This document shows, in pieces, positions 1 to 64,000 of a DNA stretch of 64,000 bases. The stretch lies in contig PMSM01000002.1 in NCBI GenBank assembly GCA_003168335.1, positions 310,001 to 374,000 of the forward strand. The letters are read 5' to 3'. The stretch is from Blastocatellia bacterium (GTDB lineage Bacteria > Acidobacteriota > Blastocatellia > Pyrinomonadales > Pyrinomonadaceae). The notes below the pieces were generated by a model. That model was given only the letters and a program-made list of their open reading frames with translations, was not told the origin of the DNA and searched no databases. The stretch's first letter is position 1. Every line of letters begins with the position of its first letter. The translations under genes were made by a program, and so were the position numbers.

Positions 1-1
1 G

Positions 2-694
2 CTGGAAATGTCAGCGGAAGCGCTGGCGATGCGCATGCTTTGCTCGGAAGCCAGCGTGGACGCGCAAAAGTTCCGCAGCGGCTACCTCTCCAACGAAGAA
101 TGGTCACGTCTGGGCAAGGCGCTGGGCAAACTTGCCGATGCGCGGATCTTTATTGATGATACCGCAGCGATATCGGTGCTTGAGATGCGCGCAAAAGCGC
201 GGCGGCTGGCAACAGAACAGAAGCAGCTCGACATGATCGTGGTTGATTACCTGCAACTTATGTCCGGTTCGTCGAACCGTTTTGAGTCGCGGCAACAGGA
301 AGTCTCGCAAATTTCGCGCGAGCTGAAAGCCCTGGCCAAAGAATTGAACATCCCGATGGTTGCGCTCTCACAATTATCGCGCGCGCCTGAGAACCGCACC
401 GACCACCGGCCGCAGCTTGCTGACCTGCGCGAATCGGGTGCGATCGAACAGGACGCCGACGTGGTGGCGTTCATCTATCGTGAAGAGCAGTACCACAAGA
501 GCGATGAGAACAAGAACATCGCCGAACTGATCGTGGCCAAGCAACGCAACGGCCCCACCGACACTGTCTATCTCGCGTTCCTGAATCAGTTCGCCAAATT
601 TGCCGACCTTGATCGAGATGCGCTGGGCTCTTATCTCGCCAGGTTCGATCGTTCCAAGGGCTCGCCACGAATCGCCCGCGGTGATGAGTTCTAG
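2..694 (+). CDS. dnaB: Replicative DNA helicase DnaB, C-terminal part (5' end outside window)
   Basis: This is the 3' half of the replicative hexameric helicase, which unwinds DNA at the fork using ATP. The reading frame is already open at base 2 (L-E-M-S-A-E-A-L), which matches the conserved segment after Walker A in the RecA-like domain, so the true start lies upstream of the window. Visible family motifs are Walker B (IVVDYLQLM), the H3/H4 region ([12 protein letters not shown], then [15 protein letters not shown]) and the C-terminal [15 protein letters not shown] segment with the arginine finger. The Walker A motif is not in view. The next gene on the same strand, 138 bp downstream, is alr; dnaB-alr adjacency is common in bacteria. 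A hairpin repeat lies in the gap. The family call is secure. Confidence 0.96.
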
Positions 695-720
695 AATCTC
701 CCCTATTACCAGTCAACAAA

Positions 721-778
721 TTTGGAGTGCGGCGACTTGTCGCCGCTTTTAAAAGCGCTGACAAGTCAGCGCACTCCA
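721..778. repeat. Hairpin repeat, GGAGTGCGGCGAC family, copy 1
   Basis: The element has outer arms TTTGGAGTGCG and CGCACTCCA enclosing two small palindromes, one around ACTTGT (GGCGACTTGTCGCC) and one around ACAAGT (GCTGACAAGTCAGC). It lies between dnaB and alr. Two related copies occur at 18750-18822 and 50773-50882. The stem letters differ between copies but stay paired, so this is a dispersed structured repeat and not coding sequence. Confidence 0.9.
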
Positions 779-832
779 CACCGGACGTTTCTGTTTGCAC
801 CGATCTGTGATTGACTGTTACACAAATCAACG

Positions 833-1984
833 ATGACGATAACGGAAGACAACAACGCTCGCCGCCCAACCTGGGCCGAGATCGATCTTGATGCACTCGC
901 GGAAAACCTGCGCGTGATTCGCGAGCGGGTTGGCCGCGAGGTAAAGGTCATGGCCGCCGTCAAAGCTGACGCCTACGGCCACGGCGCGGTGCCCTGCGCG
1001 CGGCGTTTGGAAGCGGAGGGCGTCGAATGGTTTGGCGTGGCTTTGCCCGAAGAGGGCATCGAGTTGAGACGGGTCGGAATCACCAAACCAATTCTTTGTC
1101 TCGGAGGATTTTGGGAAGGCCAGCAAAAGGCTTGCTTGCAGCAGAACCTGACGCCGGTTGTCTACCGTTTGGACATGATCGAATCGCTGGATCGCTTCGC
1201 GCGAGACGCGGGTGTCATCGCCGATGTTCACGTTAAGATCGATACCGGCATGGGGCGTTTGGGAGTGCGCGCCGATGACGTTTCACAATTCTGTGCGGCG
1301 CTGCAGGGTTTGCGTCACATCAGGGTTGATGGTTTGATGACGCATCTGGCTGCGGCCGACGATCCGGCGCAGGACGATTTCACGAAAGGCCAATTGGCGC
1401 GATTTGAACTGGCGGTCGAAATATTTCGTGAACGCGGCTTTGCGCCGAGTCATGTTCACGCGGCAAACTCGGCCGCCGCGTTTGCTTATCCAACAGCGCG
1501 CGGAGAAATGGTGCGACCCGGCGCCACTCTTTATGGTTTCAGTCGGGACGTCCTATCGCCGAACATTACGCCGCCGCGACTGCGACCGGTGATGTCTTTG
1601 CACTCGCGCATAATGCTTTTGAAAACGGTCGGCAAGCGAGAGAAGCTGGGTTACGGCTGCAGTTTTGAAACCTCGCGCGAAAGTTTGATTGCCACTATTC
1701 CAATCGGTTACGACGATGGTTACCGAAGGGCGTTGTCCAATCGCGGCCGCGTCATTGTAGGTGGAAAACTTGCGCCCGTAGTTGGCCGCATTTCGATGGA
1801 TCTGACGTTGATTGATGTCACGGACGTGCCGGGAGTTTCGCTGCGCGACCAGGTGACTTTGCTGGGGCGGCACGGCGCCCTGACGATCACTGCCGCAGAG
1901 GTTGCTGAACTTGCCGGAACGATCTCTTACGAGATCACCTGCGCGATTAGTAGTAGAGTTCCCAGAATTTATGCCAACGTGTAA
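833..1984 (+). CDS. alr: Alanine racemase
   Basis: PLP-dependent interconversion of L- and D-alanine, supplying D-Ala for peptidoglycan in the cytoplasm. The 383-residue length is normal for the family. The PLP lysine is K44 in AVKADAYGHG, the opposite-face catalytic tyrosine is Y274 in KLGYGCSF, and the PLP-phosphate-contact and dimer motifs (IDTGMGRLG, NSAAAF, VRPGATLYG, GRISMDLT) are all present in order. The N-terminal TIM barrel and C-terminal beta domain are both complete. The ATG at 833 has only a weak Shine-Dalgarno sequence, but the next in-frame ATG is K-V-M at residue 40, inside the conserved core. It follows dnaB on the same strand and is followed by an alpha/beta hydrolase after about 50 bp. 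Confidence 0.97.
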   Translation: MTITEDNNARRPTWAEIDLDALAENLRVIRERVGREVKVMAAVKADAYGHGAVPCARRLEAEGVEWFGVALPEEGIELRRVGITKPILCLGGFWEGQQKACLQQNLTPVVYRLDMIESLDRFARDAGVIADVHVKIDTGMGRLGVRADDVSQFCAALQGLRHIRVDGLMTHLAAADDPAQDDFTKGQLARFELAVEIFRERGFAPSHVHAANSAAAFAYPTARGEMVRPGATLYGFSRDVLSPNITPPRLRPVMSLHSRIMLLKTVGKREKLGYGCSFETSRESLIATIPIGYDDGYRRALSNRGRVIVGGKLAPVVGRISMDLTLIDVTDVPGVSLRDQVTLLGRHGALTITAAEVAELAGTISYEITCAISSRVPRIYANV

Positions 1985-2034
1985 AACCAGTCCTTCGTTT
2001 TCATGGTGCGCGGCATAGCTTTTCCCAACAGACA

Positions 2035-2724
2035 ATGGAACCTGAAGAGCTGAAAATTGCTGTGAACGACCGCGAGAGTGTGACGGCCCTGCTGTACCAA
2101 GCGTCGAAAGGCGAACGAGCGGGGGTGACAGCGGTGTTGGGTCACGGCGCCGGCGCGAACCAGTTGAGCGGTTTCATGCGCATGATTGCCGGCGGTTTGG
2201 CGGCGCGTGGAATTGACGCGATGACTTTCAATTTTCTCTACTCAGAGCTGGGACGCCATCTGCCGGATCCCAAAGCGCGACTTGAATCCTATTACGCGGC
2301 CGTCATCGACGCGGCGCTTCGGCACCGGAAGCTGAAAAAGAATCGTCTCGTGATTGGCGGCAAATCGATGGGCGGCCGTATCGCTTCACAAGTTGCGGCC
2401 GCACAGCCGGATGGCATTGCGGGTTTGGTCTTTCTCGGATATCCGCTGCATCCGCCCGGCCGACCTGATAAGTTGCGCGCCGATCATTTGAAAGATATTC
2501 ACGCGCCGATGCTGTTTGTTCAGGGCGCTCGTGATTCGTTCGGGACAGAGGAAGAAATCCGCGACGTGATTAAGAAGCTTAATCTGCCAGCGACGCTTTA
2601 CGCGATCGAAGGCGGTGATCATTCTTTCAAGGTTCCTAAGCGCCTCGGCGTGCCGCAGCAAGACGTTTACGAAACGGTGATGGACGAGGTTGCCCGTTGG
2701 TTGGTACAGAACCGCTCGCGGTAG
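2035..2724 (+). CDS. Alpha/beta hydrolase, KANL3/Tex30-like
   Basis: A 229-residue cytoplasmic alpha/beta hydrolase resembling the KANL3/Tex30 family (dienelactone-hydrolase-like). Visible features are GHGAGANQLSGFM near the oxyanion hole, the nucleophile elbow GGKSMGGR with S111, the conserved GYPLHPPGRPDKLR segment after it, a probable acid in GARDSFGT and a histidine in EGGDHSFK. No signal peptide is seen. The substrate cannot be told from sequence. It lies 50 bp after alr, so co-transcription is possible. The last codons and stop fall inside a small palindrome (2711-2733) between this gene and the convergent transporter gene. Confidence 0.85.
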   Translation: MEPEELKIAVNDRESVTALLYQASKGERAGVTAVLGHGAGANQLSGFMRMIAGGLAARGIDAMTFNFLYSELGRHLPDPKARLESYYAAVIDAALRHRKLKKNRLVIGGKSMGGRIASQVAAAQPDGIAGLVFLGYPLHPPGRPDKLRADHLKDIHAPMLFVQGARDSFGTEEEIRDVIKKLNLPATLYAIEGGDHSFKVPKRLGVPQQDVYETVMDEVARWLVQNRSR

Positions 2725-2733
2725 CGAGCGGGT
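2711..2733. repeat. Palindrome over the stop codon of the hydrolase gene
   Basis: CCGCTCGC-GGTA-GCGAGCGG forms an 8-bp perfect stem with a 4-nt loop. The TAG stop of the upstream gene sits in the loop and right arm. It lies between convergent genes and could help end transcription, but there is no T tract, so a REP-like palindrome is the safer reading. Confidence 0.6.
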
Positions 2734-2798
2734 TGTTCGCGCGGCGCGCTCCCGTCAGACCACTTGGGTTTAGCGGACAGGCGATCTTGCAGGGCTAA

Positions 2799-5700
2799 TC
2801 AGAACCCGGTTTTCAACACCAACACAATCGTCCGCCCAGGGGTGACTGTGTCTACCGCTGAGCCGAACCCTGGGGCGCCAATCACCCTGACCGGCAATCC
2901 GAAGTTCGCGCGATTCAAAGCATTGAAGAACTCGGCGCGAAGCAGGAGGTTCTTCGTTTCCCCAAACTTGAAGGTGCGGCTAACTGACAGATCAAGATCG
3001 ATGAAGTTGTCGCCTCGAACTGTATTCCGGCCCACGGCGCCATTGCTTCCGAAGGTGAAGAAATCGGTGAGCTGTTTTCCTGGCACGAGGGTGACCCTTT
3101 GTGGTCCGTGTGCTGTGAGAAAGATGAGCCCGTTCGTCGTCGAAGGACGATCAGTTAGATTCCCATCCTGATTGGCGTCAACGGGCAGATTGAGTGTGAA
3201 AGGCTGTCCTGTATGCGCCTGGAAGATCGAAGCAATTTGCCAGTTCTTCCACAATCTGCCGGCGCCGCTACTCGAATTGCGATAGAAGGGGAGGTCCCAC
3301 AGCAAGGAAGCAACAAAGCGTTGGCGAATGTCGAAACTCGCATCGCCGCGTTCAGCCTGGAAGTTGAATGAGTCTTGTGCAATTACCGGCGCGCCGGCAA
3401 TCGGGAAAAGATCCGAGACATCGTCTATGGCGTGCGACCAGGTGTAGGCGGCCGTGAACTGATAGTTATGGCCGTAGCGTTTGCGCGCCTCGATTTGCAG
3501 CGCGTTGTAATTAGAACTGGCTGAGTTCTCGAAGATTTGATAAGGACCAAGGTTGGGGTTGCGACGGCCCGGGGCTGAGGCCGGAAGAACCTGAACGTCT
3601 AGCGGAGTGGCAGTTGAGATGAGTTCTATATGCGGAATGACATCCTTACCGTTATTGGGAGTGGTCAGGCGTGTGAGGTTAGTCCCCTTGCTTCCGACAT
3701 AAGCAATCGAGAACAAGTATCCCTTTAAGACTTCTCGTTCTGCCGTCAGGTGCCATTGCTGTGCGTATGGTGAACGCAGTTTCTTCTCGGGCAATGTGAA
3801 CGCTAACGAATTGGCAATCCGGATAAGCGCCAGGCCAAAGTACCGGGGGTCGAGCCCAAATTGATTACAAGTCCCAAACTGATTGCACGGAGTTTGCGCA
3901 AGTAAGAAGATTGGAGGCACGATGTGTCTAGGGTCAGGGTTAGGGTTAGTATCAGTTAGTTGGAAGGCTAGAAATCTTGCCGGATTGTTAAAATCGAACG
4001 CGTTGCCACCTGCTCCGCTGGCTTGGAAATTAAACTGAAATTCGGTCGGAAAAACATTGCGAGACTGGCTGACAACTGCGCCTAGGATCGCGTCATAGTA
4101 GATTCCGTAGCCCCCACGTATTACCGTCTTGCCGCTTCGGTCAACTGACCAGGCGAATCCCAAGCGCGGAGCAAAATTATTGTAGTCGGGATCATATATT
4201 CTTCGTCGACCATCAACTATCTGCCGGTAAGCGTCGACTGTGGCATTGAATGGCCCCAAACAGGCCACGCATACTGTGGTGCCGTTGTACGGAAAGGGCA
4301 ACGTAGTACCCGCTGGCGGTAGGGTTTCAAGGTGCAGCGCGCTTTCAATACGGTTATTCACCTCGCGTGGCACTGTGTTGTATTCGTACCGTAAGCCGAA
4401 GTCGAGTACAAAGTTTTGTCGAATGCGCCAGTTGTCATTAACAAATCCTTGATACTCGGTAAAGCGCAGACCAATGGTTGAATCCGGAGGGCCGAGTGTC
4501 ATTGTCTGGAGGACCGATGATGGAACTCCGAGCGTCGCCGCTTGCACCCCAGGGATCAAAGTCTCACTAATAACATTTCCGCCGCTTTTTACGATGAATG
4601 TGCCATAGCCGAAGACAGCCTCCGGACGATAGAGTCGATCGAGTACGCTGTTCAACTGGTAGCGTCGAATATTAGCGCCAAACTTGATTGAATGATTTCC
4701 CGCCGACCACGAGATTGAATCTGCGTATTGAAATGTATTGCTGGCGCGACGCTGCGGGAAAGTAGAGGCGTTAACACCGACAGGACTGTACGGCTCAATT
4801 AATAGTTCACCAAGCGGACCCGTGCTCGCCACGCCGGTGATCCCCGGAAAAACGTGCGCGGCGTCCACGTACGCCGTCTCAACTGAGCTCGCCGAAAAGA
4901 TGAATGGATTATTCGGATACTCAAACAAATTGAGCAGCGTGCGTCCAAAAGAAAAGCGGGCTTGATTACTGATAGTATGGCCGAGCGCCTGGTCCCAGAT
5001 CAGGGAGAAGTTATTTGAGCGGGTTCGGGAATCCAGCGTTGAGCGGATAGCTTGATTGACGCTGGGAAGAACGCGCCCATCATCCGTAAAATTGTAGCGA
5101 CCGCTCAGGGAACTGCTCAAATTGATTTGATGCGTCAATCTCAACGACAAGATAACGCCTTCATTATCGGCAGGCGCTCTCGTCGTAAACGTGTTCGGTC
5201 CGTAAGGTCCATTCGGATTGTTGGGCAGGGGATATAGACTGAGAACTTCTCTCCCCAAGGGCAATGCACCTTCAATGAAAAACCGAGGAGGCAGGCGAGA
5301 CTGGCTTCCAAATATGGTAGTGAGTTCAGCTCCGCCTTGAAAGCGGCGCTCTGCAACCGTAGGCGTTGAGAAGTGCTGCGTCACAGACGCCCTGGTCTGA
5401 TCGCGTTCCAGACTCACGAAAAACTGCGTCCGGTTACGAATGATTGGCCCACTATAGGTCAAACCTGCCTGCGTGCGCGTGAATGGCGTCTTGCCGCTGG
5501 TATCGAAAAAGTTCCGCGCATTCAATCTCGAATCAGTAAACAACGCAAACAACTGTCCGTGATACTTGTTGCCGCCATACTTCGTCACGGCATTAACCTG
5601 AGAACCAAAATTGCGGCCCAGCTCTGTATCCCAAAGCAGAGTAGAAATCGAAACCTCTTTGACCGACTCAATCGGCTGGGGAACCAGAGCAACGAAGCCC

Positions 5701-6860
5701 TGCCGCCTCATGCCAACATCGGGATCGTTATTGTCCGAGCCATCTATCGAAAAATTATTCGACCGAGCGCGCATTCCGTTCACGGAAAACTGTCCTGCCG
5801 TCCCGATGCCAAATCCCACTCCTGGCCCGCGCACGCCGGGCGTGTACGGCGGCGGCGCAACACCAGGCGCCAGTAGCGCAAATTCATCGAAGCTGCGCAT
5901 TGCGGTTGCGCCACCTACCGGCAGCGAGTTGATCTGACGTTCGGAAAAATTGCTGGTACGGGCAGCATCCGTGGAATTCACCATCGCGGCGGCGCCAGCG
6001 CCTTCGTAGGAGGGCTGTGCTGTTTGGCCTGGTTTCTGGGGGGCCGTTGCGGGTTGTCGGTTGTTTGGCGGGGTAGTAATCGGTCGGCGATCCTTCAGCC
6101 TCGCGCCAGTGATAGCACCGCCGGTTTCAGTGAATCCCGGGCGGCGAAATTGTGCAGGCTGAATTACCGCCGGCCGTCCCTGACTTGTGACCGGTAAACG
6201 CGATGACAACGTGTCCAGTTCCGGCTGACGACGATAGGGAAACAGGACGCCGACAAACTGAGTACCTTCTGTTTGCGGAGTAAGGAAGATCGAAGAAACT
6301 CCAAGCAGCTCGCCGCGTCTGCCGTCCCACCGGGCAGTGACCTTATACAGGTCGAAAGGAAGGTCGGGAAGGCTATAGGAACCTGCCTGGTTCGCAACCG
6401 TTTCGTGAGTCACATTATCGCTCTTGCCAACGGCGAAGATCCTGGCTCCGGGCAACACATTGCCGGCGGTATCAATCACCTTTCCATTCAGCGTGCCTGT
6501 GAGCAGAGTAAACAGCGGCAATTTGATGACATTCTTTTGATTGAACTGGATCGGAAAGCTCTTGATCGTTTGCTCGCGAAAACCGTCCTTTGACGCGGTG
6601 ATTTTATAGCTGCCGGGCGGCAGGTTGAAAATGGTGTAGCTTCCCGTCTCGTCCGTCCTGGTCGCGCGGCGATTTCCATTCTCTTCATTCTCAACCGTGA
6701 TCCTGGTTTCCGACAGGCCCCGGCCCGCTCTATCGCGCACCAGACCGAGGAGCGTCCCCGATGTAGTCTGAGCGTTGAGATGTGGGGTGGCCGCGAGCAG
6801 AAGAAAAGCGGCGAGAATTACTAGCCGTTTTGCGATCGAGGTCAATTGACGAGCGGGCAT
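2799..6860 (-). CDS. TonB-dependent transporter, Oar-like, with carboxypeptidase-regulatory domains
   Basis: A very large outer-membrane beta-barrel protein (1353 residues) of the Oar/CarboxypepD_reg type that is expanded in Acidobacteria and Bacteroidetes. The start is set at 6860 (ATG, M-P-A-R-Q) because AAAGGAGG lies about 7 bases upstream and a signal peptide follows directly (VILAAFLLLAATPHLNAQ). Next come two tandem carboxypeptidase-regulatory-like beta-sandwich domains (about residues 30-95 and 120-185), a Pro/Gln-rich linker, a plug domain (SVNGMRARSNNFSIDGSD, then GSQVNAVTKYGGNKYHG) and a barrel of about 900 residues ending in a terminal aromatic residue (LVLKTGF). The ligand is unknown. 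The 297 bp upstream to the next gene hold no further feature I can support. No sigma/anti-sigma pair is adjacent. Confidence 0.9.
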   Translation of the reverse strand: MPARQLTSIAKRLVILAAFLLLAATPHLNAQTTSGTLLGLVRDRAGRGLSETRITVENEENGNRRATRTDETGSYTIFNLPPGSYKITASKDGFREQTIKSFPIQFNQKNVIKLPLFTLLTGTLNGKVIDTAGNVLPGARIFAVGKSDNVTHETVANQAGSYSLPDLPFDLYKVTARWDGRRGELLGVSSIFLTPQTEGTQFVGVLFPYRRQPELDTLSSRLPVTSQGRPAVIQPAQFRRPGFTETGGAITGARLKDRRPITTPPNNRQPATAPQKPGQTAQPSYEGAGAAAMVNSTDAARTSNFSERQINSLPVGGATAMRSFDEFALLAPGVAPPPYTPGVRGPGVGFGIGTAGQFSVNGMRARSNNFSIDGSDNNDPDVGMRRQGFVALVPQPIESVKEVSISTLLWDTELGRNFGSQVNAVTKYGGNKYHGQLFALFTDSRLNARNFFDTSGKTPFTRTQAGLTYSGPIIRNRTQFFVSLERDQTRASVTQHFSTPTVAERRFQGGAELTTIFGSQSRLPPRFFIEGALPLGREVLSLYPLPNNPNGPYGPNTFTTRAPADNEGVILSLRLTHQINLSSSLSGRYNFTDDGRVLPSVNQAIRSTLDSRTRSNNFSLIWDQALGHTISNQARFSFGRTLLNLFEYPNNPFIFSASSVETAYVDAAHVFPGITGVASTGPLGELLIEPYSPVGVNASTFPQRRASNTFQYADSISWSAGNHSIKFGANIRRYQLNSVLDRLYRPEAVFGYGTFIVKSGGNVISETLIPGVQAATLGVPSSVLQTMTLGPPDSTIGLRFTEYQGFVNDNWRIRQNFVLDFGLRYEYNTVPREVNNRIESALHLETLPPAGTTLPFPYNGTTVCVACLGPFNATVDAYRQIVDGRRRIYDPDYNNFAPRLGFAWSVDRSGKTVIRGGYGIYYDAILGAVVSQSRNVFPTEFQFNFQASGAGGNAFDFNNPARFLAFQLTDTNPNPDPRHIVPPIFLLAQTPCNQFGTCNQFGLDPRYFGLALIRIANSLAFTLPEKKLRSPYAQQWHLTAEREVLKGYLFSIAYVGSKGTNLTRLTTPNNGKDVIPHIELISTATPLDVQVLPASAPGRRNPNLGPYQIFENSASSNYNALQIEARKRYGHNYQFTAAYTWSHAIDDVSDLFPIAGAPVIAQDSFNFQAERGDASFDIRQRFVASLLWDLPFYRNSSSGAGRLWKNWQIASIFQAHTGQPFTLNLPVDANQDGNLTDRPSTTNGLIFLTAHGPQRVTLVPGKQLTDFFTFGSNGAVGRNTVRGDNFIDLDLSVSRTFKFGETKNLLLRAEFFNALNRANFGLPVRVIGAPGFGSAVDTVTPGRTIVLVLKTGF

Positions 6861-7157
6861 GGAGTAAGCCTCCTTTGCTTCAATTGCCGGCCGGGCTTTT
6901 TTGCGGGTCAATAACGAGGTTGCTCTGCTCAATCACGATCTCGAGAGGAGATCAGATAGGGACTGAAGACACTTAATCAACGAGGTCCTTAGACCTGCGC
7001 CGCGATCAAAACCAAAAAGACAAATGACTGAGAGCTTTCCAGGCTAAGCCGCGTTGGCGTTGCAAGACTTCAGAAACTGCGGCGGAGCATATACCTGCAA
7101 GGCTTCGCAATGCAAGGTTTTCGGCAACGCAACGCGGGAAAGAGTCTATGCTTGCCT

Positions 7158-8456
7158 TTACTGAGGTACTTTTACGCTTGGTGGGCGAATGAACAGGTCG
7201 TCAACCGAGAACTTCTCGATGTCAAAAGTGCGAAAACCAATACTGCCGGAAGGAAAGGTGTTGTCCGGGTCGGAATAATCGCCGAGGTTGGTCAACACAC
7301 CTGTTTCGGCCGGTGTGATCGTGTGAATGATCCGGCCTTTCTCTGCTGTGATATGGATCTCATATTGGCCGCCCGCCGAGAGTTTGGCGACTACCGGCAC
7401 GGAACTCTTGAAATGCGTCGGGCTAACTCTATTGTCATGTACCACGTAGGTGAGGAACCGATTCGGATATTGTCCTTCCGGTCCCGACAGATAGAACAAG
7501 TAATAATTGCCGGCGTCCGGCTGCACCTTTAGCGCCCATACCGCGCCGGCCGCATTCTCCAGCTGGAGATGAAAACTCATCTCAAAGTCCCCGTAGTTAA
7601 TCCCCTTCGCGAAACCAATCAGCGGCTGGTTCTCGACCAGGAGACGGCCCTGTTTGGTGATGGTCCAACCGGTAGGTGGCGGCTTCCAGCGGTCCAGATT
7701 GAGAAACTCTTCACTGAACTCAATCGAAGTAAGCGGAGTTGGACTGACAGGCTTGTGCTTAAACCGGCTGTAAGCTATTACCGCGCTGATAACTGCAACC
7801 ATGACGATCACGAGAGCGGTTAGGTAGAGTCTCCATTTGGATCCTGATTCTCGTATCTTCCTGGACAGCTTGGGTGGAGCGGTTATCGACTCCGTGCTTT
7901 GCGGTGGCAGCGTCTCTCGCGACGTCCTGATTTGAGCCTGCGGTGCATCGGCACCTCCGCTTTCGGTTGTCTTGCGTACTGCATCCAAAGTTTGCTGAGC
8001 CGGCGGGGACGCCGCTGTTTTGATTAGCTCGCAGATTCTAACCAGCTCGCGGTTGAGCTTCGCGCGGGTGAGTGTATCCAGAGGCTTTGCCGGGTCGTTC
8101 GCAGCTTGATAATTCTTGATCTCCGTCTCGGTAAATGAGCTGGCACTTACGGCCACCCAGAGAATGGTGAGCCCCTCTTCTTGAGCAGCTTCCAGCAAGG
8201 TTGGCAACTCATGATCTGCGACGAAATCGGACGCAAGGAAATTAGGACTGACTAGCAGCAAGGCAACCTTGGCCGACGACAAGGCTGTTTCGATCTCTTC
8301 CCTCCACTTAGCGCCGGCCCGGATCTTGGTATCGTCCCAGACCTGTATCTTGTTGGTGCGCTCGAACGGTTTGAGATGAACCTGAAGCTTCCGCAGCCAC
8401 TCTTGATCTTCGTGGCTATAACTAATGAAGACTTGATCGCGCACGATTGTGCTCAT
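7158..8456 (-). CDS. TIR domain - transmembrane - beta-sandwich protein
   Basis: A 432-residue protein with a cytoplasmic TIR_2-type domain at about residues 7-145. It opens with [36 protein letters not shown] contains E83, the candidate catalytic glutamate of an NAD-cleaving TIR. A Pro/Ser/Thr linker (150-205) leads to one membrane helix (about 209-231, [20 protein letters not shown]). The C-terminal 190 residues ([30 protein letters not shown]) resemble the concanavalin-like DUF1080/LamG fold and would lie in the periplasm. The start at 8456 is chosen because the TIR fold begins at once; the open frame upstream is low-complexity and unlike the family. The gene is divergent from the PhzF gene across 243 bp. 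No partner effector or sensor gene is adjacent. Its function is unknown; TIR signalling is inferred. Confidence 0.85.
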
Positions 8457-8699
8457 GGCGGCAAAATTAATTCGGTAAACCGACGCGGTGTAAGAAGGTC
8501 TGCTGCAAGCGCTGTTACCGGCACATTCTAGACGAGTCCTGCTGAGTAGGCCAGCAAGCCAATACCTTGGGGTTTTGACCTTGGAAATCAACGTAAGCTT
8601 TGATTCGCTTGCATACGGTCTCCGCGCGCGCGCTTGACCCAGGTCGTCACGTCCGCGATCATTCTCGACCAAATCTATTTGAAAGTGAGATGAACCAAA

Positions 8700-9656
8700 T
8701 TGGGCTCTTATCCCTTTATTCAACTGGACGTATTCACAGATCGAGCTTTTACTGGAAATCCACTAGCAGTGTTTCCCGACGCGGAAGGACTTAGTGACGA
8801 ACAGATGCAGCAGATCGCGCGCGAGATGAATTTGTCGGAAACCGTTTTTGTCGTGCCCTCGGAAGAAGAAGAAGTGCTGCGTCGTCTGCGAATCTTCACG
8901 CCGGGGAGTGAACTTCCCTTTGCCGGCCATCCGGTGGTGGGCACCTGGAACTGTCTGGCGCGCGAAGGCATCGTGCCGCCGCCCGAAAATGGAAATGGGT
9001 GGGTACGAATCAAACACGAAGTCGGCATCGGCATTCTGCCGGTAGATATCGAGTTCAAAGACGGTGCGCCCGAGCGGGTGGTGATGACGCAGGGAAGGTT
9101 TGAAATTCGCGGCGAGATCGACGACGGGCAGGAGCTGGCCGACATTGCACGCGCTTTGGGTTTGGCGCGCGAGGATCTGGACGAGAGCTTGCCGATTCAA
9201 GCAGTCTCAACCGGAAATACGATGCTGCTCGTGCCGGTGCGATCGCTGGCAAAGCTGGGTCACTGTCGGGTGAATCTGCCGATGCTCAGCGAGATTTACG
9301 AACGGAGTAATTCGTTCGGCGGCGGCACCGGTTGCTACGCGTTCACGCGCGAGACGATCGAGACTGGAGAGATTAGAGGGGCCCGCGCGCACGCGCGCTT
9401 CTTTATTGGCCAGAACATCGGCGAAGATCCGGCCACGGGCAGCGCTGCCGGACCGCTCGGTGGGTATCTGGTGCATCACGGTGCCGCCGGTGTCGATCCA
9501 GTCGACGGCGTTTACAAGTTCGTGATCGAGCAGGGCGATTTCATTAATCGCGCCAGCCGCATCGGTCTGGAAGTTAAAGGCGAACAGGGTAAGGTCGAAG
9601 AGGTTCGCGTGGGCGGAACATCGGTGGTGGTGGCGCGAGGGACGGTGGAGTTCTGA
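8700..9656 (+). CDS. PhzF family isomerase/epimerase
   Basis: A 318-residue member of the PhzF/DAP-epimerase-fold family. It has the N-terminal signature [20 protein letters not shown], the conserved glutamate region [27 protein letters not shown] and the C-terminal [17 protein letters not shown] segment, all in canonical order and spacing. The start is a TTG at 8700, since no in-frame ATG precedes the conserved N-terminus; the ATG at 8690 is out of frame. PhzF itself isomerises DHHA in phenazine synthesis, but no other phz genes are nearby, so this is a family member of unknown substrate. It is followed by a hairpin repeat and a flavoprotein gene. Confidence 0.9.
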
Positions 9657-9696
9657 GAGCCGAGCCAGCAGTGCAATTCAGGGACGGGCGCAGCTG

Positions 9697-9844
9697 GGCT
9701 CCGTTAGGAGCCCGATGTTTATAGCTTGTGCAACCACGTTTTCACTCTGCGCCAGCGAGCAGCGTCAGGATGACGCCGCTCGCTGGCGACCACCAATCAA
9801 ACTATCGTTGTCGTGCTATAAACATTAGGCTCCGCTGGAGCCTT
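9697..9844. repeat. Compound hairpin repeat, GTTTATAGC family, copy 1
   Basis: Outer palindromes GGCTCCGTTAGGAGCC (9697-9712) and AGGCTCCGCTGGAGCCT (9827-9843) flank inverted arms GATGTTTATAGC (9714-9725) and GCTATAAACATT (9815-9826). Inside these is a second inverted pair, CGCCAGCGAGCAGCGTCA (9750-9767) against TGACGCCGCTCGCTGGCG (9771-9788). A related copy with the same architecture lies at 61138-61286. The element sits just upstream of the YpdA-like gene. Confidence 0.88.
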
Positions 9845-9883
9845 ATGCGGACTTACAAGACCCGGACCCTAGTGTTTCCGATT

Positions 9884-10912
9884 ATGAGCGACCCACAACT
9901 CGATCTGCTAATCATCGGCGCCGGGCCCGCGGGACTTTCCGCGGCCGATGCGGCGGCGCGCGAAGGTCTTGACTATCTGGTGATCGAGAAGGGAACGATT
10001 GCCGATACGATTCGCCAATACCCGGTTGGCCGCACGCTGTTCTCAACTCCGAATGAATTGGAGATGCGCGCAGGGGCCCTTCATCCCGTGCGTGAGAAGC
10101 CAACGCGGGAAGAACTCTTGTCGCACTACATTCACTTTGTGCTGGATGGCGACTTGCGAATCAACACGGGCGAAGAAGTCACCGACATTGAACATCCGGA
10201 ACCTGATCGATTCATAGTCCATGCCAAAAGCGTAAACACGCTGGGACACGAAACGACCGCGACCTATCAGGCCCGGCGCCTGCTGTTTGCGATTGGGGCG
10301 ATGGCCAGGCCGCGCCGACTGAATGTTCCCGGCGAAGACTTACCAAAAGTTCATCAGCGCTTTGTCGATCCCTATCCGTATGTGCGGAAGGAAGCGTTGG
10401 TCGTCGGCGGAGGCAACAGCGCGGCTGAGGCGGCATTGTTTTTGTCGGAAGAGGGCGCGCGCACGACCATGGCCATCTGGCGTGAAGATTGGGAGAACCG
10501 CGATCCGAAAGCCGGCGCCATGAAACATTGGGTGCGCTCGCCGCTCGAGCGCGAGATTGCCGAAGGCCGCTTGCGCGTCATTCTCTACCACCATGTTGAT
10601 GAGATCACGGCGCATGACGTTACTTTAACGACCGATACCGGAGAGAAGCACACGATTCCCAACGACGTGGTTTTCGTCCTGGTTGGGAGTGACGCCGATC
10701 TAACTCTGCTAAAGAAGTTGGGAGTGGAAACCGCACCCGGAAAAATGACCGAAGTCCCGGTTTACGACACGGAAACTTTCGAGACCGGCGTGCGTGGTAT
10801 TTATGTGGCCGGGCACTTCACTAATGCCCGGCACATCAAAGCGGCCATCGATGTACCGCGAAAGGTCGTGCCGCTGATCGCCAGGAGCTTGCGCGGCACG
10901 GTTCCGCGTTGA
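9884..10912 (+). CDS. YpdA-like FAD-dependent oxidoreductase (putative bacillithiol disulfide reductase)
   Basis: A 342-residue two-Rossmann flavoprotein resembling YpdA/Bdr, the NADPH-dependent bacillithiol-disulfide reductase. The FAD-binding motif is IIGAGPAGLSA (residues 10-20), the family-type segment RQYPVGRTLFSTPNELEM follows, and the NADPH motif VVGGGNSAAEA lies at about 173-183. The C-terminal GIYVAGHFTNARHIKAA is the usual second FAD contact. As in YpdA there is no CxxC redox pair, unlike thioredoxin reductase. The start is set at 9884 (ATG, M-S-D-P-Q) because the preceding open frame lies in the hairpin repeat and the Rossmann fold starts at once. No bshA/B/C gene is in the window, so the bacillithiol role is inferred from family. 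Confidence 0.82.
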   Translation: MSDPQLDLLIIGAGPAGLSAADAAAREGLDYLVIEKGTIADTIRQYPVGRTLFSTPNELEMRAGALHPVREKPTREELLSHYIHFVLDGDLRINTGEEVTDIEHPEPDRFIVHAKSVNTLGHETTATYQARRLLFAIGAMARPRRLNVPGEDLPKVHQRFVDPYPYVRKEALVVGGGNSAAEAALFLSEEGARTTMAIWREDWENRDPKAGAMKHWVRSPLEREIAEGRLRVILYHHVDEITAHDVTLTTDTGEKHTIPNDVVFVLVGSDADLTLLKKLGVETAPGKMTEVPVYDTETFETGVRGIYVAGHFTNARHIKAAIDVPRKVVPLIARSLRGTVPR

Positions 10913-10958
10913 TAGTCTCGCCTGTTCTCAGGTTCAAAAAACTTCCAGCCAAGAACCG

Positions 10959-12530
10959 ATGGAAACTCCGCTCACCCCCATGGACTTTGCGCGCCGCGCG
11001 CGTAAGCTCTATGGCGACCGCGAAGCTGTCGTGGACGGAGATCTTCGTCTGACTTACGCGCAGTTCTTTGATCGGTGCGATCGGTGGTCGTCGATTTTGC
11101 AACAGCTCGGCGTAGGCCCGGGTGATCGCGTCGCCTACATCGCACCCAACACGCACGCGCAACTCGAATCTTTCTATGCAGTGCCGCAAATTGGCGCGGT
11201 GCTGGTGCCGGTCAACTATCGTCTGACGCCCGACGACTTCGCTTATCTGATCAATCACAGTGGGGCGCGAGTGGTTTGTGCTCATTCGGATTATCTCGCG
11301 GCCGTCGATGGTATTCGATCGCAACTGCCGCGGGTTGAACACTTCGTTGCGCTTGAGGGTTCACCTGCCGGCTGGCTTGGTTACGAGTCGTTGCTGACAG
11401 AGGGTGCGAGCGACTTTACTCGGCCAACGATCCGGGAAAGTGATTTACTCACGATCAACTACACCAGTGGCACTACGTCGCGGCCCAAGGGCGTAATGAT
11501 CACGCATCGCAACGCTTACATGAATACGGTGGGCACGCTGGTTCACGAGCCCCTGGCCTGCGCGGATCGTTATCTGTGGACGCTGCCGATGTTCCACGCC
11601 AACGGATGGACGTTTGTCTGGACGGTCACCGCCGCCGGCGCTACGCACATCTGTTTGCCAAAGCTCGACCCGCGAGTTGTGTTTGAGCTGATTGAAAAGG
11701 AACGGGTCACGATGCTTTGCGCGGCGCCGACCGTGTTGATAAGTCTGGCGAACGCCGATGAAGAACTGCGGCGAAGCGCGCGCCGCGGCGTGCGCGTGCT
11801 CACGGCCGGCGCTCCACCGGCTGCTTCCACAATCGAACGTTTGGAAGGCGAGCTTGGCTGGACGGTCACACAGGCTTACGGACTGACAGAGACAACTCCG
11901 TTCATAACTGTCTGCGAGCCAAGAGCTGAGCACGAGCAACTTTCAATCGCCGAACGCGCGGTGATCAAGGCCAGGCAGGGCGTGGAGTTGATTACTTCGG
12001 GCGAGACCATCGTCATCGACGAAGAAGGAGTCGAAGTTTCCTGCGACGGGCAAACGGTGGGTGAGATCGTAGTGCGTGGGAACGTGGTGATGGAAGGCTA
12101 TTACAACGATCCGGAAGCCACGGCCCTGGCAATGCGCGATGGCTGGTTTCATACGGGCGACGCCGCGGTGGTGCACCCCGATGGGTACATCGAAATTCGC
12201 GATCGTTTGAAGGACGTGATCATCAGCGGCGGTGAAAACATTTCGTCAGTAGAAGTCGAAGGCGTGCTGTTGCGTCATCCGGCGGTGCAGGAGGTCGCGA
12301 TTGTGGGCGTGCCGCATCCGCGCTGGGGCGAAGCGCCGCACGCGTTCGTGGTCCTGCGCCACGGCGCCGTGGCAACTGCGGATGAGCTTCGGGAATTTGC
12401 CCGCTCGCATCTGGCGCACTTTAAAGCGCCTCAGGGCGTAACGTTTGTCGAAGAGTTGCCGAAGACGGCTACGGGTAAGATTCAGAAATATGTCCTGCGC
12501 GGCGGGCGAGCGGCGATTGCGAAGCAGTGA
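10959..12530 (+). CDS. Acyl-CoA ligase (AMP-binding, long/medium-chain fatty acid type)
   Basis: A 523-residue ANL-superfamily adenylating enzyme that activates a carboxylic acid with ATP and transfers it to CoA. Signature motifs are the P-loop NYTSGTTSRPKGVMITHRN (about 167-185), QAYGLTETTPF, the hinge and aspartate segment GWFHTGDAAVVHPDGYIEIRDR, and the catalytic lysine loop LPKTATGKIQKYVLR near the C-terminus. It resembles the FadD3/DitJ-like ligases of 500-550 residues. The substrate cannot be fixed from sequence. It starts 46 bp after the YpdA-like gene and may be co-transcribed with it. There is no strong Shine-Dalgarno; the ATG at 10959 fits the family N-terminus. Confidence 0.92.
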   Translation: METPLTPMDFARRARKLYGDREAVVDGDLRLTYAQFFDRCDRWSSILQQLGVGPGDRVAYIAPNTHAQLESFYAVPQIGAVLVPVNYRLTPDDFAYLINHSGARVVCAHSDYLAAVDGIRSQLPRVEHFVALEGSPAGWLGYESLLTEGASDFTRPTIRESDLLTINYTSGTTSRPKGVMITHRNAYMNTVGTLVHEPLACADRYLWTLPMFHANGWTFVWTVTAAGATHICLPKLDPRVVFELIEKERVTMLCAAPTVLISLANADEELRRSARRGVRVLTAGAPPAASTIERLEGELGWTVTQAYGLTETTPFITVCEPRAEHEQLSIAERAVIKARQGVELITSGETIVIDEEGVEVSCDGQTVGEIVVRGNVVMEGYYNDPEATALAMRDGWFHTGDAAVVHPDGYIEIRDRLKDVIISGGENISSVEVEGVLLRHPAVQEVAIVGVPHPRWGEAPHAFVVLRHGAVATADELREFARSHLAHFKAPQGVTFVEELPKTATGKIQKYVLRGGRAAIAKQ

Positions 12531-12643
12531 TGCCTTTGGCTGAGTGTCGCGGCCGATCGCGAAAAGCTTGCGGATAAGCGTGCGTCTGTGATAAACGAGC
12601 CGTCTTCAAAGCGGTTTCAGCTTAACTATGATAGGAGTCGATC

Positions 12644-13087
12644 ATGCTTAGAAGTGTGCTTGCGGTAGTCGTTGGTTACATTCTGATGGTTATCCTTGGA
12701 GTGGCCGCGTTCATGACCATCTACACGTTGATGGGCGCGAACTGGTCATTCAAGCCGGCGTCGTATCAGGCATCCACCCGGTGGACTGTCATGCAGTTTG
12801 TGGTGACTCTCGTCACTGCGGGTATTGCCGGGCTGATTTGCGCGGTGATCGCCAGGGGAGGTAAGGCGCCGCTGGCCCTCGCGGCCGTGGTATTGGCGCT
12901 CGGGTTCCTGTTCGCGGTTTTGGGTACCACGATGCGACCACCTGACACTCATGAAGTACGGACTGGAAGCGTTCCGAACATGGTGGCGATGAGCAAAGCC
13001 AGGCATCCGGCGTGGGTAATGTTCCTCGGTCCGGTTATCGCAGCCGTTGGTGTGGTGATTGGCGGTAAATTAAAGCGCCGCGCCTAA
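12644..13087 (+). CDS. Small four-helix membrane protein, unknown function
   Basis: A 147-residue protein not recognised as a named family. Four hydrophobic segments are visible at about residues 5-29, 49-70, 75-95 and 122-143, with a polar stretch at 97-118 and a short basic C-terminus (GGKLKRRA). An AGGAG Shine-Dalgarno lies about 7 bases before the ATG. It follows the acyl-CoA ligase by 113 bp on the same strand and overlaps the convergent YdeI/DUF1905 gene by 18 bp at its 3' end. Confidence 0.75.
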   Translation: MLRSVLAVVVGYILMVILGVAAFMTIYTLMGANWSFKPASYQASTRWTVMQFVVTLVTAGIAGLICAVIARGGKAPLALAAVVLALGFLFAVLGTTMRPPDTHEVRTGSVPNMVAMSKARHPAWVMFLGPVIAAVGVVIGGKLKRRA

Positions 13088-13529
13088 GTCATTAAATACC
13101 GAGCGAGCGGCTCGTCGCTCGCGCGTCGCCGGTTGTTTGGCGGCCAGAACTTCTTTGCACAGCATTCGCTTTTGACCAGGCGTGAGTTGCTCCCAGCGTG
13201 CCCGCGCTGGTGAATTCCTTTTGATCAATTGCGCGAGTTCTTCCGGCAATTCTTCTGATCCGATTTTCAGACTTAGCTTCACGCGATCGCCGGTCTCGAC
13301 ATTCGCTTTATGGGCAAACTGCATCCGCAGGATCTATAAACCAGCAACCGCGATCGTCCCAGCGCTTTAGACTGCGCCTGCCAACATTCACACCGTTCAT
13401 CGGTACTTCAACTGTGGTAGTGCCTTGCAGCTTCCACGGATCAACTTTTGAGATCGGCACGCAAACAAACCGAGGCAGGCCTTTGTGCTTGTGTTCGATC
13501 GTCGAGGTAACGTTGAGAGTGCTTTTCAT
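13070..13529 (-). pseudogene. YdeI/DUF1905 family protein, split by a frameshift
   Basis: Two adjacent minus-strand frames together make one DUF1905 + YdeI/OmpD-associated C-terminal protein. The first part starts at 13529 (M-K-S-T-L-N-V-T) and carries the DUF1905 core (HKGLPRFVCVP, VDPWKLQGTTTVEVPMNG, GRRSLKRWDDRGCWFID). It then meets a stop just after A-D-A-V-C-P. The other frame resumes at once with H-K-A-N-V-E-T-G-D-R-V and the C-terminal EELPEELAQLI and LTPGQKRMLCKEV. Removing one base from the GGG run at 13312-13314 joins the two without losing a residue. This is either a true frameshift mutation or a base-calling error. The end overlaps the membrane-protein gene by 18 bp. Confidence 0.85.
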
Positions 13530-13541
13530 GACCAGTGCTCT

Positions 13542-13690
13542 TGGCGGCTTTGCCGCCCCACAGTGCGGTGAGGCTTGCCTCACCGGCGCTCTCGAGAAAG
13601 CGTAAGAGGCTATGCCTTCGGGGCACATAGATCAAGGGTTGAACTCTCGGTAAGGCAGAGCCTTACCGCATTGGGGCGCGGCAGAGCCGC
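13542..13690. repeat. Two inverted hairpin repeats, GCGGCTNTGCCGC family
   Basis: Copy A (13542-13586, plus sense) has GGCGGCTTTGCCGCC, CAGTGC and the hairpin GGTGAGGCTTGCCTCACC (13567-13584). Copy B (13649-13690, opposite sense) has GGTAAGGCAGAGCCTTACC (13649-13667) and GCGGCAGAGCCGC (13678-13690). A third copy lies at 21120-21163. Stem bases differ between copies but remain paired. Confidence 0.88.
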
Positions 13691-13747
13691 AACAGCCACG
13701 CACGACCAAGTAAAAAGGGCGAGCTCTGACGAGCTCGCCCAAACTTT

Positions 13748-13834
13748 TGGTGGGGATGAGAGGACTTGAACCTCCACGATGTCACCATCACAGGCTTCTG
13801 AGACCTGCGCGTCTGCCAGTTCCGCCACATCCCC
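13748..13834 (-). tRNA. tRNA-Leu (anticodon CAG)
   Basis: A class II tRNA read on the minus strand. The 7-bp acceptor stem GGGGATG/CATCCCC, the D arm (GGCGGAACTGGCAGAC), the anticodon stem CAGGT/GCCTG with loop CTCAGAA (anticodon CAG), a long variable arm (TGATGGTGACATC) and the T arm with GGTTCAAGTCC are all present. The CCA end is encoded (13748-13750 on the plus strand as TGG). It reads CUG codons. No integrase or duplicated tRNA 3' end is seen nearby. Confidence 0.97.
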
Positions 13835-13843
13835 TTGGGTTCG

Positions 13844-13873
13844 AATATACGAACCCCGTTGCAGCAGTGTCAA
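13844..13873 (-). promoter_or_regulatory. Sigma-70-type promoter of tRNA-Leu
   Basis: On the minus strand a perfect TTGACA (plus positions 13868-13873) is separated by 18 bp from TATATT (13844-13849). This places the start site a few bases ahead of the mature tRNA 5' end at 13834. It is the clearest promoter in the window. Confidence 0.75.
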
Positions 13874-14007
13874 GGCAGCTGTCCGCTCACACATCTTAAC
13901 TGATTTCGCACGGTTCGATTTCCGATCCAGTATCGGATGCGCAGGGTGAACACTGTTTGCTGCGCACCAGAGCGATTGTTATAGTTGGCCTTCAATTTGT
14001 TGCCGGT

Positions 14008-14739
14008 ATGAATTCAAAAGCGCAGCTTCAAGAGCAACTCCGCCAGCGTCTGGAACGCGTGCACGAGCGGATGGCAGAGGCCGCGGTGCGGGCTAATCGC
14101 CGACCTGACGACGTCAAACTCGTAGCTGTCAGCAAGACTCATCCGGCCGAAATTATTCGTCAGGCAATCGTGGCCGGCGTGACAGACCTCGGAGAGAATC
14201 GCGTGCAGGAAGCGGAAGCGAAGATTCCCGAAGTCGGCCGCCAGGGGGCGCGTTGGCATCTGATTGGGCACTTGCAATCGAACAAAGCCCGGCGAGCAGT
14301 CGAGTTATTTGATGTGATTCACTCGCTCGATTCGGCGGCCCTGGCGCGCCGGCTGGATCGTGCGTGTGGGGAAATGGGCCGGGAAGAATTGCCCGTGTTA
14401 ATTCAGATTGACCTGGGACAAGAGGCGACGAAATCCGGCGCGGCGGAAAGCGAAGTCCCGGAGATTATCGACGCCATCAGGCAGTCCCAGAGACTGCGTT
14501 TGACGGGACTGATGACTTTGCCTCCATACTTTGATGACCCGGAACAGGCGCGGCCGTTCTTTCGCAGGTTACGCGAACTGCGCGACGAACTGCGCGCGCA
14601 GCGAGTATTCGGTGAATCGAGCGGAGAGCTTTCGATGGGCATGACACACGATTACGAAGTTGCGATTGAAGAAGGAGCGACCATGGTACGCGTCGGCACG
14701 GCGATTTTCGGAGCGAGGGAATCGAAAACTCAAGACTGA
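14008..14739 (+). CDS. yggS: YggS/PROSC family PLP-binding protein
   Basis: A 243-residue single-domain alanine-racemase-fold protein that binds PLP and helps vitamin B6 homeostasis. The PLP lysine lies in KLVAVSKTHPAEII, followed by DLGENRVQEAEAKI, WHLIGHLQSNK, LIQIDLGQEATKSG, GLMTLPPYFDD and LSMGMTHDYEVAIEEGATMVRVG, the full family set. The start is placed at the ATG at 14008, where the usual N-terminal helix begins; an upstream in-frame ATG at 13957 would add 17 hydrophobic residues atypical of the family. It forms a tight cluster with yggT (8 bp gap) and a DUF167 gene, a conserved arrangement. Confidence 0.95.
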   Translation: MNSKAQLQEQLRQRLERVHERMAEAAVRANRRPDDVKLVAVSKTHPAEIIRQAIVAGVTDLGENRVQEAEAKIPEVGRQGARWHLIGHLQSNKARRAVELFDVIHSLDSAALARRLDRACGEMGREELPVLIQIDLGQEATKSGAAESEVPEIIDAIRQSQRLRLTGLMTLPPYFDDPEQARPFFRRLRELRDELRAQRVFGESSGELSMGMTHDYEVAIEEGATMVRVGTAIFGARESKTQD

Positions 14740-14747
14740 GAAGTTTC

Positions 14748-15365
14748 ATGCTCGTAATTCAATCACTCTTTCTCTTCGTCACCTGGGGCGTCACCGCGGT
14801 TATCGTGGCCGCGATCGTACTGATCGTGATGCGCTCTGTTGTCAATTACATGGACGTAAATCCCTTCAGCTGGTTGGCGGTCAACCTCCGTCGATCGACC
14901 GAGCCGGTCCTGGCCCCCGTGCGAGCGGTGCTGCGTGGTTCCCGGCTGGATCCCAAGGTTGCGCCATTCATCGCCGTGATCCTGATAATTGTGGCTGGTT
15001 ATCTGGTGGTGCTGGTTGTGGGGAGCGTTCTCAATACGATTGCCGGAATTATCCACGCCGTATCCAACCGGCAACTGGGCGCACCCGTCGCCATTATTGG
15101 TTATCTGGTTTTTGGCTTTCTGAGTCTGTACACGCTGGCGATGTTCATTCGAATTATTTTTTCGTGGGTGGGAATGAGCTATGCGAATCGGCTAGTGCGC
15201 TTCTTATTCATAATAACCGAACCGTTGCTTGGTCCCTTGCGACGAACGATTCCGCCGATGGGCATGTTTGATGTTTCGCCGATAGTGGCGTTCATTATTC
15301 TCTGGCTGTGTAAGGCCGCAGTTGCCGGGACGCTTCTGCGCGGCTGGCCGGTGGAGTTCTTTTGA
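14748..15365 (+). CDS. yggT: YggT family integral membrane protein
   Basis: A 205-residue membrane protein with two YggT units, each a pair of hydrophobic helices. Helices are seen at about 4-28 and 75-100 in the first half, and 115-140 and 170-195 in the second. Family-type motifs follow each first helix (VNPFSWLAVNL; RLVRFLFIITEPLLGPLRR). The exact molecular role is not known; homologues have been linked to osmotic stress and, in cyanobacteria and chloroplasts, to cytochrome maturation or nucleoid placement. It is 8 bp after yggS and 119 bp before the DUF167 gene. Confidence 0.9.
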   Translation: MLVIQSLFLFVTWGVTAVIVAAIVLIVMRSVVNYMDVNPFSWLAVNLRRSTEPVLAPVRAVLRGSRLDPKVAPFIAVILIIVAGYLVVLVVGSVLNTIAGIIHAVSNRQLGAPVAIIGYLVFGFLSLYTLAMFIRIIFSWVGMSYANRLVRFLFIITEPLLGPLRRTIPPMGMFDVSPIVAFIILWLCKAAVAGTLLRGWPVEFF

Positions 15366-15484
15366 AATGACGAGCGCTTCTTTGGCAGCGGGTGCCCGAG
15401 TTCCGGGAACCATTGCAAGCTGAACCAAAGCCCGCGAAGGCTTCTATTTACTATTTACCGGTGACCATTTAATATTCACCTCGA

Positions 15485-15775
15485 GTGATTCAGTATTCCG
15501 AAAAGGATCGCGGCCTCACGTTCGCGGTACGAATTGTTCCTCGCGCATCGCGTAGCGAGATTGCTGGTGAGTATAATGGCGCCCTGCGGATTCGAATTGC
15601 CGCGCCGCCGGTGGAGGGCGCAGCTAACCGGGAGCTGATCCGATTGCTGGCAAGAATGTTCAACTTGCCACAGAAGGCGGTAGCGATAGTCTCGGGAGTC
15701 GGCTCGAAAAGTAAGATCGTCCGGATTGCCGGCGCGGATTCTGCAAGGCTTGAGCAATTGACCCTGCTGAAATAA
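15485..15775 (+). CDS. DUF167 (YggU) family protein
   Basis: A 96-residue DUF167 protein. Typical features are VRIVPRASRSEIAGEYNG near the start, ALRIRIAAPPVEGAANREL in the middle, and the VSGVGSKSKIVRIAG segment. The start is a GTG at 15485 with no ATG alternative before the conserved domain. It follows yggS-yggT, which is the common neighbourhood of the family. The biochemical function is unknown. Its stop falls next to a palindrome at the start of the kinase gene, 12 bp further on. Confidence 0.9.
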   Translation: MIQYSEKDRGLTFAVRIVPRASRSEIAGEYNGALRIRIAAPPVEGAANRELIRLLARMFNLPQKAVAIVSGVGSKSKIVRIAGADSARLEQLTLLK

Positions 15776-15789
15776 ACGAGACCTCGTTT
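15774..15789. promoter_or_regulatory. Palindrome overlapping the kinase start codon
   Basis: AAACGAG-AC-CTCGTTT is a perfect 7-bp inverted repeat with a 2-nt centre. It spans the end of the DUF167 stop region and the TTG start of the kinase at 15788. It could be an operator or a start-site hairpin; no matching copy was found, so its role is a guess. Confidence 0.35.
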
Positions 15790-18748
15790 GGAACTGAAAT
15801 CCATTTCTCGTTACCGAATTATCGAAAAGCTCGGCTCGGGCGGCATGGGTGAAGTGTTTCTCGCCGAAGACACGAGACTGGGCCGCAAGGTAGCCCTTAA
15901 ATTACTCGCCGAAGAGCTTACCCAAAATCGCGATCGTCTCAGCCGCTTTGATCAGGAAGCCTATGCGGCTTCCGCCTTAAACCATCCAAACATTCTCACC
16001 ATTTATGAAATGGGGGATGAAGCCGGGCGTCACTACATTGCTACGGAGTTCATCGATGGCATCACCCTGAGAAAGCGACTGGCCGGCGCGCCGATGGATC
16101 TTTCTGAGGTCCTGAATGTCGCGATCCAGGTGGCGGGCGCGTTGGAAGAAGCCCATGCCGCCAACATCGTTCATCGCGACATCAAGCCAGAGAACATAAT
16201 GATTCGGCGCAACGGCCACGTTAAGGTCCTGGATTTCGGCCTCGCGAAGCTCACCGAAAGACGCGATTTAGAAGAGACTGATACCGAAGCCGTAACGCGG
16301 GCCCTGGTCCAGACCGATGCCGGCGTCGTCCTTGGAACTTCGCAATACATGTCGCCGGAGCAAGCGCGCGGCAAACCGGTGGATACGCGCACCGACATCT
16401 GGAGTCTCGGTGTAGTGCTCTATGAAATGGCGTCGGGCCGCGCGCCCTTCGCGGGCGAGACCAAGACCGACGTCATCGTGGCCATCGCCAAAAACGATCC
16501 CGCGCCGCTGGCCCGGTTCGCGCCCAACGCTCCGGCGGAGTTCGAATGGATCGTAATGAAGGCGTTGCGCAAGGACGTCGATGAGCGTTACCAGACAGTA
16601 AAGGAACTGGAATCGGATCTGAAGAAGCTGAAGCAAAGGCTCGAGTTTCAAACCGAGTTAGAGCGGTCGATTGCTCCGGAAAACTACAGCGCTGCACTTA
16701 GCGCCCTGGCGGATACGGACGTTACCGCACTGTCACGTTTGAGTACGCACTCAACGGTTCCTGTCCCGGGTCAACACACGAGCTCGCTCCCCAGCGCTGT
16801 CCAAACCCGCGCGTCAAGCGCCGAATACGTCGTTGCTGAGATCAAACGTCACAAGACTGGCACCGCGATCGCTGCGCTGGCGATCGTTTTGGCGGCGGCC
16901 GCCGTAGTCTACTTCACATACTTTCGCCCCAGCGCCGCCCTCACTGACAAGGACACAATTCTGCTCGCGGACTTTGTAAATACGACTGGAGATCCGGTGT
17001 TTGACGGAACGCTCAAGCAGGCCCTCGCGGTCCAGCTGGGGCAGTCGCCATTCCTGGATATCTTTTCTGAAGATCGAGTGCGTGACGCCTTGAGGTTCAT
17101 GAATCGCTCGGCGGACACTCACCTGACTCGCGACGTGGCGCACGATATTTGTGAGCGGCAGGCCATCAAAGCAATGTTGCTGGGATCGATTTCCAGCATC
17201 GGCACTCATTATGTAATTTCACTTGAGGCCATGAACTCGAAAACTGGTGACATGATCGCCAGCGAACAGCTCGAAGTCGATGGTAAGGAGCAGGTCTTGA
17301 AGGCGCTGGGGCCGGCGGCCTCCCGGCTGCGCGAAAAACTCGGAGAGTCGCTCGGCACGATTCAAAAGTTCGACGCGCCTATCGAACAAGTAACCACGCC
17401 TTCGCTGGACGCCCTCAGGCAATACTCTCTGGGAGTCGAGCAACATTCGAAGACTGACTACGCCGGAGCGATTCCTTTTTACCAACGCGCGATCGAACTG
17501 GATCCGTATTTTGCAATAGCTCACGCGCGCCTGGCTTATTGCTATAACAACACCAAGCAATATGAGCTTTCGCGCCAGGAATCAAAGAAAGCTTACGATC
17601 TTCGCGATCGGGTCAGCGAGCGAGAGAGGTTTGTTATTTCGTCGAGTTACTTCGGAGGCGTTACCGGAGAATGGGAAGAGCAAATCAAGCAGTTGGAAGT
17701 TTGGAAGCACACCTATCCGCGAGACTGGGAGCCGCTGAATCTGCTCGCTAACAAATATACCCTGGTGGGACCGTTTGAAAGAGCAGTAACCGAGGGTCAC
17801 GCCGCGATCGGCTTTAACCCCAAAGAAGCTCGCGCCTACGTGAACCTGGCCGTCGCTTTTATGGGGCTTGACCGTTTTGATGAGGCGAAAAAAATTCTGG
17901 GACAGGCCCAGGCGCAAAAACTGGAAAGTACAAATATGCACGCGCGCCTCTTCCACATCGCATTTGTGCAGGGCGATGCGACCGCGATGAAGGAGCAGCT
18001 CGATTGGGCCGCGGCTAACGGAAAACCAGAGGAAGCCCAGAACTGGCAGGCGCAGGTTGCCGGGTTTTCAGGCCAGTTGGCGAAAGCGCAGCAATTCAAT
18101 GACCGGGCTATCGAGTTGATTCGCAGAGGTGATTCCAAAGAAATAATTGCGCAAGTGCTTTTACTCGAGGCGATGCGAGACGCCGCGTTCGGAAACTGTG
18201 GACGAGTGAGTGAGGTCACAAAACAAGCTTTGGATCTGTCGCGCGAACAGGCGAACCTGGTAAGTGCCGCTAATGCTCGTGTTGCTTGTGGCCAAACCGC
18301 CCCCGCACAAACTCTCATCGAGGAGTTAATAAAGCGATTTCCGCTGGATACTCTGCTCCAAACGAACTCGATTCCCGTGATTCGCGCGCACGTCGAATTG
18401 AATCGCGGAAACGCGGTTACGGCAATACAGTTGCTCGAGCCCGCGCGTAAGTACGAAGTTTTTGGTGATTTCTGGCCTCAATACCTTCGTGGGCAAGCTT
18501 ACCTGAAACAGGGAAACGGCGCCCAGGCAGCCACCGAATTCAAGGCCATCATTGATCACCGGGGCTGGTACCCAATCTCGCCGCTGTATTCCCTCGCCCA
18601 ACTCGGATTGGCCCGCGCGGCCGCCCTCGCAGGCGACAGCGCGAAGGCACGCAAGTCCTATCAGGATTTCTTCGCGCTGTGGAAAGACGCCGATTCCACA
18701 ATTCCCATTTTGATCGAGGCGCGCGCGGAATACGAAAAGTTGAAGTGA
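15788..18748 (+). CDS. Ser/Thr protein kinase with transmembrane helix and TPR C-terminus
   Basis: A 986-residue membrane-anchored Hanks-type kinase. The kinase domain (about 9-275) has the glycine loop KLGSGGMGEVF, lysine K38 (KVALK), IVHRDIKPENI with D131, DFG at 149-151 and MSPEQARG. A linker leads to one membrane helix (about 356-377, AIAALAIVLAAAAVVYFTYF). The extracytoplasmic part begins with DTILLADFVNTTGDPVFDGT, a segment typical of TPR-bearing kinases in Acidobacteria. It continues with TPR-like helical pairs from about residue 545 (YAGAIPFYQRAIELDPYFA) to the end. The start is a TTG at 15788. Nearby targets cannot be named. The gene lies directly after the yggS cluster. Confidence 0.93.
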   Translation: MELKSISRYRIIEKLGSGGMGEVFLAEDTRLGRKVALKLLAEELTQNRDRLSRFDQEAYAASALNHPNILTIYEMGDEAGRHYIATEFIDGITLRKRLAGAPMDLSEVLNVAIQVAGALEEAHAANIVHRDIKPENIMIRRNGHVKVLDFGLAKLTERRDLEETDTEAVTRALVQTDAGVVLGTSQYMSPEQARGKPVDTRTDIWSLGVVLYEMASGRAPFAGETKTDVIVAIAKNDPAPLARFAPNAPAEFEWIVMKALRKDVDERYQTVKELESDLKKLKQRLEFQTELERSIAPENYSAALSALADTDVTALSRLSTHSTVPVPGQHTSSLPSAVQTRASSAEYVVAEIKRHKTGTAIAALAIVLAAAAVVYFTYFRPSAALTDKDTILLADFVNTTGDPVFDGTLKQALAVQLGQSPFLDIFSEDRVRDALRFMNRSADTHLTRDVAHDICERQAIKAMLLGSISSIGTHYVISLEAMNSKTGDMIASEQLEVDGKEQVLKALGPAASRLREKLGESLGTIQKFDAPIEQVTTPSLDALRQYSLGVEQHSKTDYAGAIPFYQRAIELDPYFAIAHARLAYCYNNTKQYELSRQESKKAYDLRDRVSERERFVISSSYFGGVTGEWEEQIKQLEVWKHTYPRDWEPLNLLANKYTLVGPFERAVTEGHAAIGFNPKEARAYVNLAVAFMGLDRFDEAKKILGQAQAQKLESTNMHARLFHIAFVQGDATAMKEQLDWAAANGKPEEAQNWQAQVAGFSGQLAKAQQFNDRAIELIRRGDSKEIIAQVLLLEAMRDAAFGNCGRVSEVTKQALDLSREQANLVSAANARVACGQTAPAQTLIEELIKRFPLDTLLQTNSIPVIRAHVELNRGNAVTAIQLLEPARKYEVFGDFWPQYLRGQAYLKQGNGAQAATEFKAIIDHRGWYPISPLYSLAQLGLARAAALAGDSAKARKSYQDFFALWKDADSTIPILIEARAEYEKLK

Positions 18749-18749
18749 A

Positions 18750-18822
18750 TTTGGAGTGCGGTGACTCGTCACCGCTTTCGTAGCGCGCTGGACAAAGCGG
18801 CGACGAGTCGCCGCGCTCCAAA
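18750..18822. repeat. Hairpin repeat, GGAGTGCGGCGAC family, copy 2
   Basis: The element begins two bases after the kinase stop. Left half: TTTGGAGTGCGGTGACTCGT then CACCGC. Right half: GCGGCGACGAGTCGCCGCG then CTCCAAA. Relative to copy 1 the left stem changed from GGCGAC/GTCGCC to GGTGAC/GTCACC, a paired change. It could end kinase transcription. Confidence 0.9.
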
Positions 18823-18887
18823 ACCTGTGATATATTCTGGCCTCAAACTCAATCATAGAAATCTCTTTTAAGGATCGATAAGCTCAA

Positions 18888-19631
18888 ATGTCCGGACATT
18901 CGAAGTGGCATTCGATTAAGCACAAGAAGGGTGCGACTGACGCCAAGCGCGGCAAACTCTTCACCAAGTTCATTAAGGAAATTACCGTGGCGGCGCGCAC
19001 CGGCGGCGGCGATCCTGACGCTAACGCGCGCCTGCGCAAGGCCGTTCTCGACGCCAAGGCCGGCAACATGCCCAACGACACAATCGATCGGGCGGTCCGT
19101 CGCGGCACTGGCGGGGAAGACGGCGTGACCTACGACGAGATCACGTATGAAGGCTATGGCCCCGGCGGTGTCGCGATGCTGATTGAAGCGATGACTGACA
19201 ATCGCAATCGCACCGTGGCCGAGATCCGTCATACGTTTTCCAAGAATGGCGGCAACCTTGCCGCCGCCGGCGCCGTGGCTTGGTTGTTCGAGAAAAAGGG
19301 CTACATCGTGATCGACAAAGCCGCCCGGCCCGAAGAAGAGTTGTTCGACATCGCGATTGAGGGCGGTGCGGACGACGTTCGTGACGATGGAGAGAATTTT
19401 GAGATCATCACTTCGCCCGAGAACTTTGAAAGCGTTCAATCCGCAATCAAATCGGCCGGCATCGAACCGCAGGTCGCCGAAGTTTCGATGGTCCCGCAAA
19501 CCTACGTCAAGCTCGAAGGCAGCAGCGCGCAAACGATGCTGCGCCTGATGGAAGCCATGGAAGATCACGACGACGTGCAGAAGGTTTACGCTAACTTTGA
19601 CATCGACGAAGCCGACATGGCCGCAGCGTGA
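18888..19631 (+). CDS. yebC: YebC/PmpR family regulatory protein
   Basis: A 247-residue YebC protein. The N-terminus [20 protein letters not shown], then [60 protein letters not shown] and the C-terminal [12 protein letters not shown] are all diagnostic. Members act as transcriptional regulators or, as shown for some, help ribosomes through difficult peptides. yebC is usually next to ruvC; here ruvC follows on the same strand but a transposase and palindromes separate them by 900 bp. Confidence 0.96.
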
Positions 19632-19680
19632 TTTCGTCTCAATTCGAAAACCCTCCTCACGAATCCAATTTTTTAGCACG

Positions 19681-19800
19681 ATGGGGGCCGGGCGCCCATT
19701 CTTCACGCCGAAGGCGTGACATGTAATAGCCGGGGGCAGAGCGCGTAGCGCGGCGCCCCCGGATCAAATCAATTTCGATCCGACCCTGAAAGGGTCGCTC
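19681..19800. repeat. Composite REP palindrome, 3' side of the RAYT gene
   Basis: In order: CACGCCGAAGGCGTG (19704-19718), GTAATAGCCGGGGGC with its partner GCCCCCGG (19730-19762) and CGACCCTGAAAGGGTCG (19781-19797), which ends next to the transposase stop. The same order, inverted, is found on the other side of the gene (20314-20395), and a third copy lies at 22097-22177. Confidence 0.9.
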
Positions 19801-19801
19801 C

Positions 19802-20254
19802 TCATCGCCAGATGTATCGCTCGTCGTACTCAACGCGATACTTCTTCAACAGACCGCGCAACTCATCTTCAAACGACCTCCTCCGGTGATGGGTTTTCTG
19901 TAATTCAATATACCGCTTGAGTCCGGCCACATTTGATTGGCCGATGGTAAAGGCGCCATAACCGTCCTGCCATTTGAACAAACGGAGAGATGCATCTTGC
20001 TTCTTGATCCATTTCGACGAACTCTTCTTCAATTCCTCCAGCAGGAAGGCCAATGCAATATTCTTGGATTGCGAAACGAGCAAGTGTAAGTGGTTTGCAG
20101 TGCCGCCGATTCTTAGACAAGGGGATTCCATCTTACGCAACGTGCCGGAGATGTATTTGTACAGGTCTGGTTCAATGGCAGGTGTAATGAGATTCGCGCG
20201 GTTCTTGGTTGAGAAGACGATGTGTACCAGAAGGCTGACCAGAGTTTGAGCCAT
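19802..20254 (-). CDS. REP-associated tyrosine transposase (RAYT, IS200-like Y1 family)
   Basis: A 150-residue Y1-transposase-fold protein. The HUH metal site is H55-L-H57 in GGTANHLHLLV, and the likely nucleophile is Y115 in LKRYIELQKTHHRR. The preceding GYGAFTIGQSN and the C-terminal VEYDERYIW are typical of the IS200-like/RAYT branch. The start is set at 20254 because a HIVFSTKNR-type N-terminus follows directly and AAGGAG lies upstream. The gene appears intact. It is flanked by inverted copies of one composite palindrome, the hallmark of RAYT-REP units, and it lies between yebC and ruvC, suggesting insertion there. RAYTs are thought to be domesticated enzymes that spread REP palindromes; that role is inferred here. 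Confidence 0.9.
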   Translation of the reverse strand: MAQTLVSLLVHIVFSTKNRANLITPAIEPDLYKYISGTLRKMESPCLRIGGTANHLHLLVSQSKNIALAFLLEELKKSSSKWIKKQDASLRLFKWQDGYGAFTIGQSNVAGLKRYIELQKTHHRRRSFEDELRGLLKKYRVEYDERYIWR

Positions 20255-20313
20255 CGCAGGGTTTCTCCTTTGCTGGATCCTACACCGGAGCACAACGTAC
20301 AAAAGTTTGCATG

Positions 20314-20395
20314 CGACCCTTTGAGGGTCGTGATCATTAGTGGTCGTTGACCGGGGGCGTTGCCCCCGGCTATTACCTTTAAGCCTTTCAGGCTT
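20314..20395. repeat. Composite REP palindrome, 5' side of the RAYT gene
   Basis: CGACCCTTTGAGGGTCG (20314-20330), CCGGGGGCGTTGCCCCCGG (20351-20369) followed by CTATTACC, and AAGCCTTTCAGGCTT (20381-20395). Read on the minus strand this matches the 3'-side copy: outer palindrome, GTAATAGCCGGGGGC, spacer of about 20 bases, CGACCCT hairpin. The remaining 140 bp before ruvC show no further structure. Confidence 0.9.
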
Positions 20396-20537
20396 TCCAG
20401 ACCGAGCTCTCAGGCAGGTGGTACTTACCTCATATCAGCTGTAGTCATAATTGCAAAGGTCGTTAAGCTCCGTATTTCGTAATAGAAACACACTACTGTA
20501 GAACTAGCTTGATTCTTACTGTAAACTTTGGCTCATT

Positions 20538-21083
20538 GTGCGCGTCTTGGGAATCGATCCAGGCAGTGAAACGACGGGCTGGGGCGTCGTCGAAGGCACC
20601 AGCCAAAGTTACCGGCTGGTTGAATTCGGCGTGCTGAAATTATCAACCGCGGCCAGTTTCTCTTCGCGGCTTTTGAAAATTTGTCGCGGGCTCGAAGAGG
20701 TGATCGATAGGCTGAAGCCCGACGCCTGCGCGATCGAAGAAGCCTTCTACGCAGTTAATCCCAAAGTCATTCTAAAGCTCGGTCAGGTGCGGGGCGTGGC
20801 TCTGCTGGTCGCCGAGAGCGCCGCGCTGGAGATTGGCGAATACGCGCCTCGTCTGGTGAAGCAAACAGTCGCCGGCTATGGTAACGCTGACAAGCGCCAG
20901 GTCCAGGAGATGGTGAGAGTGCTGCTGTCTTTGCGGTCGGTTCCCGAACCACACGACGCGGCGGACGCTTTGGCGGTTGCCATCTGCCACTTTCACCACG
21001 CGGGAGCCCGAGAGCGGCTGCTGGCCGCCGAGGCCCGCATGAAACCTAATCCCACGGTTGCGGGCAGACGTCGTCGCGTGTAG
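20538..21083 (+). CDS. ruvC: Holliday junction endonuclease RuvC
   Basis: A 181-residue RuvC resolvase that cuts Holliday junctions with the RuvAB motor. The four-acid active site can be placed as D7 (LGIDPGSETTGWG), E67 (CAIEEAFYAVNPK), D140 and D143 (EPHDAADALAVAICH). The KQTVAGYGNADKRQVQEMV segment is also typical. The start is a GTG at 20538. ruvA and ruvB are not downstream within the window. An upstream RAYT and palindromes separate it from yebC. Confidence 0.97.
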   Translation: MRVLGIDPGSETTGWGVVEGTSQSYRLVEFGVLKLSTAASFSSRLLKICRGLEEVIDRLKPDACAIEEAFYAVNPKVILKLGQVRGVALLVAESAALEIGEYAPRLVKQTVAGYGNADKRQVQEMVRVLLSLRSVPEPHDAADALAVAICHFHHAGARERLLAAEARMKPNPTVAGRRRRV

Positions 21084-21119
21084 CTCGTGTCTCTTCCGCC
21101 AACGTGCATAGCGAAAACT

Positions 21120-21266
21120 GCGGCTCTGCCGCCGCCCAGTGCGGAAAGGCTATGCCTTTCCGGCCCACACTTTTTTCTAGATAGGAGAGGCTGCGCCTCG
21201 ACCCAGTTTAGAGTTCAAGCTTTAGCTTGCGCCTGTAATCAGCAACCTAAAGGTTGAACTCTGAAC
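21120..21266. repeat. Two hairpin repeats downstream of ruvC
   Basis: First element (21120-21163): GCGGCTCTGCCGC, CAGTGC, then hairpin GGAAAGGCTATGCCTTTCC (21143-21161), the third copy of the family at 13542-13690. Second element (21207-21266): TTTAGAGTTCAAGCTTTAGC, spacer, then CTAAAGGTTGAACTCTGAAC; its relative is at 30496-30554. Together they fill the gap between ruvC and the SH3-like gene. Confidence 0.85.
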
Positions 21267-21306
21267 GCAAACCGCATCGACCTTTACTTTGCAAAAGGAG
21301 GCACTG

Positions 21307-22044
21307 TTGTCATCCAGGTTTCTCAACCCGCGCATCGCAATCTTCGCGCTGCTCATTCTCTGCGGGACCTCACCAAACGCGTCCGCCCAAAAACAGCGCA
21401 TCCCACCCGGCGGTCATGTGGCCGTCGTCGCGGATGAAAGATTGGCCGCGCTGCGCAGCGTGCCAGAACCGTCAGCCCGTTTGCTGCGCCGCCTGAGCCG
21501 CGGTCGGTTTGTGTCGATTCGGGGTTCAAGTAGAAGTCGCGACGGTCTGGTCTTCTATCATGTCGTGGTCACGCGGCGAACTTCGGGTTGGCTGCAAAGC
21601 GAGGCAGTCATTGCTTCGTGGCGTCCGGGCGACGACGAGCGGTTGCTGCGTTTGATTGATGGCGCCGACGAATTCGATCGCGTCGCCCGCGCGCGCGTTT
21701 TCCTCGACGCGTTCCCGCGATCATCTTTGCGTCCGCAGGTCCTGTTAATCTACGGTGACGCGGCTGCAGAAGCGGCGGCAAAACTTTCACGCGAAGCCGA
21801 GCGCCGCCTCGACAGGCGCGAGTTACCAGCCGGCGGGGCGCCAGAGTTCAGTTACTATTTGAATTACAGCGGACTTGATCGCTACAACCGGCAAGGCGTC
21901 ACCTTCACCTTCGATCGCGCGGCGAAGAAGTTTCACTATCAGGGCGCCGCCTGGCGCGAGATCATGCAACGCTATCCGAATAGTCCGGAAGCCGCCGAAG
22001 CAAGGAAGCGCTTGGAAGCGCTGGCGAATGTAAAGATGAGGTAG
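21307..22044 (+). CDS. Secreted protein with SH3-like domain, unknown function
   Basis: About 245 residues. The start is placed at the TTG at 21307 because AAAGGAGG lies 5-6 bases upstream (21294-21301). A signal peptide follows (IAIFALLILCGTSPNASAQ). The first mature domain (about residues 30-100) looks like a bacterial SH3 domain: HVAVVADERLAALRSVPEPS, GRFVSIRGSSR, then TSGWLQSEAV. The rest is helical and charged, with YQGAAWREIMQRYPNSPEAA near the C-terminus recalling a single TPR/YbgF-like helix pair. The exact role is not known. The next 399 bp contain no gene, only palindromes. Confidence 0.7.
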   Translation: MSSRFLNPRIAIFALLILCGTSPNASAQKQRIPPGGHVAVVADERLAALRSVPEPSARLLRRLSRGRFVSIRGSSRSRDGLVFYHVVVTRRTSGWLQSEAVIASWRPGDDERLLRLIDGADEFDRVARARVFLDAFPRSSLRPQVLLIYGDAAAEAAAKLSREAERRLDRRELPAGGAPEFSYYLNYSGLDRYNRQGVTFTFDRAAKKFHYQGAAWREIMQRYPNSPEAAEARKRLEALANVKMR

Positions 22045-22096
22045 GGACCAGCGAGCGGCGACTCGAGTAGAACAAACAGCACCGAAGGGTGCGAAA

Positions 22097-22275
22097 TAAG
22101 TTAGCCGGGGGCAAGCGGCCGCAGGCCGCGTCGCCCCCGGATCACGAACCATCAACTCTTCTGAGCCCTGAAGGGGCGACATATTCCGCGCCTTCAGCGC
22201 TCAAGACGATCTCAATTGTCCCTAACCTGGGCCGTTGGCCCAGGCTTTCACATCTCGCGCCTTCGGCGCTTCGCG
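22097..22275. repeat. Composite REP palindrome, distant copy, plus two more hairpins
   Basis: TTAGCCGGGGGC with partner GCCCCCGG (22105-22140), enclosing GCGGCCGCAGGCCGC, is followed by ATCA and the hairpin GCCCTGAAGGGGC (22165-22177) then GACAT. This matches the two RAYT-flanking elements in order and spacing. Then come CCTGGGCCGTTGGCCCAGG (22226-22244) and GCGCCTTCGGCGC (22257-22269). The region 22045-22443 has no gene besides these; the rest, up to the sigma-factor start, shows nothing distinct. Confidence 0.85.
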
Positions 22276-22443
22276 AGGAATAGTCAGAATCAGAAGATTC
22301 GTTTTGTGCCTCTTGCGCCTTTTCGTGGCCAATTCTTTTACCTGCCTGAAGCCGCGCATCCTGGGTGGGCTGACAGCTTGCGCTTCTTCAAAGCTTCAAG
22401 TTTCTTCTTTCCGGTGTTAATAATCTCTGTCGAGGAGCGTTTT

Positions 22444-23091
22444 ATGAGCGGAAAGGATTTTCAGGAGGAAGCTATGCTGGCCGCCGTAAAACCGTTCAAA
22501 GCCTCGCATCTGACAGTGTCCGAAGGCCCAAAGCCTACGGCCCTGCGCCAACTCTCGGCAGCAGATTCAGACAGTCTGGAAGGGCTTTTTGAGCGGCATC
22601 ACGACCGCGTCTTTCGCACGGCGCATCGGGTCACCGGCAGCGCAGCGGACGCGGAAGATGTCCTGCAGACGGTCTTTCTGCGGGTGGCCCGCGGACAGGA
22701 ATCTGCAGCTGCCGCTGAGAACCCGCAGGCGTATTTTGCGCGCGCGGCCATCAATGCTTCGCTGGACCTCCTGCGCAGCCGGAAACGATCGAAAACAATT
22801 GCCATTGACGAGGTTGAGAATCGCGCCAGCGTAGCGGCGTTTGTCTCAAAGCATGATCCGGCAAAGCACCAGGAAGATCGCGAGTTGAGAGAGTTGCTGA
22901 GCGAAGCTTTAGCAAAGCTCGGACCGACCGCGGCGCAGATGTTTGCGTTGCGTTATTTCGAAGGCTTTGGGAACGGCGAGATTGCAAACGTCATGAACAC
23001 CTCGCCGCTGGTGGTGGGGGTTACGCTGCATCGTGCGCGCGCGCGTTTGCGCAAAGAGATTGGACGGTATTTGCAGAAGTTTCCGACATGA
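22444..23091 (+). CDS. RNA polymerase sigma factor, ECF type
   Basis: A 215-residue sigma-70-family factor. Region 2 is seen at about 45-110 (LFERHHDRVFRTAHRVTGSA, then AEDVLQTVFLRV) and region 4 at about 150-210 (LGPTAAQMFALRYFEGFGNG, ANVMNTSPLVVGVTLHRARA). The start at 22444 is chosen for the GAGGAG Shine-Dalgarno just upstream; the open frame before it runs through palindromes. The next gene on the same strand, 105 bp away, has a zinc finger, a membrane helix and a FecR domain, so this is a sigma/anti-sigma pair. The signal is unknown. Confidence 0.92.
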   Translation: MSGKDFQEEAMLAAVKPFKASHLTVSEGPKPTALRQLSAADSDSLEGLFERHHDRVFRTAHRVTGSAADAEDVLQTVFLRVARGQESAAAAENPQAYFARAAINASLDLLRSRKRSKTIAIDEVENRASVAAFVSKHDPAKHQEDRELRELLSEALAKLGPTAAQMFALRYFEGFGNGEIANVMNTSPLVVGVTLHRARARLRKEIGRYLQKFPT

Positions 23092-23098
23092 AAACATT

Positions 23099-23130
23099 GT
23101 CTACAGATTACGGAGATTACCCAGAGGGGT
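23099..23130. repeat. Half copy of the CAGATTAC repeat
   Basis: TGTCTACAGATTACGGAGAT followed by TACCCAGAG matches the left arm of the long inverted repeats at 33160, 54071 and 56168. No right arm follows, so this is a decayed or partial copy. It lies between the sigma gene and its partner. Confidence 0.65.
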
Positions 23131-23196
23131 TCACGCAAAGGCGGAAAAGGCGTCAAGAACAAACATAGTCATTCGGAATCATCTTAGGGAGAAGTC

Positions 23197-25887
23197 ATGA
23201 AGAACAAAGAACTCAACAACATTCTGGATCAAGTTACTGCCGGAATTCGCGCCGAACAGGTCGACGCGTCGATAGTAGATGAAGCGACGGAGCGGGTGTG
23301 GGCACGGCTATCAACTGAGGGTGCGACCTCGGCAACGATGGCAGCCGCGCCTGCGGATCGCATCGAAGGCTGCGCGGATTTTCAGACGCTCATTCCGTCC
23401 TATCTGGGCGGCAAGCTTTCCGCAGCCCGCGCTCTCTTGCTCGTGGACCACACACACGAATGCATTCCCTGCCGGAAGGCCATGAAACAAGCGCGCGAAT
23501 CCCGCGGTGGAGCAATTACTCCGGCGGTGCGCAGACCGAGTCGCAAGGCTGCTACTTACAGCCTACGGCCGGTCGTTTTGCGTTGGGGCATTGCGGCTGC
23601 TCTGGTTATTGGTCTGGGATTGATCGCGCTGCCATTGATTCAGCGTTACGTGCCGTTCGGCTCGTTTGACGCCACGGTCCAGGCGGCTGATGGTCCGGTT
23701 TACGCCGTCACCGATGCGCAAACGCGCTCGCTGAATGCCGGTGAGAAGATTAAGCGCGGCGACACGATCCGCACCGCGAAAGATGCGCATGCAGTCGTGC
23801 GTCTCGGCGACGGTTCGCTCATCGAAATGAAGGATCGCTCTGAGTTCACGATCAATCAGACACTGCGAGGCACCACGCTTCATCTCGGTCGCGGCAGCGT
23901 GATTGTGGAAGCGGCAAAACAGAAGGGTAATTTCTTTGTCGAGACCGGCGATTCGCTGGTGTCAGTTACGGGCACTACGTTCGCGGTGAATGCGGGCACG
24001 AAAGGCTCGCGCGTCAGCGTGATTGAAGGCGAAGTTCATCTCGATCACTCTGGCGATGATCGGGTGTTGCGCGCGGGCGAACAAGCCACGACCAGCACTT
24101 CAATCGAAGCTATTCCAGTCAAAGAGGAAATTGCCTGGAGCCGCAACGCCGCGCGCTATGCGCAGACGCTCGCGAGTTTGACTGCCTTGCAGAAGGAACT
24201 GAATGCCGTAGCCAAGCCGGGCGTGCGTTACTCGACGCGCCTGCTCGACATGATGCCCGATAACACTGTGTTGTATGCGGCGCTGCCGAATCTGGGATCC
24301 ACGATCGCCGAATCGAACCGCATTATCGACGAGCGAATTCAACAGGACCCCGCGCTTAAGGATTGGTTTGATAGTCGTCGCGAGCCGAGAGGCCCGGGCA
24401 TGAACCAGGCGATCTCAACGATCAAGGAATTTGGCGACCAACTCGGCGATGAAATCGCCGTGGGCATGGGCATGAGCGATAGTGGCGACCCCGAGCCGGT
24501 TGTGCTGGCCGAACTCAAGAACCCGGCTGGTTTCCGCGTCTTCTTTGACGCGGAAGTGATGAAGTTGGGTGGCCAGGGTAAAACGCCGCCGGTTCAGTGG
24601 GTTGAAGATCCGAAGACGGTTCAGCCAGAGGCAGCTAGTACGGCGACCAAGACCGGCGACAAACCAATCTATGTCTGGATCGCGGGCGACATCCTGGTTG
24701 CGTCTCCGAAGCTCGATCAGTTGCAGGCGGTCGCGAAGGCCGCGCCAGCGAGCAGCTTCACTTCGACGCCGTTCCATAATCGGATTGCCGGCGTGTATCG
24801 CGAAGGCGCGGGACTGGTGATCGCAGCCGATCTGGAAAAGGTGATCGCGCACACCAGAGGTCTGCGCCGAATAGCTGTCGGTGATAAACACGAAGAGGCT
24901 TTGAACGAGCTGGGCGTCTTTAACATGAAATCGTTTGTCCTGGATCAGAAGGACAGCGACGGCAAGACGCACACTCGCGCCGTCCTTTCATACGCCGAAG
25001 TTAGTCACGGTGTCACGTCGTGGCTGGCCCAGCCGGCGCCTATGGGTTCGCTCGAATACATCTCTCCGGACGCGAATCTGGTCGCCGGCTTTGTGGTGAA
25101 AAATCCGACGGCCATGGTTGATGATTTACTGGGCGTGCTGAACACGGTAAGTCCCGATCTGAATAAGAAGCTGGCTGAGTTGCAGAGCGATCACGGATTG
25201 GATCTGCGTAAGGATTTTGCGGCGCCGCTGGGCGGCGAGTACGCATTCGCAATTGACGGACCGATTCTGCCTACACCTTCGTGGAAGCTCGTATTCGAAG
25301 TCAACGATCCCGTGCATCTACAGCAGGCTTTCGAGCGCGTGGTTGACGAAGTCAACAAGCAGATGGCCAAGGAAGGAAAAAGCGGGCTGGAGTGGGATAA
25401 GACGGAGGCGGGTGAGCATACGTACTACACGCTGCGGTCGAAAGACTTTGGCGTGGAAGTCAACTACGTTTTCGCTAACGGTTACCTGATCGCCGGGCCG
25501 ACGCGCGCGCTGGTCGAGAACGCTTTGAAGTATCACGATTCAGGCGTCACTCTGACGCACTCGCCCACGTTCAAGGCGGGTTTGCCGGCAGACGGCAAAA
25601 CGAATTTCTCAGCGTTTGTCTATCACAACCTCGCGCCGCTGGTGCAACCGTTCGCGAATCGGATTCCGGACACTGCAAAGTCTGGAGAGCAACAGAAGGC
25701 GATTGCCACGATGGCCGCGAACATGCAACCCACGCTCGCCTACGCGTACGCCTTTGGCGATCGGATCGAGTTTGCCTCGAATACTGAAGGCGGACCGTTT
25801 GGACTGAGTCCGGCGACGTTGCTGGGCCTGCCGAACGCGTTTGAGCTGCAGCACATCCTTGATCTGGGAATGCGGGGAAAGAAGTAA
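23197..25887 (+). CDS. Anti-sigma-like zinc-finger/FecR protein with large DUF3352-like C-terminus
   Basis: An 896-residue membrane protein paired with the ECF sigma gene upstream. The N-terminal cytoplasmic part has a zf-HC2-type motif (H85-x3-C89-xx-C92, in HTHECIPCR) that would bind the sigma factor. One membrane helix follows at about 127-150 (WGIAAALVIGLGLIALPLI). A periplasmic FecR domain (about 165-300) is recognised by AGEKIKRGDTIRTAKDAHAV, SLIEMKDRSEFTIN and VSVTGTTFAVNAG. The remaining 570 residues resemble DUF3352-type proteins (LEYISPDANLVAGFVV, EKVIAHTRGLRRIA, NYVFANGYLIAGPTRALVEN), as does the gene at 30659. A good Shine-Dalgarno (GGGAGAAG) precedes the ATG. Function is inferred: surface sensing that controls the sigma factor. 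Confidence 0.85.
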   Translation: MKNKELNNILDQVTAGIRAEQVDASIVDEATERVWARLSTEGATSATMAAAPADRIEGCADFQTLIPSYLGGKLSAARALLLVDHTHECIPCRKAMKQARESRGGAITPAVRRPSRKAATYSLRPVVLRWGIAAALVIGLGLIALPLIQRYVPFGSFDATVQAADGPVYAVTDAQTRSLNAGEKIKRGDTIRTAKDAHAVVRLGDGSLIEMKDRSEFTINQTLRGTTLHLGRGSVIVEAAKQKGNFFVETGDSLVSVTGTTFAVNAGTKGSRVSVIEGEVHLDHSGDDRVLRAGEQATTSTSIEAIPVKEEIAWSRNAARYAQTLASLTALQKELNAVAKPGVRYSTRLLDMMPDNTVLYAALPNLGSTIAESNRIIDERIQQDPALKDWFDSRREPRGPGMNQAISTIKEFGDQLGDEIAVGMGMSDSGDPEPVVLAELKNPAGFRVFFDAEVMKLGGQGKTPPVQWVEDPKTVQPEAASTATKTGDKPIYVWIAGDILVASPKLDQLQAVAKAAPASSFTSTPFHNRIAGVYREGAGLVIAADLEKVIAHTRGLRRIAVGDKHEEALNELGVFNMKSFVLDQKDSDGKTHTRAVLSYAEVSHGVTSWLAQPAPMGSLEYISPDANLVAGFVVKNPTAMVDDLLGVLNTVSPDLNKKLAELQSDHGLDLRKDFAAPLGGEYAFAIDGPILPTPSWKLVFEVNDPVHLQQAFERVVDEVNKQMAKEGKSGLEWDKTEAGEHTYYTLRSKDFGVEVNYVFANGYLIAGPTRALVENALKYHDSGVTLTHSPTFKAGLPADGKTNFSAFVYHNLAPLVQPFANRIPDTAKSGEQQKAIATMAANMQPTLAYAYAFGDRIEFASNTEGGPFGLSPATLLGLPNAFELQHILDLGMRGKK

Positions 25888-25939
25888 GGTCGGACGCGCA
25901 ACAACCTGGTAAGTCATGGGCTGATATTCACTGAGAGAG

Positions 25940-26287
25940 TTGTCAAAGGCACGTATCATAATCAGTTGGGTGCTCGCAGGGCTGGTCGCGCTTGCCTTCA
26001 TGGCGTCAGCGGCTGCCAAATTGACTGGAGTCGCTGCCCCAATGTTCACGCACTGGGGCTACCCTGCCTGGTTTGCAACGCTGATCGGAGTACTTGAACT
26101 CACTGGTGCCGTAGGACTCCTCATTCCCCGAATCACACGTTACGCGATTTTGGGGCTAACCGTGATCATGCTCGGAGCAGCCTATACGCATCTGGCAAAT
26201 CACGAGGGGATCCAGGTGCTGCGACCTGTAGTTTTCCTGGCTGTGCTCTGGGCAATATGGGGGCTCCGCCGGACAGCCGCTGGTTAA
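25940..26287 (+). CDS. DoxX family membrane protein
   Basis: A 115-residue four-helix membrane protein of the DoxX/DoxD-like type. Helix 1 ends with the typical AAAKLTG, then comes the FTHWGYPAWFATLIGVLELT segment, LLIPRITRYAILGL and a last helix. The start is a TTG at 25940. The role of this family in redox or membrane physiology is only partly known. It precedes a small membrane protein and two exporter pairs on the same strand. Confidence 0.85.
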   Translation: MSKARIIISWVLAGLVALAFMASAAAKLTGVAAPMFTHWGYPAWFATLIGVLELTGAVGLLIPRITRYAILGLTVIMLGAAYTHLANHEGIQVLRPVVFLAVLWAIWGLRRTAAG

Positions 26288-26346
26288 CACTCCGGGAACT
26301 CAGCACGTCCATACTCCTGAAAAGATCGAAAGGAGAAAAGTCTTAA

Positions 26347-26613
26347 ATGAAACTCATCCAGACTAATGGCTCGCTCCAGCCTGGATCGCGGGCCGATCGC
26401 AGAATTCTGATCGATGGCCTGACTCTGATTGCCCTGGGACTCTCGGTTTTATTTCTGAACTCGTGGCACAATCTTTTCGTAAGAACAGCGATTGGCTTAT
26501 TCTGGGGAACGTTCTTTTTGATCTCAAACTGGTCCGGCCTCGTTCAGACACTCCGAGGGCTCAGACAAAAGAATGACATACAGCGCCGCAGCAGCTACCG
26601 ATCCTCAACTTAA
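26347..26613 (+). CDS. Small membrane protein overlapping an ABC ATPase gene
   Basis: An 88-residue protein with two hydrophobic stretches (about 24-40 and 46-62; [31 protein letters not shown]) and charged ends. AAAGGAGAAAAG lies close ahead of the ATG. Its last 41 bases overlap the start of the ATP-binding gene at 26573 in another frame, suggesting translational coupling. No named family is recognised. The overlapping C-terminus may be non-essential. Confidence 0.65.
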
Positions 26614-27601
26614 CGGCGATACCTCCGGCGTCATTACCCTCGATAATTTATCAGTAAGCTTTGGCGGCCGACCGATTCTCAAGGACCTGCGCGGTGAACT
26701 GCGCGGACGAGCCATCGGGCTGCTGGGGCCGAACGGCGCCGGCAAGACTACGCTGATTCACACCCTGCTCGGTTTTCATCCTCCGTCCGCGGGAACCGCC
26801 CGCATCTTTGGCCGCGATATCCGCGGCGAAGCGAATCAAATCAAATCGATGATCGGCTACATGCCCGAGCGCGATTCTTTCATCGCCAAGATGTCGTGTA
26901 TCCATTTTGTTCGGTTCATGGCTGAGCTTTCCGGGCTGCCGCCGGCGGCGGCGCTGGAACGCGCCCATGAAGCGCTCTTCTTCGTGGGTTTGGGCGAGGC
27001 GCGCTATCGAAATCTCGACACGTACTCGCTGGGGATGAAACAACTGGCGAAGCTGGCTCAGGCGATCGTTCACGGCCCCAGGCTGATCTTTCTTGACGAG
27101 CCAACCAACGGACTGGATCCACCGGCGCGGCTGCGGATGATCAAAATGATTCGCGAGATTCGCGACAGCGGCCAGGCGAATATCGTTTTGTCTTCGCACC
27201 TGCTGCGCGACGTTGAGGAATGCTGTGAAGAAATCCTGATTCTGAAGGACGGCCGGCTGGTCACGTATTGCAATCTGGAAGAAGAGCGGAAAGCAAACAA
27301 AAAGTTTCTGCTGCTGGAAACCCGCGGCGAGCTAAAAGGATTTGTCGCGGCGGTGGACGGCCTGGGCTGCGAATGCGCAATCACGAGCGATCATCGCTTG
27401 AAAATCATTCTGCAGGGGGGAGCGGAGATTCGCGATCTATATCGACTGGCCGCGGATGCCAAAGTACAGATTCGTCGCCTGGCCTACAAGCGCGACTCAC
27501 TGGAAGACATCTTTTTGAAAGCGATGGAGAACGGTTCAGATGCCGGACAGGTCCGGCCGCAAAACGGAGTTCGGATGGAGAACGATCATGGCGGTTCTTG
27601 A
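26573..27601 (+). CDS. ABC transporter ATP-binding protein (ABC-2 exporter pair 1)
   Basis: A 342-residue ABC ATPase: Walker [10 protein letters not shown] (52-60), signature [15 protein letters not shown], Walker [14 protein letters not shown] and the switch histidine in LSSHLL. The C-terminal extension ([20 protein letters not shown]) is typical of the CcmA/YhaQ-like export ATPases. It overlaps the small membrane protein upstream and the permease downstream (27588). The substrate is unknown; drug, lipid or peptide export are all possible. Confidence 0.92.
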
Positions 27602-28505
27602 ACGCTCTTACAAACAGTTCCAGGGTACGTTGTCTCCGGAATGGAGCCGCTTTCTAATCATTCCGCGGCACGCCTATCGCGACGTGTTCCGCTCGAAGTT
27701 GTTTACCGGATTTTTCGTGCTCTCGTTTATCTGGCCGCTGGTGTGTGCGATTCTGATCTATCTGCATCACAACGTAGAGGCGCTGGGGATCATGAAGATC
27801 AACCTTCGCAATCTGCTCCCGATCGACGCCTCGTTCTTTCAGACCTACGTCATCGTGCAGGGGACGATCGGTTTCTTTCTCGCCATGTTGGTTGGTCCTC
27901 AACAGGTTTCGCGCGATCTCGCCAACAACGCCTTGCCGCTTTATTTGTGCCGTCCATTCACTCGCTCCGAATATGTCTTCGGCAAAATGTCGATCGTCAT
28001 CATTCTGCTTTCGACTATTACCTGGGCGCCCGGGCTGATACTTTTCCTGCTGCAAAGCTATCTGGAAGGATGGTCATGGTTCGTAGAGAACATCTCGATT
28101 GCCAGCGCGATCTTCCTCGGTAGTCTGGTCTGGATTCTCTTGCTGGCTTTGTTGTCGCAGACGATTTCGGCGTGGGTGAAGTGGCGCGTAGCGGCCCGAG
28201 CCGCATTGCTCGGACTGTTCTTTATTCCCACGATCTTCTCCGCCATCGTCAATGAGATTTTCCAAACGCGCTGGGGTCACCTATTTGATCTTCAGGCGCT
28301 GATTGGAAATGTCTGGTCAGGTTTGTTTGGCACGTTTGTGCGCCAAACGGGAGAGCAAGAGCAAATTCGAAACGGCCGGCTGATTGGGCAGGCAGTTGTG
28401 ACTGAGCCGCCGGTGTGGGCTTCGTGGTTCATGCTGTTTCTGATTTGCGCCCTTTGCCTGTGGTTGTTGTCGAGAAAAGTGAAAGCCTATGAGGTAGTGA
28501 AGTGA
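27588..28505 (+). CDS. ABC-2 type permease (pair 1)
   Basis: About 305 residues with six hydrophobic helices ([107 protein letters not shown]). [20 protein letters not shown] is the family-typical loop. The start at 27588 (M-A-V-L-E-R) is preferred, with TGGAG ahead; it lies 14 bp inside the ATPase gene, so the two are coupled. It is the membrane part of the first exporter. Confidence 0.88.
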
Positions 28506-28613
28506 ATTTCGAAATTCGGATTGCGGATTTCGAATTTTAGAACAGTGGAAATAACGCGTTTATGGTTCAAGATCAATCAAATTCGCAATCCGAAATTCGC
28601 AATCCGAAATTGG
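28504..28613. repeat. Inverted repeat that enters the start of an ABC ATPase gene
   Basis: Left arm GAATTTCGAAATTCGGATTG then CGGATTTCGAATTTTAG (28504-28540); right arm CAAATTCGCAATCCGAAATT then CGCAATCCGAAATTGG (28578-28613). The right arm is itself a direct duplication of the AATTCGCAATCCGAA unit. It overlaps the permease stop on the left and codes residues 6-17 of the next gene on the right. Confidence 0.88.
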
Positions 28614-29542
28614 CGCAAGCGATCGTCTTCGACAACGTCTCGAAGTTTTACGGCGAGATACTCGGGGTGAATCGCGTCAACCTCACGATTCCGCTCGGGA
28701 TCACCAGTCTGGTCGGACCCAACGGGGCAGGGAAGACGACGTTGATGAACCTGATGACCGGCTTGCTACGGCCGTCGCGTGGCCAGGTGAAGGTGCTTGG
28801 AGTGCCCACCGACCAGCCGGAACAATTGTTTCGCAAAGTCGGCTATTGCTCACAATTCGATTCTTTCCCCGGGGGCCTGACCGGCCGTGAGTTCATCAAC
28901 GCTTTTTTGCGGGTGTCGGGATTTTCCCGAAACCAGGCAGACGGTCTCACCGAAAGCGCGTTGGAGCGCGTTGATCTACTTCCGGCGGCGGACCGGAAAA
29001 TTGGAGCGTACAGCAAAGGCATGCGCCAGCGCGTGCGACTGGCCCAGTCGATTGCACACCAGCCTTCGGTGTTGATTTTGGATGAGCCGCTCAACGGTCT
29101 CGATCCAATGGTGCGGGCGGAAACCATCGCCTTGTTCAGACAGTTCGCGGCCGACGGGCTGCACTTAATTATTTCCAGTCACATTCTGCACGAAGTCGAC
29201 ATGATGTCCGATCGGGTGGTGCTGCTTAACAACGGCTACGTGGTAGCAGAGGGCGCGGTTCATGGCGTGCGCGATGAAATGGATGTTGAGCATCCAATGC
29301 AGATTCTGATTCGCTGTGACCAACCGTCGTTGCTGGCGGCGCGCATGTTTCAAAACGATGAGGTGGTGGAAGCGCGCCTGCATGACGATCGTCACGGCTT
29401 GTTCATAAAGACTCGGAATCCGGATGGGTTCTATCTGCGGCTAAATGAGGTTGTGGCTTTGGGCGAGATTGAAGTGGAGTCGGTCGCGCCGGTCGATGAC
29501 GACCTGGGCGCGGTTTATGAGTATTTGATTGGTTCGGAGTAG
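28562..29542 (+). CDS. ABC transporter ATP-binding protein (ABC-2 exporter pair 2)
   Basis: A 326-residue ABC ATPase with Walker [10 protein letters not shown] (52-60), signature [16 protein letters not shown], Walker [13 protein letters not shown] and switch histidine SSHIL. Residues 6-17 ([12 protein letters not shown]) are encoded by the inverted repeat at 28504-28613, so they are not ancestral. A TTG at 28610 (L-A-Q-A-I-V) is an alternative start that would bring the protein to family length. It follows pair 1 on the same strand and is followed by its own permease 39 bp later. Confidence 0.9.
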
Positions 29543-29581
29543 GTGGTACGTGGCGGCATAGCCGCAAGGTGATTACAGTTT

Positions 29582-30448
29582 ATGAGTTCAACGGCCGAGA
29601 CAATTCAGAGTAATCCGGTGTCCAAAGCTGATTCTGCTTGGTCGCTTTGGCTGCGTCAGATTGCCGCCATCATGCGCCTCGAGGTTAAGCGGAATTTTTT
29701 CGGCAAGCGGGCCGTGCTGATATACCTGTTGGCGCTGATGCCGATAGGCCTGCTCAGTCTGATGGCGATAATTCCTCCGGGATATGCGTGGGCCGACTTT
29801 ACCCAGTATCCGGCGCGGTTCTCGCTGATCTACAACGCGCTGATTCTACGCACGGTGATCTTTTTCGGCTGCGCCTGGATCTTCATGAATCTCTTCCGCG
29901 GCGACATCGTCGATCGCAGCCTGCATTACTATTTTCTGGCCGCGGTGCGTCGCGAAGTCCTGCTCGCCGGCAAGTATCTTTCGGGCCTGGTGACTTCCAT
30001 GATCCTTTTCACTACCGTCACGGTGGTATCGATGTTCTTGCTCTTCTTTCCCCACTTTCCTTCGGCGAGCACGAGGTTCTTTCTCGACGGCGCCGGCATT
30101 GGGCAGCTATTCACCTATGCCGTCATCACCATGTTGGCGTGCGTTGGTTACGGCGCATTCTTTATGGTGGTTGGTTTGTTCTTTCGCAATCCAATAATCC
30201 CGGCCCTGGCGCTTTATGGATGGGAATGGATCAACTTCCTGCTGCCGCCGCTGCTGAAAAAGATCAGCGTGATTCACTATTTGAATTCACTGGTTCCGGT
30301 CCCGCTTTCCGAGGGGCCGTTCGCGGTAGTGGCTGAACCAACTCCGGCGTGGATCTCAATTCCGGGACTACTGATCGTGACCGTGCTGGTTTTGATTGTC
30401 GCCGGTTCGCGCATTCGTCGCATGGAGATTAGGTACGGCAGTGATTGA
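29582..30448 (+). CDS. ABC-2 type permease (pair 2)
   Basis: A 288-residue permease with six hydrophobic helices (AVLIYLLALMPIGLLSLMAI; ALILRTVIFFGCAWIFMNLF; YLSGLVTSMILFTTVTVVSM; LFTYAVITMLACVGYGAFFM; IPALALYGWEWINFLLPPLL; ISIPGLLIVTVLVLIVAGS). The loop after helix 2 (FRGDIVDRSLHYYFLAAVRR) is typical of ABC-2 permeases. It closes a four-gene run of ATPase-permease-ATPase-permease that may form one or two exporters; the cargo is unknown. Confidence 0.88.
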   Translation: MSSTAETIQSNPVSKADSAWSLWLRQIAAIMRLEVKRNFFGKRAVLIYLLALMPIGLLSLMAIIPPGYAWADFTQYPARFSLIYNALILRTVIFFGCAWIFMNLFRGDIVDRSLHYYFLAAVRREVLLAGKYLSGLVTSMILFTTVTVVSMFLLFFPHFPSASTRFFLDGAGIGQLFTYAVITMLACVGYGAFFMVVGLFFRNPIIPALALYGWEWINFLLPPLLKKISVIHYLNSLVPVPLSEGPFAVVAEPTPAWISIPGLLIVTVLVLIVAGSRIRRMEIRYGSD

Positions 30449-30495
30449 TGAACCGACCGGGACACTGTTTCGGCGCCGAGATGGCGTCCTAACAT

Positions 30496-30554
30496 TTTAG
30501 AGTACCAACTTTAGCCTTGCTTAATAAAACCCGACTAAAGTCGGTACTCTGAAC
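30496..30554. repeat. Hairpin repeat, TTAGAGT family, copy 2
   Basis: TTTTAGAGTACCAACTTTAG, spacer with CCTTGC, then CGACTAAAGTCGGTACTCTG and AAC. The outer arms pair (AGAGTACC with GGTACTCT) and match the element at 21207-21266, where the pair is AGAGTTCAA with TTGAACTCT: different letters, still complementary. It lies downstream of the permease. Confidence 0.82.
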
Positions 30555-30658
30555 ACCGCTTATCAAAGGAGGCACCACCGCGCCGAGTTTCTATTCTTGT
30601 TGATTGGGTGATCTGCTATGCTCAAGCCCGTGCCCAACTTCTGGTGAGGTTTTCGCCG

Positions 30659-33151
30659 ATGAACTCTCAATCCCGCAACATTCTTCCACGTTCTTTGGGT
30701 CCGCAATTCCTTTCGCTCTTGATCGTAATTGTCTTGCTCGCCGCGCCCATTTGCGCGCAGCAACCCGCGGGCCCGGCCAAAGTACCCGCGCCGCCAACTC
30801 CCGCGCCAACCTTTGACAATCTGCTCGCCGCCGATAGCTACAAACTCTATGGCGAGGTGCGCAACATCGGTCAACTCATGAGCACCGGCGGCGCGGGCGA
30901 GATCGTCGATCCGATTATCAAACTTGCCGACCCGCCCAATGAGTTCAAATCGATCATCACGTTTTTAAAGAAGAACTCCGAGGCCCTGGCGACGGCGCGG
31001 TTGCTGTTCGCTACCTGGCCCGCGCGCACGGATGTTCCCGACGCCTTTGTAGCAATCGAGTTCTCTTCGCCAGAAGAGGCGGCGAAGTTTGCTCCCAAGC
31101 TGGAAACTTTTTTGCCTACGGTCCTGCCACCCGTACCAGTCCCGACGCCAGGCTCAACCGAAGCGTCCTCTGGTCCAGCACCGGCCAAGCCAAACGAGCC
31201 GGGTCAGCAGCAGGCTATCGCTGAATCGAAGAAAGAAACTGCGGCCGCGCCGGCGGCAACTCCTCAGCCACCCGTCGCCACACCAACTGCAACGCCGGCC
31301 GAGCGGCTGCCATTTGTGATTACCCACTCGGGCAATCTGGTTTTTATCAGCGACAGATCTTTCAAATTCGAAAAGCTCCACCCGGTCGGGAGCAAGGCGC
31401 TCGCTGAGGATCAGAATTTTCGCATTGCCCACGATCGGTTTTCGACTGAGCCGGTCTTCCTCTTTTTCAATGTGGCCCTTGAAGAGAAGCAGAAACCGAA
31501 AGCCCCTCAGACCATCGCGGAAGCTCAGGCTGAGCAGCTGAAACCGGCAGAACCAGACACGGACGCCTCTCCGGATGAAATGCCCGCAAGACCTGGCGAG
31601 ACGCCGGCGACTGAGCCAACCCCGGATTCGGAAAAGCCAAGCGTGCGACGCGTGGCAGTTCTGAGCGGTGGACCGCAGCCGTCACCCACCCCGACACCAA
31701 CCAAAGAACAGCAGACGCAAGCGATCGCCTCCGCGCAAGTTGGGCACCTGCTCGACGCGCTTGGATTTGGCGAGCCGCAATGGCCGGAAGCCGTGGGCGT
31801 GGCGCTGGCGCTCGACAATAGTGACTACGTTATCAAGGCGATCCTGATCGACGCGCCCGACGCGAAAAAGTTGCCGTTACCGTTTGTGCCCCAACTGATT
31901 TCCGGACCTTCGTACGCGTCTCAGGCTCCGTCGGTGCTTCCCGAGGACACCGAAGTTTTCGTCAGCACTTCAATTGATTTCCTGCAAACGTATGAAGGCA
32001 TGCGGAAGGCGGCAGAGGTCAAAGCGAAAGCCGAATTGAAACAGGTAACGGCCGGAGGGAAAGAGCCACCGTTGGATGCGTTCGCGGAATTCGAGAAGAA
32101 AGGTGGTTTCAAGATTAAGGACGACCTGCTGCCGGTTTTCGGAAACGAAATCGCTTTGGCCGGTTCGCTTAAATCTCTGCAGGGTGCCGGGGGCCTCAAC
32201 ATCGGGACGGCGCCGTCCGCTAAGCCTGCGTCTGGGACAGTCGATACCACCCAGGACAAAGATAAGAAGGGCAGCGATGCGTTTCCGATGCTGCTGATTT
32301 CGGTCAAGGATCGCGAAGCAGCGCGCCGGATAATGCCCCGCGTACTCGACGGGCTCGGCATCGGCGAGGCGAATTTGATTGCGCAGGTAGAGAAACGCGA
32401 AGACACCGAGCTCGTGAACTACGCGGGAGTGTTTGCTTACGCTTTCGTCGGCGATTTCGTGGTGATTTCAGAAGCGGCCACAGTGCGACGTGTAATTGAC
32501 GCTAATATCAATCATCAGACGCTCTCATCCAGCACGGCGTTTCGGAACTCGCGGCGCTGGGAACCAAATCGGACGTTGGGGCAGATCTATATTTCACCCG
32601 CATTGATGGAGAGTAATCAAGAAGAGATTCGCAAACAGGCCGCCACGCTGGATCCGGCGATGCGCGACTTCCTCCTGGGATTGGATCCGACGGCCGGTGC
32701 GATTACTTATGCGCTCTCGAACGAAGGACTTGGAACTCAGCACGAGATACATCTGCCCAAGAACCTCATCATCACCATGGTGGCCGGAATTTCATCCGCG
32801 ACCAAGAACCCGCCGCCGGAGATGAATGAAGGAATCGCAATCGGCGAATTGCAATTGATTTTTAATGTCGAGAGCACTTACCTGGCAACTGATGGAAAGG
32901 GTAAGTACGGCACGCTCGATCAGCTGCGCGTCACGGACGTTGGGAAGAGAATGCTAACGCAGGAGATGTTCGAAAAGTACGGCTACAACTTTGAAGTCAC
33001 CGCGTCGGGCGATCAGTTTGAAGCCGTCGCGACGCCGCGTGAGTATGGCAAGAGCGGCAAGCGGTCCTTCTTTGTTGACAAGAGCGGAGTCGTGCGCGGT
33101 GACGATCATGGCGGCGCGCCGGCCACGGCTGCGGACAAACCAATTCAGTGA
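30659..33151 (+). CDS. Secreted DUF3352-like protein with pilin-like C-terminal domain
   Basis: About 830 residues. The start at 30659 gives a signal peptide (FLSLLIVIVLLAAPICAQQ). A Pro/Ala-rich mature N-terminus and two low-complexity Pro/Glu/Thr linkers separate globular parts. The central part resembles DUF3352 (EDTEVFVSTSIDFLQTYEGM, LVNYAGVFAYAFVGDFVVIS, AATVRRVIDANINHQTLSSS), as in the FecR protein at 23197. The last 110 residues look like the soluble part of an acidobacterial type IV pilin-like protein (AIGELQLIFNVESTYLATDG, KYGTLDQL, YGKSGKRSFFVDKSGVVRGD) but without a prepilin helix. No pilus genes are adjacent. The function is unknown. Confidence 0.8.
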   Translation: MNSQSRNILPRSLGPQFLSLLIVIVLLAAPICAQQPAGPAKVPAPPTPAPTFDNLLAADSYKLYGEVRNIGQLMSTGGAGEIVDPIIKLADPPNEFKSIITFLKKNSEALATARLLFATWPARTDVPDAFVAIEFSSPEEAAKFAPKLETFLPTVLPPVPVPTPGSTEASSGPAPAKPNEPGQQQAIAESKKETAAAPAATPQPPVATPTATPAERLPFVITHSGNLVFISDRSFKFEKLHPVGSKALAEDQNFRIAHDRFSTEPVFLFFNVALEEKQKPKAPQTIAEAQAEQLKPAEPDTDASPDEMPARPGETPATEPTPDSEKPSVRRVAVLSGGPQPSPTPTPTKEQQTQAIASAQVGHLLDALGFGEPQWPEAVGVALALDNSDYVIKAILIDAPDAKKLPLPFVPQLISGPSYASQAPSVLPEDTEVFVSTSIDFLQTYEGMRKAAEVKAKAELKQVTAGGKEPPLDAFAEFEKKGGFKIKDDLLPVFGNEIALAGSLKSLQGAGGLNIGTAPSAKPASGTVDTTQDKDKKGSDAFPMLLISVKDREAARRIMPRVLDGLGIGEANLIAQVEKREDTELVNYAGVFAYAFVGDFVVISEAATVRRVIDANINHQTLSSSTAFRNSRRWEPNRTLGQIYISPALMESNQEEIRKQAATLDPAMRDFLLGLDPTAGAITYALSNEGLGTQHEIHLPKNLIITMVAGISSATKNPPPEMNEGIAIGELQLIFNVESTYLATDGKGKYGTLDQLRVTDVGKRMLTQEMFEKYGYNFEVTASGDQFEAVATPREYGKSGKRSFFVDKSGVVRGDDHGGAPATAADKPIQ

Positions 33152-33159
33152 GCAAGAGT

Positions 33160-33271
33160 GTCCACAGATTACGCAGATTACACAGAACAGAAACGTATTC
33201 AGAGTGGTTGAGCGTTAGTGAAAGATCGCCAACGCTTCTGCTGATCGGCCTATCTGTGAAATCTGTGGATG
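33160..33271. repeat. CAGATTAC long inverted repeat, copy 1
   Basis: Left arm GTCCACAGATTACGCAGATT then ACACAGAAC; right arm ATCTGTGAAATCTGTGGATG, with about 60 bp between. Related full copies are at 54071-54192 and 56168-56301, with half copies at 23099 and 49629. It lies between the DUF3352-like gene and the convergent HprK-like gene. Confidence 0.88.
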
Positions 33272-33274
33272 TTT

Positions 33275-34096
33275 CTACCCGACGCGTTCCAAAATCGACT
33301 TCACTATTTCGCTTGCTTCCCCGCGCACACCTTTCAGGATTTGGGCTGATTCCAGGGCTGCGGGCAAAACGGTCAGGGCCAACTCCGGCTGCGAACGCGC
33401 GGACACCGTGTGCGACATCAACTCCAGCACACCCTTCCCACGGGTGATCTGCTTTGGCCGCCAGCGCGCTCCGTCTTTGTAGTTTGTGGACACTACCAAT
33501 CCAACGCGCAAAGGTTTCGATCCGACTGCGGCGCCGATTTCTTCGGCCCGAACTTTCTTTGATGCCTGCCCGTCCGGTAAACGCATGCCCAGCGCTCTGG
33601 GGTAAGCATGCACGCGGCCGCGCGCGTCAAGCACCGCGTACTCATCCGAATAGTAGGTTGCCCCGGCACGGATTAGTTGGTCCACCAGCGTGGTCTTGCC
33701 GCTGTGACTCAGACCGGGAATCAGAATTGCGCGGTCCTTCCAACCAACCACGCCGGCATGAACAAAGATGCGGCGGGGCGCATACTCTGCGACAGTCAAC
33801 TGCACGTGAGATTCAAAAGCATCCAGCACGCTATCGAATTGTCTGGCGCGCGCAAACCTGACCAGGTTCCAATAGCCAAGGCTAAGACGGCGCACCCTTG
33901 AATCAGGTTTTGCCCTGCTGCCGATGATCGAATAGAGATGGTCTGTGACCGCGAACGATGCCGGTTTCGATCCCGGCGGCAGGCGCGCGATTACGTCCTT
34001 GAGGATGGCAGAGTCGTTGACCCGCACGCCGACCCGCACGCCGTAAGAAGTGAATGACATTCCGTCCGCCCAGCCCAGGCGGTCAATTTTGGCCAT
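33275..34096 (-). CDS. HPr kinase-like P-loop protein
   Basis: A 273-residue protein resembling the C-terminal kinase part of HprK and HprK-related proteins. Walker A is IPGLSHSGKTTLVDQL (near residue 150), followed by YYSDEYAVLDARGRVHAYP, which matches the HprK acid and base region. The N-terminal 120 residues (SFTSYGVRVGVRVND) lack the HprK N-domain. Such stand-alone proteins are often found in peptide-modification clusters, but no precursor, PqqD or asparagine synthetase gene is near, so the substrate is unknown. The start at 34096 has a weak Shine-Dalgarno. Confidence 0.8.
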   Translation of the reverse strand: MAKIDRLGWADGMSFTSYGVRVGVRVNDSAILKDVIARLPPGSKPASFAVTDHLYSIIGSRAKPDSRVRRLSLGYWNLVRFARARQFDSVLDAFESHVQLTVAEYAPRRIFVHAGVVGWKDRAILIPGLSHSGKTTLVDQLIRAGATYYSDEYAVLDARGRVHAYPRALGMRLPDGQASKKVRAEEIGAAVGSKPLRVGLVVSTNYKDGARWRPKQITRGKGVLELMSHTVSARSQPELALTVLPAALESAQILKGVRGEASEIVKSILERVG

Positions 34097-34158
34097 TCAA
34101 GCAGATGGGCTGCGATATCTTGGAATCTGCGTCATGTTTATAACCAGCGATCAACTAG

Positions 34159-34230
34159 TGTCAGAAACCCGACCGTAAGGGAGGGCTGGTCCTGCTGCGG
34201 AGCCCTCCCTCACGGTCGGGCTGCTGACAG
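34159..34230. repeat. GCCCGACCGT hairpin repeat, copy 1, forming the end of the S9 peptidase gene
   Basis: Left arm TGTCAGAAACCCGACCGTAA then GGGAGGGCT; right arm AGCCCTCCCTCACGGTCGGG then CTGCTGACA. The right arm contains the stop codon and the last codons (S-A-A-R-P) of the minus-strand peptidase at 34210. Related copies: 43637-43708 and 52041-52170. Confidence 0.9.
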
Positions 34231-36165
34231 ATTCTCAATCGGCACGGGCTCGACCGGCTCGGCCAGTTCAAATTTGAAAACGCGTGAATAAAAGTAAAGC
34301 TCGCCATCGAGCGCGCGCTTGATGTTTTCAGCGCGACGAAAGCCGTGCTGTTCGCCTGCGAAGGCTACATACGCGACCGGCACGCCCTTCCGGCGCAAGG
34401 CTGCCACCATCATCTCGGCCTGATTGGGAGGCACAACTTTGTCTTCCAGGCCCTGGAAAAAAATGACCGGACAGGACAATCTGTCGGTGAAGTTTATCGG
34501 CGAGCGTTGCCGGTAGAGATCGCGGCGTTCAGGATATGAACCGATCAGGTTATCCAGATAGCGCGACTCGAACTTGTGGGTCTCTTTCGCCAGGGCCTCG
34601 GCATCGCTAACGCCGAAGTGACTCGCTCCGGCTTTGAATTGATCGCGAAAAGTGAGCGCGCACAAAGTGGTGTAGCCGCCCGCGCTGCCGCCGTCGATCA
34701 TCAGGCGGTTACCATCGGCGTCGCCACGCGTCGCCAGAAACCTGGCGCCGTTTACACAGTCGTCGACGTCAACGATGCCCCAGTTGCCATTCAATCTTTC
34801 GCGATACGCGCGCCCATAGCCGGTGCTGCCGCCATAGTTAACATCCAGCACGGCGACGCCCCGGCTGGTCCAGTATTGAATGCCCAGCGCTAACACCGCG
34901 TTCGCCGCCGAAGTTGGTCCGCCGTGGCTCTTGACCAGCAACAGCGGCCTTTCAAGATTGGGTGCGGCAAAGTCGCTGTTCTTTGGCGGATAGTAGAAGC
35001 CGTGTGCGGTCAAACCGTTTTCGGTAGGGAACTCGATCGCTTGTGGCTCTGAAATAAAGCCGGCAGCAATATCGCTTTTGCTCGCGCGCTGCAAAACTTT
35101 TGTAGTGCGACTCGCGAGATCCATTTCTATGATCGAGAACGGTTCGCGTGGAGATCCGGCCCGGAACACCGCGCGGCCGGGCGCGGCGCAGACAAAAGAA
35201 ATCTCGGTATACGGCGCGTCAATTCGCTGCAGCTTTCCGGTATGCGTGTCGATGATGCCAAGGCGCCAGAGGCCGCGCTCGGCAAAGGCGCAGACGATTC
35301 TATCGGCTGATTCAAACGCGTAGGTTGACAGCCCGAAGATCCATTGCGGCGCGCCAAATTCGGCTTCCATTTCGCAAACGCATTCGATGGCCGCGCCCGA
35401 GGCTTCTCGATAGATGTTCCACCAACCCGAAACGTCGGAAACGAAGTAGAGCGTTCCGTCGGGTGACCACTCTGGTTGAAAGATCGATTCTCGCAGGCCG
35501 CCGGCGACCAGTTGTTGATTAGCGATGGTTCCGTCACCGGCGATTTCGCCGGCCCAGAGCTCGCAGCCGTCCCAGGGCATGTTGGGATGGTTCCAGGTGA
35601 GCCAGGCCAGACGGGAACCATTCGGACTGACACGCGGCGAGGAATAAAAGTCGTTGCCGGAGACCAGCACCTGCTCTTTGCCCCCGTCGACCGGCATGGC
35701 GACCAGAGTATTGATCGCCTCGCGACCGTTCTCACGGTGATCTTCACGAACGCAGATCAGACGATTCCGGCTCCCGTCAATCACAAAGTCGGCATAGCGA
35801 AGTCGAGAATCAGTAACCTGCTCGCTGATTAGTTGCGGCGCAGTGTCCGGCGCCTGCCGGTACAGTTGCTGATCGGCAAAGTTGGAAAAGTAGACGGTCG
35901 AGTTGTGGGCGGCGTAATCCCCGCCGCCGTACTCATGCACCCGCGTGCGCGCGTTGAATCCCGGAGGGTTCACGTCAACGGTCGTGCCGTCGCTTGCGCG
36001 CCGAACGACCACCTGGCGGCCCCCTTCGGACGGGCGCATCTCGATCCAATAAATGTCGTCGCCATCCATCCTGAGCTGGCCGAGGCTGATGGATCCTTTG
36101 ACGATCAAATCAGAAGTGATTGGTGATTTCCACGAGCCGTAGGGCACAGTCTTGAGGTCAGTCAT
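34210..36165 (-). CDS. S9 family prolyl oligopeptidase-like peptidase
   Basis: A 651-residue serine peptidase. Residues 1-380 form a beta-propeller-like N-terminus (repeats such as [20 protein letters not shown] and [20 protein letters not shown]). The C-terminal alpha/beta hydrolase carries the nucleophile S494 in [10 protein letters not shown], an acid in [15 protein letters not shown] and a histidine in [29 protein letters not shown] and [16 protein letters not shown] are typical of dipeptidyl/acylaminoacyl-peptidase relatives. No signal peptide is seen, so it is probably cytoplasmic. Its final five residues and stop come from the hairpin repeat at 34159-34230, so the ancestral C-terminus has been altered. 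Confidence 0.93.
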
Positions 36166-36238
36166 TGATGGGTCTTTCGCTTAACGGATAGGAAAGCCGG
36201 AAAACGTGATTATCGTCAGAACGCGTGAAAGTGCAAGG

Positions 36239-36307
36239 AGTGGCCCAGACTTCAGTCTGTGATTGAGCCATCAGCTCCCCAAAATCACAGACTGAAGTCT
36301 GTGCCAC
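36239..36307. repeat. Hairpin repeat with AGACTTCAGTCT core
   Basis: Left arm AGTGGCCCAGACTTCAGTCT then GTGATT; right arm AATCACAGACTGAAGTCTGT then GCCAC. Each arm holds a small palindrome (AGACTTCAGTCT, AGACTGAAGTCT). Only one copy is in the window. It lies upstream of the S9 peptidase gene and next to a terminator-like hairpin. Confidence 0.85.
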
Positions 36308-36348
36308 AAAAAAAAGCAAAGGCGCCGACCTCCCCCAAAGTCGGCGCC
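36307..36348 (-). terminator. Rho-independent terminator, minus-strand direction
   Basis: Read on the minus strand, GGCGCCGAC-TTTGGGGGAG-GTCGGCGCC forms a perfect 9-bp GC stem (36321-36329 with 36340-36348) and is followed by TTTGCTTTTTTTT. It would end a minus-strand transcript arriving from above 36350. The only candidate in that position is the gene remnant at 36382. Confidence 0.75.
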
Positions 36349-36381
36349 TCAACCCTTCAGTCTCAGTTCTCACAAGGAGAA

Positions 36382-36580
36382 TCAATTGAATGAACGCATA
36401 CTAAACTCGGCACTCAAGCCAAGGGTTGCGAAAACATTGCGATCAACTTGTGAAGATGTTTCTGTAGCGCAGCGAGTCTGGTCCCGCCAGCTAGAGTCGT
36501 GGGTCAGTTTCAAGTTCTGAATGTGTCGAGTTGTGCCCTTCACCTCAAATTGACCCACCACCCTAGCGAGGCTAATTGAC
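36382..36580 (-). pseudogene. Possible 3' remnant of a minus-strand gene
   Basis: A minus-strand frame ends 34 bp ahead of a good minus-strand terminator. Its last residues (NVFATLGLSAEFSMRSFN) read like an outer-membrane beta-strand terminus. The frame stays open further upstream but there it is antisense to the gamma-glutamyltransferase start, so a complete gene is unlikely. The terminator is the main reason to suspect a lost gene. The protein family is not recognised, and the left boundary of the remnant cannot be fixed. Confidence 0.25.
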
Positions 36581-36641
36581 TCAGCCCCTGAATCAGCATA
36601 AAACTCTTCCCAAATTTGCTTATCTCGGAGGCCTGTCGAGG

Positions 36642-38549
36642 ATGATGACCAAGCGTTCGCTTCTTTGCTTTTTCTCGATCGCAACTTCACTCGCGGTATT
36701 CGGTGCGACTCTGCGAATTTCCAACGCCGATACATTTCGCCCGGTAGTGCGCGGACGGCGCGGTGTCGTTGCCGGCGGTCATCCGCTTTCAGTCGAGGCC
36801 GGCATGCGCATCCTCCAACACGGCGGCAACGCCGTCGACGCCGGAGTGGCGACGATTCTCGCTGCGTCGGTGATCGAGTTCTCGCATTTTTCGTTCGGCG
36901 GTGAAGTGCCGATCCTAATCAAGCTGCAGAACAGCTATGTCGCCGTGGTGGAAGGAATGGGAACTGCGCCCGCGAAAGCGACTCGCGAATTTTTCGTGAA
37001 TCGGGCCAGGCAAGCCGGGGCGATGACCACTGCAACAGCGCCTGATTCATCCGCGACGCAGCGCGCCGCGAGCGCCGATGTGGATATGCCCTCGATGCCG
37101 GGCGCAAAGTCGGGAATGATTCCTTCGACCGGTCCGCTGGCGGCGACCGTTCCCGCAGTGCTCGATGCGTGCGTGACGGCGTTGGATCACTTTGGTACGA
37201 AATCCCTGGCGGAAGTAATGCAGCCGGCAATTGAACTGGCAGACGGTTTCCCGATCGATGAATTGCGCGTGCAATACATCGCCACGCGCGCGCCCATCTT
37301 TTCGCAATGGCCCGACGCCAAACGCATCTTTCTACCCAACGGCCAGGTGCCAAAGGTTGGCGACGTTTTTGTGCAAGCCGATCTCGCGCGCACGCTGCGC
37401 GCAATAGTCTCCGCCGAACGCAGAGGCGCGAGAACCTCGCGTCATGCCGGCCTGATGGCTGCGCGTAATTACTTCTACAAAGGGCCGGTGGCAAAACGCA
37501 TCGGTGATTACATGCAGACGCACGGTGGTTTGCTGGCGACGTCGGACCTGGCCGGCTGGCATGCGAAGTTAGGCCTGCCCGCTAAAGGCGAATATCGCGG
37601 TTACGAGATCTACAAGACCGGCTTCTGGGCGCAGGGGCCGATGATGATCGAAGTATTGAACCTGCTCGAAGGCTATGATCTAAAAAAGATGGGCCAGAAC
37701 TCGCCTGAATACATTCACACGGTTACCGAAGCGCTCAAGCTCGGCTTTGCGGATCGCGATCGTTTCTATGGTGATCCAGACTTCGTAAAGGTTCCTACGC
37801 AGCAATTGTTGTCGAAAGATTATGCGGCCATGCGCCGCTCTCTGATCGATCAGCAGAAGGCATCTCTGTCTCAACGTCCGGGCGATCCGACAAAGATGAA
37901 ACCATTGCTGGCGAGCGCCGCGCAGATTTCCTACAACGCTCCGCCGGTTCCGGAGATCGAGAAAGCGAACGACACGACCTGCGTTAATGTCATCGACAAA
38001 AACGGCAACCTCTTCAGCGCCACGCCCAGCGGCGCCTGGCTGCCGGCAGTAGTTGCCGGAGACACCGGCGTCTTGATGGGCCAACGCCTGCAATCGGCCT
38101 TGACTGATCCAAACAGTCCCAACGTGGTCGCGCCGGGCAAGCGTCCGCGCATTACACTGACTCCGACGTTGGTGCTCAAAGACGGCCAGCCTTTCATGGT
38201 GCTCAGTACCCCGGGAGGTGACAATCAGGATCAGGGATTGCTGCAGGTAATGCTCAACATCATCGAGTTCGGCATGAATCCGCAGGAAGCCGTCGAAGCC
38301 CCGCGCTTTGACACGCAGCATTACGTCAGCTCGTTCGACAATCATGAATTCCTGGCGGGCGTGCTCAACGTCGAATCGCGAATCCCAGCCGATGTGATCA
38401 GCAAACTTAACGCGCGCGGCCACAAGCTGAAGATCCAATCTGCCTGGGGCACCGGTTCATCGCCGACGGTGATTATGTATGACGCGAAGTCCGGAGTGAT
38501 TTCAGGCGGGGCCGATCCGCGCAGAGGACGTTACGCGGTGGCGTGGTGA
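36642..38549 (+). CDS. Gamma-glutamyltransferase family protein (secreted)
   Basis: A 635-residue Ntn-hydrolase of the gamma-glutamyltransferase family, which cleaves and transfers gamma-glutamyl groups, as on glutathione. A start at 36642 or 36645 (two ATGs) follows CGGAGG and gives a signal peptide (SLLCFFSIATSLAVFGATL). The autoprocessing nucleophile is T445 in NDTTCVNVIDKNGN; the residue after the TT pair is Cys where His is common. GGHPLSVEAGMRILQHGGNAVDAG at the start of the mature part and STPGGDNQDQGLLQVMLN near the C-terminus are typical. The protein would be cleaved just before T445 into large and small subunits. It converges on the transglutaminase gene with a 20-bp gap. Confidence 0.92.
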   Translation: MMTKRSLLCFFSIATSLAVFGATLRISNADTFRPVVRGRRGVVAGGHPLSVEAGMRILQHGGNAVDAGVATILAASVIEFSHFSFGGEVPILIKLQNSYVAVVEGMGTAPAKATREFFVNRARQAGAMTTATAPDSSATQRAASADVDMPSMPGAKSGMIPSTGPLAATVPAVLDACVTALDHFGTKSLAEVMQPAIELADGFPIDELRVQYIATRAPIFSQWPDAKRIFLPNGQVPKVGDVFVQADLARTLRAIVSAERRGARTSRHAGLMAARNYFYKGPVAKRIGDYMQTHGGLLATSDLAGWHAKLGLPAKGEYRGYEIYKTGFWAQGPMMIEVLNLLEGYDLKKMGQNSPEYIHTVTEALKLGFADRDRFYGDPDFVKVPTQQLLSKDYAAMRRSLIDQQKASLSQRPGDPTKMKPLLASAAQISYNAPPVPEIEKANDTTCVNVIDKNGNLFSATPSGAWLPAVVAGDTGVLMGQRLQSALTDPNSPNVVAPGKRPRITLTPTLVLKDGQPFMVLSTPGGDNQDQGLLQVMLNIIEFGMNPQEAVEAPRFDTQHYVSSFDNHEFLAGVLNVESRIPADVISKLNARGHKLKIQSAWGTGSSPTVIMYDAKSGVISGGADPRRGRYAVAW

Positions 38550-38569
38550 ATTTCTAAACGGATTAGTCC

Positions 38570-40591
38570 CTAATTTCCGCTGCCGCCCGGCGTCAGCATG
38601 ATCGTGTAGTTGTCGGACTTACTCACTTCGTCGAATAGCGTCTTAACCTGTGCATAACTTTCGGCCGGAATAAGTAACCTGTCGTCGCCACCAAAGAAAA
38701 AGCTGCGATGATAGACGATCGTAGACGCGTCCTTGCTTACCTCAATCTTCGCAAGATACCTGGTTACCCTGCCCGCCGAGATTGGCGCTGGAGCATCGGC
38801 GTTTTCTATCACATAACCCTTCGGCAATGTGATGGTGACCGTGTCGTCCTCAGACCATGGAAAGTGAATGTAAACCGGATATTTTCGGGCACTGACAGAA
38901 AAGACCGGGGGGGCGCCTTTCTCAAAGAACGCCGGCTGCAAAAAAATCCGTTTGCCTGTACGTTGAGCATAATCGGGCACTCGGATGTGATACCTGTACA
39001 CGAAGGGCTTGATCGGATCGGTGATATTCTCAATTACGATTTTGCTCAATTCTGCCGTACTCAGGCGACGCTTCAGACTTTCTTTCAATGTCTCTTCGCG
39101 TTGATTCGGCGAATCGTCTTCATTGATCTCTTTCTGTTCAACGGCAAAATGGCCGGTATATTCGACCCTGATATCGCCCTCGAGCGTGCCGTCTTCATTC
39201 AGTTGCAGGGTCGCTACGCGCACCTCTTTAGACTTGTCCGGCGCAGAGAGAGGGGTCCTGGTCCATACCGGATAAGCATCCGTAATCAAAGCGTCGACTC
39301 CTTCTTCCTGCCAGCGCAACATACCAGGCGTTAGGTAATGAAATCCGGGGTCAAAGAATTGCCAGGCCCGGCCAACTACCACGGCGATGATCGCCGGCCG
39401 GAGCGATCCGGGAACAACATTGTTCTTATGAAAGAGCGTCTTACTTCGATCGGGTAGCATTGCGACACGCGCATCGAAGCCGGCCGCATTTGCCAGGGCC
39501 GCGAATAGCAGGTCGATATCGAAAGGGCTGCCGACGCCCCGATTGAGCGTATCGGCGGGCTTTTTGTTCTCCTTCAGCTTTTCGATATCTTCCGTGGCGA
39601 CCCCCGACATTTTGTCGTTGATGTTCTTGATGTTTGTGCGGCAAAAAGCGGAAATGCGTTCCAGTTTCTCTTCCGGGGTCGAAGCTCCCGCGACAATCTC
39701 GGCGGATTTGACCTTCACATCGTCGTCCACTTTCAAAAAGGGTTGTAAACCGTAATACAAACGGTTAGCCAGCCTTGTGTAGGCAAATTCGGACGACGCC
39801 AGCGTGTAGTTAATCACGGCCCACGACCGTACAGTTTCTTCGGGAGGCATTAATGGCTCAGGGTGAAAGGCCTTCATGTTCGTTACGGTCGTGCCGTAGA
39901 AACCGTTCTCTTCCTTTTCGAAATGCGGCGTCGGCATGTTGTATGCGAGTACTCGTAGACCCGCATCGGAAGAGTGCGCGGGTTTAATATGATAATGAAT
40001 CGACTGAACCGGAATGTCGCGCTGGAACTGCAATCGCATGCCGTTTGCCGACGCGTTCGAGATCACTTCGGCCCACTTGTATTCAATGATTGCGCCCGGC
40101 TCAAGATTCGGAAACGCAAAACTTGTTGCGCGCACATTCTTCTTTCGGGCTTCAGCCAAGACCCGGTCAAAGATGTCCTCGTTTGCTAACTCAGTAATCG
40201 AACCATTGGGCGCGATGGTGCGGGCCGCGATATCCCTTATCTTAATGCCTGACGAATACGAAATACTTATCTTGCCTTCCTGCTCGCAACCTCGTTTCGT
40301 GAATACCTTAACGCGCACGTAATGCGAAAGCACCAGTTCTTTGCTGTCATCAACCCGCACGTCCCAAAAGATGGCTTCGGCATCGGCGTCGGGCTCAACC
40401 AGCGGAGACTTCAAAGCCAGATCCGAAAGGCCGATGGGTCGCCACGGTTCGTCACTGGCAATGCCTTTGGGCGAGCCAAGACTGCCCACCCCGGCGATTA
40501 AGCTAATCAGAGCCAGAAGAATAAAAGAGTTTCGCCTACGTGAAGGATGGGCGTTCGCAACGGTAGCTTTCCACAAGTTACGGAGTTTCAT
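38570..40591 (-). CDS. DUF3857 / transglutaminase-like protein
   Basis: About 673 residues with an N-terminal signal peptide or anchor (SFILLALISLIAGVGSLG). Residues 60-230 match DUF3857 (VKVFTKRGCEQEGKISISYS, GAIIEYKWAEVISNA, FQRDIPVQSIHYHIKP). The middle holds a transglutaminase-like domain (KLERISAFCRTNIKNIN; GVGSPFDIDLLFAALANAAG; FFDPGFHYLTPGML), in which the usual catalytic cysteine position reads as Ser/Asp-rich, so enzyme activity is doubtful. The C-terminal 200 residues match the beta-rich domain found after it in the family. Such proteins are common in Bacteroidetes and Acidobacteria and have no settled function. The start at 40591 is preferred over GTG at 40600. Confidence 0.85.
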   Translation of the reverse strand: MKLRNLWKATVANAHPSRRRNSFILLALISLIAGVGSLGSPKGIASDEPWRPIGLSDLALKSPLVEPDADAEAIFWDVRVDDSKELVLSHYVRVKVFTKRGCEQEGKISISYSSGIKIRDIAARTIAPNGSITELANEDIFDRVLAEARKKNVRATSFAFPNLEPGAIIEYKWAEVISNASANGMRLQFQRDIPVQSIHYHIKPAHSSDAGLRVLAYNMPTPHFEKEENGFYGTTVTNMKAFHPEPLMPPEETVRSWAVINYTLASSEFAYTRLANRLYYGLQPFLKVDDDVKVKSAEIVAGASTPEEKLERISAFCRTNIKNINDKMSGVATEDIEKLKENKKPADTLNRGVGSPFDIDLLFAALANAAGFDARVAMLPDRSKTLFHKNNVVPGSLRPAIIAVVVGRAWQFFDPGFHYLTPGMLRWQEEGVDALITDAYPVWTRTPLSAPDKSKEVRVATLQLNEDGTLEGDIRVEYTGHFAVEQKEINEDDSPNQREETLKESLKRRLSTAELSKIVIENITDPIKPFVYRYHIRVPDYAQRTGKRIFLQPAFFEKGAPPVFSVSARKYPVYIHFPWSEDDTVTITLPKGYVIENADAPAPISAGRVTRYLAKIEVSKDASTIVYHRSFFFGGDDRLLIPAESYAQVKTLFDEVSKSDNYTIMLTPGGSGN

Positions 40592-40845
40592 TACTGCCAC
40601 CCGGGAGGTGAAAACGAAAAGCCACTTGCGATGGCGCGACGCGCGAATGATAGGCCACGGCCGCTAGTTGCGCAAGAGTCTTGAGAGATGAAACCGCAGA
40701 CTCGATTATCGATCGCCGCCGGTTGAGTGGCGTCGGGGGTTTGGCCCGAGCGGTCATCTTCACTTCTCACCAATCTTCAGCTATAAAGATTCCGCACTTA
40801 CTCGCCAGAGCCATTTGTTCAGGGATACGTCTAGAAAGGAGGTCC

Positions 40846-41247
40846 ATGACTGTTCCTAAACTGTTTCGAGTCATCCTGCAAGTTTCCGATCTCGATAAAG
40901 CGGCGGAGTTCTATTCCAAGTTATTGGCAGACGAAGGCAGAAGAATCCCCCGCGCGTCGCGGCATTACTTTGATTGCGGGCCGGTGATTCTGGCGCTGGT
41001 CGATGTCGCAGCCGGAGGCGAATCAGCGAAACCGTTGCCCGATTACATTTACTTCTCGGTGAATAATCTCGAGGACGTTCATGGGCGTGCTCACGAACTT
41101 GGATGTGTTTCCACCGAAGATGTTCATGGCGCCAGTGCCGGCGAGATCGTGAAGCGTCCCTGGGGAGAACTTTCTTTTTACGTCGAAGACCCCTGGGACA
41201 ACGGTCTTTGTTTTGTCGATGAGACCACTTTGTTCACCGGAAAATAG
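40846..41247 (+). CDS. VOC (glyoxalase-fold) family protein
   Basis: A 133-residue single VOC domain with the bab-bbb halves visible (LFRVILQVSDLDKAAEFYSK; YFDCGPVILALVDVAAGG; LSFYVEDPWDNGLCFVDETT). AAAGGAGGTCC directly precedes the ATG at 40846. It is a close paralogue of residues 351-483 of the fusion at 57823, with the same length and the same C-terminal DETTLFTG. No metal-site set can be assigned with certainty. The OPT transporter gene starts 9 bp after its stop, so the two are probably co-transcribed. Confidence 0.9.
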   Translation: MTVPKLFRVILQVSDLDKAAEFYSKLLADEGRRIPRASRHYFDCGPVILALVDVAAGGESAKPLPDYIYFSVNNLEDVHGRAHELGCVSTEDVHGASAGEIVKRPWGELSFYVEDPWDNGLCFVDETTLFTGK

Positions 41248-41256
41248 GAGAGTTTG

Positions 41257-42969
41257 ATGAGCCAGACAAAAGCCGTTGCGGCCGCGCCTGAACTTACCGT
41301 TCGATCCATCATAGTCGGACTGGTGGTCGCGATGATCATCGGCAGCGCTTATCCCTACTGTGTCCTGAAGCTCGGGTTCGGCCCGAACCTTTCGGTGGTG
41401 TCGGCGTTCTTTGGTTTCATTGCGCTCGTGCTCATCATGCGCGCTGCGGGAACCAACGCGCGCGAAAACAATATCGTGCAGACCATGGGCACCAGCGCGG
41501 GCCAGACGGCGTTCATGTGCGTGCTCCTGGCCGCGTTTGATTTGCTGAATGCGAAAGGCGTGCTCAATCCGCCGATTCACCTGAGCACCTGGCAGATCTT
41601 TTTCTGGCTTTGCAGCGCCAGCCTCCTCGGAATTCTGCTCGCCGTCCCGATGCGTCGCCATTACATCGATGAAGAGAACCTGACCTTCGCCGATGGTTTG
41701 GCTGCCGGCGAGACGATCAAGGTGCTGCACGAAGGACGCGAGAAGGGCATGTCAGCCGGACCGGTGAAGGCCCTGGGGCTCGGCACGCTCGCGTCCGGCG
41801 CGCTGATGTTGGTTACCACTTATTTTAAGTGGATTAGGGACACGGTGTTTCTACCCGGCATGCAGCCGATGAATATCGGTTTTAACTTGAGTCTGCTGTC
41901 TTTGGGCTCGGGACTGCTGGTCGGATTCCGCATCTGCATGGCCATGGCAATTGGTACGGCAATCAGTTGGTTCATCCTGCCACGGTTTCTGCTGTCGCAT
42001 GGAATGATTGCGGAACAGACATTCCCCATAACTCTTCGTTGGGTCATGTGGCCCGCAACCGGGTTGATGGTCGCCGGCGGACTGACGTCGCTGGCGCTGA
42101 AGTGGAATCTGATCGTCAAAACTTTTCGCGGCTTGAGAGGAAGCCAGGTTGAGCACAACGATTTTCCGATGCAGTGGGTTGCCATCGGCTCCATTGTGAT
42201 GACCGTGGTGATCTGTCTGGTGCAGTATTTCAGCATGGGCATCCCGGTCTATCTCTCGTTCATCGCGATTATTCTTTCGCTGCCGCTGATGCTGGTGGGC
42301 CTGCGCGTGCTGGGAGAAACAAACTGGGGCCCGATCAGTGCGATGTCGAACATGATGCAGGCGATCTTTGCTTTCATCTCGCCCGGCAACGTGCCTGTGA
42401 ATATGTCTTCGAGTGGACTGACGGGAACGATCGCCGTGACTTCCGAAGCGTTGATGCAGGACTTCAAAGCCGGACAGTTGCTCAAATCGAATCCGCGGAA
42501 CCTGACGATCGCGCAATTGATCGCGGCGCCGGTTGGATCAATTGCGACGGCCATCGTCTACCCCGTGTTGCGCGACAAGTTTGGCATCGGCCCGCAAGGT
42601 CTGTCGGCGCCGATTAGCGTGAAGTGGGCAGGCTTCGCCGAGTTGCTCACGAAAGGCTTCAAAGCATTGCCGCCCGGATGTTTGGTTGGGCTGGTGATAG
42701 GAATTGCAGTTGGGATTTTACTCACTCTGCTGGCCGAAAAGTGGGGAGAAAAAATTCCTTCGCCGTCCGCGATTGGTATCGGCATGCTGATACCGGCTTC
42801 AGTCCTGATGACTTTTATCCTCGGCGGCGTCGGCCAATTTATCTGGGCCAGAGTTTCGCCGAAGACCGAAAAGGACTTCCGGATTCCGCTGGCCTCAGGG
42901 CTTATCGCCGGCGAAGCAATCATTGCGGTCGTGCTGGCAATCATGGCCGCTGCGGGCGTGAAGTTCTGA
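41257..42969 (+). CDS. OPT family oligopeptide transporter
   Basis: A 570-residue membrane protein of the oligopeptide transporter family with about 14-16 hydrophobic helices. Family features include the N-terminal TVRSIIVGLVVAMIIGSAYP with YCVLKLGFGPNLSV, the NNIVQTMGTSAGQTAFMC segment, ENLTFADGLAAGETIK, and SPFA-like GIGMLIPASVLMTFILGG near the end. The ATG at 41257 follows TAGGAG; a TTG one codon earlier is less likely. Substrates in the family are peptides or metal chelates; this one is unknown. It is coupled to the VOC gene upstream. Confidence 0.92.
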   Translation: MSQTKAVAAAPELTVRSIIVGLVVAMIIGSAYPYCVLKLGFGPNLSVVSAFFGFIALVLIMRAAGTNARENNIVQTMGTSAGQTAFMCVLLAAFDLLNAKGVLNPPIHLSTWQIFFWLCSASLLGILLAVPMRRHYIDEENLTFADGLAAGETIKVLHEGREKGMSAGPVKALGLGTLASGALMLVTTYFKWIRDTVFLPGMQPMNIGFNLSLLSLGSGLLVGFRICMAMAIGTAISWFILPRFLLSHGMIAEQTFPITLRWVMWPATGLMVAGGLTSLALKWNLIVKTFRGLRGSQVEHNDFPMQWVAIGSIVMTVVICLVQYFSMGIPVYLSFIAIILSLPLMLVGLRVLGETNWGPISAMSNMMQAIFAFISPGNVPVNMSSSGLTGTIAVTSEALMQDFKAGQLLKSNPRNLTIAQLIAAPVGSIATAIVYPVLRDKFGIGPQGLSAPISVKWAGFAELLTKGFKALPPGCLVGLVIGIAVGILLTLLAEKWGEKIPSPSAIGIGMLIPASVLMTFILGGVGQFIWARVSPKTEKDFRIPLASGLIAGEAIIAVVLAIMAAAGVKF

Positions 42970-43004
42970 TGATGATGCTCAAGATTGGCAGGGGAGGGAT
43001 CTAT

Positions 43005-43604
43005 TTGAAGCCGACCGCGACGTTCTTGCTGATAGTCAGTTGCCTGGGTGCTGGGTGCCTGACCGGGTGTTCTCTCTCCGGACTCAAACGCGGCGGGGAG
43101 TCAACGCCTACGCCATCAGCGCAGCACAATTCCAATCAAGACGCCGAGCGTTCTGAAACGCCGGCTGCATCAACCTCGAGCGAACCACAGACCGGCACTG
43201 CGAACCCCAACAACGAAGTAGCTGATCAGTTACACACGCCCGAGAAAGGCAGTGACGAGCGTCAGGCGATCATGGATGCGCTACGCGCAGAGTTTGCTAA
43301 TCGCCAGAGTCCTTATTACTCGTCTCACCGCGGCGCCATAACGTTTGTCGTAAACCGCTTGCAAGTCCACAACGGCTGGGCGTGGATGTACGGCTATCCA
43401 CACTCGTCCGACCCCCAGGATTCGTTTGGGGAGTACAGCGGCTTCCTCTTGCACAATCAGGATGGCCGGTGGGGCGTGATGCGTTTACCACCGATGGTTA
43501 ATGACCCGAATGATCCGGAAAAACTTGATTACCCGAGCCGCAAGGATGTTGAGAAGATCCGGCAAACATTTCCCACCGCCCCCATCGACATTTTTCCGAA
43601 ATAG
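43005..43604 (+). CDS. Lipoprotein, unknown function
   Basis: About 199 residues. A TTG at 43005 has GGGGAGG about 6 bases upstream and gives a classic lipoprotein signal (TFLLIVSCLGAGCLTGC) with lipobox L-T-G-C; ATG triplets at 42969-42977 overlapping the transporter stop are the alternative. After a Ser/Thr/Pro-rich linker, the mature domain (RQAIMDALRAEFANRQSPYY; FVVNRLQVHNGWAWMYGYPH; GFLLHNQDGRWGVMRLPPMV) looks like a small compact fold known from many short secreted proteins. The function is unknown. Confidence 0.8.
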   Translation: MKPTATFLLIVSCLGAGCLTGCSLSGLKRGGESTPTPSAQHNSNQDAERSETPAASTSSEPQTGTANPNNEVADQLHTPEKGSDERQAIMDALRAEFANRQSPYYSSHRGAITFVVNRLQVHNGWAWMYGYPHSSDPQDSFGEYSGFLLHNQDGRWGVMRLPPMVNDPNDPEKLDYPSRKDVEKIRQTFPTAPIDIFPK

Positions 43605-43636
43605 GTTGCGACATCCTCGAATGAGATCAGAACTGT

Positions 43637-43708
43637 AGTCAGAAGCCCGACCGTGAGGGAGGGCATCGCGACGAGAGGAGCCTTCCCTGACGGTCGGGCT
43701 TCTGACTC
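43637..43708. repeat. GCCCGACCGT hairpin repeat, copy 2
   Basis: Left arm AGTCAGAAGCCCGACCGTGA then GGGAGGGC; right arm CCTTCCCTGACGGTCGGGCT then TCTGACT. It has the same architecture as 34159-34230. It is followed at once by a TATAAT box and a small ORF. Confidence 0.9.
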
Positions 43709-43717
43709 CTGTATAAT
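43687..43717 (+). promoter_or_regulatory. Possible promoter at the edge of a repeat
   Basis: CTGACG (43687-43692, in the repeat arm) lies 19 bp before a perfect TATAAT (43712-43717). The spacing is longer than ideal and the -35 is weak. It would serve the small ORF at 43726 as a near-leaderless transcript, or the MOSC gene further on. Confidence 0.35.
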
Positions 43718-43725
43718 CCCGGATT

Positions 43726-43878
43726 ATGAATAAGCGTGCGAAAAAGCGATTCAAAGAGAAGTTAGCGAAGGACCAGCAAGAACGAGAAAAGACGCGACCG
43801 GAACAGAACCCGGGTCCTGCTAAACCCCATCAGCAGCAACGTGGTTTTCTGCCGAAGCCGGAAAAGAAGCGAGGCTAG
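43726..43878 (+). CDS. Small basic protein, 50 residues
   Basis: An ATG at 43726 opens 50 codons to TAG at 43878. The product is very basic and helical at the start (M-N-K-R-A-K-K-R-F-K-E-K-L) with a Pro/Gln-rich middle and a lysine-rich end (GFLPKPEKKRG). There is no obvious Shine-Dalgarno, but a TATAAT lies 9 bp ahead. It sits 24 bp before the MOSC gene on the same strand. It could be a small nucleic-acid-binding protein. Confidence is limited by its length. Confidence 0.45.
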   Translation: MNKRAKKRFKEKLAKDQQEREKTRPEQNPGPAKPHQQQRGFLPKPEKKRG

Positions 43879-43902
43879 TAACCTGGCTCTCTTATCCCAA
43901 CT

Positions 43903-44580
43903 ATGAAAATCATTTCAGTCAACGTTGCTCGACCTAGTCTGGTCGAGTGGAATGAGCAGATTGTTTCGACTGGAATTTACAAAGCGCCTGTCGAAGGCCG
44001 GATTATGCTGCGCACGCTCAATCTTGATGGTGACCGTCAGGCGGATCTGACTGTTCATGGCGGTCCCAGCAAAGCGGTCTACGTTTACCCGTCCGAACAC
44101 TACAGCTACTGGCGTGACGAGTTGCCCGGCACTGAATTGCCCTGGGGAATGTTCGGCGAGAACTTCACTACTGAAGGTCTGAATGAAGCGACCGTCAATA
44201 TCGGCGATCGCTTCCGCGTGGGATCTGTAGAGGTGATGATTACTGAGCCGCGCCTGCCCTGCTATAAACTCGGTATCAAGTTTGGGCGCGCCGATATCAT
44301 TAAGAGATTTTTGCAGAGTGGGCGCACGGGATTCTATCTCTCGGTGCAGAGCGAGGGTGAGGTCGGTGCCGGAGATGAGCTTGAACTGATAGGGCGAGAT
44401 GAGAACCGTGTCACGGTTGCTGATATCACACGTCTGTACACGGAAGACAGGGACGATGGTGAGACGATGCGCCGGGCCATCGCCCTCGCAGCCTTGCCTG
44501 AGAGTTGGCGAAATCATTTCCGGAAACAACTTGCGAAGAACGAAATTCACACCGGCGCGACGCATCGAGAATCGATTTGA
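43903..44580 (+). CDS. MOSC domain protein, YiiM-like
   Basis: A 225-residue protein with the MOSC fold. DRQADLTVHGGPSKAVYVYP, WGMFGENFTTEGLNEATVNI, GDRFRVGSVEVMITEPRLPC (with the conserved cysteine) and GRTGFYLSVQSEGEVGAGDE are all characteristic. YiiM and relatives use a molybdenum cofactor to reduce N-hydroxylated compounds; the exact substrate here is unknown. The C-terminal 60 residues form the usual 3-alpha-like tail (PESWRNHFRKQLAKN). A small ORF follows 21 bp later. Confidence 0.92.
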   Translation: MKIISVNVARPSLVEWNEQIVSTGIYKAPVEGRIMLRTLNLDGDRQADLTVHGGPSKAVYVYPSEHYSYWRDELPGTELPWGMFGENFTTEGLNEATVNIGDRFRVGSVEVMITEPRLPCYKLGIKFGRADIIKRFLQSGRTGFYLSVQSEGEVGAGDELELIGRDENRVTVADITRLYTEDRDDGETMRRAIALAALPESWRNHFRKQLAKNEIHTGATHRESI

Positions 44581-44601
44581 CGAGGAAGGAAAGAATATTT
44601 C

Positions 44602-44820
44602 ATGAGTACGCCTCTTAACACTCACTCAGCGCGGATGGCTCTCAATCAGGATCCGGAACTGCGGCGATGGGTTGAAGAATGGTTGAAGAGTAAGGAGCGC
44701 ACTGTAGCGGCCAACATGACTGACGCGGAGTTTGAGAAGCACTGGCTCTACGTGCGTCCTGAGCGAATGCACGAAGGCGCCATCGAAGGCGTGGCTGCAT
44801 ACAAGGCAGTTCAAGCCTGA
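44602..44820 (+). CDS. Small protein, unknown function
   Basis: A 72-residue acidic-amphipathic protein (QDPELRRWVEEWLKSKERTV; DAEFEKHWLYVRPERMHEGA) with no membrane helix. A GAGGAAGGAA Shine-Dalgarno lies ahead of the ATG and the gene follows the MOSC gene by 21 bp, so translation is plausible. No family is recognised. It converges with the monooxygenase-like gene downstream. Confidence 0.65.
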   Translation: MSTPLNTHSARMALNQDPELRRWVEEWLKSKERTVAANMTDAEFEKHWLYVRPERMHEGAIEGVAAYKAVQA

Positions 44821-44841
44821 GGTTCGGCACTAAGCAGGTTG

Positions 44842-45198
44842 TTAGTGCATCTTGAACGGGCCACCCTTCGGCTCTGGCTTTAAATCCGGGCGACTGGAAT
44901 CCTGCAAGACCTCGTGCACTTCCAGCTTGTTCGCTCCGGTGAACGCTTCTTTCGGCATGGTGCCCGACTGCGCGTGACCTTTAACGAACTCATCAGATCG
45001 CACCCAATTAAGAAAATCCTCGCGGCTATTCCAGGTGGTGAAGACTACGTACGGGTCGCCATCATTGACGGGGCGCAGGACCTGGTTGGAAACGAATCCC
45101 GGCATGCCGTCCACCAGACCGGCGCGTTTTCGAAACCTCTCTTCGAACGCATCCGAATACTCCGGCGCGACATAGATACGATTGGCGACAGTTATCAT
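44842..45198 (-). CDS. Antibiotic biosynthesis monooxygenase (ABM/HmoA-like) domain protein
   Basis: A 118-residue ferredoxin-like dimeric alpha-beta-barrel protein. MITVANRIYVAPEYSDAFEE, AGLVDGMPGFVSNQVLRPVN and YVVFTTWNSREDFLNWVRSD are typical of ABM and heme-degrading HmoA/IsdG-like proteins. Asn6 and the W-x-S region fit heme-binding members, but heme use cannot be shown by reading. The start has AAGGGAG ahead. The C-terminal 20 residues are a polar tail. Confidence 0.85.
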   Translation of the reverse strand: MITVANRIYVAPEYSDAFEERFRKRAGLVDGMPGFVSNQVLRPVNDGDPYVVFTTWNSREDFLNWVRSDEFVKGHAQSGTMPKEAFTGANKLEVHEVLQDSSRPDLKPEPKGGPFKMH

Positions 45199-45257
45199 TG
45201 AGTGCTCTCCCTTTTGTTTGATAATACACGATGCGCTGATTCGATGGATTCATCTTC

Positions 45258-45462
45258 AACCTGTTTCGAGGCGGGCTACTACCCGCCAGTTCTGCTGACA
45301 GGTTGTTAAAAAAGAGAAGGTAGAGCCGGTTAAGACCAGCAAGCGCATCCACGAAATCACACGAATTAGCTCGAAACAGGAAACTTCTTCGTGTTGTTTA
45401 GTGGATCGTAGTTCTAGTTTTTCAGAAGCCTGCTATGGGTGAGCCGGGCGGTAGTCCGGCTC
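45258..45462. repeat. Hairpins in the 45.2-45.5 kb gap
   Basis: AACCTGT (45258-45264) and ACAGGTT (45298-45304) enclose the palindrome GGCGGGCTACTACCCGCC (45270-45287). A separate hairpin GAGCCGGGCGGTAGTCCGGC then TC lies at 45441-45462. Both use the CTACTA/GTAGT loop seen in the repeat at 52041. Nothing else is seen between 45199 and 45488. Confidence 0.7.
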
Positions 45463-45488
45463 TAGACATTACTTGAGGTTTATCGCTC

Positions 45489-45836
45489 TCACTCGTCCGA
45501 CGATGGCCGCGATCGCAATTGCTTGACCTTCGAACGTCGCGCCTTCTGTTCCAGCGTACGGTTCTTCGCGCTGCGCGACTTGCGCGTGGGTACGCGTTTG
45601 GGCGGGCGGTAGTTCAGTTTCTCGATCCTCTCGCGCAGCTTTTGCACACAGAGAGCTTTGTTCCGGTGTTGGCTGCGTTCCTGCTGTGAAGTGACGACGA
45701 CGCCGGATGGCAGATGCGTGAGGCGGACAGCGCTCTCAGTCTTGTTGACGTGCTGGCCGCCGGGTCCGCTCGAACGAAAAGTATCAACGTCGCATTCGCG
45801 CAGCAGGTCTTCATCGGATTCCGGCAAAACGATCAT
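45489..45836 (-). CDS. Release-factor-like peptidyl-tRNA hydrolase domain protein
   Basis: A 115-residue stand-alone RF-1 catalytic domain with GGQ at residues 26-28 ([20 protein letters not shown]), followed by [20 protein letters not shown] and a basic C-terminal tail ([20 protein letters not shown]). Such proteins (ArfB/YaeJ, C12orf65-like) free stalled ribosomes. The start at 45836 is chosen because [16 protein letters not shown] is the usual N-terminus and GAGG lies 6 bases ahead; the open frame further up (to 46028) shows no family likeness. The 252 bp to the divergent gene at 46089 hold no other feature. Confidence 0.88.
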
Positions 45837-46088
45837 GTCTGCCTCGCAGTCGAACTGGTTTTCGACCTCATGATACAACGAAGCGTGGTGCCCTGGTTTG
45901 GATTTCTCTCGGCGCAATCCCGGCGAACCCTGCGTCTCTGCCGTAAATAAACGCTCAATATCCTCATCACCGAGACGAGGAGGACCTGGAGCCCGCGCAG
46001 AGGATTTCAAATTAGAGCAGGATGGCAAGACAAGGACCTGCTATTTGCGTATCATTGGTGCACCTCGTCGGCTGAAAGGTAACTCGCT

Positions 46089-47738
46089 ATGAGGCCCTCC
46101 GCTTCGTTGGCAATTATTTCAGCGCTCTTGCTTTGCGGCGCAGGATTCTGCCCACGCGCAAATTCACAAACTAACCCGGCCAGGAAAAGCACCGAGGCGA
46201 CCGTCTCAGGCAAAGTAACTATCAAAGGCAAGCCCGCGCCGGGAGTCGTAGTAGGTCTGCGCTCGAGCCAGCCCGCGCAGTTTGCTCCCACGTTCAAGGC
46301 CACCACTGATGAGAACGGTAACTATCGGGTCAGCGAGGTGCCAACCGGAAGTTATGAAGTTGCGCCGGCGGCCCCGGCATTTGTGATCTCGGACGTCAAT
46401 AATTCAAGAGGCCACACTGTGATCATCACCGAAAGTGAGAACGTCGAGGGAATCGACTTTGAACTTTTGCGCGGCGGAGTGATTACGGGAAAGGTAACAG
46501 ATGCGGACGGCAGTCCCGTTGTCGCAGAGCGAGTTAATCTCTTGCCGGCCGATCAGCGCAACCAGCGGGGGCCCGTCTATCCCGTTTCGCTCAGCTTTCA
46601 GACCGACGATCGGGGAATTTACCGGATCTTCGGAATACGGCCTGGCCATTACAAAGTGTCCATCGGCCAGGGCGACAATTCATATGGCAGTATTGGCCGC
46701 GGACGTCCCGCATACCGGACAACTTTCTATCCTGACGCGATCGATCCGGCGAAAGCTACCGTGGTTGAAATCGAGGAAGGCACTGAGGCAACCAGGATCG
46801 ATATCACCATGGGTCAGACCGAGCCGGGTTTCTCAGCTAACGGGCGCATAGTGGATGGCGAGAGTGGCAAGCCCGTCGCGAATGTGTCGATCGGTTTGTC
46901 CCGAATTGTTATCGACGGCAACAGCTCTTCCAGTTATGGTGGGGGCACTGGGGCCCGTTCAGACAGTCAAGGCGAGTTCCGCCTGGAGAAATTGACTCCG
47001 GGTAAATACTCAATCTCAATTGAGCCGCCGGAGGAATCGGATCTTCGGGCAGAGCCCGTCACGTTTGACGTCCTCGATCAGGATGTGACCGGATTACTAA
47101 TCAAGTCATCCATGGGAGCAAGTTTGTCGGGAGTGGTCGTGCTTGAAGGGACCAGGGACAATAGCGCCGTGGCAGCGCTGGCTCAGGCCTATATCTCGGC
47201 GTACACCAAAGTAGGACTTCAGCCCACGTGGGGTCGATCTGTTCGCATGAAACCCGATGGCAGCTTTAGGATTGGCGGATTGCTGGCAGGAACCGCAAAC
47301 CTTTCGCTCGGCACAATGGGCAACGTCAAAGGGCTTGCCATCTCGCGCCTTGAGCGCGATGGCGTCGTCCAACCAAGCGGAATACAGATTCAGAACGCTG
47401 AACAGGTCAGCGGGATACGGGTCATTGTGGCTTATAGCAACGGAAGTATTCGCGGCGTGATCAAGCTGGAAAGCGGGACGCTGCCCGCCGGCGGACACTT
47501 GATTATTCAACTGCGCAAATCTGGAGATACATCCGGGAACACTCGGCCAGCGGACGCAGACTCGCGCGGCCATTTTTTGATCGAGGGGTTGGCTGCCGGA
47601 AACTACGAATTGGGAGTCATCGCGTATGTGCCTGGATCGCGGACGAGGGAATCCGCTAAACAAATCGTGACCGTCACTGACGGAGCGGCAACTGACGTTA
47701 CCGTGACAATCGATCTCACGCCAACTCCTAATCCATAG
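46089..47738 (+). CDS. Secreted carboxypeptidase-regulatory-like domain protein, paralogue 1
   Basis: A 549-residue secreted protein built of repeated beta-sandwich (CarboxypepD_reg/CNA-B-like) domains. The signal peptide (SLAIISALLLCGAGFCPRAN) is followed by units with the pattern GKVTIKGKPAPGVVVGLRSS, TDENGNYRVSEVPTGSYEV, GVITGKVTDADGSPVVAERV, TDDRGIYRIFGIRPGHYKVS, DSQGEFRLEKLTPGKYSISI and so on, about five in all. Such proteins are abundant and surface-exposed in Acidobacteria. The function is unknown. AAAGG precedes the ATG. It is followed 29 bp later by a paralogue. Confidence 0.88.
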   Translation: MRPSASLAIISALLLCGAGFCPRANSQTNPARKSTEATVSGKVTIKGKPAPGVVVGLRSSQPAQFAPTFKATTDENGNYRVSEVPTGSYEVAPAAPAFVISDVNNSRGHTVIITESENVEGIDFELLRGGVITGKVTDADGSPVVAERVNLLPADQRNQRGPVYPVSLSFQTDDRGIYRIFGIRPGHYKVSIGQGDNSYGSIGRGRPAYRTTFYPDAIDPAKATVVEIEEGTEATRIDITMGQTEPGFSANGRIVDGESGKPVANVSIGLSRIVIDGNSSSSYGGGTGARSDSQGEFRLEKLTPGKYSISIEPPEESDLRAEPVTFDVLDQDVTGLLIKSSMGASLSGVVVLEGTRDNSAVAALAQAYISAYTKVGLQPTWGRSVRMKPDGSFRIGGLLAGTANLSLGTMGNVKGLAISRLERDGVVQPSGIQIQNAEQVSGIRVIVAYSNGSIRGVIKLESGTLPAGGHLIIQLRKSGDTSGNTRPADADSRGHFLIEGLAAGNYELGVIAYVPGSRTRESAKQIVTVTDGAATDVTVTIDLTPTPNP

Positions 47739-47767
47739 CGTTCGCTGGATCGCGAGCACGCGAGACC

Positions 47768-49546
47768 ATGAAATACTACGTCTACAACTTTCTTGCGGCG
47801 CTTACCCTGCTGATCACGCTAAGTAGCGCCATTGCGGCGCAATCTCGATCAGACGAGAACACGGCGGATGCAACCAGGACAGGCACGATCAGCGGCCGAG
47901 TTGTAAACGACAGTGGCCAGCCGCTCGCGAACGCAATCGTTTCGGTGCGGACCTACAGTTTTGGCGGACCGGGCCGCACGACGACAACCGACAGCGAAGG
48001 AAATTTTCAGGTGAGCGGGTTGGACCCGGTAGTCTATTTAATCTCCGCGGCGGCTCCCACTTACGTTCCTGCACCGCGCGACCCGGACCTTAACCCAATC
48101 GGGTACTACCGGGTGGGCGATTCGGTAAGACTCGAGCTGATCAAAGGCGGCGTGATCACAGGAACTGTAACGAAGTCCGCGGACGAGCCCGTCGTTGCCG
48201 TGCCCGTGCGCGCCTATATGGTTCGTGACAGCAACGGTCAGCCGTCACGTTACGGAGCGCCGTTCAGAGAACAAACCACAGACGATCGTGGCGTTTACAG
48301 AATCTATGGACTACCGATGGGAACTTATGTCGTATCGGCTGGTGGTGGGGGCAGCTCCACGGGTTACATTGTCAACGCCTATGGTACCGATGCGCCGACC
48401 TATGCTCCTGCTTCAACGCGCGACGCCGCCATGGAAGTCAACGTACGTCCCGGTGAAGAGACCGCCAATGTGGACATTCGTTATCGCGGTGAACCGGGCC
48501 ACGCAGTTAGCGGAATCGCCAACAGCACGGTGGCCCTTGATCAACCGTCGGGATTCAGTATCACGTTGAGTTCGATCTTCAACGGAACATCGCAATCGAG
48601 CTATTCAGCATATCAATCTCCGGCCGGCCGGGGCTTTTCCTTCAATGGTGTCGCTGATGGCGATTACGATGTGATCGCTCAATCGTTTCTTCCCGGAGGA
48701 GAGTGGACCATCTCTGAACCGCGGCGAATCAAAGTCAAAGGCGCCGACATCACCGGCATTGAAGTGATCACGAAACCGCTGGGCTCGATCACCGGGCACG
48801 TGGTCCTGGAAGAATCGAAAGCGCCCGAGTGCAAGGGCAAGCGCCGGCCTTTGTTTGGGGAGACTCTCGTCACGCCCTGGCACAACGAGAAGAACGCACC
48901 CAAGGATCAGCCGCAATTCCTTTGGGGCCTGGGCGGGCCAACTTTACCGGACAAACAGGGCGATTTCGCCCTGCGCAATCTGGCGCCGGGTCAGTACCGC
49001 TTCCACGCGCGACCCATGGCAAAGTACTGGTATCTGAAATCAATGTCGTGGCCGGCTTCTGTAGTCACTTCGGCCAGGGCGACGCCGGCAAATCGGTCAG
49101 TCGACGCGGCGCGGAATTGGACCACCTTGAAACCCGGCGATCGACTTTCGGGTCTGACCATTACGATAGCCGAAGGCGCCGCATCGCTTCACGGGCAGAT
49201 CAACCTTGCGGAAGGTCAGAAGCTGCCGCCGAAGTTGTTTGTTTATTTGGTTCCGGCTGAGCGGGAAAAAGCTGATGATGTACTGCGATTCTTCGCGTCA
49301 CTGGTTTCAGCTGACGGAAGTTTTGCGCTGACCAACTTGCCGCCGGGCCGCTATTGGGCCATGGCCCAGGCCGTCAGTGAAACCGAATCGAACGTTCTTT
49401 CAAAGCTGCGCCTGCCCGATGAAGCAGAACCGCGCGCCAGACTGCTGCGCGACGCTGAAGCAGCAAAGATCGAAACCGAATTGAAGCCTTGCCAGAACGT
49501 GACGGACTATCAGTTGCCGTTTAGATCGGCGGCGCCGCGGCAATAG
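47768..49546 (+). CDS. Secreted carboxypeptidase-regulatory-like domain protein, paralogue 2
   Basis: A 592-residue paralogue of the upstream gene with the same design: signal peptide (FLAALTLLITLSSAIAAQS), then TISGRVVNDSGQPLANAIVS, TTDSEGNFQVSGLDPVVYLI, KGGVITGTVTKSADEPVVAV, TDDRGVYRIYGLPMGTYVVS and later units. The tandem pair probably arose by duplication and is likely co-transcribed. Two cysteines near the C-terminal third and at the end (KAPECKGKRR, ELKPCQNVTDYQ) could form a disulfide. The function is unknown. Confidence 0.88.
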   Translation: MKYYVYNFLAALTLLITLSSAIAAQSRSDENTADATRTGTISGRVVNDSGQPLANAIVSVRTYSFGGPGRTTTTDSEGNFQVSGLDPVVYLISAAAPTYVPAPRDPDLNPIGYYRVGDSVRLELIKGGVITGTVTKSADEPVVAVPVRAYMVRDSNGQPSRYGAPFREQTTDDRGVYRIYGLPMGTYVVSAGGGGSSTGYIVNAYGTDAPTYAPASTRDAAMEVNVRPGEETANVDIRYRGEPGHAVSGIANSTVALDQPSGFSITLSSIFNGTSQSSYSAYQSPAGRGFSFNGVADGDYDVIAQSFLPGGEWTISEPRRIKVKGADITGIEVITKPLGSITGHVVLEESKAPECKGKRRPLFGETLVTPWHNEKNAPKDQPQFLWGLGGPTLPDKQGDFALRNLAPGQYRFHARPMAKYWYLKSMSWPASVVTSARATPANRSVDAARNWTTLKPGDRLSGLTITIAEGAASLHGQINLAEGQKLPPKLFVYLVPAEREKADDVLRFFASLVSADGSFALTNLPPGRYWAMAQAVSETESNVLSKLRLPDEAEPRARLLRDAEAAKIETELKPCQNVTDYQLPFRSAAPRQ

Positions 49547-49628
49547 CCCGGAGGGCCACGGTTCAGACAGACGCACGGCAGAAATGCGTTCGACGAATAT
49601 TCCGCGCTCGGCTTTTTCCTTCTCAGAG

Positions 49629-49660
49629 GAATCTGTGTAATCTGTTGAGAGAGTCTGTGA
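49629..49660. repeat. Half copy of the CAGATTAC repeat (right arm)
   Basis: GGAATCTGTGTAATCTGTTG then AGAGAGTCTGTGA resembles the right arm of the 54071 element. No left arm precedes it. It lies just ahead of the OmpH-like gene. Confidence 0.55.
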
Positions 49661-49682
49661 GCACTATCCGGGAGGAAGAGTT

Positions 49683-50333
49683 ATGAAAAGAATTCGTTTG
49701 ATTTTCGCCGCCCTTATCCTTGTGGCCATGACGGCTGTCTCAGTCGTCGCCCAGACGCGACCGCCGACCACTCCGCCCAAACCGGCTGCGACACCGACGC
49801 CGGCGGCGACACCTGTTGCCGGTAACGCCGCCGTGCCGGAAACCAGGATTGCCTTAATAGACACCGGCATGTTCGGCGACGAGAAGAACGGCATCTTCCT
49901 CTATGTCGATGCGGCCAAGAAGGTCGAGCTTGAGTTCCGGCCACGGACGAACGAACTTCAGATTCTTGATAACCGCCTCACCGCGCTGGCCACGGAAATA
50001 ACAAAGCTAAGGCAGGCAGCGGTACTTGATCAGAAAACAATCCAGGCCAGGCAGGCGGAGGGCGAAAGCCTGCAAACCGAACTGAAAACGAAGAAGGATC
50101 GCCTGGATGAGGATGTTTCCAAACGATACCAGCAAGCCATCAGTCCGATTTCCAGCCAGATAGGCGCGGCCATGGATCTGTTTGCGCGGCAACACGGTAT
50201 CACCATGACGCTCGATATCAGCAAGCTCTTGCCGGCCATTCTGACTGCCGTTCCGGCGATGGATCTCACGCAGGCCTTCATTGACGACTTCAATCGCAAG
50301 AACCCGAGGACCGCTCCGCCGCCGCGACCGTGA
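49683..50333 (+). CDS. OmpH/Skp family periplasmic chaperone-like protein
   Basis: A 216-residue secreted protein. After a signal peptide (RLIFAALILVAMTAVSVVAQ) and a Pro/Ala/Thr-rich linker, the OmpH fold begins with RIALIDTGMFGDEKNGI. A long coiled-coil pair (LEFRPRTNELQILDNRLTAL to DEDVSKRYQQAISPISSQIG) follows, then DLFARQHGITMTLDISKLLP, matching the family's return strand. Skp-like proteins escort outer-membrane proteins through the periplasm. GGGAGGAAGAG precedes the ATG. The usual neighbours (bamA, lpxD) are absent. Confidence 0.85.
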   Translation: MKRIRLIFAALILVAMTAVSVVAQTRPPTTPPKPAATPTPAATPVAGNAAVPETRIALIDTGMFGDEKNGIFLYVDAAKKVELEFRPRTNELQILDNRLTALATEITKLRQAAVLDQKTIQARQAEGESLQTELKTKKDRLDEDVSKRYQQAISPISSQIGAAMDLFARQHGITMTLDISKLLPAILTAVPAMDLTQAFIDDFNRKNPRTAPPPRP

Positions 50334-50368
50334 AAGCAGCAAGAATCGAAACGGATTTGACCAGTTTG

Positions 50369-50700
50369 CGTCGCAGAGCGACGAATCCCACGCAGTTTTA
50401 CGTCGCAGAGCGACGGTTGAATTTAGCCCGGCCTTTCAAGGCCGGGAGAGGTGAAGGGGTTCGTTCTGCGTCGCGTAGCGACGGTTGAAACATTCAGTCG
50501 TCGCTGACGCGACGAGGTCACGATTGTTGACGCCGATCCCGGCGTTGAAACGCCGGGCTAAAATCATGCCTACGCTACGCGTCGGAAAACGTCGGCCGGC
50601 GTGTTCTGTCCCCTTGAGCCGTCCGCTTCACGGACTGGGATTCATTCTCGCATCTGATCCCACCGATAAATCGGTGGGCTATTTTCAATCGTCCGCCTCG
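50369..50700. repeat. Field of small palindromes
   Basis: CGTCGCAGAGCGACG (50369-50383), CGTCGCAGAGCGACGGTTGA (50401-50420) and CGTCGCGTAGCGACGGTTGA (50469-50488) are three near-copies. CCCGGCCTTTCAAGGCCGGG (50428-50447) and CCCGGCGTTGAAACGCCGGG (50538-50557) are two copies of another. GTCCGCTTCACGGAC and GTCCGCCTCGCGGAC follow further on. No gene is visible between 50334 and 51004. Confidence 0.82.
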
Positions 50701-50772
50701 CGGACTTGTTTTTTCTTCCCCTCCGATTGGGGGGGATTGAGGGAAGGGCTTGCGACGATCCCAAACGAATGA

Positions 50773-50882
50773 TTTTGGAGTGCGGCGACTTGTCGCCGCT
50801 TTTCTTCCGGTAACGATTGACGAACAAAGGCCGCGACAAGTTGCAGCCGGAACAAAGCGCTGACAAGTCAGCGCACTCCAAA
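50773..50882. repeat. Hairpin repeat, GGAGTGCGGCGAC family, copy 3 (with insertion)
   Basis: Left half TTTTGGAGTGCGGCGACTTG then TCGCCGC; right half AAAGCGCTGACAAGTCAGCG then CACTCCAAA. The halves match copy 1 almost exactly, but about 50 extra bases lie between them, including GCGACAAGTTGCAG, which looks like a decayed third palindrome. Confidence 0.88.
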
Positions 50883-51004
50883 TGTTCTCGACACGCTCGC
50901 GCGAACCGTGATACAACCCGCGCGGCTCAGGCGACGATTCCCGAGCGAGTCGCGAGACTCAGGAATTCAGACTCCCGACTCCAGATTATCTTTTGAGAAG
51001 AATA

Positions 51005-51550
51005 ATGAAGCCCCAGAATCGCCTCAACCGCCTTTCCTCTTTGCGTGAGGAGATCGTCGCCTTATGTGCCGTGAAGTGCCACATGTCCCATGAGCGAGTC
51101 ATCAGAGAGGGAGACTTGATGTTGCCCGTAGTTTGTAGCTTCCCGGAAGGGAACTATCAGAGGGTTGGCCTGTGCAGCCCTGAGGTGCGTGCACAGAGGC
51201 TCGGCTGTAGCCATACCACAGCGAGGATTAAATTAGGGAGCGCGATCGATGAATTGGATCTAGATGGCGCGGACAAAAGTGGGCCGGGGTCACTCTTAGC
51301 CGACGAGTTGAACTGGCTGAACAACGAGATCCACCTGTTGGATCACCGCAAGGGTGAGGCGGAGAAGACGCTGGCGAAAATACTTGAGGAGACATACGTC
51401 GCGGGTGATCGAGCGCGCACCGCTGGCAGGTTGAGGGACGCAGAGGAGCAGATCGGAGAGATGGAGCGATTGCATGACGAATACGTTGACCGGATTGGTG
51501 CGCTGAGGGCCAAGGTCGTGGCCGAGTTGGAGCGGTTGATCGAGAGTTAA
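51005..51550 (+). CDS. Protein of unknown function with coiled-coil C-terminus
   Basis: A 181-residue protein not recognised. The N-terminal half holds several Cys and His residues (ALCAVKCHMSHERV; LGCSHTTARIKLGS) that could bind a metal. The C-terminal half (residues about 98-180) is a predicted helical hairpin or coiled coil (LADELNWLNNEIHLLDHRKG; DAEEQIGEMERLHDEYVDRI). A GAGAAG sequence precedes the ATG. It stands between two repeat fields and has no partner. Eight bases after its stop comes a stray copy of an ettA segment. Confidence 0.55.
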   Translation: MKPQNRLNRLSSLREEIVALCAVKCHMSHERVIREGDLMLPVVCSFPEGNYQRVGLCSPEVRAQRLGCSHTTARIKLGSAIDELDLDGADKSGPGSLLADELNWLNNEIHLLDHRKGEAEKTLAKILEETYVAGDRARTAGRLRDAEEQIGEMERLHDEYVDRIGALRAKVVAELERLIES

Positions 51551-51557
51551 CTCTACT

Positions 51558-51610
51558 GTCATCGGGCTCAATGGCTCGGGAATGGCTTCGCTGCTGCGCA
51601 TACGCGCCGA
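51558..51610 (+). pseudogene. Stray copy of the ettA Walker A segment
   Basis: GTCATCGGGCTCAATGGCTC then GGGAATGGCTTCGCTGCTGC and GCATACGCGCCG matches 52499-52550 in ettA at roughly 46 of 52 positions, including the bases that code G-L-N-G-S-G. The Walker A lysine codon is changed and no open frame extends it. It lies 940 bp upstream of its source in the same orientation. Confidence 0.8.
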
Positions 51611-51677
51611 CTGGTAGCCCTTTCAATCTGGTAAGCTAACCGAGTAGCTAATCAAGATTTCTTCGCCGCCGCGCAAG

Positions 51678-51960
51678 GTTACAGAGCCTCTCTGCTAACC
51701 TGATTCCTGGTTCCGTAGGTTTACAAAACCGTCTATCAAACCTGCTTTGCCGCAAGGTAAATTGACAAAACCATCGGGCAGACCTGCTACAGCGGAAGGT
51801 AAGTTTACAAAGTTCTCAGTCAACCTGCTCCATCGTTGTGTAAGCCTACAGAGCCACGAAGCAAGCTTGCTTTGCCTCCATGTAAGCTTACAAAACCCGA
51901 TCAAAACCTGCTTGGAGCTGATGTAAGTTTACAAAACGACAATGTAAGCCTGCAAAAAAG
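51678..51960. repeat. Degenerate tandem array, period 41-42 bp
   Basis: Units start with GTAAGTTTACAAAAC-like sequence at 51715, 51757, 51799, 51840, 51882, 51923 and, after half a unit, 51944; a decayed unit starts near 51678. Each first half holds a (near-)palindrome GTAAGCTTAC and each second half an AACCTGCTTTG-like block. Both strands read as degenerate 14-residue repeats (minus strand: GFVNLPCGKAGLID and NFVNLPSAVAGLPD). The unit has no constant repeat/variable spacer pattern, so it is not a CRISPR. No gene calls cover it. Confidence 0.88.
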
Positions 51961-52040
51961 GGCGGAATCCTCAGCTTTCCTCAGGAAGCATCGCTTTCTC
52001 ACGAAAGTCGACTGGCTGCGGACGGGTTCAAAGACACAAC

Positions 52041-52170
52041 CGGGGCAGTAGCCCGATCGTGAGGGAGGGCGTATCGTTACACCCAAGACTCAATGATGAT
52101 GACGCAACAACGGATGGTTAGTGATGACGCGAGGTGCGACGCCCTTGCTTAGGCGCGGGCTACTGCCCCG
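52041..52170. repeat. GCCCGA-CGT hairpin repeat, copy 3, plus neighbours
   Basis: Outer arms CGGGGCAGTAGCCCG (52041-52055) and CGGGCTACTGCCCCG (52156-52170); next to the left arm is the ATCGTGAGGGAGGGCGT block shared with copies 1 and 2. Two further hairpins follow, CCCACAGCTCGCGCTGTGGG (52233-52252) and GTCGGCTTACGCCGAC (52266-52281). The rest of 52282-52381 shows nothing distinct; no gene lies between 51551 and 52381. Confidence 0.85.
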
Positions 52171-52381
52171 TTGCCTGGATCGCCGCGATTAGACGAACCT
52201 TGTTTCCGCCAACATTGAAGACAGTCAGCTTACCCACAGCTCGCGCTGTGGGCTACTGATTTATCGTCGGCTTACGCCGACTGGTTGAACGCTGCGTCCC
52301 TTCTTGCACAATCCAATCCAACGCGTTAGCTTTAACAACTTCAATCCTAATTTAATTCGCGGTTAATTAATCGATATCACT

Positions 52382-54064
52382 ATGTCCACAGAACCAAACA
52401 AAATAATCTATTCCATGGTCGGTGTCAGTAAGTTCTATGACAAGAAGGCCGTCCTCAAGGACATCTATCTTTCCTATTTCTATGGCGCGAAGATTGGCGT
52501 CATCGGTCTCAATGGCTCGGGCAAGTCTTCGCTGCTGCGCATACTTGCCGGCGTCGATAAAGAGATCCAGGGAGAAACTGTCATCTCGCCCGGCCACACG
52601 GTGGGCTTCCTTGAACAGGAGCCTTTGATCGATGATTCGCGCACCGTGCGCGAGGTTGTCGAAGAAGCCGTCAAAGAAACTGTTGGTTTGCTGAAAGAGT
52701 TTGACGAGATTAACGCGAAGTTCGCCGAAGAGATGTCCGAAGAGGACATGGAGAAATTGTTAGCGCGGCAGGGCGAGGTGCAGGAGAAGCTCGATCATCA
52801 GGACGCCTGGGACCTCGATTCGCGTCTGGAAATGGCTATGGACGCGCTGCGTTGTCCACCGCCAGAGACGCCGGTGAAAGTTTTATCTGGTGGCGAACGT
52901 CGACGCGTCGCGTTGTGTCGGCTGCTGTTGCAAAAGCCGGATATCCTTCTTCTCGATGAGCCGACCAACCATCTTGATGCCGAATCGGTTGCGTGGCTCG
53001 AGCATCACTTGCAGAGTTATGCGGGCACGATCATCGCGGTGACTCATGACAGATATTTTCTCGACAACGTTGCCGGTTGGATTCTGGAGCTGGATCGCGG
53101 CGCGGGCATTCCCTGGAAAGGGAATTACACGAGCTGGCTGGAGCAGAAACAGGAACGTCTGCGGCGCGAAGAAAAATCTGAGAGTGAAAGACAGAAGACC
53201 CTGCAGCGCGAGCTGGAATGGATTCGCATGTCGCCGAAAGCGCGGCACGCGAAGGGCCAGGCGCGCGTGAATGCTTATGAAAGTCTGCTGCAGGAACAAT
53301 CAGAAAAGCGGTGTGAAGATCTGGAGATTCAAATTCCGCCGGGCCCACGTCTGGGCGATGTTGTGATCGAAGCAGAAGGCGTTAGCAAAGGCTATGGGGA
53401 TAATCTGCTGGTTGAAGAGATGACTTTCAAGCTGCCGCGCGGGGGCATCGTCGGCGTGATTGGTCCGAACGGTGCGGGCAAGACGACGCTCTTCCGGATG
53501 ATCACTAAGCAGGAGGAACCCGACAAGGGAACCATCCGTGTCGGCGAGACTGTGCAGTTGGCTTACGTCGATCAGAGTCGCACGCTCGATGCAGACAAAT
53601 CCATCTGGGAAGAGATTTCCGGCGGCGCGGACGTTTTGAAGCTGGGCGCGCGTGAAGTGAACTCGCGCGCGTACGTGGGGCGCTTCAATTTTTCCGGCTC
53701 GGATCAGCAGAAGAAAGTCAGCATGCTGTCCGGCGGCGAACGCAATCGAGTCCATCTGGCAAAGATGTTGAAGGAAGGCGCGAATGTTCTGTTGCTCGAC
53801 GAGCCCACGAATGATCTGGACGTGAACACGCTGCGGGCGCTGGAAGAAGCACTGGAGAACTTTGCCGGATGTGCAGTTGTTATCTCACACGACAGGTGGT
53901 TTTTAGACAGGATAGCAACGCACATGCTGGCGTTCGAAGGCGACAGCAAAGTCGTGTGGTTCGAAGGGAATTATTCGGACTATGAAGAAGATCGAAAAGC
54001 GCGGTTGGGCGCGGCGGCAGAGATACCGCATCGGATTAAGTATCGGCAGTTGACGCGAGCGTGA
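52382..54064 (+). CDS. ettA: Energy-dependent translational throttle protein EttA (ABC-F)
   Basis: A 560-residue twin ABC ATPase of the ABC-F family that binds the ribosomal E site and gates translation by ADP/ATP ratio. The first cassette has GLNGSGKSS (42-50) and [20 protein letters not shown]; the second has GPNGAGKTT and [18 protein letters not shown]. Both Walker B segments carry DEPTN. Between them lies the P-site tRNA-interaction motif (about 245-305), rich in Arg/Glu with [20 protein letters not shown]. The length is the usual 555 residues, and there is no membrane segment. The ATG at 52382 has only AT-rich upstream sequence without a clear Shine-Dalgarno. A fragment of this gene lies at 51558. 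Confidence 0.97.
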
Positions 54065-54070
54065 GGGCGC

Positions 54071-54192
54071 TATCCGCAGATTACACAGATTACGCAGAAC
54101 AGATTAAGCATAAAGCCTGGATCGGGGTGTTCTTATCGACGGCCGCCTTCTCTCTTTTCCCTTTTCTGTGTAATCTGCGAAATCTGTGGATC
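54071..54192. repeat. CAGATTAC long inverted repeat, copy 2
   Basis: Left arm TATCCGCAGATTACACAGAT then TACGCAGAACAGA; right arm TCTGTGTAATCTGCGAAATC then TGTGGATCA, with about 70 bp between. It begins 7 bp after the ettA stop and ends 28 bp before the CocE-like gene. Confidence 0.9.
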
Positions 54193-54220
54193 AAGAAATC
54201 TTCATGAGGACAATTAAGAG

Positions 54221-56164
54221 ATGACTAAAAAGTGTGCCCGTATATTTGGCTTGATCGCGACGATTCTTGTCGCCCTGTTCTTGTTCGTCTCATCATTAGC
54301 TGCGCAAACTCTTCCCAACGAGACGCCGGGAAAGTTTACGCCTACCAACGACGGGTTCGACTATGTTCGCCGCGAAGTGATGATCCCGATGCGGGACGGC
54401 GTAAAGCTGCACACCGTTATCCTGGTGCCGAAAGGTGCGAAGCGCGCGCCGATCCTGCTGACCCGCACGCCCTACAACGCTTCCGATCTCACTACGAACA
54501 CCAACAGTTCCCATCTCGGTCCCAGCCTGTATGGTTATGACAACGCGACCGATGTGATTGTCGAAGGCGGCTACATCCGGGTGGTCTCTGACATCCGCGG
54601 CAAGTACGGTTCCGAAGGCGAATATGTGATGAACCGCCCGGTGCGCGGACCGCTAAACCCGACGCAGGTCGATCATCCTACCGATACCTACGACACGATC
54701 GATTGGTTGGTAAAAAATATCCCGGAGACTAACGGCAAGGTCGGCATCCTCGGCATTTCCTACGACGGCTTTCTGCCTTTGATGGCGCTGATCAATCCGC
54801 ATCCGGCGCTCAAGGTGTCGGTACCGATGAACCCGATGGTCGACGGCTGGATGGGCGACGATTGGTTTCATCACGGCGCGTTTCGCCAGCAGGGCATGAG
54901 CTACATCTACGACCAGGAAGCCACGCGCGCGAATGACGTGAAGTGGTGGACCAGTCACTTCGACGATTACGACATGTTCATGGAAGCGGGATCGGCGGGC
55001 GAGTTGGGGCGCCGGCGCGGGCTGGATCAAGTCGGTTTCTGGCGGAAGCTGCTGGAGCATCCGAGCTACGACGCCTTCTGGCGCGAACAGGCGGTGGACA
55101 AGATTCTGGCAAAGGAACCACTGAAGGTGCCGGTGATGCTGGTGCACAGCCTTTGGGATCAGGAAGACATCTATGGCGACATCGCGGTCTACAAAGCGAT
55201 CGAGCCAAAGGACACAAACAACGACAAAGTATTTCTGGTGCTGGGGCCGTGGCATCACGGCCAGGAGATTAGGGAAGGCAGTTCACTCGGCGCCATCAAA
55301 TTCAACAGCGACACCGCGCTGTATTTTCGCCAGCAGATCCTGCGGCCGTTTTTGGATCACTACCTGAAAGACGACGCGCCGAAGATGGACATCGCGCCCG
55401 TCACGGCATTTGAGACCGGGGTTAACAAATGGCATAGCCTTTCAGCCTGGCCGGCTGGCTGCGAGAGTGGTTGCGCGATCAAACCAACACCGCTTTATCT
55501 TAATGGAGGTTTGCAGGCGAGCTTTGAGGCGTCGGGATCGGGTGGGCCCGGTTACGAGGAATATGTTTCTGATCCGGCAAAGCCCGTGCCCTTTCGGGCG
55601 CGGCCGATTGATGGAACCACGTGGCGACAATGGTTGGTCGACGATCAGCGGGAGCAGTCGGGCCGTCCGGATGTTTTGGTGTTCACCTCGGAAGTACTAA
55701 AGGGGCCGGTGAAGATCAGTGGCGAACCAATCGCGAATCTGATTGCGTCAACCAGTGGCACGGATTCCGATTGGGTGGTGAAGGTGATCGACCTCTATCC
55801 CGACGAAGTTGCCGGCCAGCCGAACATGGGTGGCTATCAGTTGATGATTTCGGCCGACATCTTCCGCGGTCGCTATCGCGAGAGCCTCGAGACGGCCAAG
55901 CCGATCGCCGCCGATAAGCCTCTGCTCTATCGTTGGCCTTTACCGACGGCCAATCACGTGTTTCTACCGGGCCACCGGATCATGGTCCAGATTCAATCGA
56001 GTTGGTTCCCGCTTTACGATCGTAATCCGCAGACGTTTGTGTCCAATATCTTTTGGGCCAAGCCGGGCGATTATCGAAAGGCTACTCAGCGAATCTATCA
56101 CGCGGCAGGGCAGGCGAGCTTTGTTGAATTGCCGTTGGTCCTGAAGCAGAGCTCAATGAATTGA
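54221..56164 (+). CDS. CocE/NonD family hydrolase (secreted)
   Basis: A 647-residue serine hydrolase of the X-Pro dipeptidyl-peptidase/CocE type. A signal peptide (LIATILVALFLFVSSLAAQT) precedes the alpha/beta hydrolase domain with VMIPMRDGVKLHTVILVPKG, RVVSDIRGKYGSEGEY, the nucleophile S180 in GILGISYDGFLPL, an acid in LVHSLWDQEDIYGD and a histidine in LGPWHHGQE. The C-terminal jelly-roll (PLLYRWPLPTANHVFLPGHR; VQIQSSWFPLYDRNPQ) is typical. Family members cleave esters or dipeptides; the substrate is unknown. It is flanked on both sides by copies of one long inverted repeat. Confidence 0.93.
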   Translation: MTKKCARIFGLIATILVALFLFVSSLAAQTLPNETPGKFTPTNDGFDYVRREVMIPMRDGVKLHTVILVPKGAKRAPILLTRTPYNASDLTTNTNSSHLGPSLYGYDNATDVIVEGGYIRVVSDIRGKYGSEGEYVMNRPVRGPLNPTQVDHPTDTYDTIDWLVKNIPETNGKVGILGISYDGFLPLMALINPHPALKVSVPMNPMVDGWMGDDWFHHGAFRQQGMSYIYDQEATRANDVKWWTSHFDDYDMFMEAGSAGELGRRRGLDQVGFWRKLLEHPSYDAFWREQAVDKILAKEPLKVPVMLVHSLWDQEDIYGDIAVYKAIEPKDTNNDKVFLVLGPWHHGQEIREGSSLGAIKFNSDTALYFRQQILRPFLDHYLKDDAPKMDIAPVTAFETGVNKWHSLSAWPAGCESGCAIKPTPLYLNGGLQASFEASGSGGPGYEEYVSDPAKPVPFRARPIDGTTWRQWLVDDQREQSGRPDVLVFTSEVLKGPVKISGEPIANLIASTSGTDSDWVVKVIDLYPDEVAGQPNMGGYQLMISADIFRGRYRESLETAKPIAADKPLLYRWPLPTANHVFLPGHRIMVQIQSSWFPLYDRNPQTFVSNIFWAKPGDYRKATQRIYHAAGQASFVELPLVLKQSSMN

Positions 56165-56167
56165 ACT

Positions 56168-56301
56168 GTCCACGGATTACACAGATTACGCAGATACAAG
56201 AGTCAGCAAAAGAACGTACATAGGAAAGACAAGAACATGGCACCTGTTAGCTTTTGTAACTGGTCATTTTGAATCCGTGTCATCTACGAAATCTGTGGAT
56301 T
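56168..56301. repeat. CAGATTAC long inverted repeat, copy 3
   Basis: Left arm GTCCACGGATTACACAGATT then ACGCAGATACAAGAG; right arm GAATCCGTGTCATCTACGAA then ATCTGTGGAT. It starts four bases after the CocE-like stop and ends 39 bp before the next gene, so the hydrolase gene lies between two copies in the same orientation. Confidence 0.88.
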
Positions 56302-56339
56302 CTCGGATTTCGGTTTGCTACCCAAGGAGACTGCGTCAG

Positions 56340-57083
56340 ATGAAACGTCACATTCTGCTCACGACTACATTGTTGCTCCTTTCCTTCACTGCCGCGGCCG
56401 CGAAAGACGACATCACCAAAGAGCTGATCACTTCAAAAGGGAAGACGCGCGCTTATTACCTTTACGTGCCGTCGACCATCAAGCCTTCATCGCCGGCTCC
56501 GCTGATCGTGATGCTTCACGGATCGGGTCACGTCGGGATGTCGCTGGTCGAGAAGTGGAAAGACCTTGCTAAAAAAGAAGGCTTCATCATCGCCGGCCCC
56601 GATTCTTTGGATACGCGCGTTTGGGGTATGCCTCAGGATGGCCCGGATTACCTGCGTGACCTGGTCGAAGAACTCAAGACGAAATATCCGATCAATCCGC
56701 GCCGAGTCTATCTCTTTGGCCACTCCGGGGGCGCCATATTCGCTCTCGAAATGTCTTTGATGGAGTCGAAGTACTTTGCGGCCACGGCGATTCACGCGGG
56801 GGCGCTGCCGCCGAACAGCGACTTGATTGACCTGGCCCAAAGGAAGATCCCGATCTCCATCCAGGTGGGAGATAGCGACCAGTCCTTTCCGCTTAAGGTC
56901 GTAAGAGCTACCAGGGACCTTTTGAACTCGAACGGATTTTCAGTGGAACTCACTGAGATTCCAGGACATGATCATTGGTATTACGACCTGGCGCCGAAGA
57001 TTAACCTCAGGGCCTGGGAATTCTTAAAGAAGTACGAACTTGAAACAGATCCGGTCTACCGAACATTTCAATTCAATAATTGA
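56340..57083 (+). CDS. Secreted alpha/beta hydrolase (PHB-depolymerase/esterase-like)
   Basis: A 247-residue protein. The start at 56340 follows AAGGAG and opens a signal peptide (HILLTTTLLLLSFTAAAA). The hydrolase core has VMLHGSGHVGMS, S129 in LFGHSGGAIFALEM, an acid in QVGDSDQSFP and a histidine in EIPGHDHWYYD. The fold resembles polyhydroxybutyrate depolymerase and feruloyl-esterase-like proteins. The substrate is unknown. The frame before 56340 runs through the inverted repeat and is not used. Confidence 0.87.
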   Translation: MKRHILLTTTLLLLSFTAAAAKDDITKELITSKGKTRAYYLYVPSTIKPSSPAPLIVMLHGSGHVGMSLVEKWKDLAKKEGFIIAGPDSLDTRVWGMPQDGPDYLRDLVEELKTKYPINPRRVYLFGHSGGAIFALEMSLMESKYFAATAIHAGALPPNSDLIDLAQRKIPISIQVGDSDQSFPLKVVRATRDLLNSNGFSVELTEIPGHDHWYYDLAPKINLRAWEFLKKYELETDPVYRTFQFNN

Positions 57084-57238
57084 TGCAGGGCTAGGCGCGA
57101 CTGCGATGTCCGTGGCCAGGTTGTTCATGCCTTTTGAGCATTCTCGTTCCCATCTCTATTGCCATGGATCTTATCGGTTTCTTCGCTGATCGCCCGTAAC
57201 CTTTCTCCTCGGGCAGAGTTTATATACATTGAAGAGCA

Positions 57239-57826
57239 ATGGCCGGCAGTGAACCTGAACAGGAAGTTCGCCCCGATAAGACCACGGAGGCGGAACAGCG
57301 GCGATTAGTCGAAGCGGCGCAGCGCGACCCCGCGCGCTTTGCCGACCTGTACGAAAATTACTTCGAACTGGTTTACGCATATGTCGCGCGGCGCGTGCGC
57401 AGCCGTCATGAAGCTGAGGACTTAACTGCCGAGGTGTTTCATAAGGCGCTCCGGAGTTTGCCGCGATTCAAATGGACGGGCGCGCCTTTTGTTGCCTGGC
57501 TCTTCAGAATCGCCTCGAACATGATCACCGACAGGGCCAAGCGCGCCGCGAGAGAGCAGAGCGTTGCGCTTGATGAAGATCTGGCGAATGCCAGGGGCGC
57601 GGGGCAGCAATCAAGTGTTGAAGAGGTCGAGCGACAGACGCACCTGTTTCGTCTGGTTGACGAACTGGCGGAGGACCAACGCCGGGTCGTGGTAATGCGT
57701 TTCGCGGAAGAGAAGAGCATGCGCGAGATTGCGCAGACGCTGGGGCGTAGTGAAGGGGCGGTCAAGCAATTACAGTTTCGGGCACTCGAGAATTTGCGGG
57801 CGAGGCTGGCCGGTGATGAGTTATGA
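57239..57826 (+). CDS. RNA polymerase sigma factor, ECF type, paired with a VOC fusion
   Basis: A 195-residue ECF sigma factor. Region 2 (about 34-100) shows FADLYENYFELVYAYVARRV, HEAEDLTAEVFHKALRSL and WLFRIASNMITDRAKR; region 4 (about 130-190) shows LAEDQRRVVVMRFAEEKSM, IAQTLGRSEGAVKQLQFRAL. GAAGAG lies just before the ATG. Its stop overlaps the start of the next gene by 4 bp (ATGA), so the two are translationally coupled. The partner is not a classic anti-sigma factor but a regulator-like N-terminus joined to three VOC domains. Confidence 0.94.
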   Translation: MAGSEPEQEVRPDKTTEAEQRRLVEAAQRDPARFADLYENYFELVYAYVARRVRSRHEAEDLTAEVFHKALRSLPRFKWTGAPFVAWLFRIASNMITDRAKRAAREQSVALDEDLANARGAGQQSSVEEVERQTHLFRLVDELAEDQRRVVVMRFAEEKSMREIAQTLGRSEGAVKQLQFRALENLRARLAGDEL

Positions 57827-59274
57827 GTGAAGTCGTCTTAACAGAGCAACTCGATCAGGCAATCGAAGCGATGTTCCGAACATCGGCGGCGCCGCCAGCG
57901 GGTACTGATCCACAAGTTGTCGAACTGCTGGGCATCGCGGCTGAGTTGCGTACGCTGCCGCGAGCGGAGTTCAAACTGCGTCTGAAGCATGAATTAGAAA
58001 ACCAGACATCGATGAGCACCGTTACTGAAGAGCGAGACAGGGAAGATAATTTGCCGCAGCCGAAAGTTAATCCCATTCGCGAAGGCTTTCGCACGGTGAC
58101 TCCCTATCTGGTCGTAGAGGACGTGCATTCTGAGATCGAATTCCTTAAGGAAACCTTTGGCGCAGAGGGACAGGTCTACGGGCTGGGTTCGCAGGGCGGC
58201 TTCCATGCGGAATACAGAATCGGGGAATCGATGTTGATGGTTGGCGGCGGTGGGAAGGGCTCAAAGTGGAGCGGTACGCCGATGCCGGCGTCGCTACATT
58301 TCTACGTGGAAGATGTAGACGCGGTTTACGAACGTGCTTTGCTGGCCGGCGCCACGTCAATGCAAGCGCCGACCGATCAACCCTATGGTGATCGGGAAGC
58401 CGGCGTGAAAGACGCGGCGGGCAACTCCTGGTACATAGCGACGCACAAAGGCGCCCGGCAGCTGGCCGAAGATACAACTGACCTGATGCCGTATTTTCAC
58501 CCCAAAGGCGCGCCGAAGATGATCGATTTCCTGAAGCAGGCATTCGCGGCCGAAGAAATTGGTGTTTATCGCTCTCCTGACGGCGTGGTGCAGCATGCCA
58601 GGATGAGAGTCGGAACCTCGATCCTGGAAATGGGCGAAGCGCACGGTCAATGGCAGCCGATGCCCATGCACTTCATGCTCTATGTTGACGATGTCGACGC
58701 CTGGTACGAGCGGGCAACGACGGCTGAGGGCGCAATCTCAATGGGCGAGCCTGCCGACCAGCCTTACGGGGCTCGCGTCGGTACCGTCAAGGATCCGTTC
58801 GACAACGTCTGGTATATCTCCTCGCAGATTGGCGCGAAGAATCAGGATGCAGCAGAACCAGAAAGGAGTTCCATGGCTATTTCCAAACTTTTCCGAGTAG
58901 CTTTACAGGTTGCTAATCTCGACCAGGCCGCCGCATTTTATTCGCACTTGCTGGATGACAGCGGCATCAGGATACCGCGCGGCTCGCGGCACTATTTCGA
59001 CTGTGGTCCGGTAATTCTCGCGCTGGTCGATGTAGCGGCAGGAGGCGAGCAGCCGCAACCAACTCCCGATTATATTTACTTCGCCGTGAGTAATCTCGAA
59101 CAGGTGTACGAACGGGCGAAGGCTCTGAACTGTCTCGCTAAGGACAGGGTTCACGATCAGAACGCGGGCGAGATCGTGAAGCGGCCGTGGGGCGAGCTTT
59201 CCTTCTATGTCGAAGATCCCTGGGGCAATGGTTTGTGCTTTGTCGATGAGACTACCTTGTTCACCGGCAGGTAA
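57823..59274 (+). CDS. Regulator-like N-terminus fused to three VOC domains
   Basis: A 483-residue protein coupled to the ECF sigma gene by a 4-bp overlap. Residues 1-65 (LDQAIEAMFRTSAAPPAGTD; ELRTLPRAEFKLRLKHELEN) look like the short N-terminus seen in some sigma-associated proteins in this phylum, without zinc ligands or a membrane helix. Three VOC/glyoxalase-fold domains follow: about 88-210 (FRTVTPYLVVEDVHSEIEFL), 218-342 (LMPYFHPKGAPKMIDFLKQA) and 351-483 (KLFRVALQVANLDQAAAFYS). The third is a near-copy of the 133-residue gene at 40846 and still has AGAAAGGAGTTCC and ATG at its own beginning. It could sense a small ligand and control the sigma factor; this is inference. Confidence 0.9.
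   Translation: MSEVVLTEQLDQAIEAMFRTSAAPPAGTDPQVVELLGIAAELRTLPRAEFKLRLKHELENQTSMSTVTEERDREDNLPQPKVNPIREGFRTVTPYLVVEDVHSEIEFLKETFGAEGQVYGLGSQGGFHAEYRIGESMLMVGGGGKGSKWSGTPMPASLHFYVEDVDAVYERALLAGATSMQAPTDQPYGDREAGVKDAAGNSWYIATHKGARQLAEDTTDLMPYFHPKGAPKMIDFLKQAFAAEEIGVYRSPDGVVQHARMRVGTSILEMGEAHGQWQPMPMHFMLYVDDVDAWYERATTAEGAISMGEPADQPYGARVGTVKDPFDNVWYISSQIGAKNQDAAEPERSSMAISKLFRVALQVANLDQAAAFYSHLLDDSGIRIPRGSRHYFDCGPVILALVDVAAGGEQPQPTPDYIYFAVSNLEQVYERAKALNCLAKDRVHDQNAGEIVKRPWGELSFYVEDPWGNGLCFVDETTLFTGR
58860..58875 (+). promoter_or_regulatory. Internal Shine-Dalgarno and ATG ahead of the third VOC domain
   Basis: AGAAAGGAGTTCCATG lies in frame inside the fusion gene and starts at residue 351. The spacing is as good as at any gene start in the window and nearly the same as at the paralogue at 40846 (AGAAAGGAGGTCCATG). 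It may still give a separate 133-residue product. Confidence 0.75.
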
Positions 59275-59316
59275 TCCGGCGCTGCCGGGCTTTCCGGTAC
59301 AGTCAGAGGTGAACTT

Positions 59317-59871
59317 ATGCCTAAGAAACTCCTGGTCCGGCTGGTCTTTTTGATCATGCTGGTCGCACCCGCGCCGGCGCAGAAGCAAGCGGGCAAGACC
59401 GGACCGCCGCGACTAAGCATGCCGCCTGAAGTTGCGAAAACTGCGGAAGCAATTCAGGGGACCTGGGCGGGCTCAATGGTTGCCAACGTGCCCGGATATC
59501 CTTCGGAGTCGTTCGAGTGGACCATGGATTGCCGAGTGGTGGCGCGGGGCGCAGGCGTGTCTTGCACGAACAAGGGTAAAGCGTCGATCGGAGTAATGGC
59601 TGAATCGTGCCTGCTGGCTTACGATCCTGAAGGGAAAGCGGTTCATTACATGTGCGTGACCTCGATGGGCGAAGTGCACGATCACAAAGGCCAGTGGAAA
59701 GACGAAAAGACCATAGAGTTCGAGCCACTGCGCGGCGGGATGATGGGCCAACAGGTGACCGAAACCAACAAGTGGTATTTTCCGACTCCGGACACGATCG
59801 ACAAAACGTCGGAGGTAAAATTACCGGATGGCAGCGCAATGAGCTTCGAGTTCAAGGGGCAACGGCAGTAG
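59317..59871 (+). CDS. Secreted protein, DUF1579-like
   Basis: A 184-residue protein with a signal peptide (LLVRLVFLIMLVAPAPAQKQ). The mature part shows a lipocalin-like or DUF1579-like pattern (EAIQGTWAGSMVANVPGYPS; VVARGAGVSCTNKGK; HDHKGQWKDEKTIEFEPLRG; TIDKTSEVKLPDGSAMSFEF). Two cysteine pairs may form disulfides. AGAGGTG precedes the ATG. It follows the VOC fusion by 42 bp on the same strand and precedes another VOC gene by 41 bp, so all may be in one operon with the ECF gene. Confidence 0.75.
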   Translation: MPKKLLVRLVFLIMLVAPAPAQKQAGKTGPPRLSMPPEVAKTAEAIQGTWAGSMVANVPGYPSESFEWTMDCRVVARGAGVSCTNKGKASIGVMAESCLLAYDPEGKAVHYMCVTSMGEVHDHKGQWKDEKTIEFEPLRGGMMGQQVTETNKWYFPTPDTIDKTSEVKLPDGSAMSFEFKGQRQ

Positions 59872-59912
59872 AATTTCGCAACCGAACACGAATAGGAAGA
59901 GGAGAATCACAA

Positions 59913-60392
59913 ATGACTAAGCCCATTCCAGAGGGTTACCATTCAGTAACACCACATTTGATCATCCGGGGCGCCGGTGAGGCGATTGATTTCTATAAGA
60001 AAGCCTTCGGAGCGACAGAGCTGTTTCGCTTTCCGGCGCCTGATGGCAAGATCGGCCACGCCGAAATCAAGATCGGAGATTCGCCGATCATGCTCGCCGA
60101 CGAATTCCCCGACATGGGGTACAAAGGTCCGCAGACGCTCGGCGGCTCGCCCGTCAGCCTAATGATTTATGTCGATGACGTGGACACGGTGTTTGATCGG
60201 GCGGTCGCGGCGGGTGCGAAAACTCGAGAAGCAGTCTCTGATAAGTTCTACGGTGACCGCATCGGAACGCTGGAAGATCCTTTTGGACACGTCTGGCATG
60301 TCTCGACCCACAAAGAAGATGTATCGGCGGAGGAAATGGAGCGACGCGCGAAAGCTGCCAGCGCCGCGGCGTCGGGCGGCGGCGAGCAGTGA
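59913..60392 (+). CDS. VOC family protein (PhnB-like)
   Basis: A 159-residue single VOC domain. GYHSVTPHLIIRGAGEAIDF, YKKAFGATELFRFPAPDGKI, GHAEIKIGDSPIMLADEFPD and GDRIGTLEDPFGHVWHVSTH are typical of the PhnB/YdhR-like branch, and resemble domains 1 and 2 of the fusion at 57823. AAGAGGAGAATCAC precedes the ATG. The C-terminal Ala/Gly-rich tail is probably disordered. It belongs to the run that begins with the ECF gene at 57239. Confidence 0.9.
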   Translation: MTKPIPEGYHSVTPHLIIRGAGEAIDFYKKAFGATELFRFPAPDGKIGHAEIKIGDSPIMLADEFPDMGYKGPQTLGGSPVSLMIYVDDVDTVFDRAVAAGAKTREAVSDKFYGDRIGTLEDPFGHVWHVSTHKEDVSAEEMERRAKAASAAASGGGEQ

Positions 60393-60522
60393 CCCTGGCC
60401 CGTGCACACCGCGGGTGAATCTCAGGCCAGACCCCCGGGCCACTCTCGATCGCAACCGCTCGATTGTGGTTTTGCGTCAAGCACGCCGACGTTGTAGAGT
60501 TTCACCGCGAGGTTCACACACT

Positions 60523-61116
60523 ATGAAAAGATTTATTATCTGCGCCGGCATCCAGCTGGCGGTTTTGCTCGCATCCTCGGCCTGCGGAGGCAAGGGTGCG
60601 ACTGTTTCCATGCCGTCAAATACGGCTCAATCGAACTCTTCGGCAGCGGGGGAGTTGCACTACAAAGCTCCCGATGGCTGGGTAAAGGAACCATCTTCAT
60701 CGGCGATGCGGGTGGCTCAATACAAGTTGCCGAAAGCGGAAGGTGATCCTGAAGATGCCGCGCTGGTGGTTTATTACTTTGGCGCGACTCAGGGCGGGGC
60801 CGTTCAGGTGAACGTCGATCGCTGGATCTCGCAAGTGCAACAGCCTGACGGAAGCCCATCGAAAGACAAAGCGAAGACCGAAACGAGCGCGGTAAATGGG
60901 TTGAAGGTAACGACCGTCGATGTCTCAGGGACTTACACTGCCGAGATGGCGCCTGGCACCCCGAGTCAGCGTAATGACGCAAACTATCGCTTGCGCGCGG
61001 CGGTGATCGAAACGCCGAAAGGCAACTATTTTCTCAAGCTCGTCGGCCCGGCCAAAACCATGGGCCGCTGGGAACAGTCATTTACGGACTTTGTAAAATC
61101 GTTTGAGTTCAAGTAA
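60523..61116 (+). CDS. Lipoprotein, unknown function
   Basis: A 197-residue lipoprotein. The signal ends in a lipobox (VLLASSACGG, Cys acylated). The mature domain (LHYKAPDGWVKEPSSSAMRV; ALVVYYFGATQGGAVQVNVD; NYRLRAAVIETPKGNYFLKL; SFTDFVKSFEF) resembles small beta-rich secreted proteins of the PsbP/DcrB-like type. No catalytic motif is seen. It follows the VOC gene by 130 bp. Confidence 0.8.
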   Translation: MKRFIICAGIQLAVLLASSACGGKGATVSMPSNTAQSNSSAAGELHYKAPDGWVKEPSSSAMRVAQYKLPKAEGDPEDAALVVYYFGATQGGAVQVNVDRWISQVQQPDGSPSKDKAKTETSAVNGLKVTTVDVSGTYTAEMAPGTPSQRNDANYRLRAAVIETPKGNYFLKLVGPAKTMGRWEQSFTDFVKSFEFK

Positions 61117-61137
61117 CCGTTTTGACGCTTTGAAGAC

Positions 61138-61286
61138 GGGGCTCGTTTAGGAACCAAATGTCTATAGCCCGCAACCGAATAATTTGGTTAAGCTCCTTTA
61201 GGAGCGACATACATTGCGCTCCTAAAGGAGCTAAAGAGTTTCGTTAGTCATCGCGGCTATAAATATTGTGCGCCTAACGGCGCTTC
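61138..61286. repeat. Compound hairpin repeat, GTTTATAGC family, copy 2
   Basis: Outer arms AAATGTCTATAGCC (61156-61169) and GGCTATAAATATT (61255-61267) flank GCTCCTTTAGGAGC (61192-61205) and GCTCCTAAAGGAGC (61218-61231). GCGCCTAACGGCGC (61270-61283) closes the right side, and a decayed GGCTCG...GGAACC stands on the left. The design matches 9697-9844. It ends 10 bp before the aldolase start codon. Confidence 0.86.
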
Positions 61287-61295
61287 CCTGGCGCC

Positions 61296-62066
61296 ATGAC
61301 CGCTTCCCCCAAAACATCAACCATTCGCGATCAGGTCTCAGCCGAAGAATGGCAGACACGGGTCGATCTCGCCGCGGCGTATCGCCTGGTCGCTCTTTGG
61401 GGCTGGGATGATTTGATTTTCACGCACATTTCAGCGCGGGTGCCGGGCGGCGAGCATCACTTTCTGCTGAATCCCTACGGCATGATGTTCGAAGAGGTAA
61501 CTGCGTCGAGTCTGGTGAAGATCGATCTCGCCGGCAATAAAGTCACAGAGTCGCCTTACTTTGTTAATCCGGCCGGCTTTACGATTCACAGCGCGGTCCA
61601 TGCCGCGCGCGAAGACGCGCTGTGCGTGATGCATCTGCACACTGACTATGGCATCGCGGTCTCGGCACAGAAAGCCGGTCTGCTGCCGATTTCGCAACCA
61701 GCAATGTTAGCGCTGGCCTCGCTGGCTTATCACGACTATGAAGGCCTGGCGCTGAACGAAGCAGAGAAGCCGCGCCTGGTGGCGGACCTCGGAGATAAGA
61801 GCCGCCTGATTTTGCGAAACCACGGATTGCTAACCGTGGGACGCACGGCAGCGGAAGCGTTCCTGTCGATGTTTCTTTTGGAGCGCGCTTGTAAGATTCA
61901 GATTCTCGCCCAGTCGGGCAGCGGGGAACTGGTCCGGATACCCGCGGCGGTCGTTCGCCTTGTCGAGTCGCAGGTCAAAGCCGTCACGGTCGGGCAGGGC
62001 GCTGCGCTTACCTGGCCGGGCTTGCTGAGAAAGCTCGATCGGATCGACCCTTCATATAAGGAATAG
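61296..62066 (+). CDS. Class II aldolase/adducin family protein
   Basis: A 256-residue class II aldolase-fold protein. DLAAAYRLVALWGWDDLIFT, FLLNPYGMMFEEVTASSLVK, the metal-binding HLHTDYGIAVSAQ, and NHGLLTVGRTAAEAFLSMFL mark the fold and its zinc ligands. It resembles the adducin-like branch rather than L-fuculose-phosphate aldolase, so enzyme activity is uncertain. The ATG at 61296 lies immediately after a hairpin repeat and lacks a Shine-Dalgarno sequence. It converges with the coiled-coil gene. Confidence 0.88.
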   Translation: MTASPKTSTIRDQVSAEEWQTRVDLAAAYRLVALWGWDDLIFTHISARVPGGEHHFLLNPYGMMFEEVTASSLVKIDLAGNKVTESPYFVNPAGFTIHSAVHAAREDALCVMHLHTDYGIAVSAQKAGLLPISQPAMLALASLAYHDYEGLALNEAEKPRLVADLGDKSRLILRNHGLLTVGRTAAEAFLSMFLLERACKIQILAQSGSGELVRIPAAVVRLVESQVKAVTVGQGAALTWPGLLRKLDRIDPSYKE

Positions 62067-62107
62067 TGGGTTATCGGGGCGACCGATCTCCGGCCTGGTG
62101 CAACGAT

Positions 62108-64000
62108 CTACGCAACTTCTCGAGTCTGAGTGCTGAGCAGATAGATCGCTTCCATCACGGCCGTGTGTACGTCGGCCGGCAGAGTCTCACGAGCAGCCAG
62201 GCTGCGAAACGCCGGAAGGATTTGAGGCTGGTTGCTGAGAGCGAGCAACTTGACGGCGGTGAGTTGCACTTCGCGATTCGGATGTTTGGCGATCGCCTGC
62301 ATTAACGGCTGAACTTCGCCGGCTTTGGCCATCAGGAAAAGCATAGAAAACGCATCGTACGTTCGATCGCGGCCTTCGCCCGTCAGGCTGTTGATGGCGT
62401 CTGCCGCCAATCCCGATCCCGCGATCGCTGCGCCGATCTTTCGCCGTCGTTCCGGCGCGGCTTCCCTTAAGGCGCGAGTAAACGAAGCGGACAGGTCGGG
62501 GTGCAAATGGTAGAGTGCGCGCGCGGCTGCATTGCGGACTTCGACACTTGTGTCGTCGAACGATCTAGTGATCAGGCGAAACGCATCATCGCCGCCGGCC
62601 TCTGCCAGATCAGCCAAAGCCGCCGCCCGTTCAGATGAGTTTGCGCTTTGCAGGCGCTCAGCCATCTCGGGTGAAAACGACGGATCGTCGCCATTGGAGG
62701 CGGGCCCGCTTTTGGCTTTGATGGCTGAGGGCGTGGTTGTTGAATGTCCGGCTGTGCTTTGATCCGGATCGACAGGTTCCAAGACAACCAGATCCGCGGT
62801 TGTCTCGGCCGTCACGAATTCGATTTCCTTGCTCGCGGCAACCCGATTGGTGGACTGGTCCATGTCGATTACGAGCCAGGGGCGTTCACCCGATTCGCTC
62901 GACGGAGCGGCCGGGGCGAGCGCGGCTGCGAGGGAGCTTGGATCTGACGACAAGAGCCTATCGCCGGCGACCTCAACTTCTGAAATAACATTGACGTGGT
63001 CTTGTTTTGCCTGGCGGAGCCCGTCGATTCTTGAATTGAGCGTGTGCTCTCTCGCATTTCGCTGCTCTGCTTCGGTCTGCGCCTTTTCGCAAATGGCTTC
63101 GAGTTGACTCAGCCGCTGCAGTTCCTCATCGGCCCGACGTTGCGCTTGCGCTTCAGCTTGCCGGACCGCTTCTTCGTGGCCGGGAAGGCGAGCTTCAGCT
63201 TCTTTGACCCGGTTAATCAGTTCGGTTTCAGTTTGGCTGAGCGTTTCGATCTCGGCAACGATCTGCTGCTCTGTTTCCGCCAGTTGCTTCACCCTGGCTC
63301 TGGCCGATTGGCGAGCTTCTTCCTGCGCGCGCAGCCGGCTATCAGCCTCTTCGATCCGTCTTACTTGCTCCTCTTCGGCGACTCGTAGCGCTTCGATTGT
63401 GGCGTTGAGCTGCTGTTCTTTCTCAGCCCGTCGTTGGGCGCCCACCTTACCGCCGTGAAGCGCTTCTTCCTGCGCGCGGAGACGGAGTGCAGCTTCCTCG
63501 ACAAGTTTGAACCCATCGTCCCGGCGCTTACGCGCAGCTTCTAACTTGAGGTTGATCTGTTCGAACTTCTCGGCGTGCTGTTGCACTTCGGCTTCAGCCA
63601 GATAGCAGGCCTTCACCTGCGCCGCCAGTCGCTCTTGTATCCCATCGATGCGTTTGACGTGCTCTTCTTCCTGCTCGCGCAGAACACCTACGGCAACGGT
63701 GAGCTGTTGTTCCTGTTCGAGGAGCAACTCCGCTTCTTCCGTGGCCAGGCGGCGAGCTTCCTCGAGCGCCGGAATGCGGGTCTTGATCTCCTCGATCCGT
63801 TCGAGCTGGGCCTGTTCAGCCCGGCGCAAACTTTCGATTTCTTCATTGAGCCGTTGTTCTTTTTCAGTTTGCTGTTTGGCTTGAGCTTCGGCTAGCTGCC
63901 GGGTCTTTCCCTGCTCGACAAAACGAGATTCGACTTCGACGATGCGTTTGAGCAGATCCTGCTCTGCCTGGCGCATCGAGTTAGTCTCAGATTTAAGTGA
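62108..64000 (-). CDS. Coiled-coil and HEAT-repeat protein (5' end outside window)
   Basis: At least 630 residues; the minus-strand frame is open to the window edge. The visible N-terminal part is a coiled coil made of six units of exactly 49 residues, each beginning L-R-x-A-E-x-x-x-x-x-R-I (LRQAEQDLLKRI, LRRAEQAQLERI, LREQEEEHVKRI, LRVAEEEQVRRI), then a 25-residue insert and a last partial unit (LRQAKQDHVNVI). A linker of about 110 residues follows. The C-terminus (about 190 residues) is a run of HEAT-like helices (SERAAALADLAEAGGDDAFR; SVEVRNAAARALYHLHPDLS; REVQLTAVKLLALSNQPQIL). No membrane helix is seen. The function is unknown; an ATG at 63976 lies within a repeat unit and is unlikely to be the start. 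Confidence 0.85.
   Translation of the reverse strand, partial: SLKSETNSMRQAEQDLLKRIVEVESRFVEQGKTRQLAEAQAKQQTEKEQRLNEEIESLRRAEQAQLERIEEIKTRIPALEEARRLATEEAELLLEQEQQLTVAVGVLREQEEEHVKRIDGIQERLAAQVKACYLAEAEVQQHAEKFEQINLKLEAARKRRDDGFKLVEEAALRLRAQEEALHGGKVGAQRRAEKEQQLNATIEALRVAEEEQVRRIEEADSRLRAQEEARQSARARVKQLAETEQQIVAEIETLSQTETELINRVKEAEARLPGHEEAVRQAEAQAQRRADEELQRLSQLEAICEKAQTEAEQRNAREHTLNSRIDGLRQAKQDHVNVISEVEVAGDRLLSSDPSSLAAALAPAAPSSESGERPWLVIDMDQSTNRVAASKEIEFVTAETTADLVVLEPVDPDQSTAGHSTTTPSAIKAKSGPASNGDDPSFSPEMAERLQSANSSERAAALADLAEAGGDDAFRLITRSFDDTSVEVRNAAARALYHLHPDLSASFTRALREAAPERRRKIGAAIAGSGLAADAINSLTGEGRDRTYDAFSMLFLMAKAGEVQPLMQAIAKHPNREVQLTAVKLLALSNQPQILPAFRSLAARETLPADVHTAVMEAIYLLSTQTREVA

Follow-up and report, generated by a model that had tools for sequence, protein, structure and literature searches.

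Among the described regulators closest to the locus studied here, ChrR, the soluble anti-sigma factor of RpoE in Rhodobacter, consists of a zinc anti-sigma domain and a C-terminal cupin-like sensor in the account given in PMC8999054. RsbN, the partner of BldN in Streptomyces, is treated in PMC8103513 and PMC7406223 as a membrane-anchored, three-helix anti-sigma factor of class ASDIII. TipAL/TipAS of Streptomyces lividans is presented as a minimal autoregulated ligand-binding system in which one gene yields two in-frame products (PMC7762955, PMC6078987), and the ECF41 and ECF56 sigma factors are listed with a SnoaL extension (PMC8999054).

The locus lies in a window of 64,000 nucleotides, by which we mean the whole stretch of DNA analysed, and comprises an ECF sigma factor gene and a partner gene that encodes an N-terminal domain (N-domain) followed by three VOC domains. 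Its architecture, and its architecture only, is of the ChrR type: a soluble ECF partner with an N-terminal sigma-partner domain and a C-terminal ligand domain, the likeness extending to double-cupin versions of the partner in two relatives (L119 and L137). ChrR, however, has a zinc domain, whereas the N-domain has neither Cys nor a Pfam match and is usually fused to VOC domains. Since ChrR, as portrayed in PMC8999054, is already soluble and equipped with a ligand domain, the window pair would be a variant of a known anti-sigma plan, and the suggestion of the initial annotation that a soluble, ligand-binding sigma partner might be a new form of sigma control is not supported in that wording. 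ECF41 and ECF56 share with the locus the control of an ECF sigma factor through a fused ligand-binding-like domain, but that domain sits on sigma itself in those groups and on a separate partner in the window. With TipAL/TipAS the locus would have in common a full regulator accompanied by its ligand-binding part alone, the VOC-only product being predicted here from the sequences of relatives; TipA is, however, a MerR-type DNA-binding activator with another ligand fold, whereas here a sigma/anti-sigma pair would be at work and the dual product is a prediction only.

The BldN-RsbN pair resembles the locus in other respects. The nearest solved chain to the window sigma by sequence was 6dxo_A (E 6.5e-33), which we take to be BldN in the BldN-RsbN pair of 6dxo; the promoter motifs are similar, and three helices recur, in our case as a prediction only. 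RsbN is membrane-anchored, whereas the window partner is soluble by sequence, its N-domain matches no anti-sigma chain and its sigma factor falls below the cut-off of the BldN family model, TIGR02952. Rv0577 and glyoxalase I (3oxh, 6bnx) share the two-VOC unit of the partner, but no comparable N-domain was reported in the 3oxh and 6bnx matches. Among the matches listed in literature searches, none paired a sigma factor with an anti-sigma factor of the VOC/glyoxalase type, a combination for which the ECF classification may have a group number, and none described an anti-sigma factor with an internal start.

The sigma gene, its partner and the N-domain

The sigma protein matched Pfam Sigma70_r2 with 58.5 bits (residues 37-105) and Sigma70_r4 with 55.1 bits (residues 141-188), and the region 3 family was absent from its matches, so that it has the composition of an ECF sigma factor, in which region 2 is joined to region 4 and region 3 is missing. 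It stops shortly past region 4 and has no SnoaL match in Pfam, which sets it apart from ECF41 and ECF56, and it scored 145.1 bits against TIGR02952 of NCBIfam (cut-off, 206.45), which places it outside that family. The initial annotation had described a sigma gene overlapping the next gene by 4 bp, a partner N-terminus devoid of zinc ligands and of a membrane helix, three VOC domains, and further VOC-related or secreted genes downstream. All four observations were borne out (Table 1): the overlap consists of the bases ATGA; the first 66 residues of the partner include a single His but no Cys, and no 19-residue segment of the whole 483-aa partner exceeds a Kyte-Doolittle mean of 1.11, the highest value found; Pfam Glyoxalase was matched in three stretches; and the run continues with a DUF1579-like gene (24.3 bits, slightly below the cut-off of 25.2), whose product has a signal-like N-terminus, followed by the fourth VOC gene of the locus.

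Table 1. Features of the sigma operon and of a related VOC gene in the window
Feature	Position	Strand	Description and basis
ECF-type promoter CGTAACCTTT-N13-GTTTAT before the sigma gene	57195..57223	+	-35 CGTAAC at 57195-57200, -10 GTTTAT at 57218-57223
ECF sigma factor gene	57239..57826	+	195 aa; Pfam Sigma70_r2 and Sigma70_r4
Partner protein gene	57823..59274	+	483 aa; ORF with N-domain and three VOC domains; Pfam Glyoxalase in three stretches; AF2 model
N-domain, proposed sigma-binding (anti-sigma) domain	57823..58020	+	residues 1-66; co-occurrence and covariation with sigma; predicted helices
Met64, an in-frame ATG where N-domain and VOC part join	58012..58014	+	internal ATG conserved in relatives; no canonical Shine-Dalgarno in the window copy
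VOC1 and VOC2, two-domain glyoxalase I-like unit	58069..58842	+	residues 83-340; Pfam, structural alignment
AGAAAGGAGTTCC-ATG, with the in-frame ATG (Met351) of VOC3 behind a Shine-Dalgarno-like sequence	58860..58875	+	DNA similarity to the paralogue begins here
VOC3, probable late addition in the host genus	58867..59271	+	residues 349-483; family locus comparison, DNA similarity
DUF1579-like protein gene, same run	59317..59871	+	184 aa, signal-like N-terminus; Pfam
VOC4, stand-alone VOC protein gene of the run	59913..60392	+	159 aa; Pfam
Stand-alone VOC3 paralogue, outside the operon	40846..41247	+	nearly the same Shine-Dalgarno region; 17 kb away

With no Cys in residues 1-66 and a low hydropathy maximum, the window partner lacks a Cys motif of the zinc type, and a membrane helix is not evident. 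Anti-sigma factors of the ASDI/ZAS class hold zinc ligands with a Cys motif; the N-domain is not of that type, a distinction that concerns the zinc form only, and the partner, having no strongly hydrophobic stretch, also lacks the membrane anchor of class ASDIII. In the AF2 model, three helices were predicted in the N-domain (residues 3-19, 30-43, and 48-63) with moderate confidence (block pLDDT, 64-75). A Pfam search with the N-domain (15 members) gave scattered weak matches and no family, and a profile search of PDB sequences at E up to 10 matched no anti-sigma chain. The weak rows returned, among them designed proteins and a Vpu chain, were put down to chance.

The annotated regulator-like character of the N-terminus stands in so far as the domain acts as a sigma-linked module, going by the pairing, covariation and co-loss described below. 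Docking onto sigma did not emerge with confidence from the AF2 model of a read-through chain of sigma and N-domain, which was built on 6 paired rows only and reached a pTM of 0.43. The N-domain, for which sigma binding is proposed, is probably a soluble anti-sigma domain of a class that is possibly undescribed.

Conservation and covariation of sigma with the N-domain

The occurrence of the sigma subfamily was determined in 119 genomes of the host family at a cut-off of E <= 1e-25. It was found in 15 genomes, and a gene for an N-domain with VOC domains lay directly downstream in 15/15. The sigma ORF is split in two in one genome of this set (G094). An N-domain profile matched 17 of the same 119 genomes, 16 of which look real (the 15 with sigma and G092); the remaining match, in G035 (20.5 bits), was judged to be chance. 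Among 396 genomes drawn from the phylum, the profile gave 7 matches, 6 with an adjacent sigma gene, three of these being new, and one, in G199, without.

When named genomes were scanned with an alignment of the sigma factors, 302 relatives emerged, of which the best 80 were analysed. Nearly all of these best 80 of 302 are labelled Acidobacteriota, the exceptions by label being Deltaproteobacteria (L084 and L147), Proteobacteria (L105), and Binataceae (L137). Readable DNA behind sigma was available for 78 of them. A partner ORF was present in all 78, its start lying anywhere from 125 nt upstream to 158 nt downstream of the sigma stop, and overlapped sigma in 70/78 loci, going by mechanically called starts. 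The N-domain was recognised at E < 1e-5 in 75/78 partners, and the other three (L081, L101, and L135) match its first helix only. Pfam assigned Glyoxalase to 75 of the 78 partners, cupin to 3, and TonB_C to 1. The sigma pairing as judged from these loci is not chance, and the annotated tie between this sigma and a VOC-bearing partner holds; the prospect that homologous sigma genes mostly lack the VOC neighbour was looked at and is not the case (75/78 with VOC).

What follows the N-domain varies. In the two double-cupin partners, the N-domain is followed by the cupins without a VOC domain; in L084, it precedes two cupins and a VOC domain; and in L139, it precedes a hydrophobic segment (19-residue mean, 2.11) and TonB_C. 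Since the three VOC-less partners carry cupins (2) or TonB_C (1) instead, the N-domain appears to be constant and the fused sensor exchanged. Across the sequences compared, the constant pair is sigma and the N-domain, and the remainder of the partner varies.

Covariation was assessed as mutual information with APC in the 61 of 82 pairs that allowed VOC1 as well as VOC2 to be assigned (21 dropped). Of the top 20 column pairs between sigma and partner, 19 fell in the N-domain, against 5 expected. The enrichment was 1.98-fold for sigma and N-domain and 2.00-fold for VOC1 and VOC2, whereas the mixed pairings gave 0.65 (N-domain-VOC1), 0.71 (N-domain-VOC2), 0.35 (sigma-VOC1), and 0.58 (sigma-VOC2). 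Sigma-N-domain exceeded all four mixed pairings in 40/40 subsamples, and random relabelling of columns gave an enrichment of at most 1.03. The signal held in the 46 long partners and was near flat in the 15 short ones; in the 35 sequences without the QLN variant it was partial, its sigma region-4 part falling to 0.66. Shared descent of neighbouring segments could contribute to the covariation.

Sigma and the N-domain are also lost together. Neither is present in G115, and both G199 and G092 (the latter a 75% complete assembly) are without sigma and without helix 1 of the N-domain, with the VOC part kept. Fused to the front of the truncated gene there remains the promoter in G092 and its -35 box in G199. 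The best sigma matches in these three genomes scored 72-76 bits, versus 253-318 for 87 subfamily loci under the same alignment's model. Judged by covariation, co-loss and the exchange of fused domains, the N-domain is linked to sigma and not to its own VOC domains.

Promoter and target sites

The BldN promoter motif is given in PMC2375139 as CGTAACN16CGTTGA. By sequence, the motif before the window sigma gene and those of its relatives resemble this BldN arrangement of CGTAAC, a 16-base spacer and CGTT, the base preceding GTT being C in only 32/69 sites of the relatives. The upstream DNA of 77 of the best 80 loci was scanned (3 had too little DNA) with a loose pattern, CGTAAC-N17/18-GTT, and a strict one, CGTAACYTTTN12-14GTTW. 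The loose pattern was found upstream of sigma in 69/77 loci and the strict form in 63, both patterns having been chosen after viewing these upstream sequences. Seven of the remaining 8 loci have CATAAC or CGTGAC variants by eye, and L150 has none. The rest of the same loci, used as a control (1,092,112 bases, both strands counted), contained 1 strict and 4 loose copies.

In the window genome (5.16 Mb), the strict pattern occurred once, at 57195, with 0 hits for the backwards control, and a fixed-spacing pattern allowing up to 2 mismatches also occurred once, at the same position (backwards control, 4). In five of six other genomes of the host genus, the sigma operon carries the site with no more than 1 mismatch; the sixth, G115, which is without sigma, has none. 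A strict site was present at the sigma operon in 15/16 and 47/50 of 66 further genomes. Extra strict sites numbered 7 versus 16 for the backwards control in the first set and 16 versus 28 in the second. The idea of a large regulon was dropped, the 23 extra sites being fewer than the 44 of the backwards control in the 66 genomes. Two of these 23 precede stand-alone VOC genes (L245 and L198), at distances of about 34 and 87 nt, and one (L191) precedes the gene of a 370-aa protein with a signal-like start. The rest are patternless: about half are inside other ORFs and others before unrelated ORFs, with that of L194 at a contig end. The sigma operon is probably autoregulated, with few other targets. 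Given the single site in the window genome and the sites at sigma operons and VOC genes, the output of the circuit would be largely VOC proteins.

VOC domains, internal start and proposed circuit

The AF2 model of the partner (32 rows) had a mean pLDDT of 84.4 and a pTM of 0.59, with linkers 61-83 and 338-356 below 50 and the VOC domains mostly above 80. VIA-align superposed VOC1-VOC2 (residues 90-339) as one unit on maize glyoxalase I (6bnx) with a Z of 21.1 and 3.3 A over 240 residues. The partner thus belongs to the VOC superfamily by its Glyoxalase match and its fold, the latter taken from the AF2 model. The VOC3 model superposes on single-domain VOC proteins, including bleomycin- and fosfomycin-resistance proteins.

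The initial annotation had described the sigma factor as coupled to a triple-VOC fusion. That fusion is not what defines the system, as partners with one, two, three or four VOC domains, with cupins, or with a hydrophobic segment and TonB_C occur, and the usual partner in the host family is N-domain, VOC1 and VOC2. Among the family loci examined, a fused VOC3 is confined to the window, G115, G116, and G117, the others having one or two VOC domains; in G114, a broken VOC3 is located behind a stop codon. VOC3 and the paralogue share 73% protein identity and 71% DNA identity, the latter starting at the Shine-Dalgarno AGAAAGGAG, and the VOC3 start at 58873 has a strong Shine-Dalgarno. Because the DNA similarity begins there, VOC3 probably arrived as a gene with its own ribosome-binding site and was then fused. 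With such an arrival as a separate gene and fusion in few loci, the triple fusion would be a local detail.

The order N-domain-VOC4-VOC1-VOC2 was found in 11/15 long partners examined (Terriglobia-type loci), with L147, L105, L135, and L081 differing. The separate VOC4 gene of the window thus corresponds to a domain fused elsewhere. A VOC4-like gene lies downstream in 12/18 family loci, for which about 1.5 kb of flank was covered. When plasmids were searched with the full-length partner, 13 records were returned, all with a coverage below 80%.

An in-frame ATG at the N-domain/VOC junction was found by a fixed rule in 68/81 partners; among the 13 without it by that rule, L134 and L138 have a junction ATG outside the rule. 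No junction Met is seen in any of the three partners with cupins, in the one with TonB_C, or in L105, L144, L147, and L148, which carry VOC domains. A Shine-Dalgarno-like sequence precedes 59/68 junction ATGs (57/69 in a looser first count). Synonymous-codon resampling per gene gave 16 expected, with a maximum of 24 in 200 trials, versus the 59 observed, and the proportion at other internal ATGs was 76/787. Arg codons right before the junction ATG were AGA/AGG in 65/84 cases versus 234/1779 elsewhere. Met64 of the window has no Shine-Dalgarno (agaaaaccagacatcg), as is also the case in L008 and L012 of the host genus. The junction sequences point to a VOC-only product made from an internal start in many relatives.

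We consider it rather likely that the locus is an autoregulated sigma/anti-sigma module with a soluble, ligand-gated VOC partner. The ECF sigma factor would read the BldN-like promoter before its own gene, and the partner would be a soluble anti-sigma factor whose three-helix N-domain holds sigma. The fused VOC pair would bind a small cytoplasmic ligand, which may be an electrophile, a peroxide product or an antibiotic; on ligand binding, sigma would be freed and would raise its own operon and little else. The response would yield the full-length partner, VOC4 as a separate protein and, in many of the relatives, the VOC part on its own, translated from the internal ribosome-binding site. With an output that is mostly its own operon, the response product would be VOC proteins, which would act as both sensor and effector, as in TipAL/TipAS. 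The pairing, the promoter, its near-single site, domain exchange, covariation and the internal Shine-Dalgarno of relatives are read from sequence, and from them we infer sigma binding, inhibition, ligand control, ligand identity and internal translation. We propose more tentatively, as plausible and somewhat short of probable, that the locus represents a candidate new class of soluble anti-sigma factor, a sigma-based TipA counterpart in which VOC (or cupin) domains would be both sensor and effector, a selected internal ribosome-binding site would give a VOC-only product, and the response to a toxic small molecule would be largely the sensor itself.

The evidence linking the N-domain to sigma also bears on a role of opposite sign, in which it would bind sigma as a co-activator, chaperone or RNA polymerase adaptor and the VOC part would gate positive control. 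Covariation and co-loss give linkage and not sign, and the N-domain matches no known anti-sigma family in Pfam or among PDB sequences. Anti-sigma factors, however, are usually encoded next to their sigma gene behind an autoregulated promoter, and co-activators of ECF sigma factors are uncommon; we regard positive control as unlikely. The partner might instead be a plain stress enzyme of the sigma operon, a glyoxalase/thiol-transferase or a drug-binding protein, with the N-domain as a folding or dimerisation tag and sigma controlled only by its own transcription. VOC1-VOC2 do superpose on the whole of glyoxalase I, the VOC part is retained where sigma and the N-domain (or its helix 1) are lost, and peroxiredoxin genes or fusions follow the partner in several relatives; the VOC pockets may be enzymatic rather than sensory. 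A mere tag fits poorly with a domain that was found intact with this sigma in the genomes searched, that persists where cupins or TonB_C replace VOC, and that covaries with sigma and not with VOC, and a plain enzyme appears quite improbable to us.

The dual-product part of the anti-sigma reading has a rival of its own, namely that the internal ATG and Shine-Dalgarno are an unused relic of an old event in which a VOC gene was fused to a small gene for an anti-sigma factor. The VOC3 junction of the window is such a case, its Shine-Dalgarno and ATG being common to the stand-alone paralogue, and the Met64 site of the window is without a Shine-Dalgarno. Distant relatives, however, keep the Shine-Dalgarno against synonymous drift in the proportion given above, and we hold an unused relic to be less likely than not.

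If the anti-sigma reading is true, ECF control would gain a sigma-binding domain of a new kind and a sensor built from VOC domains, in Acidobacteriota, a little-studied soil phylum, and with them a circuit of sigma and anti-sigma that appears to act mainly on the ligand-binding proteins it encodes itself. The combined observations suggest a self-contained sense-and-neutralise module that seems to switch on mainly its own operon. Such a module could serve as a natural sensor part for synthetic circuits, and its directly testable parts are a short promoter, a domain of 65 residues, and a ligand pocket formed by two domains.

Peroxiredoxin is fused to VOC4 in L014, L015, and L016, and is encoded by a separate gene behind the partner in L078 and, after a 216-nt gap, in L119. 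These neighbours hint at peroxide or electrophile stress.

Deletion scars and the possible origin of VOC3

In two relatives' loci, the sigma gene is absent and a truncated gene for the N-domain (proposed to bind sigma) and VOC is joined directly to the sigma promoter or to its -35 box alone; these junctions are deletion scars. The stand-alone VOC gene, with a Shine-Dalgarno region almost identical to that of the VOC3 fused in the partner, is the source or sister of that domain.

Coordinates of the features
Feature	Locus	Position
Sigma-less, promoter or -35 box with truncated gene	L016	1455-1510
Sigma-less, as above	L071	upstream of 1596 (minus strand)
Stand-alone VOC gene	window	40846-41247
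DUF1579-like gene of the run	window	59317-59871
AhpC/TSA peroxiredoxin fused to VOC4	L014, L015, L016	gene after partner
Separate AhpC/TSA peroxiredoxin gene	L078	5711-6172
Separate AhpC/TSA peroxiredoxin gene	L119	6854-7312
N-domain, hydrophobic segment and TonB_C, fused	L139	4533-5615

Genes beside the sigma-partner pair

In the five relatives tabulated, an AhpC/TSA peroxiredoxin is either fused to VOC4 or encoded behind the sigma-partner pair, which hints at the stress sensed. Among the family loci compared by BLAST, the DUF1579-like protein was matched only in the window's own genome and L007.

Variant partner and additional promoter match

The TonB_C fusion may be a membrane-bound version of the partner. 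L191 (from the genome of L125) has a strict match to the promoter ~56 nt upstream of a gene whose 370-aa product carries a signal-like N-terminus; this may be a second target or a chance match.
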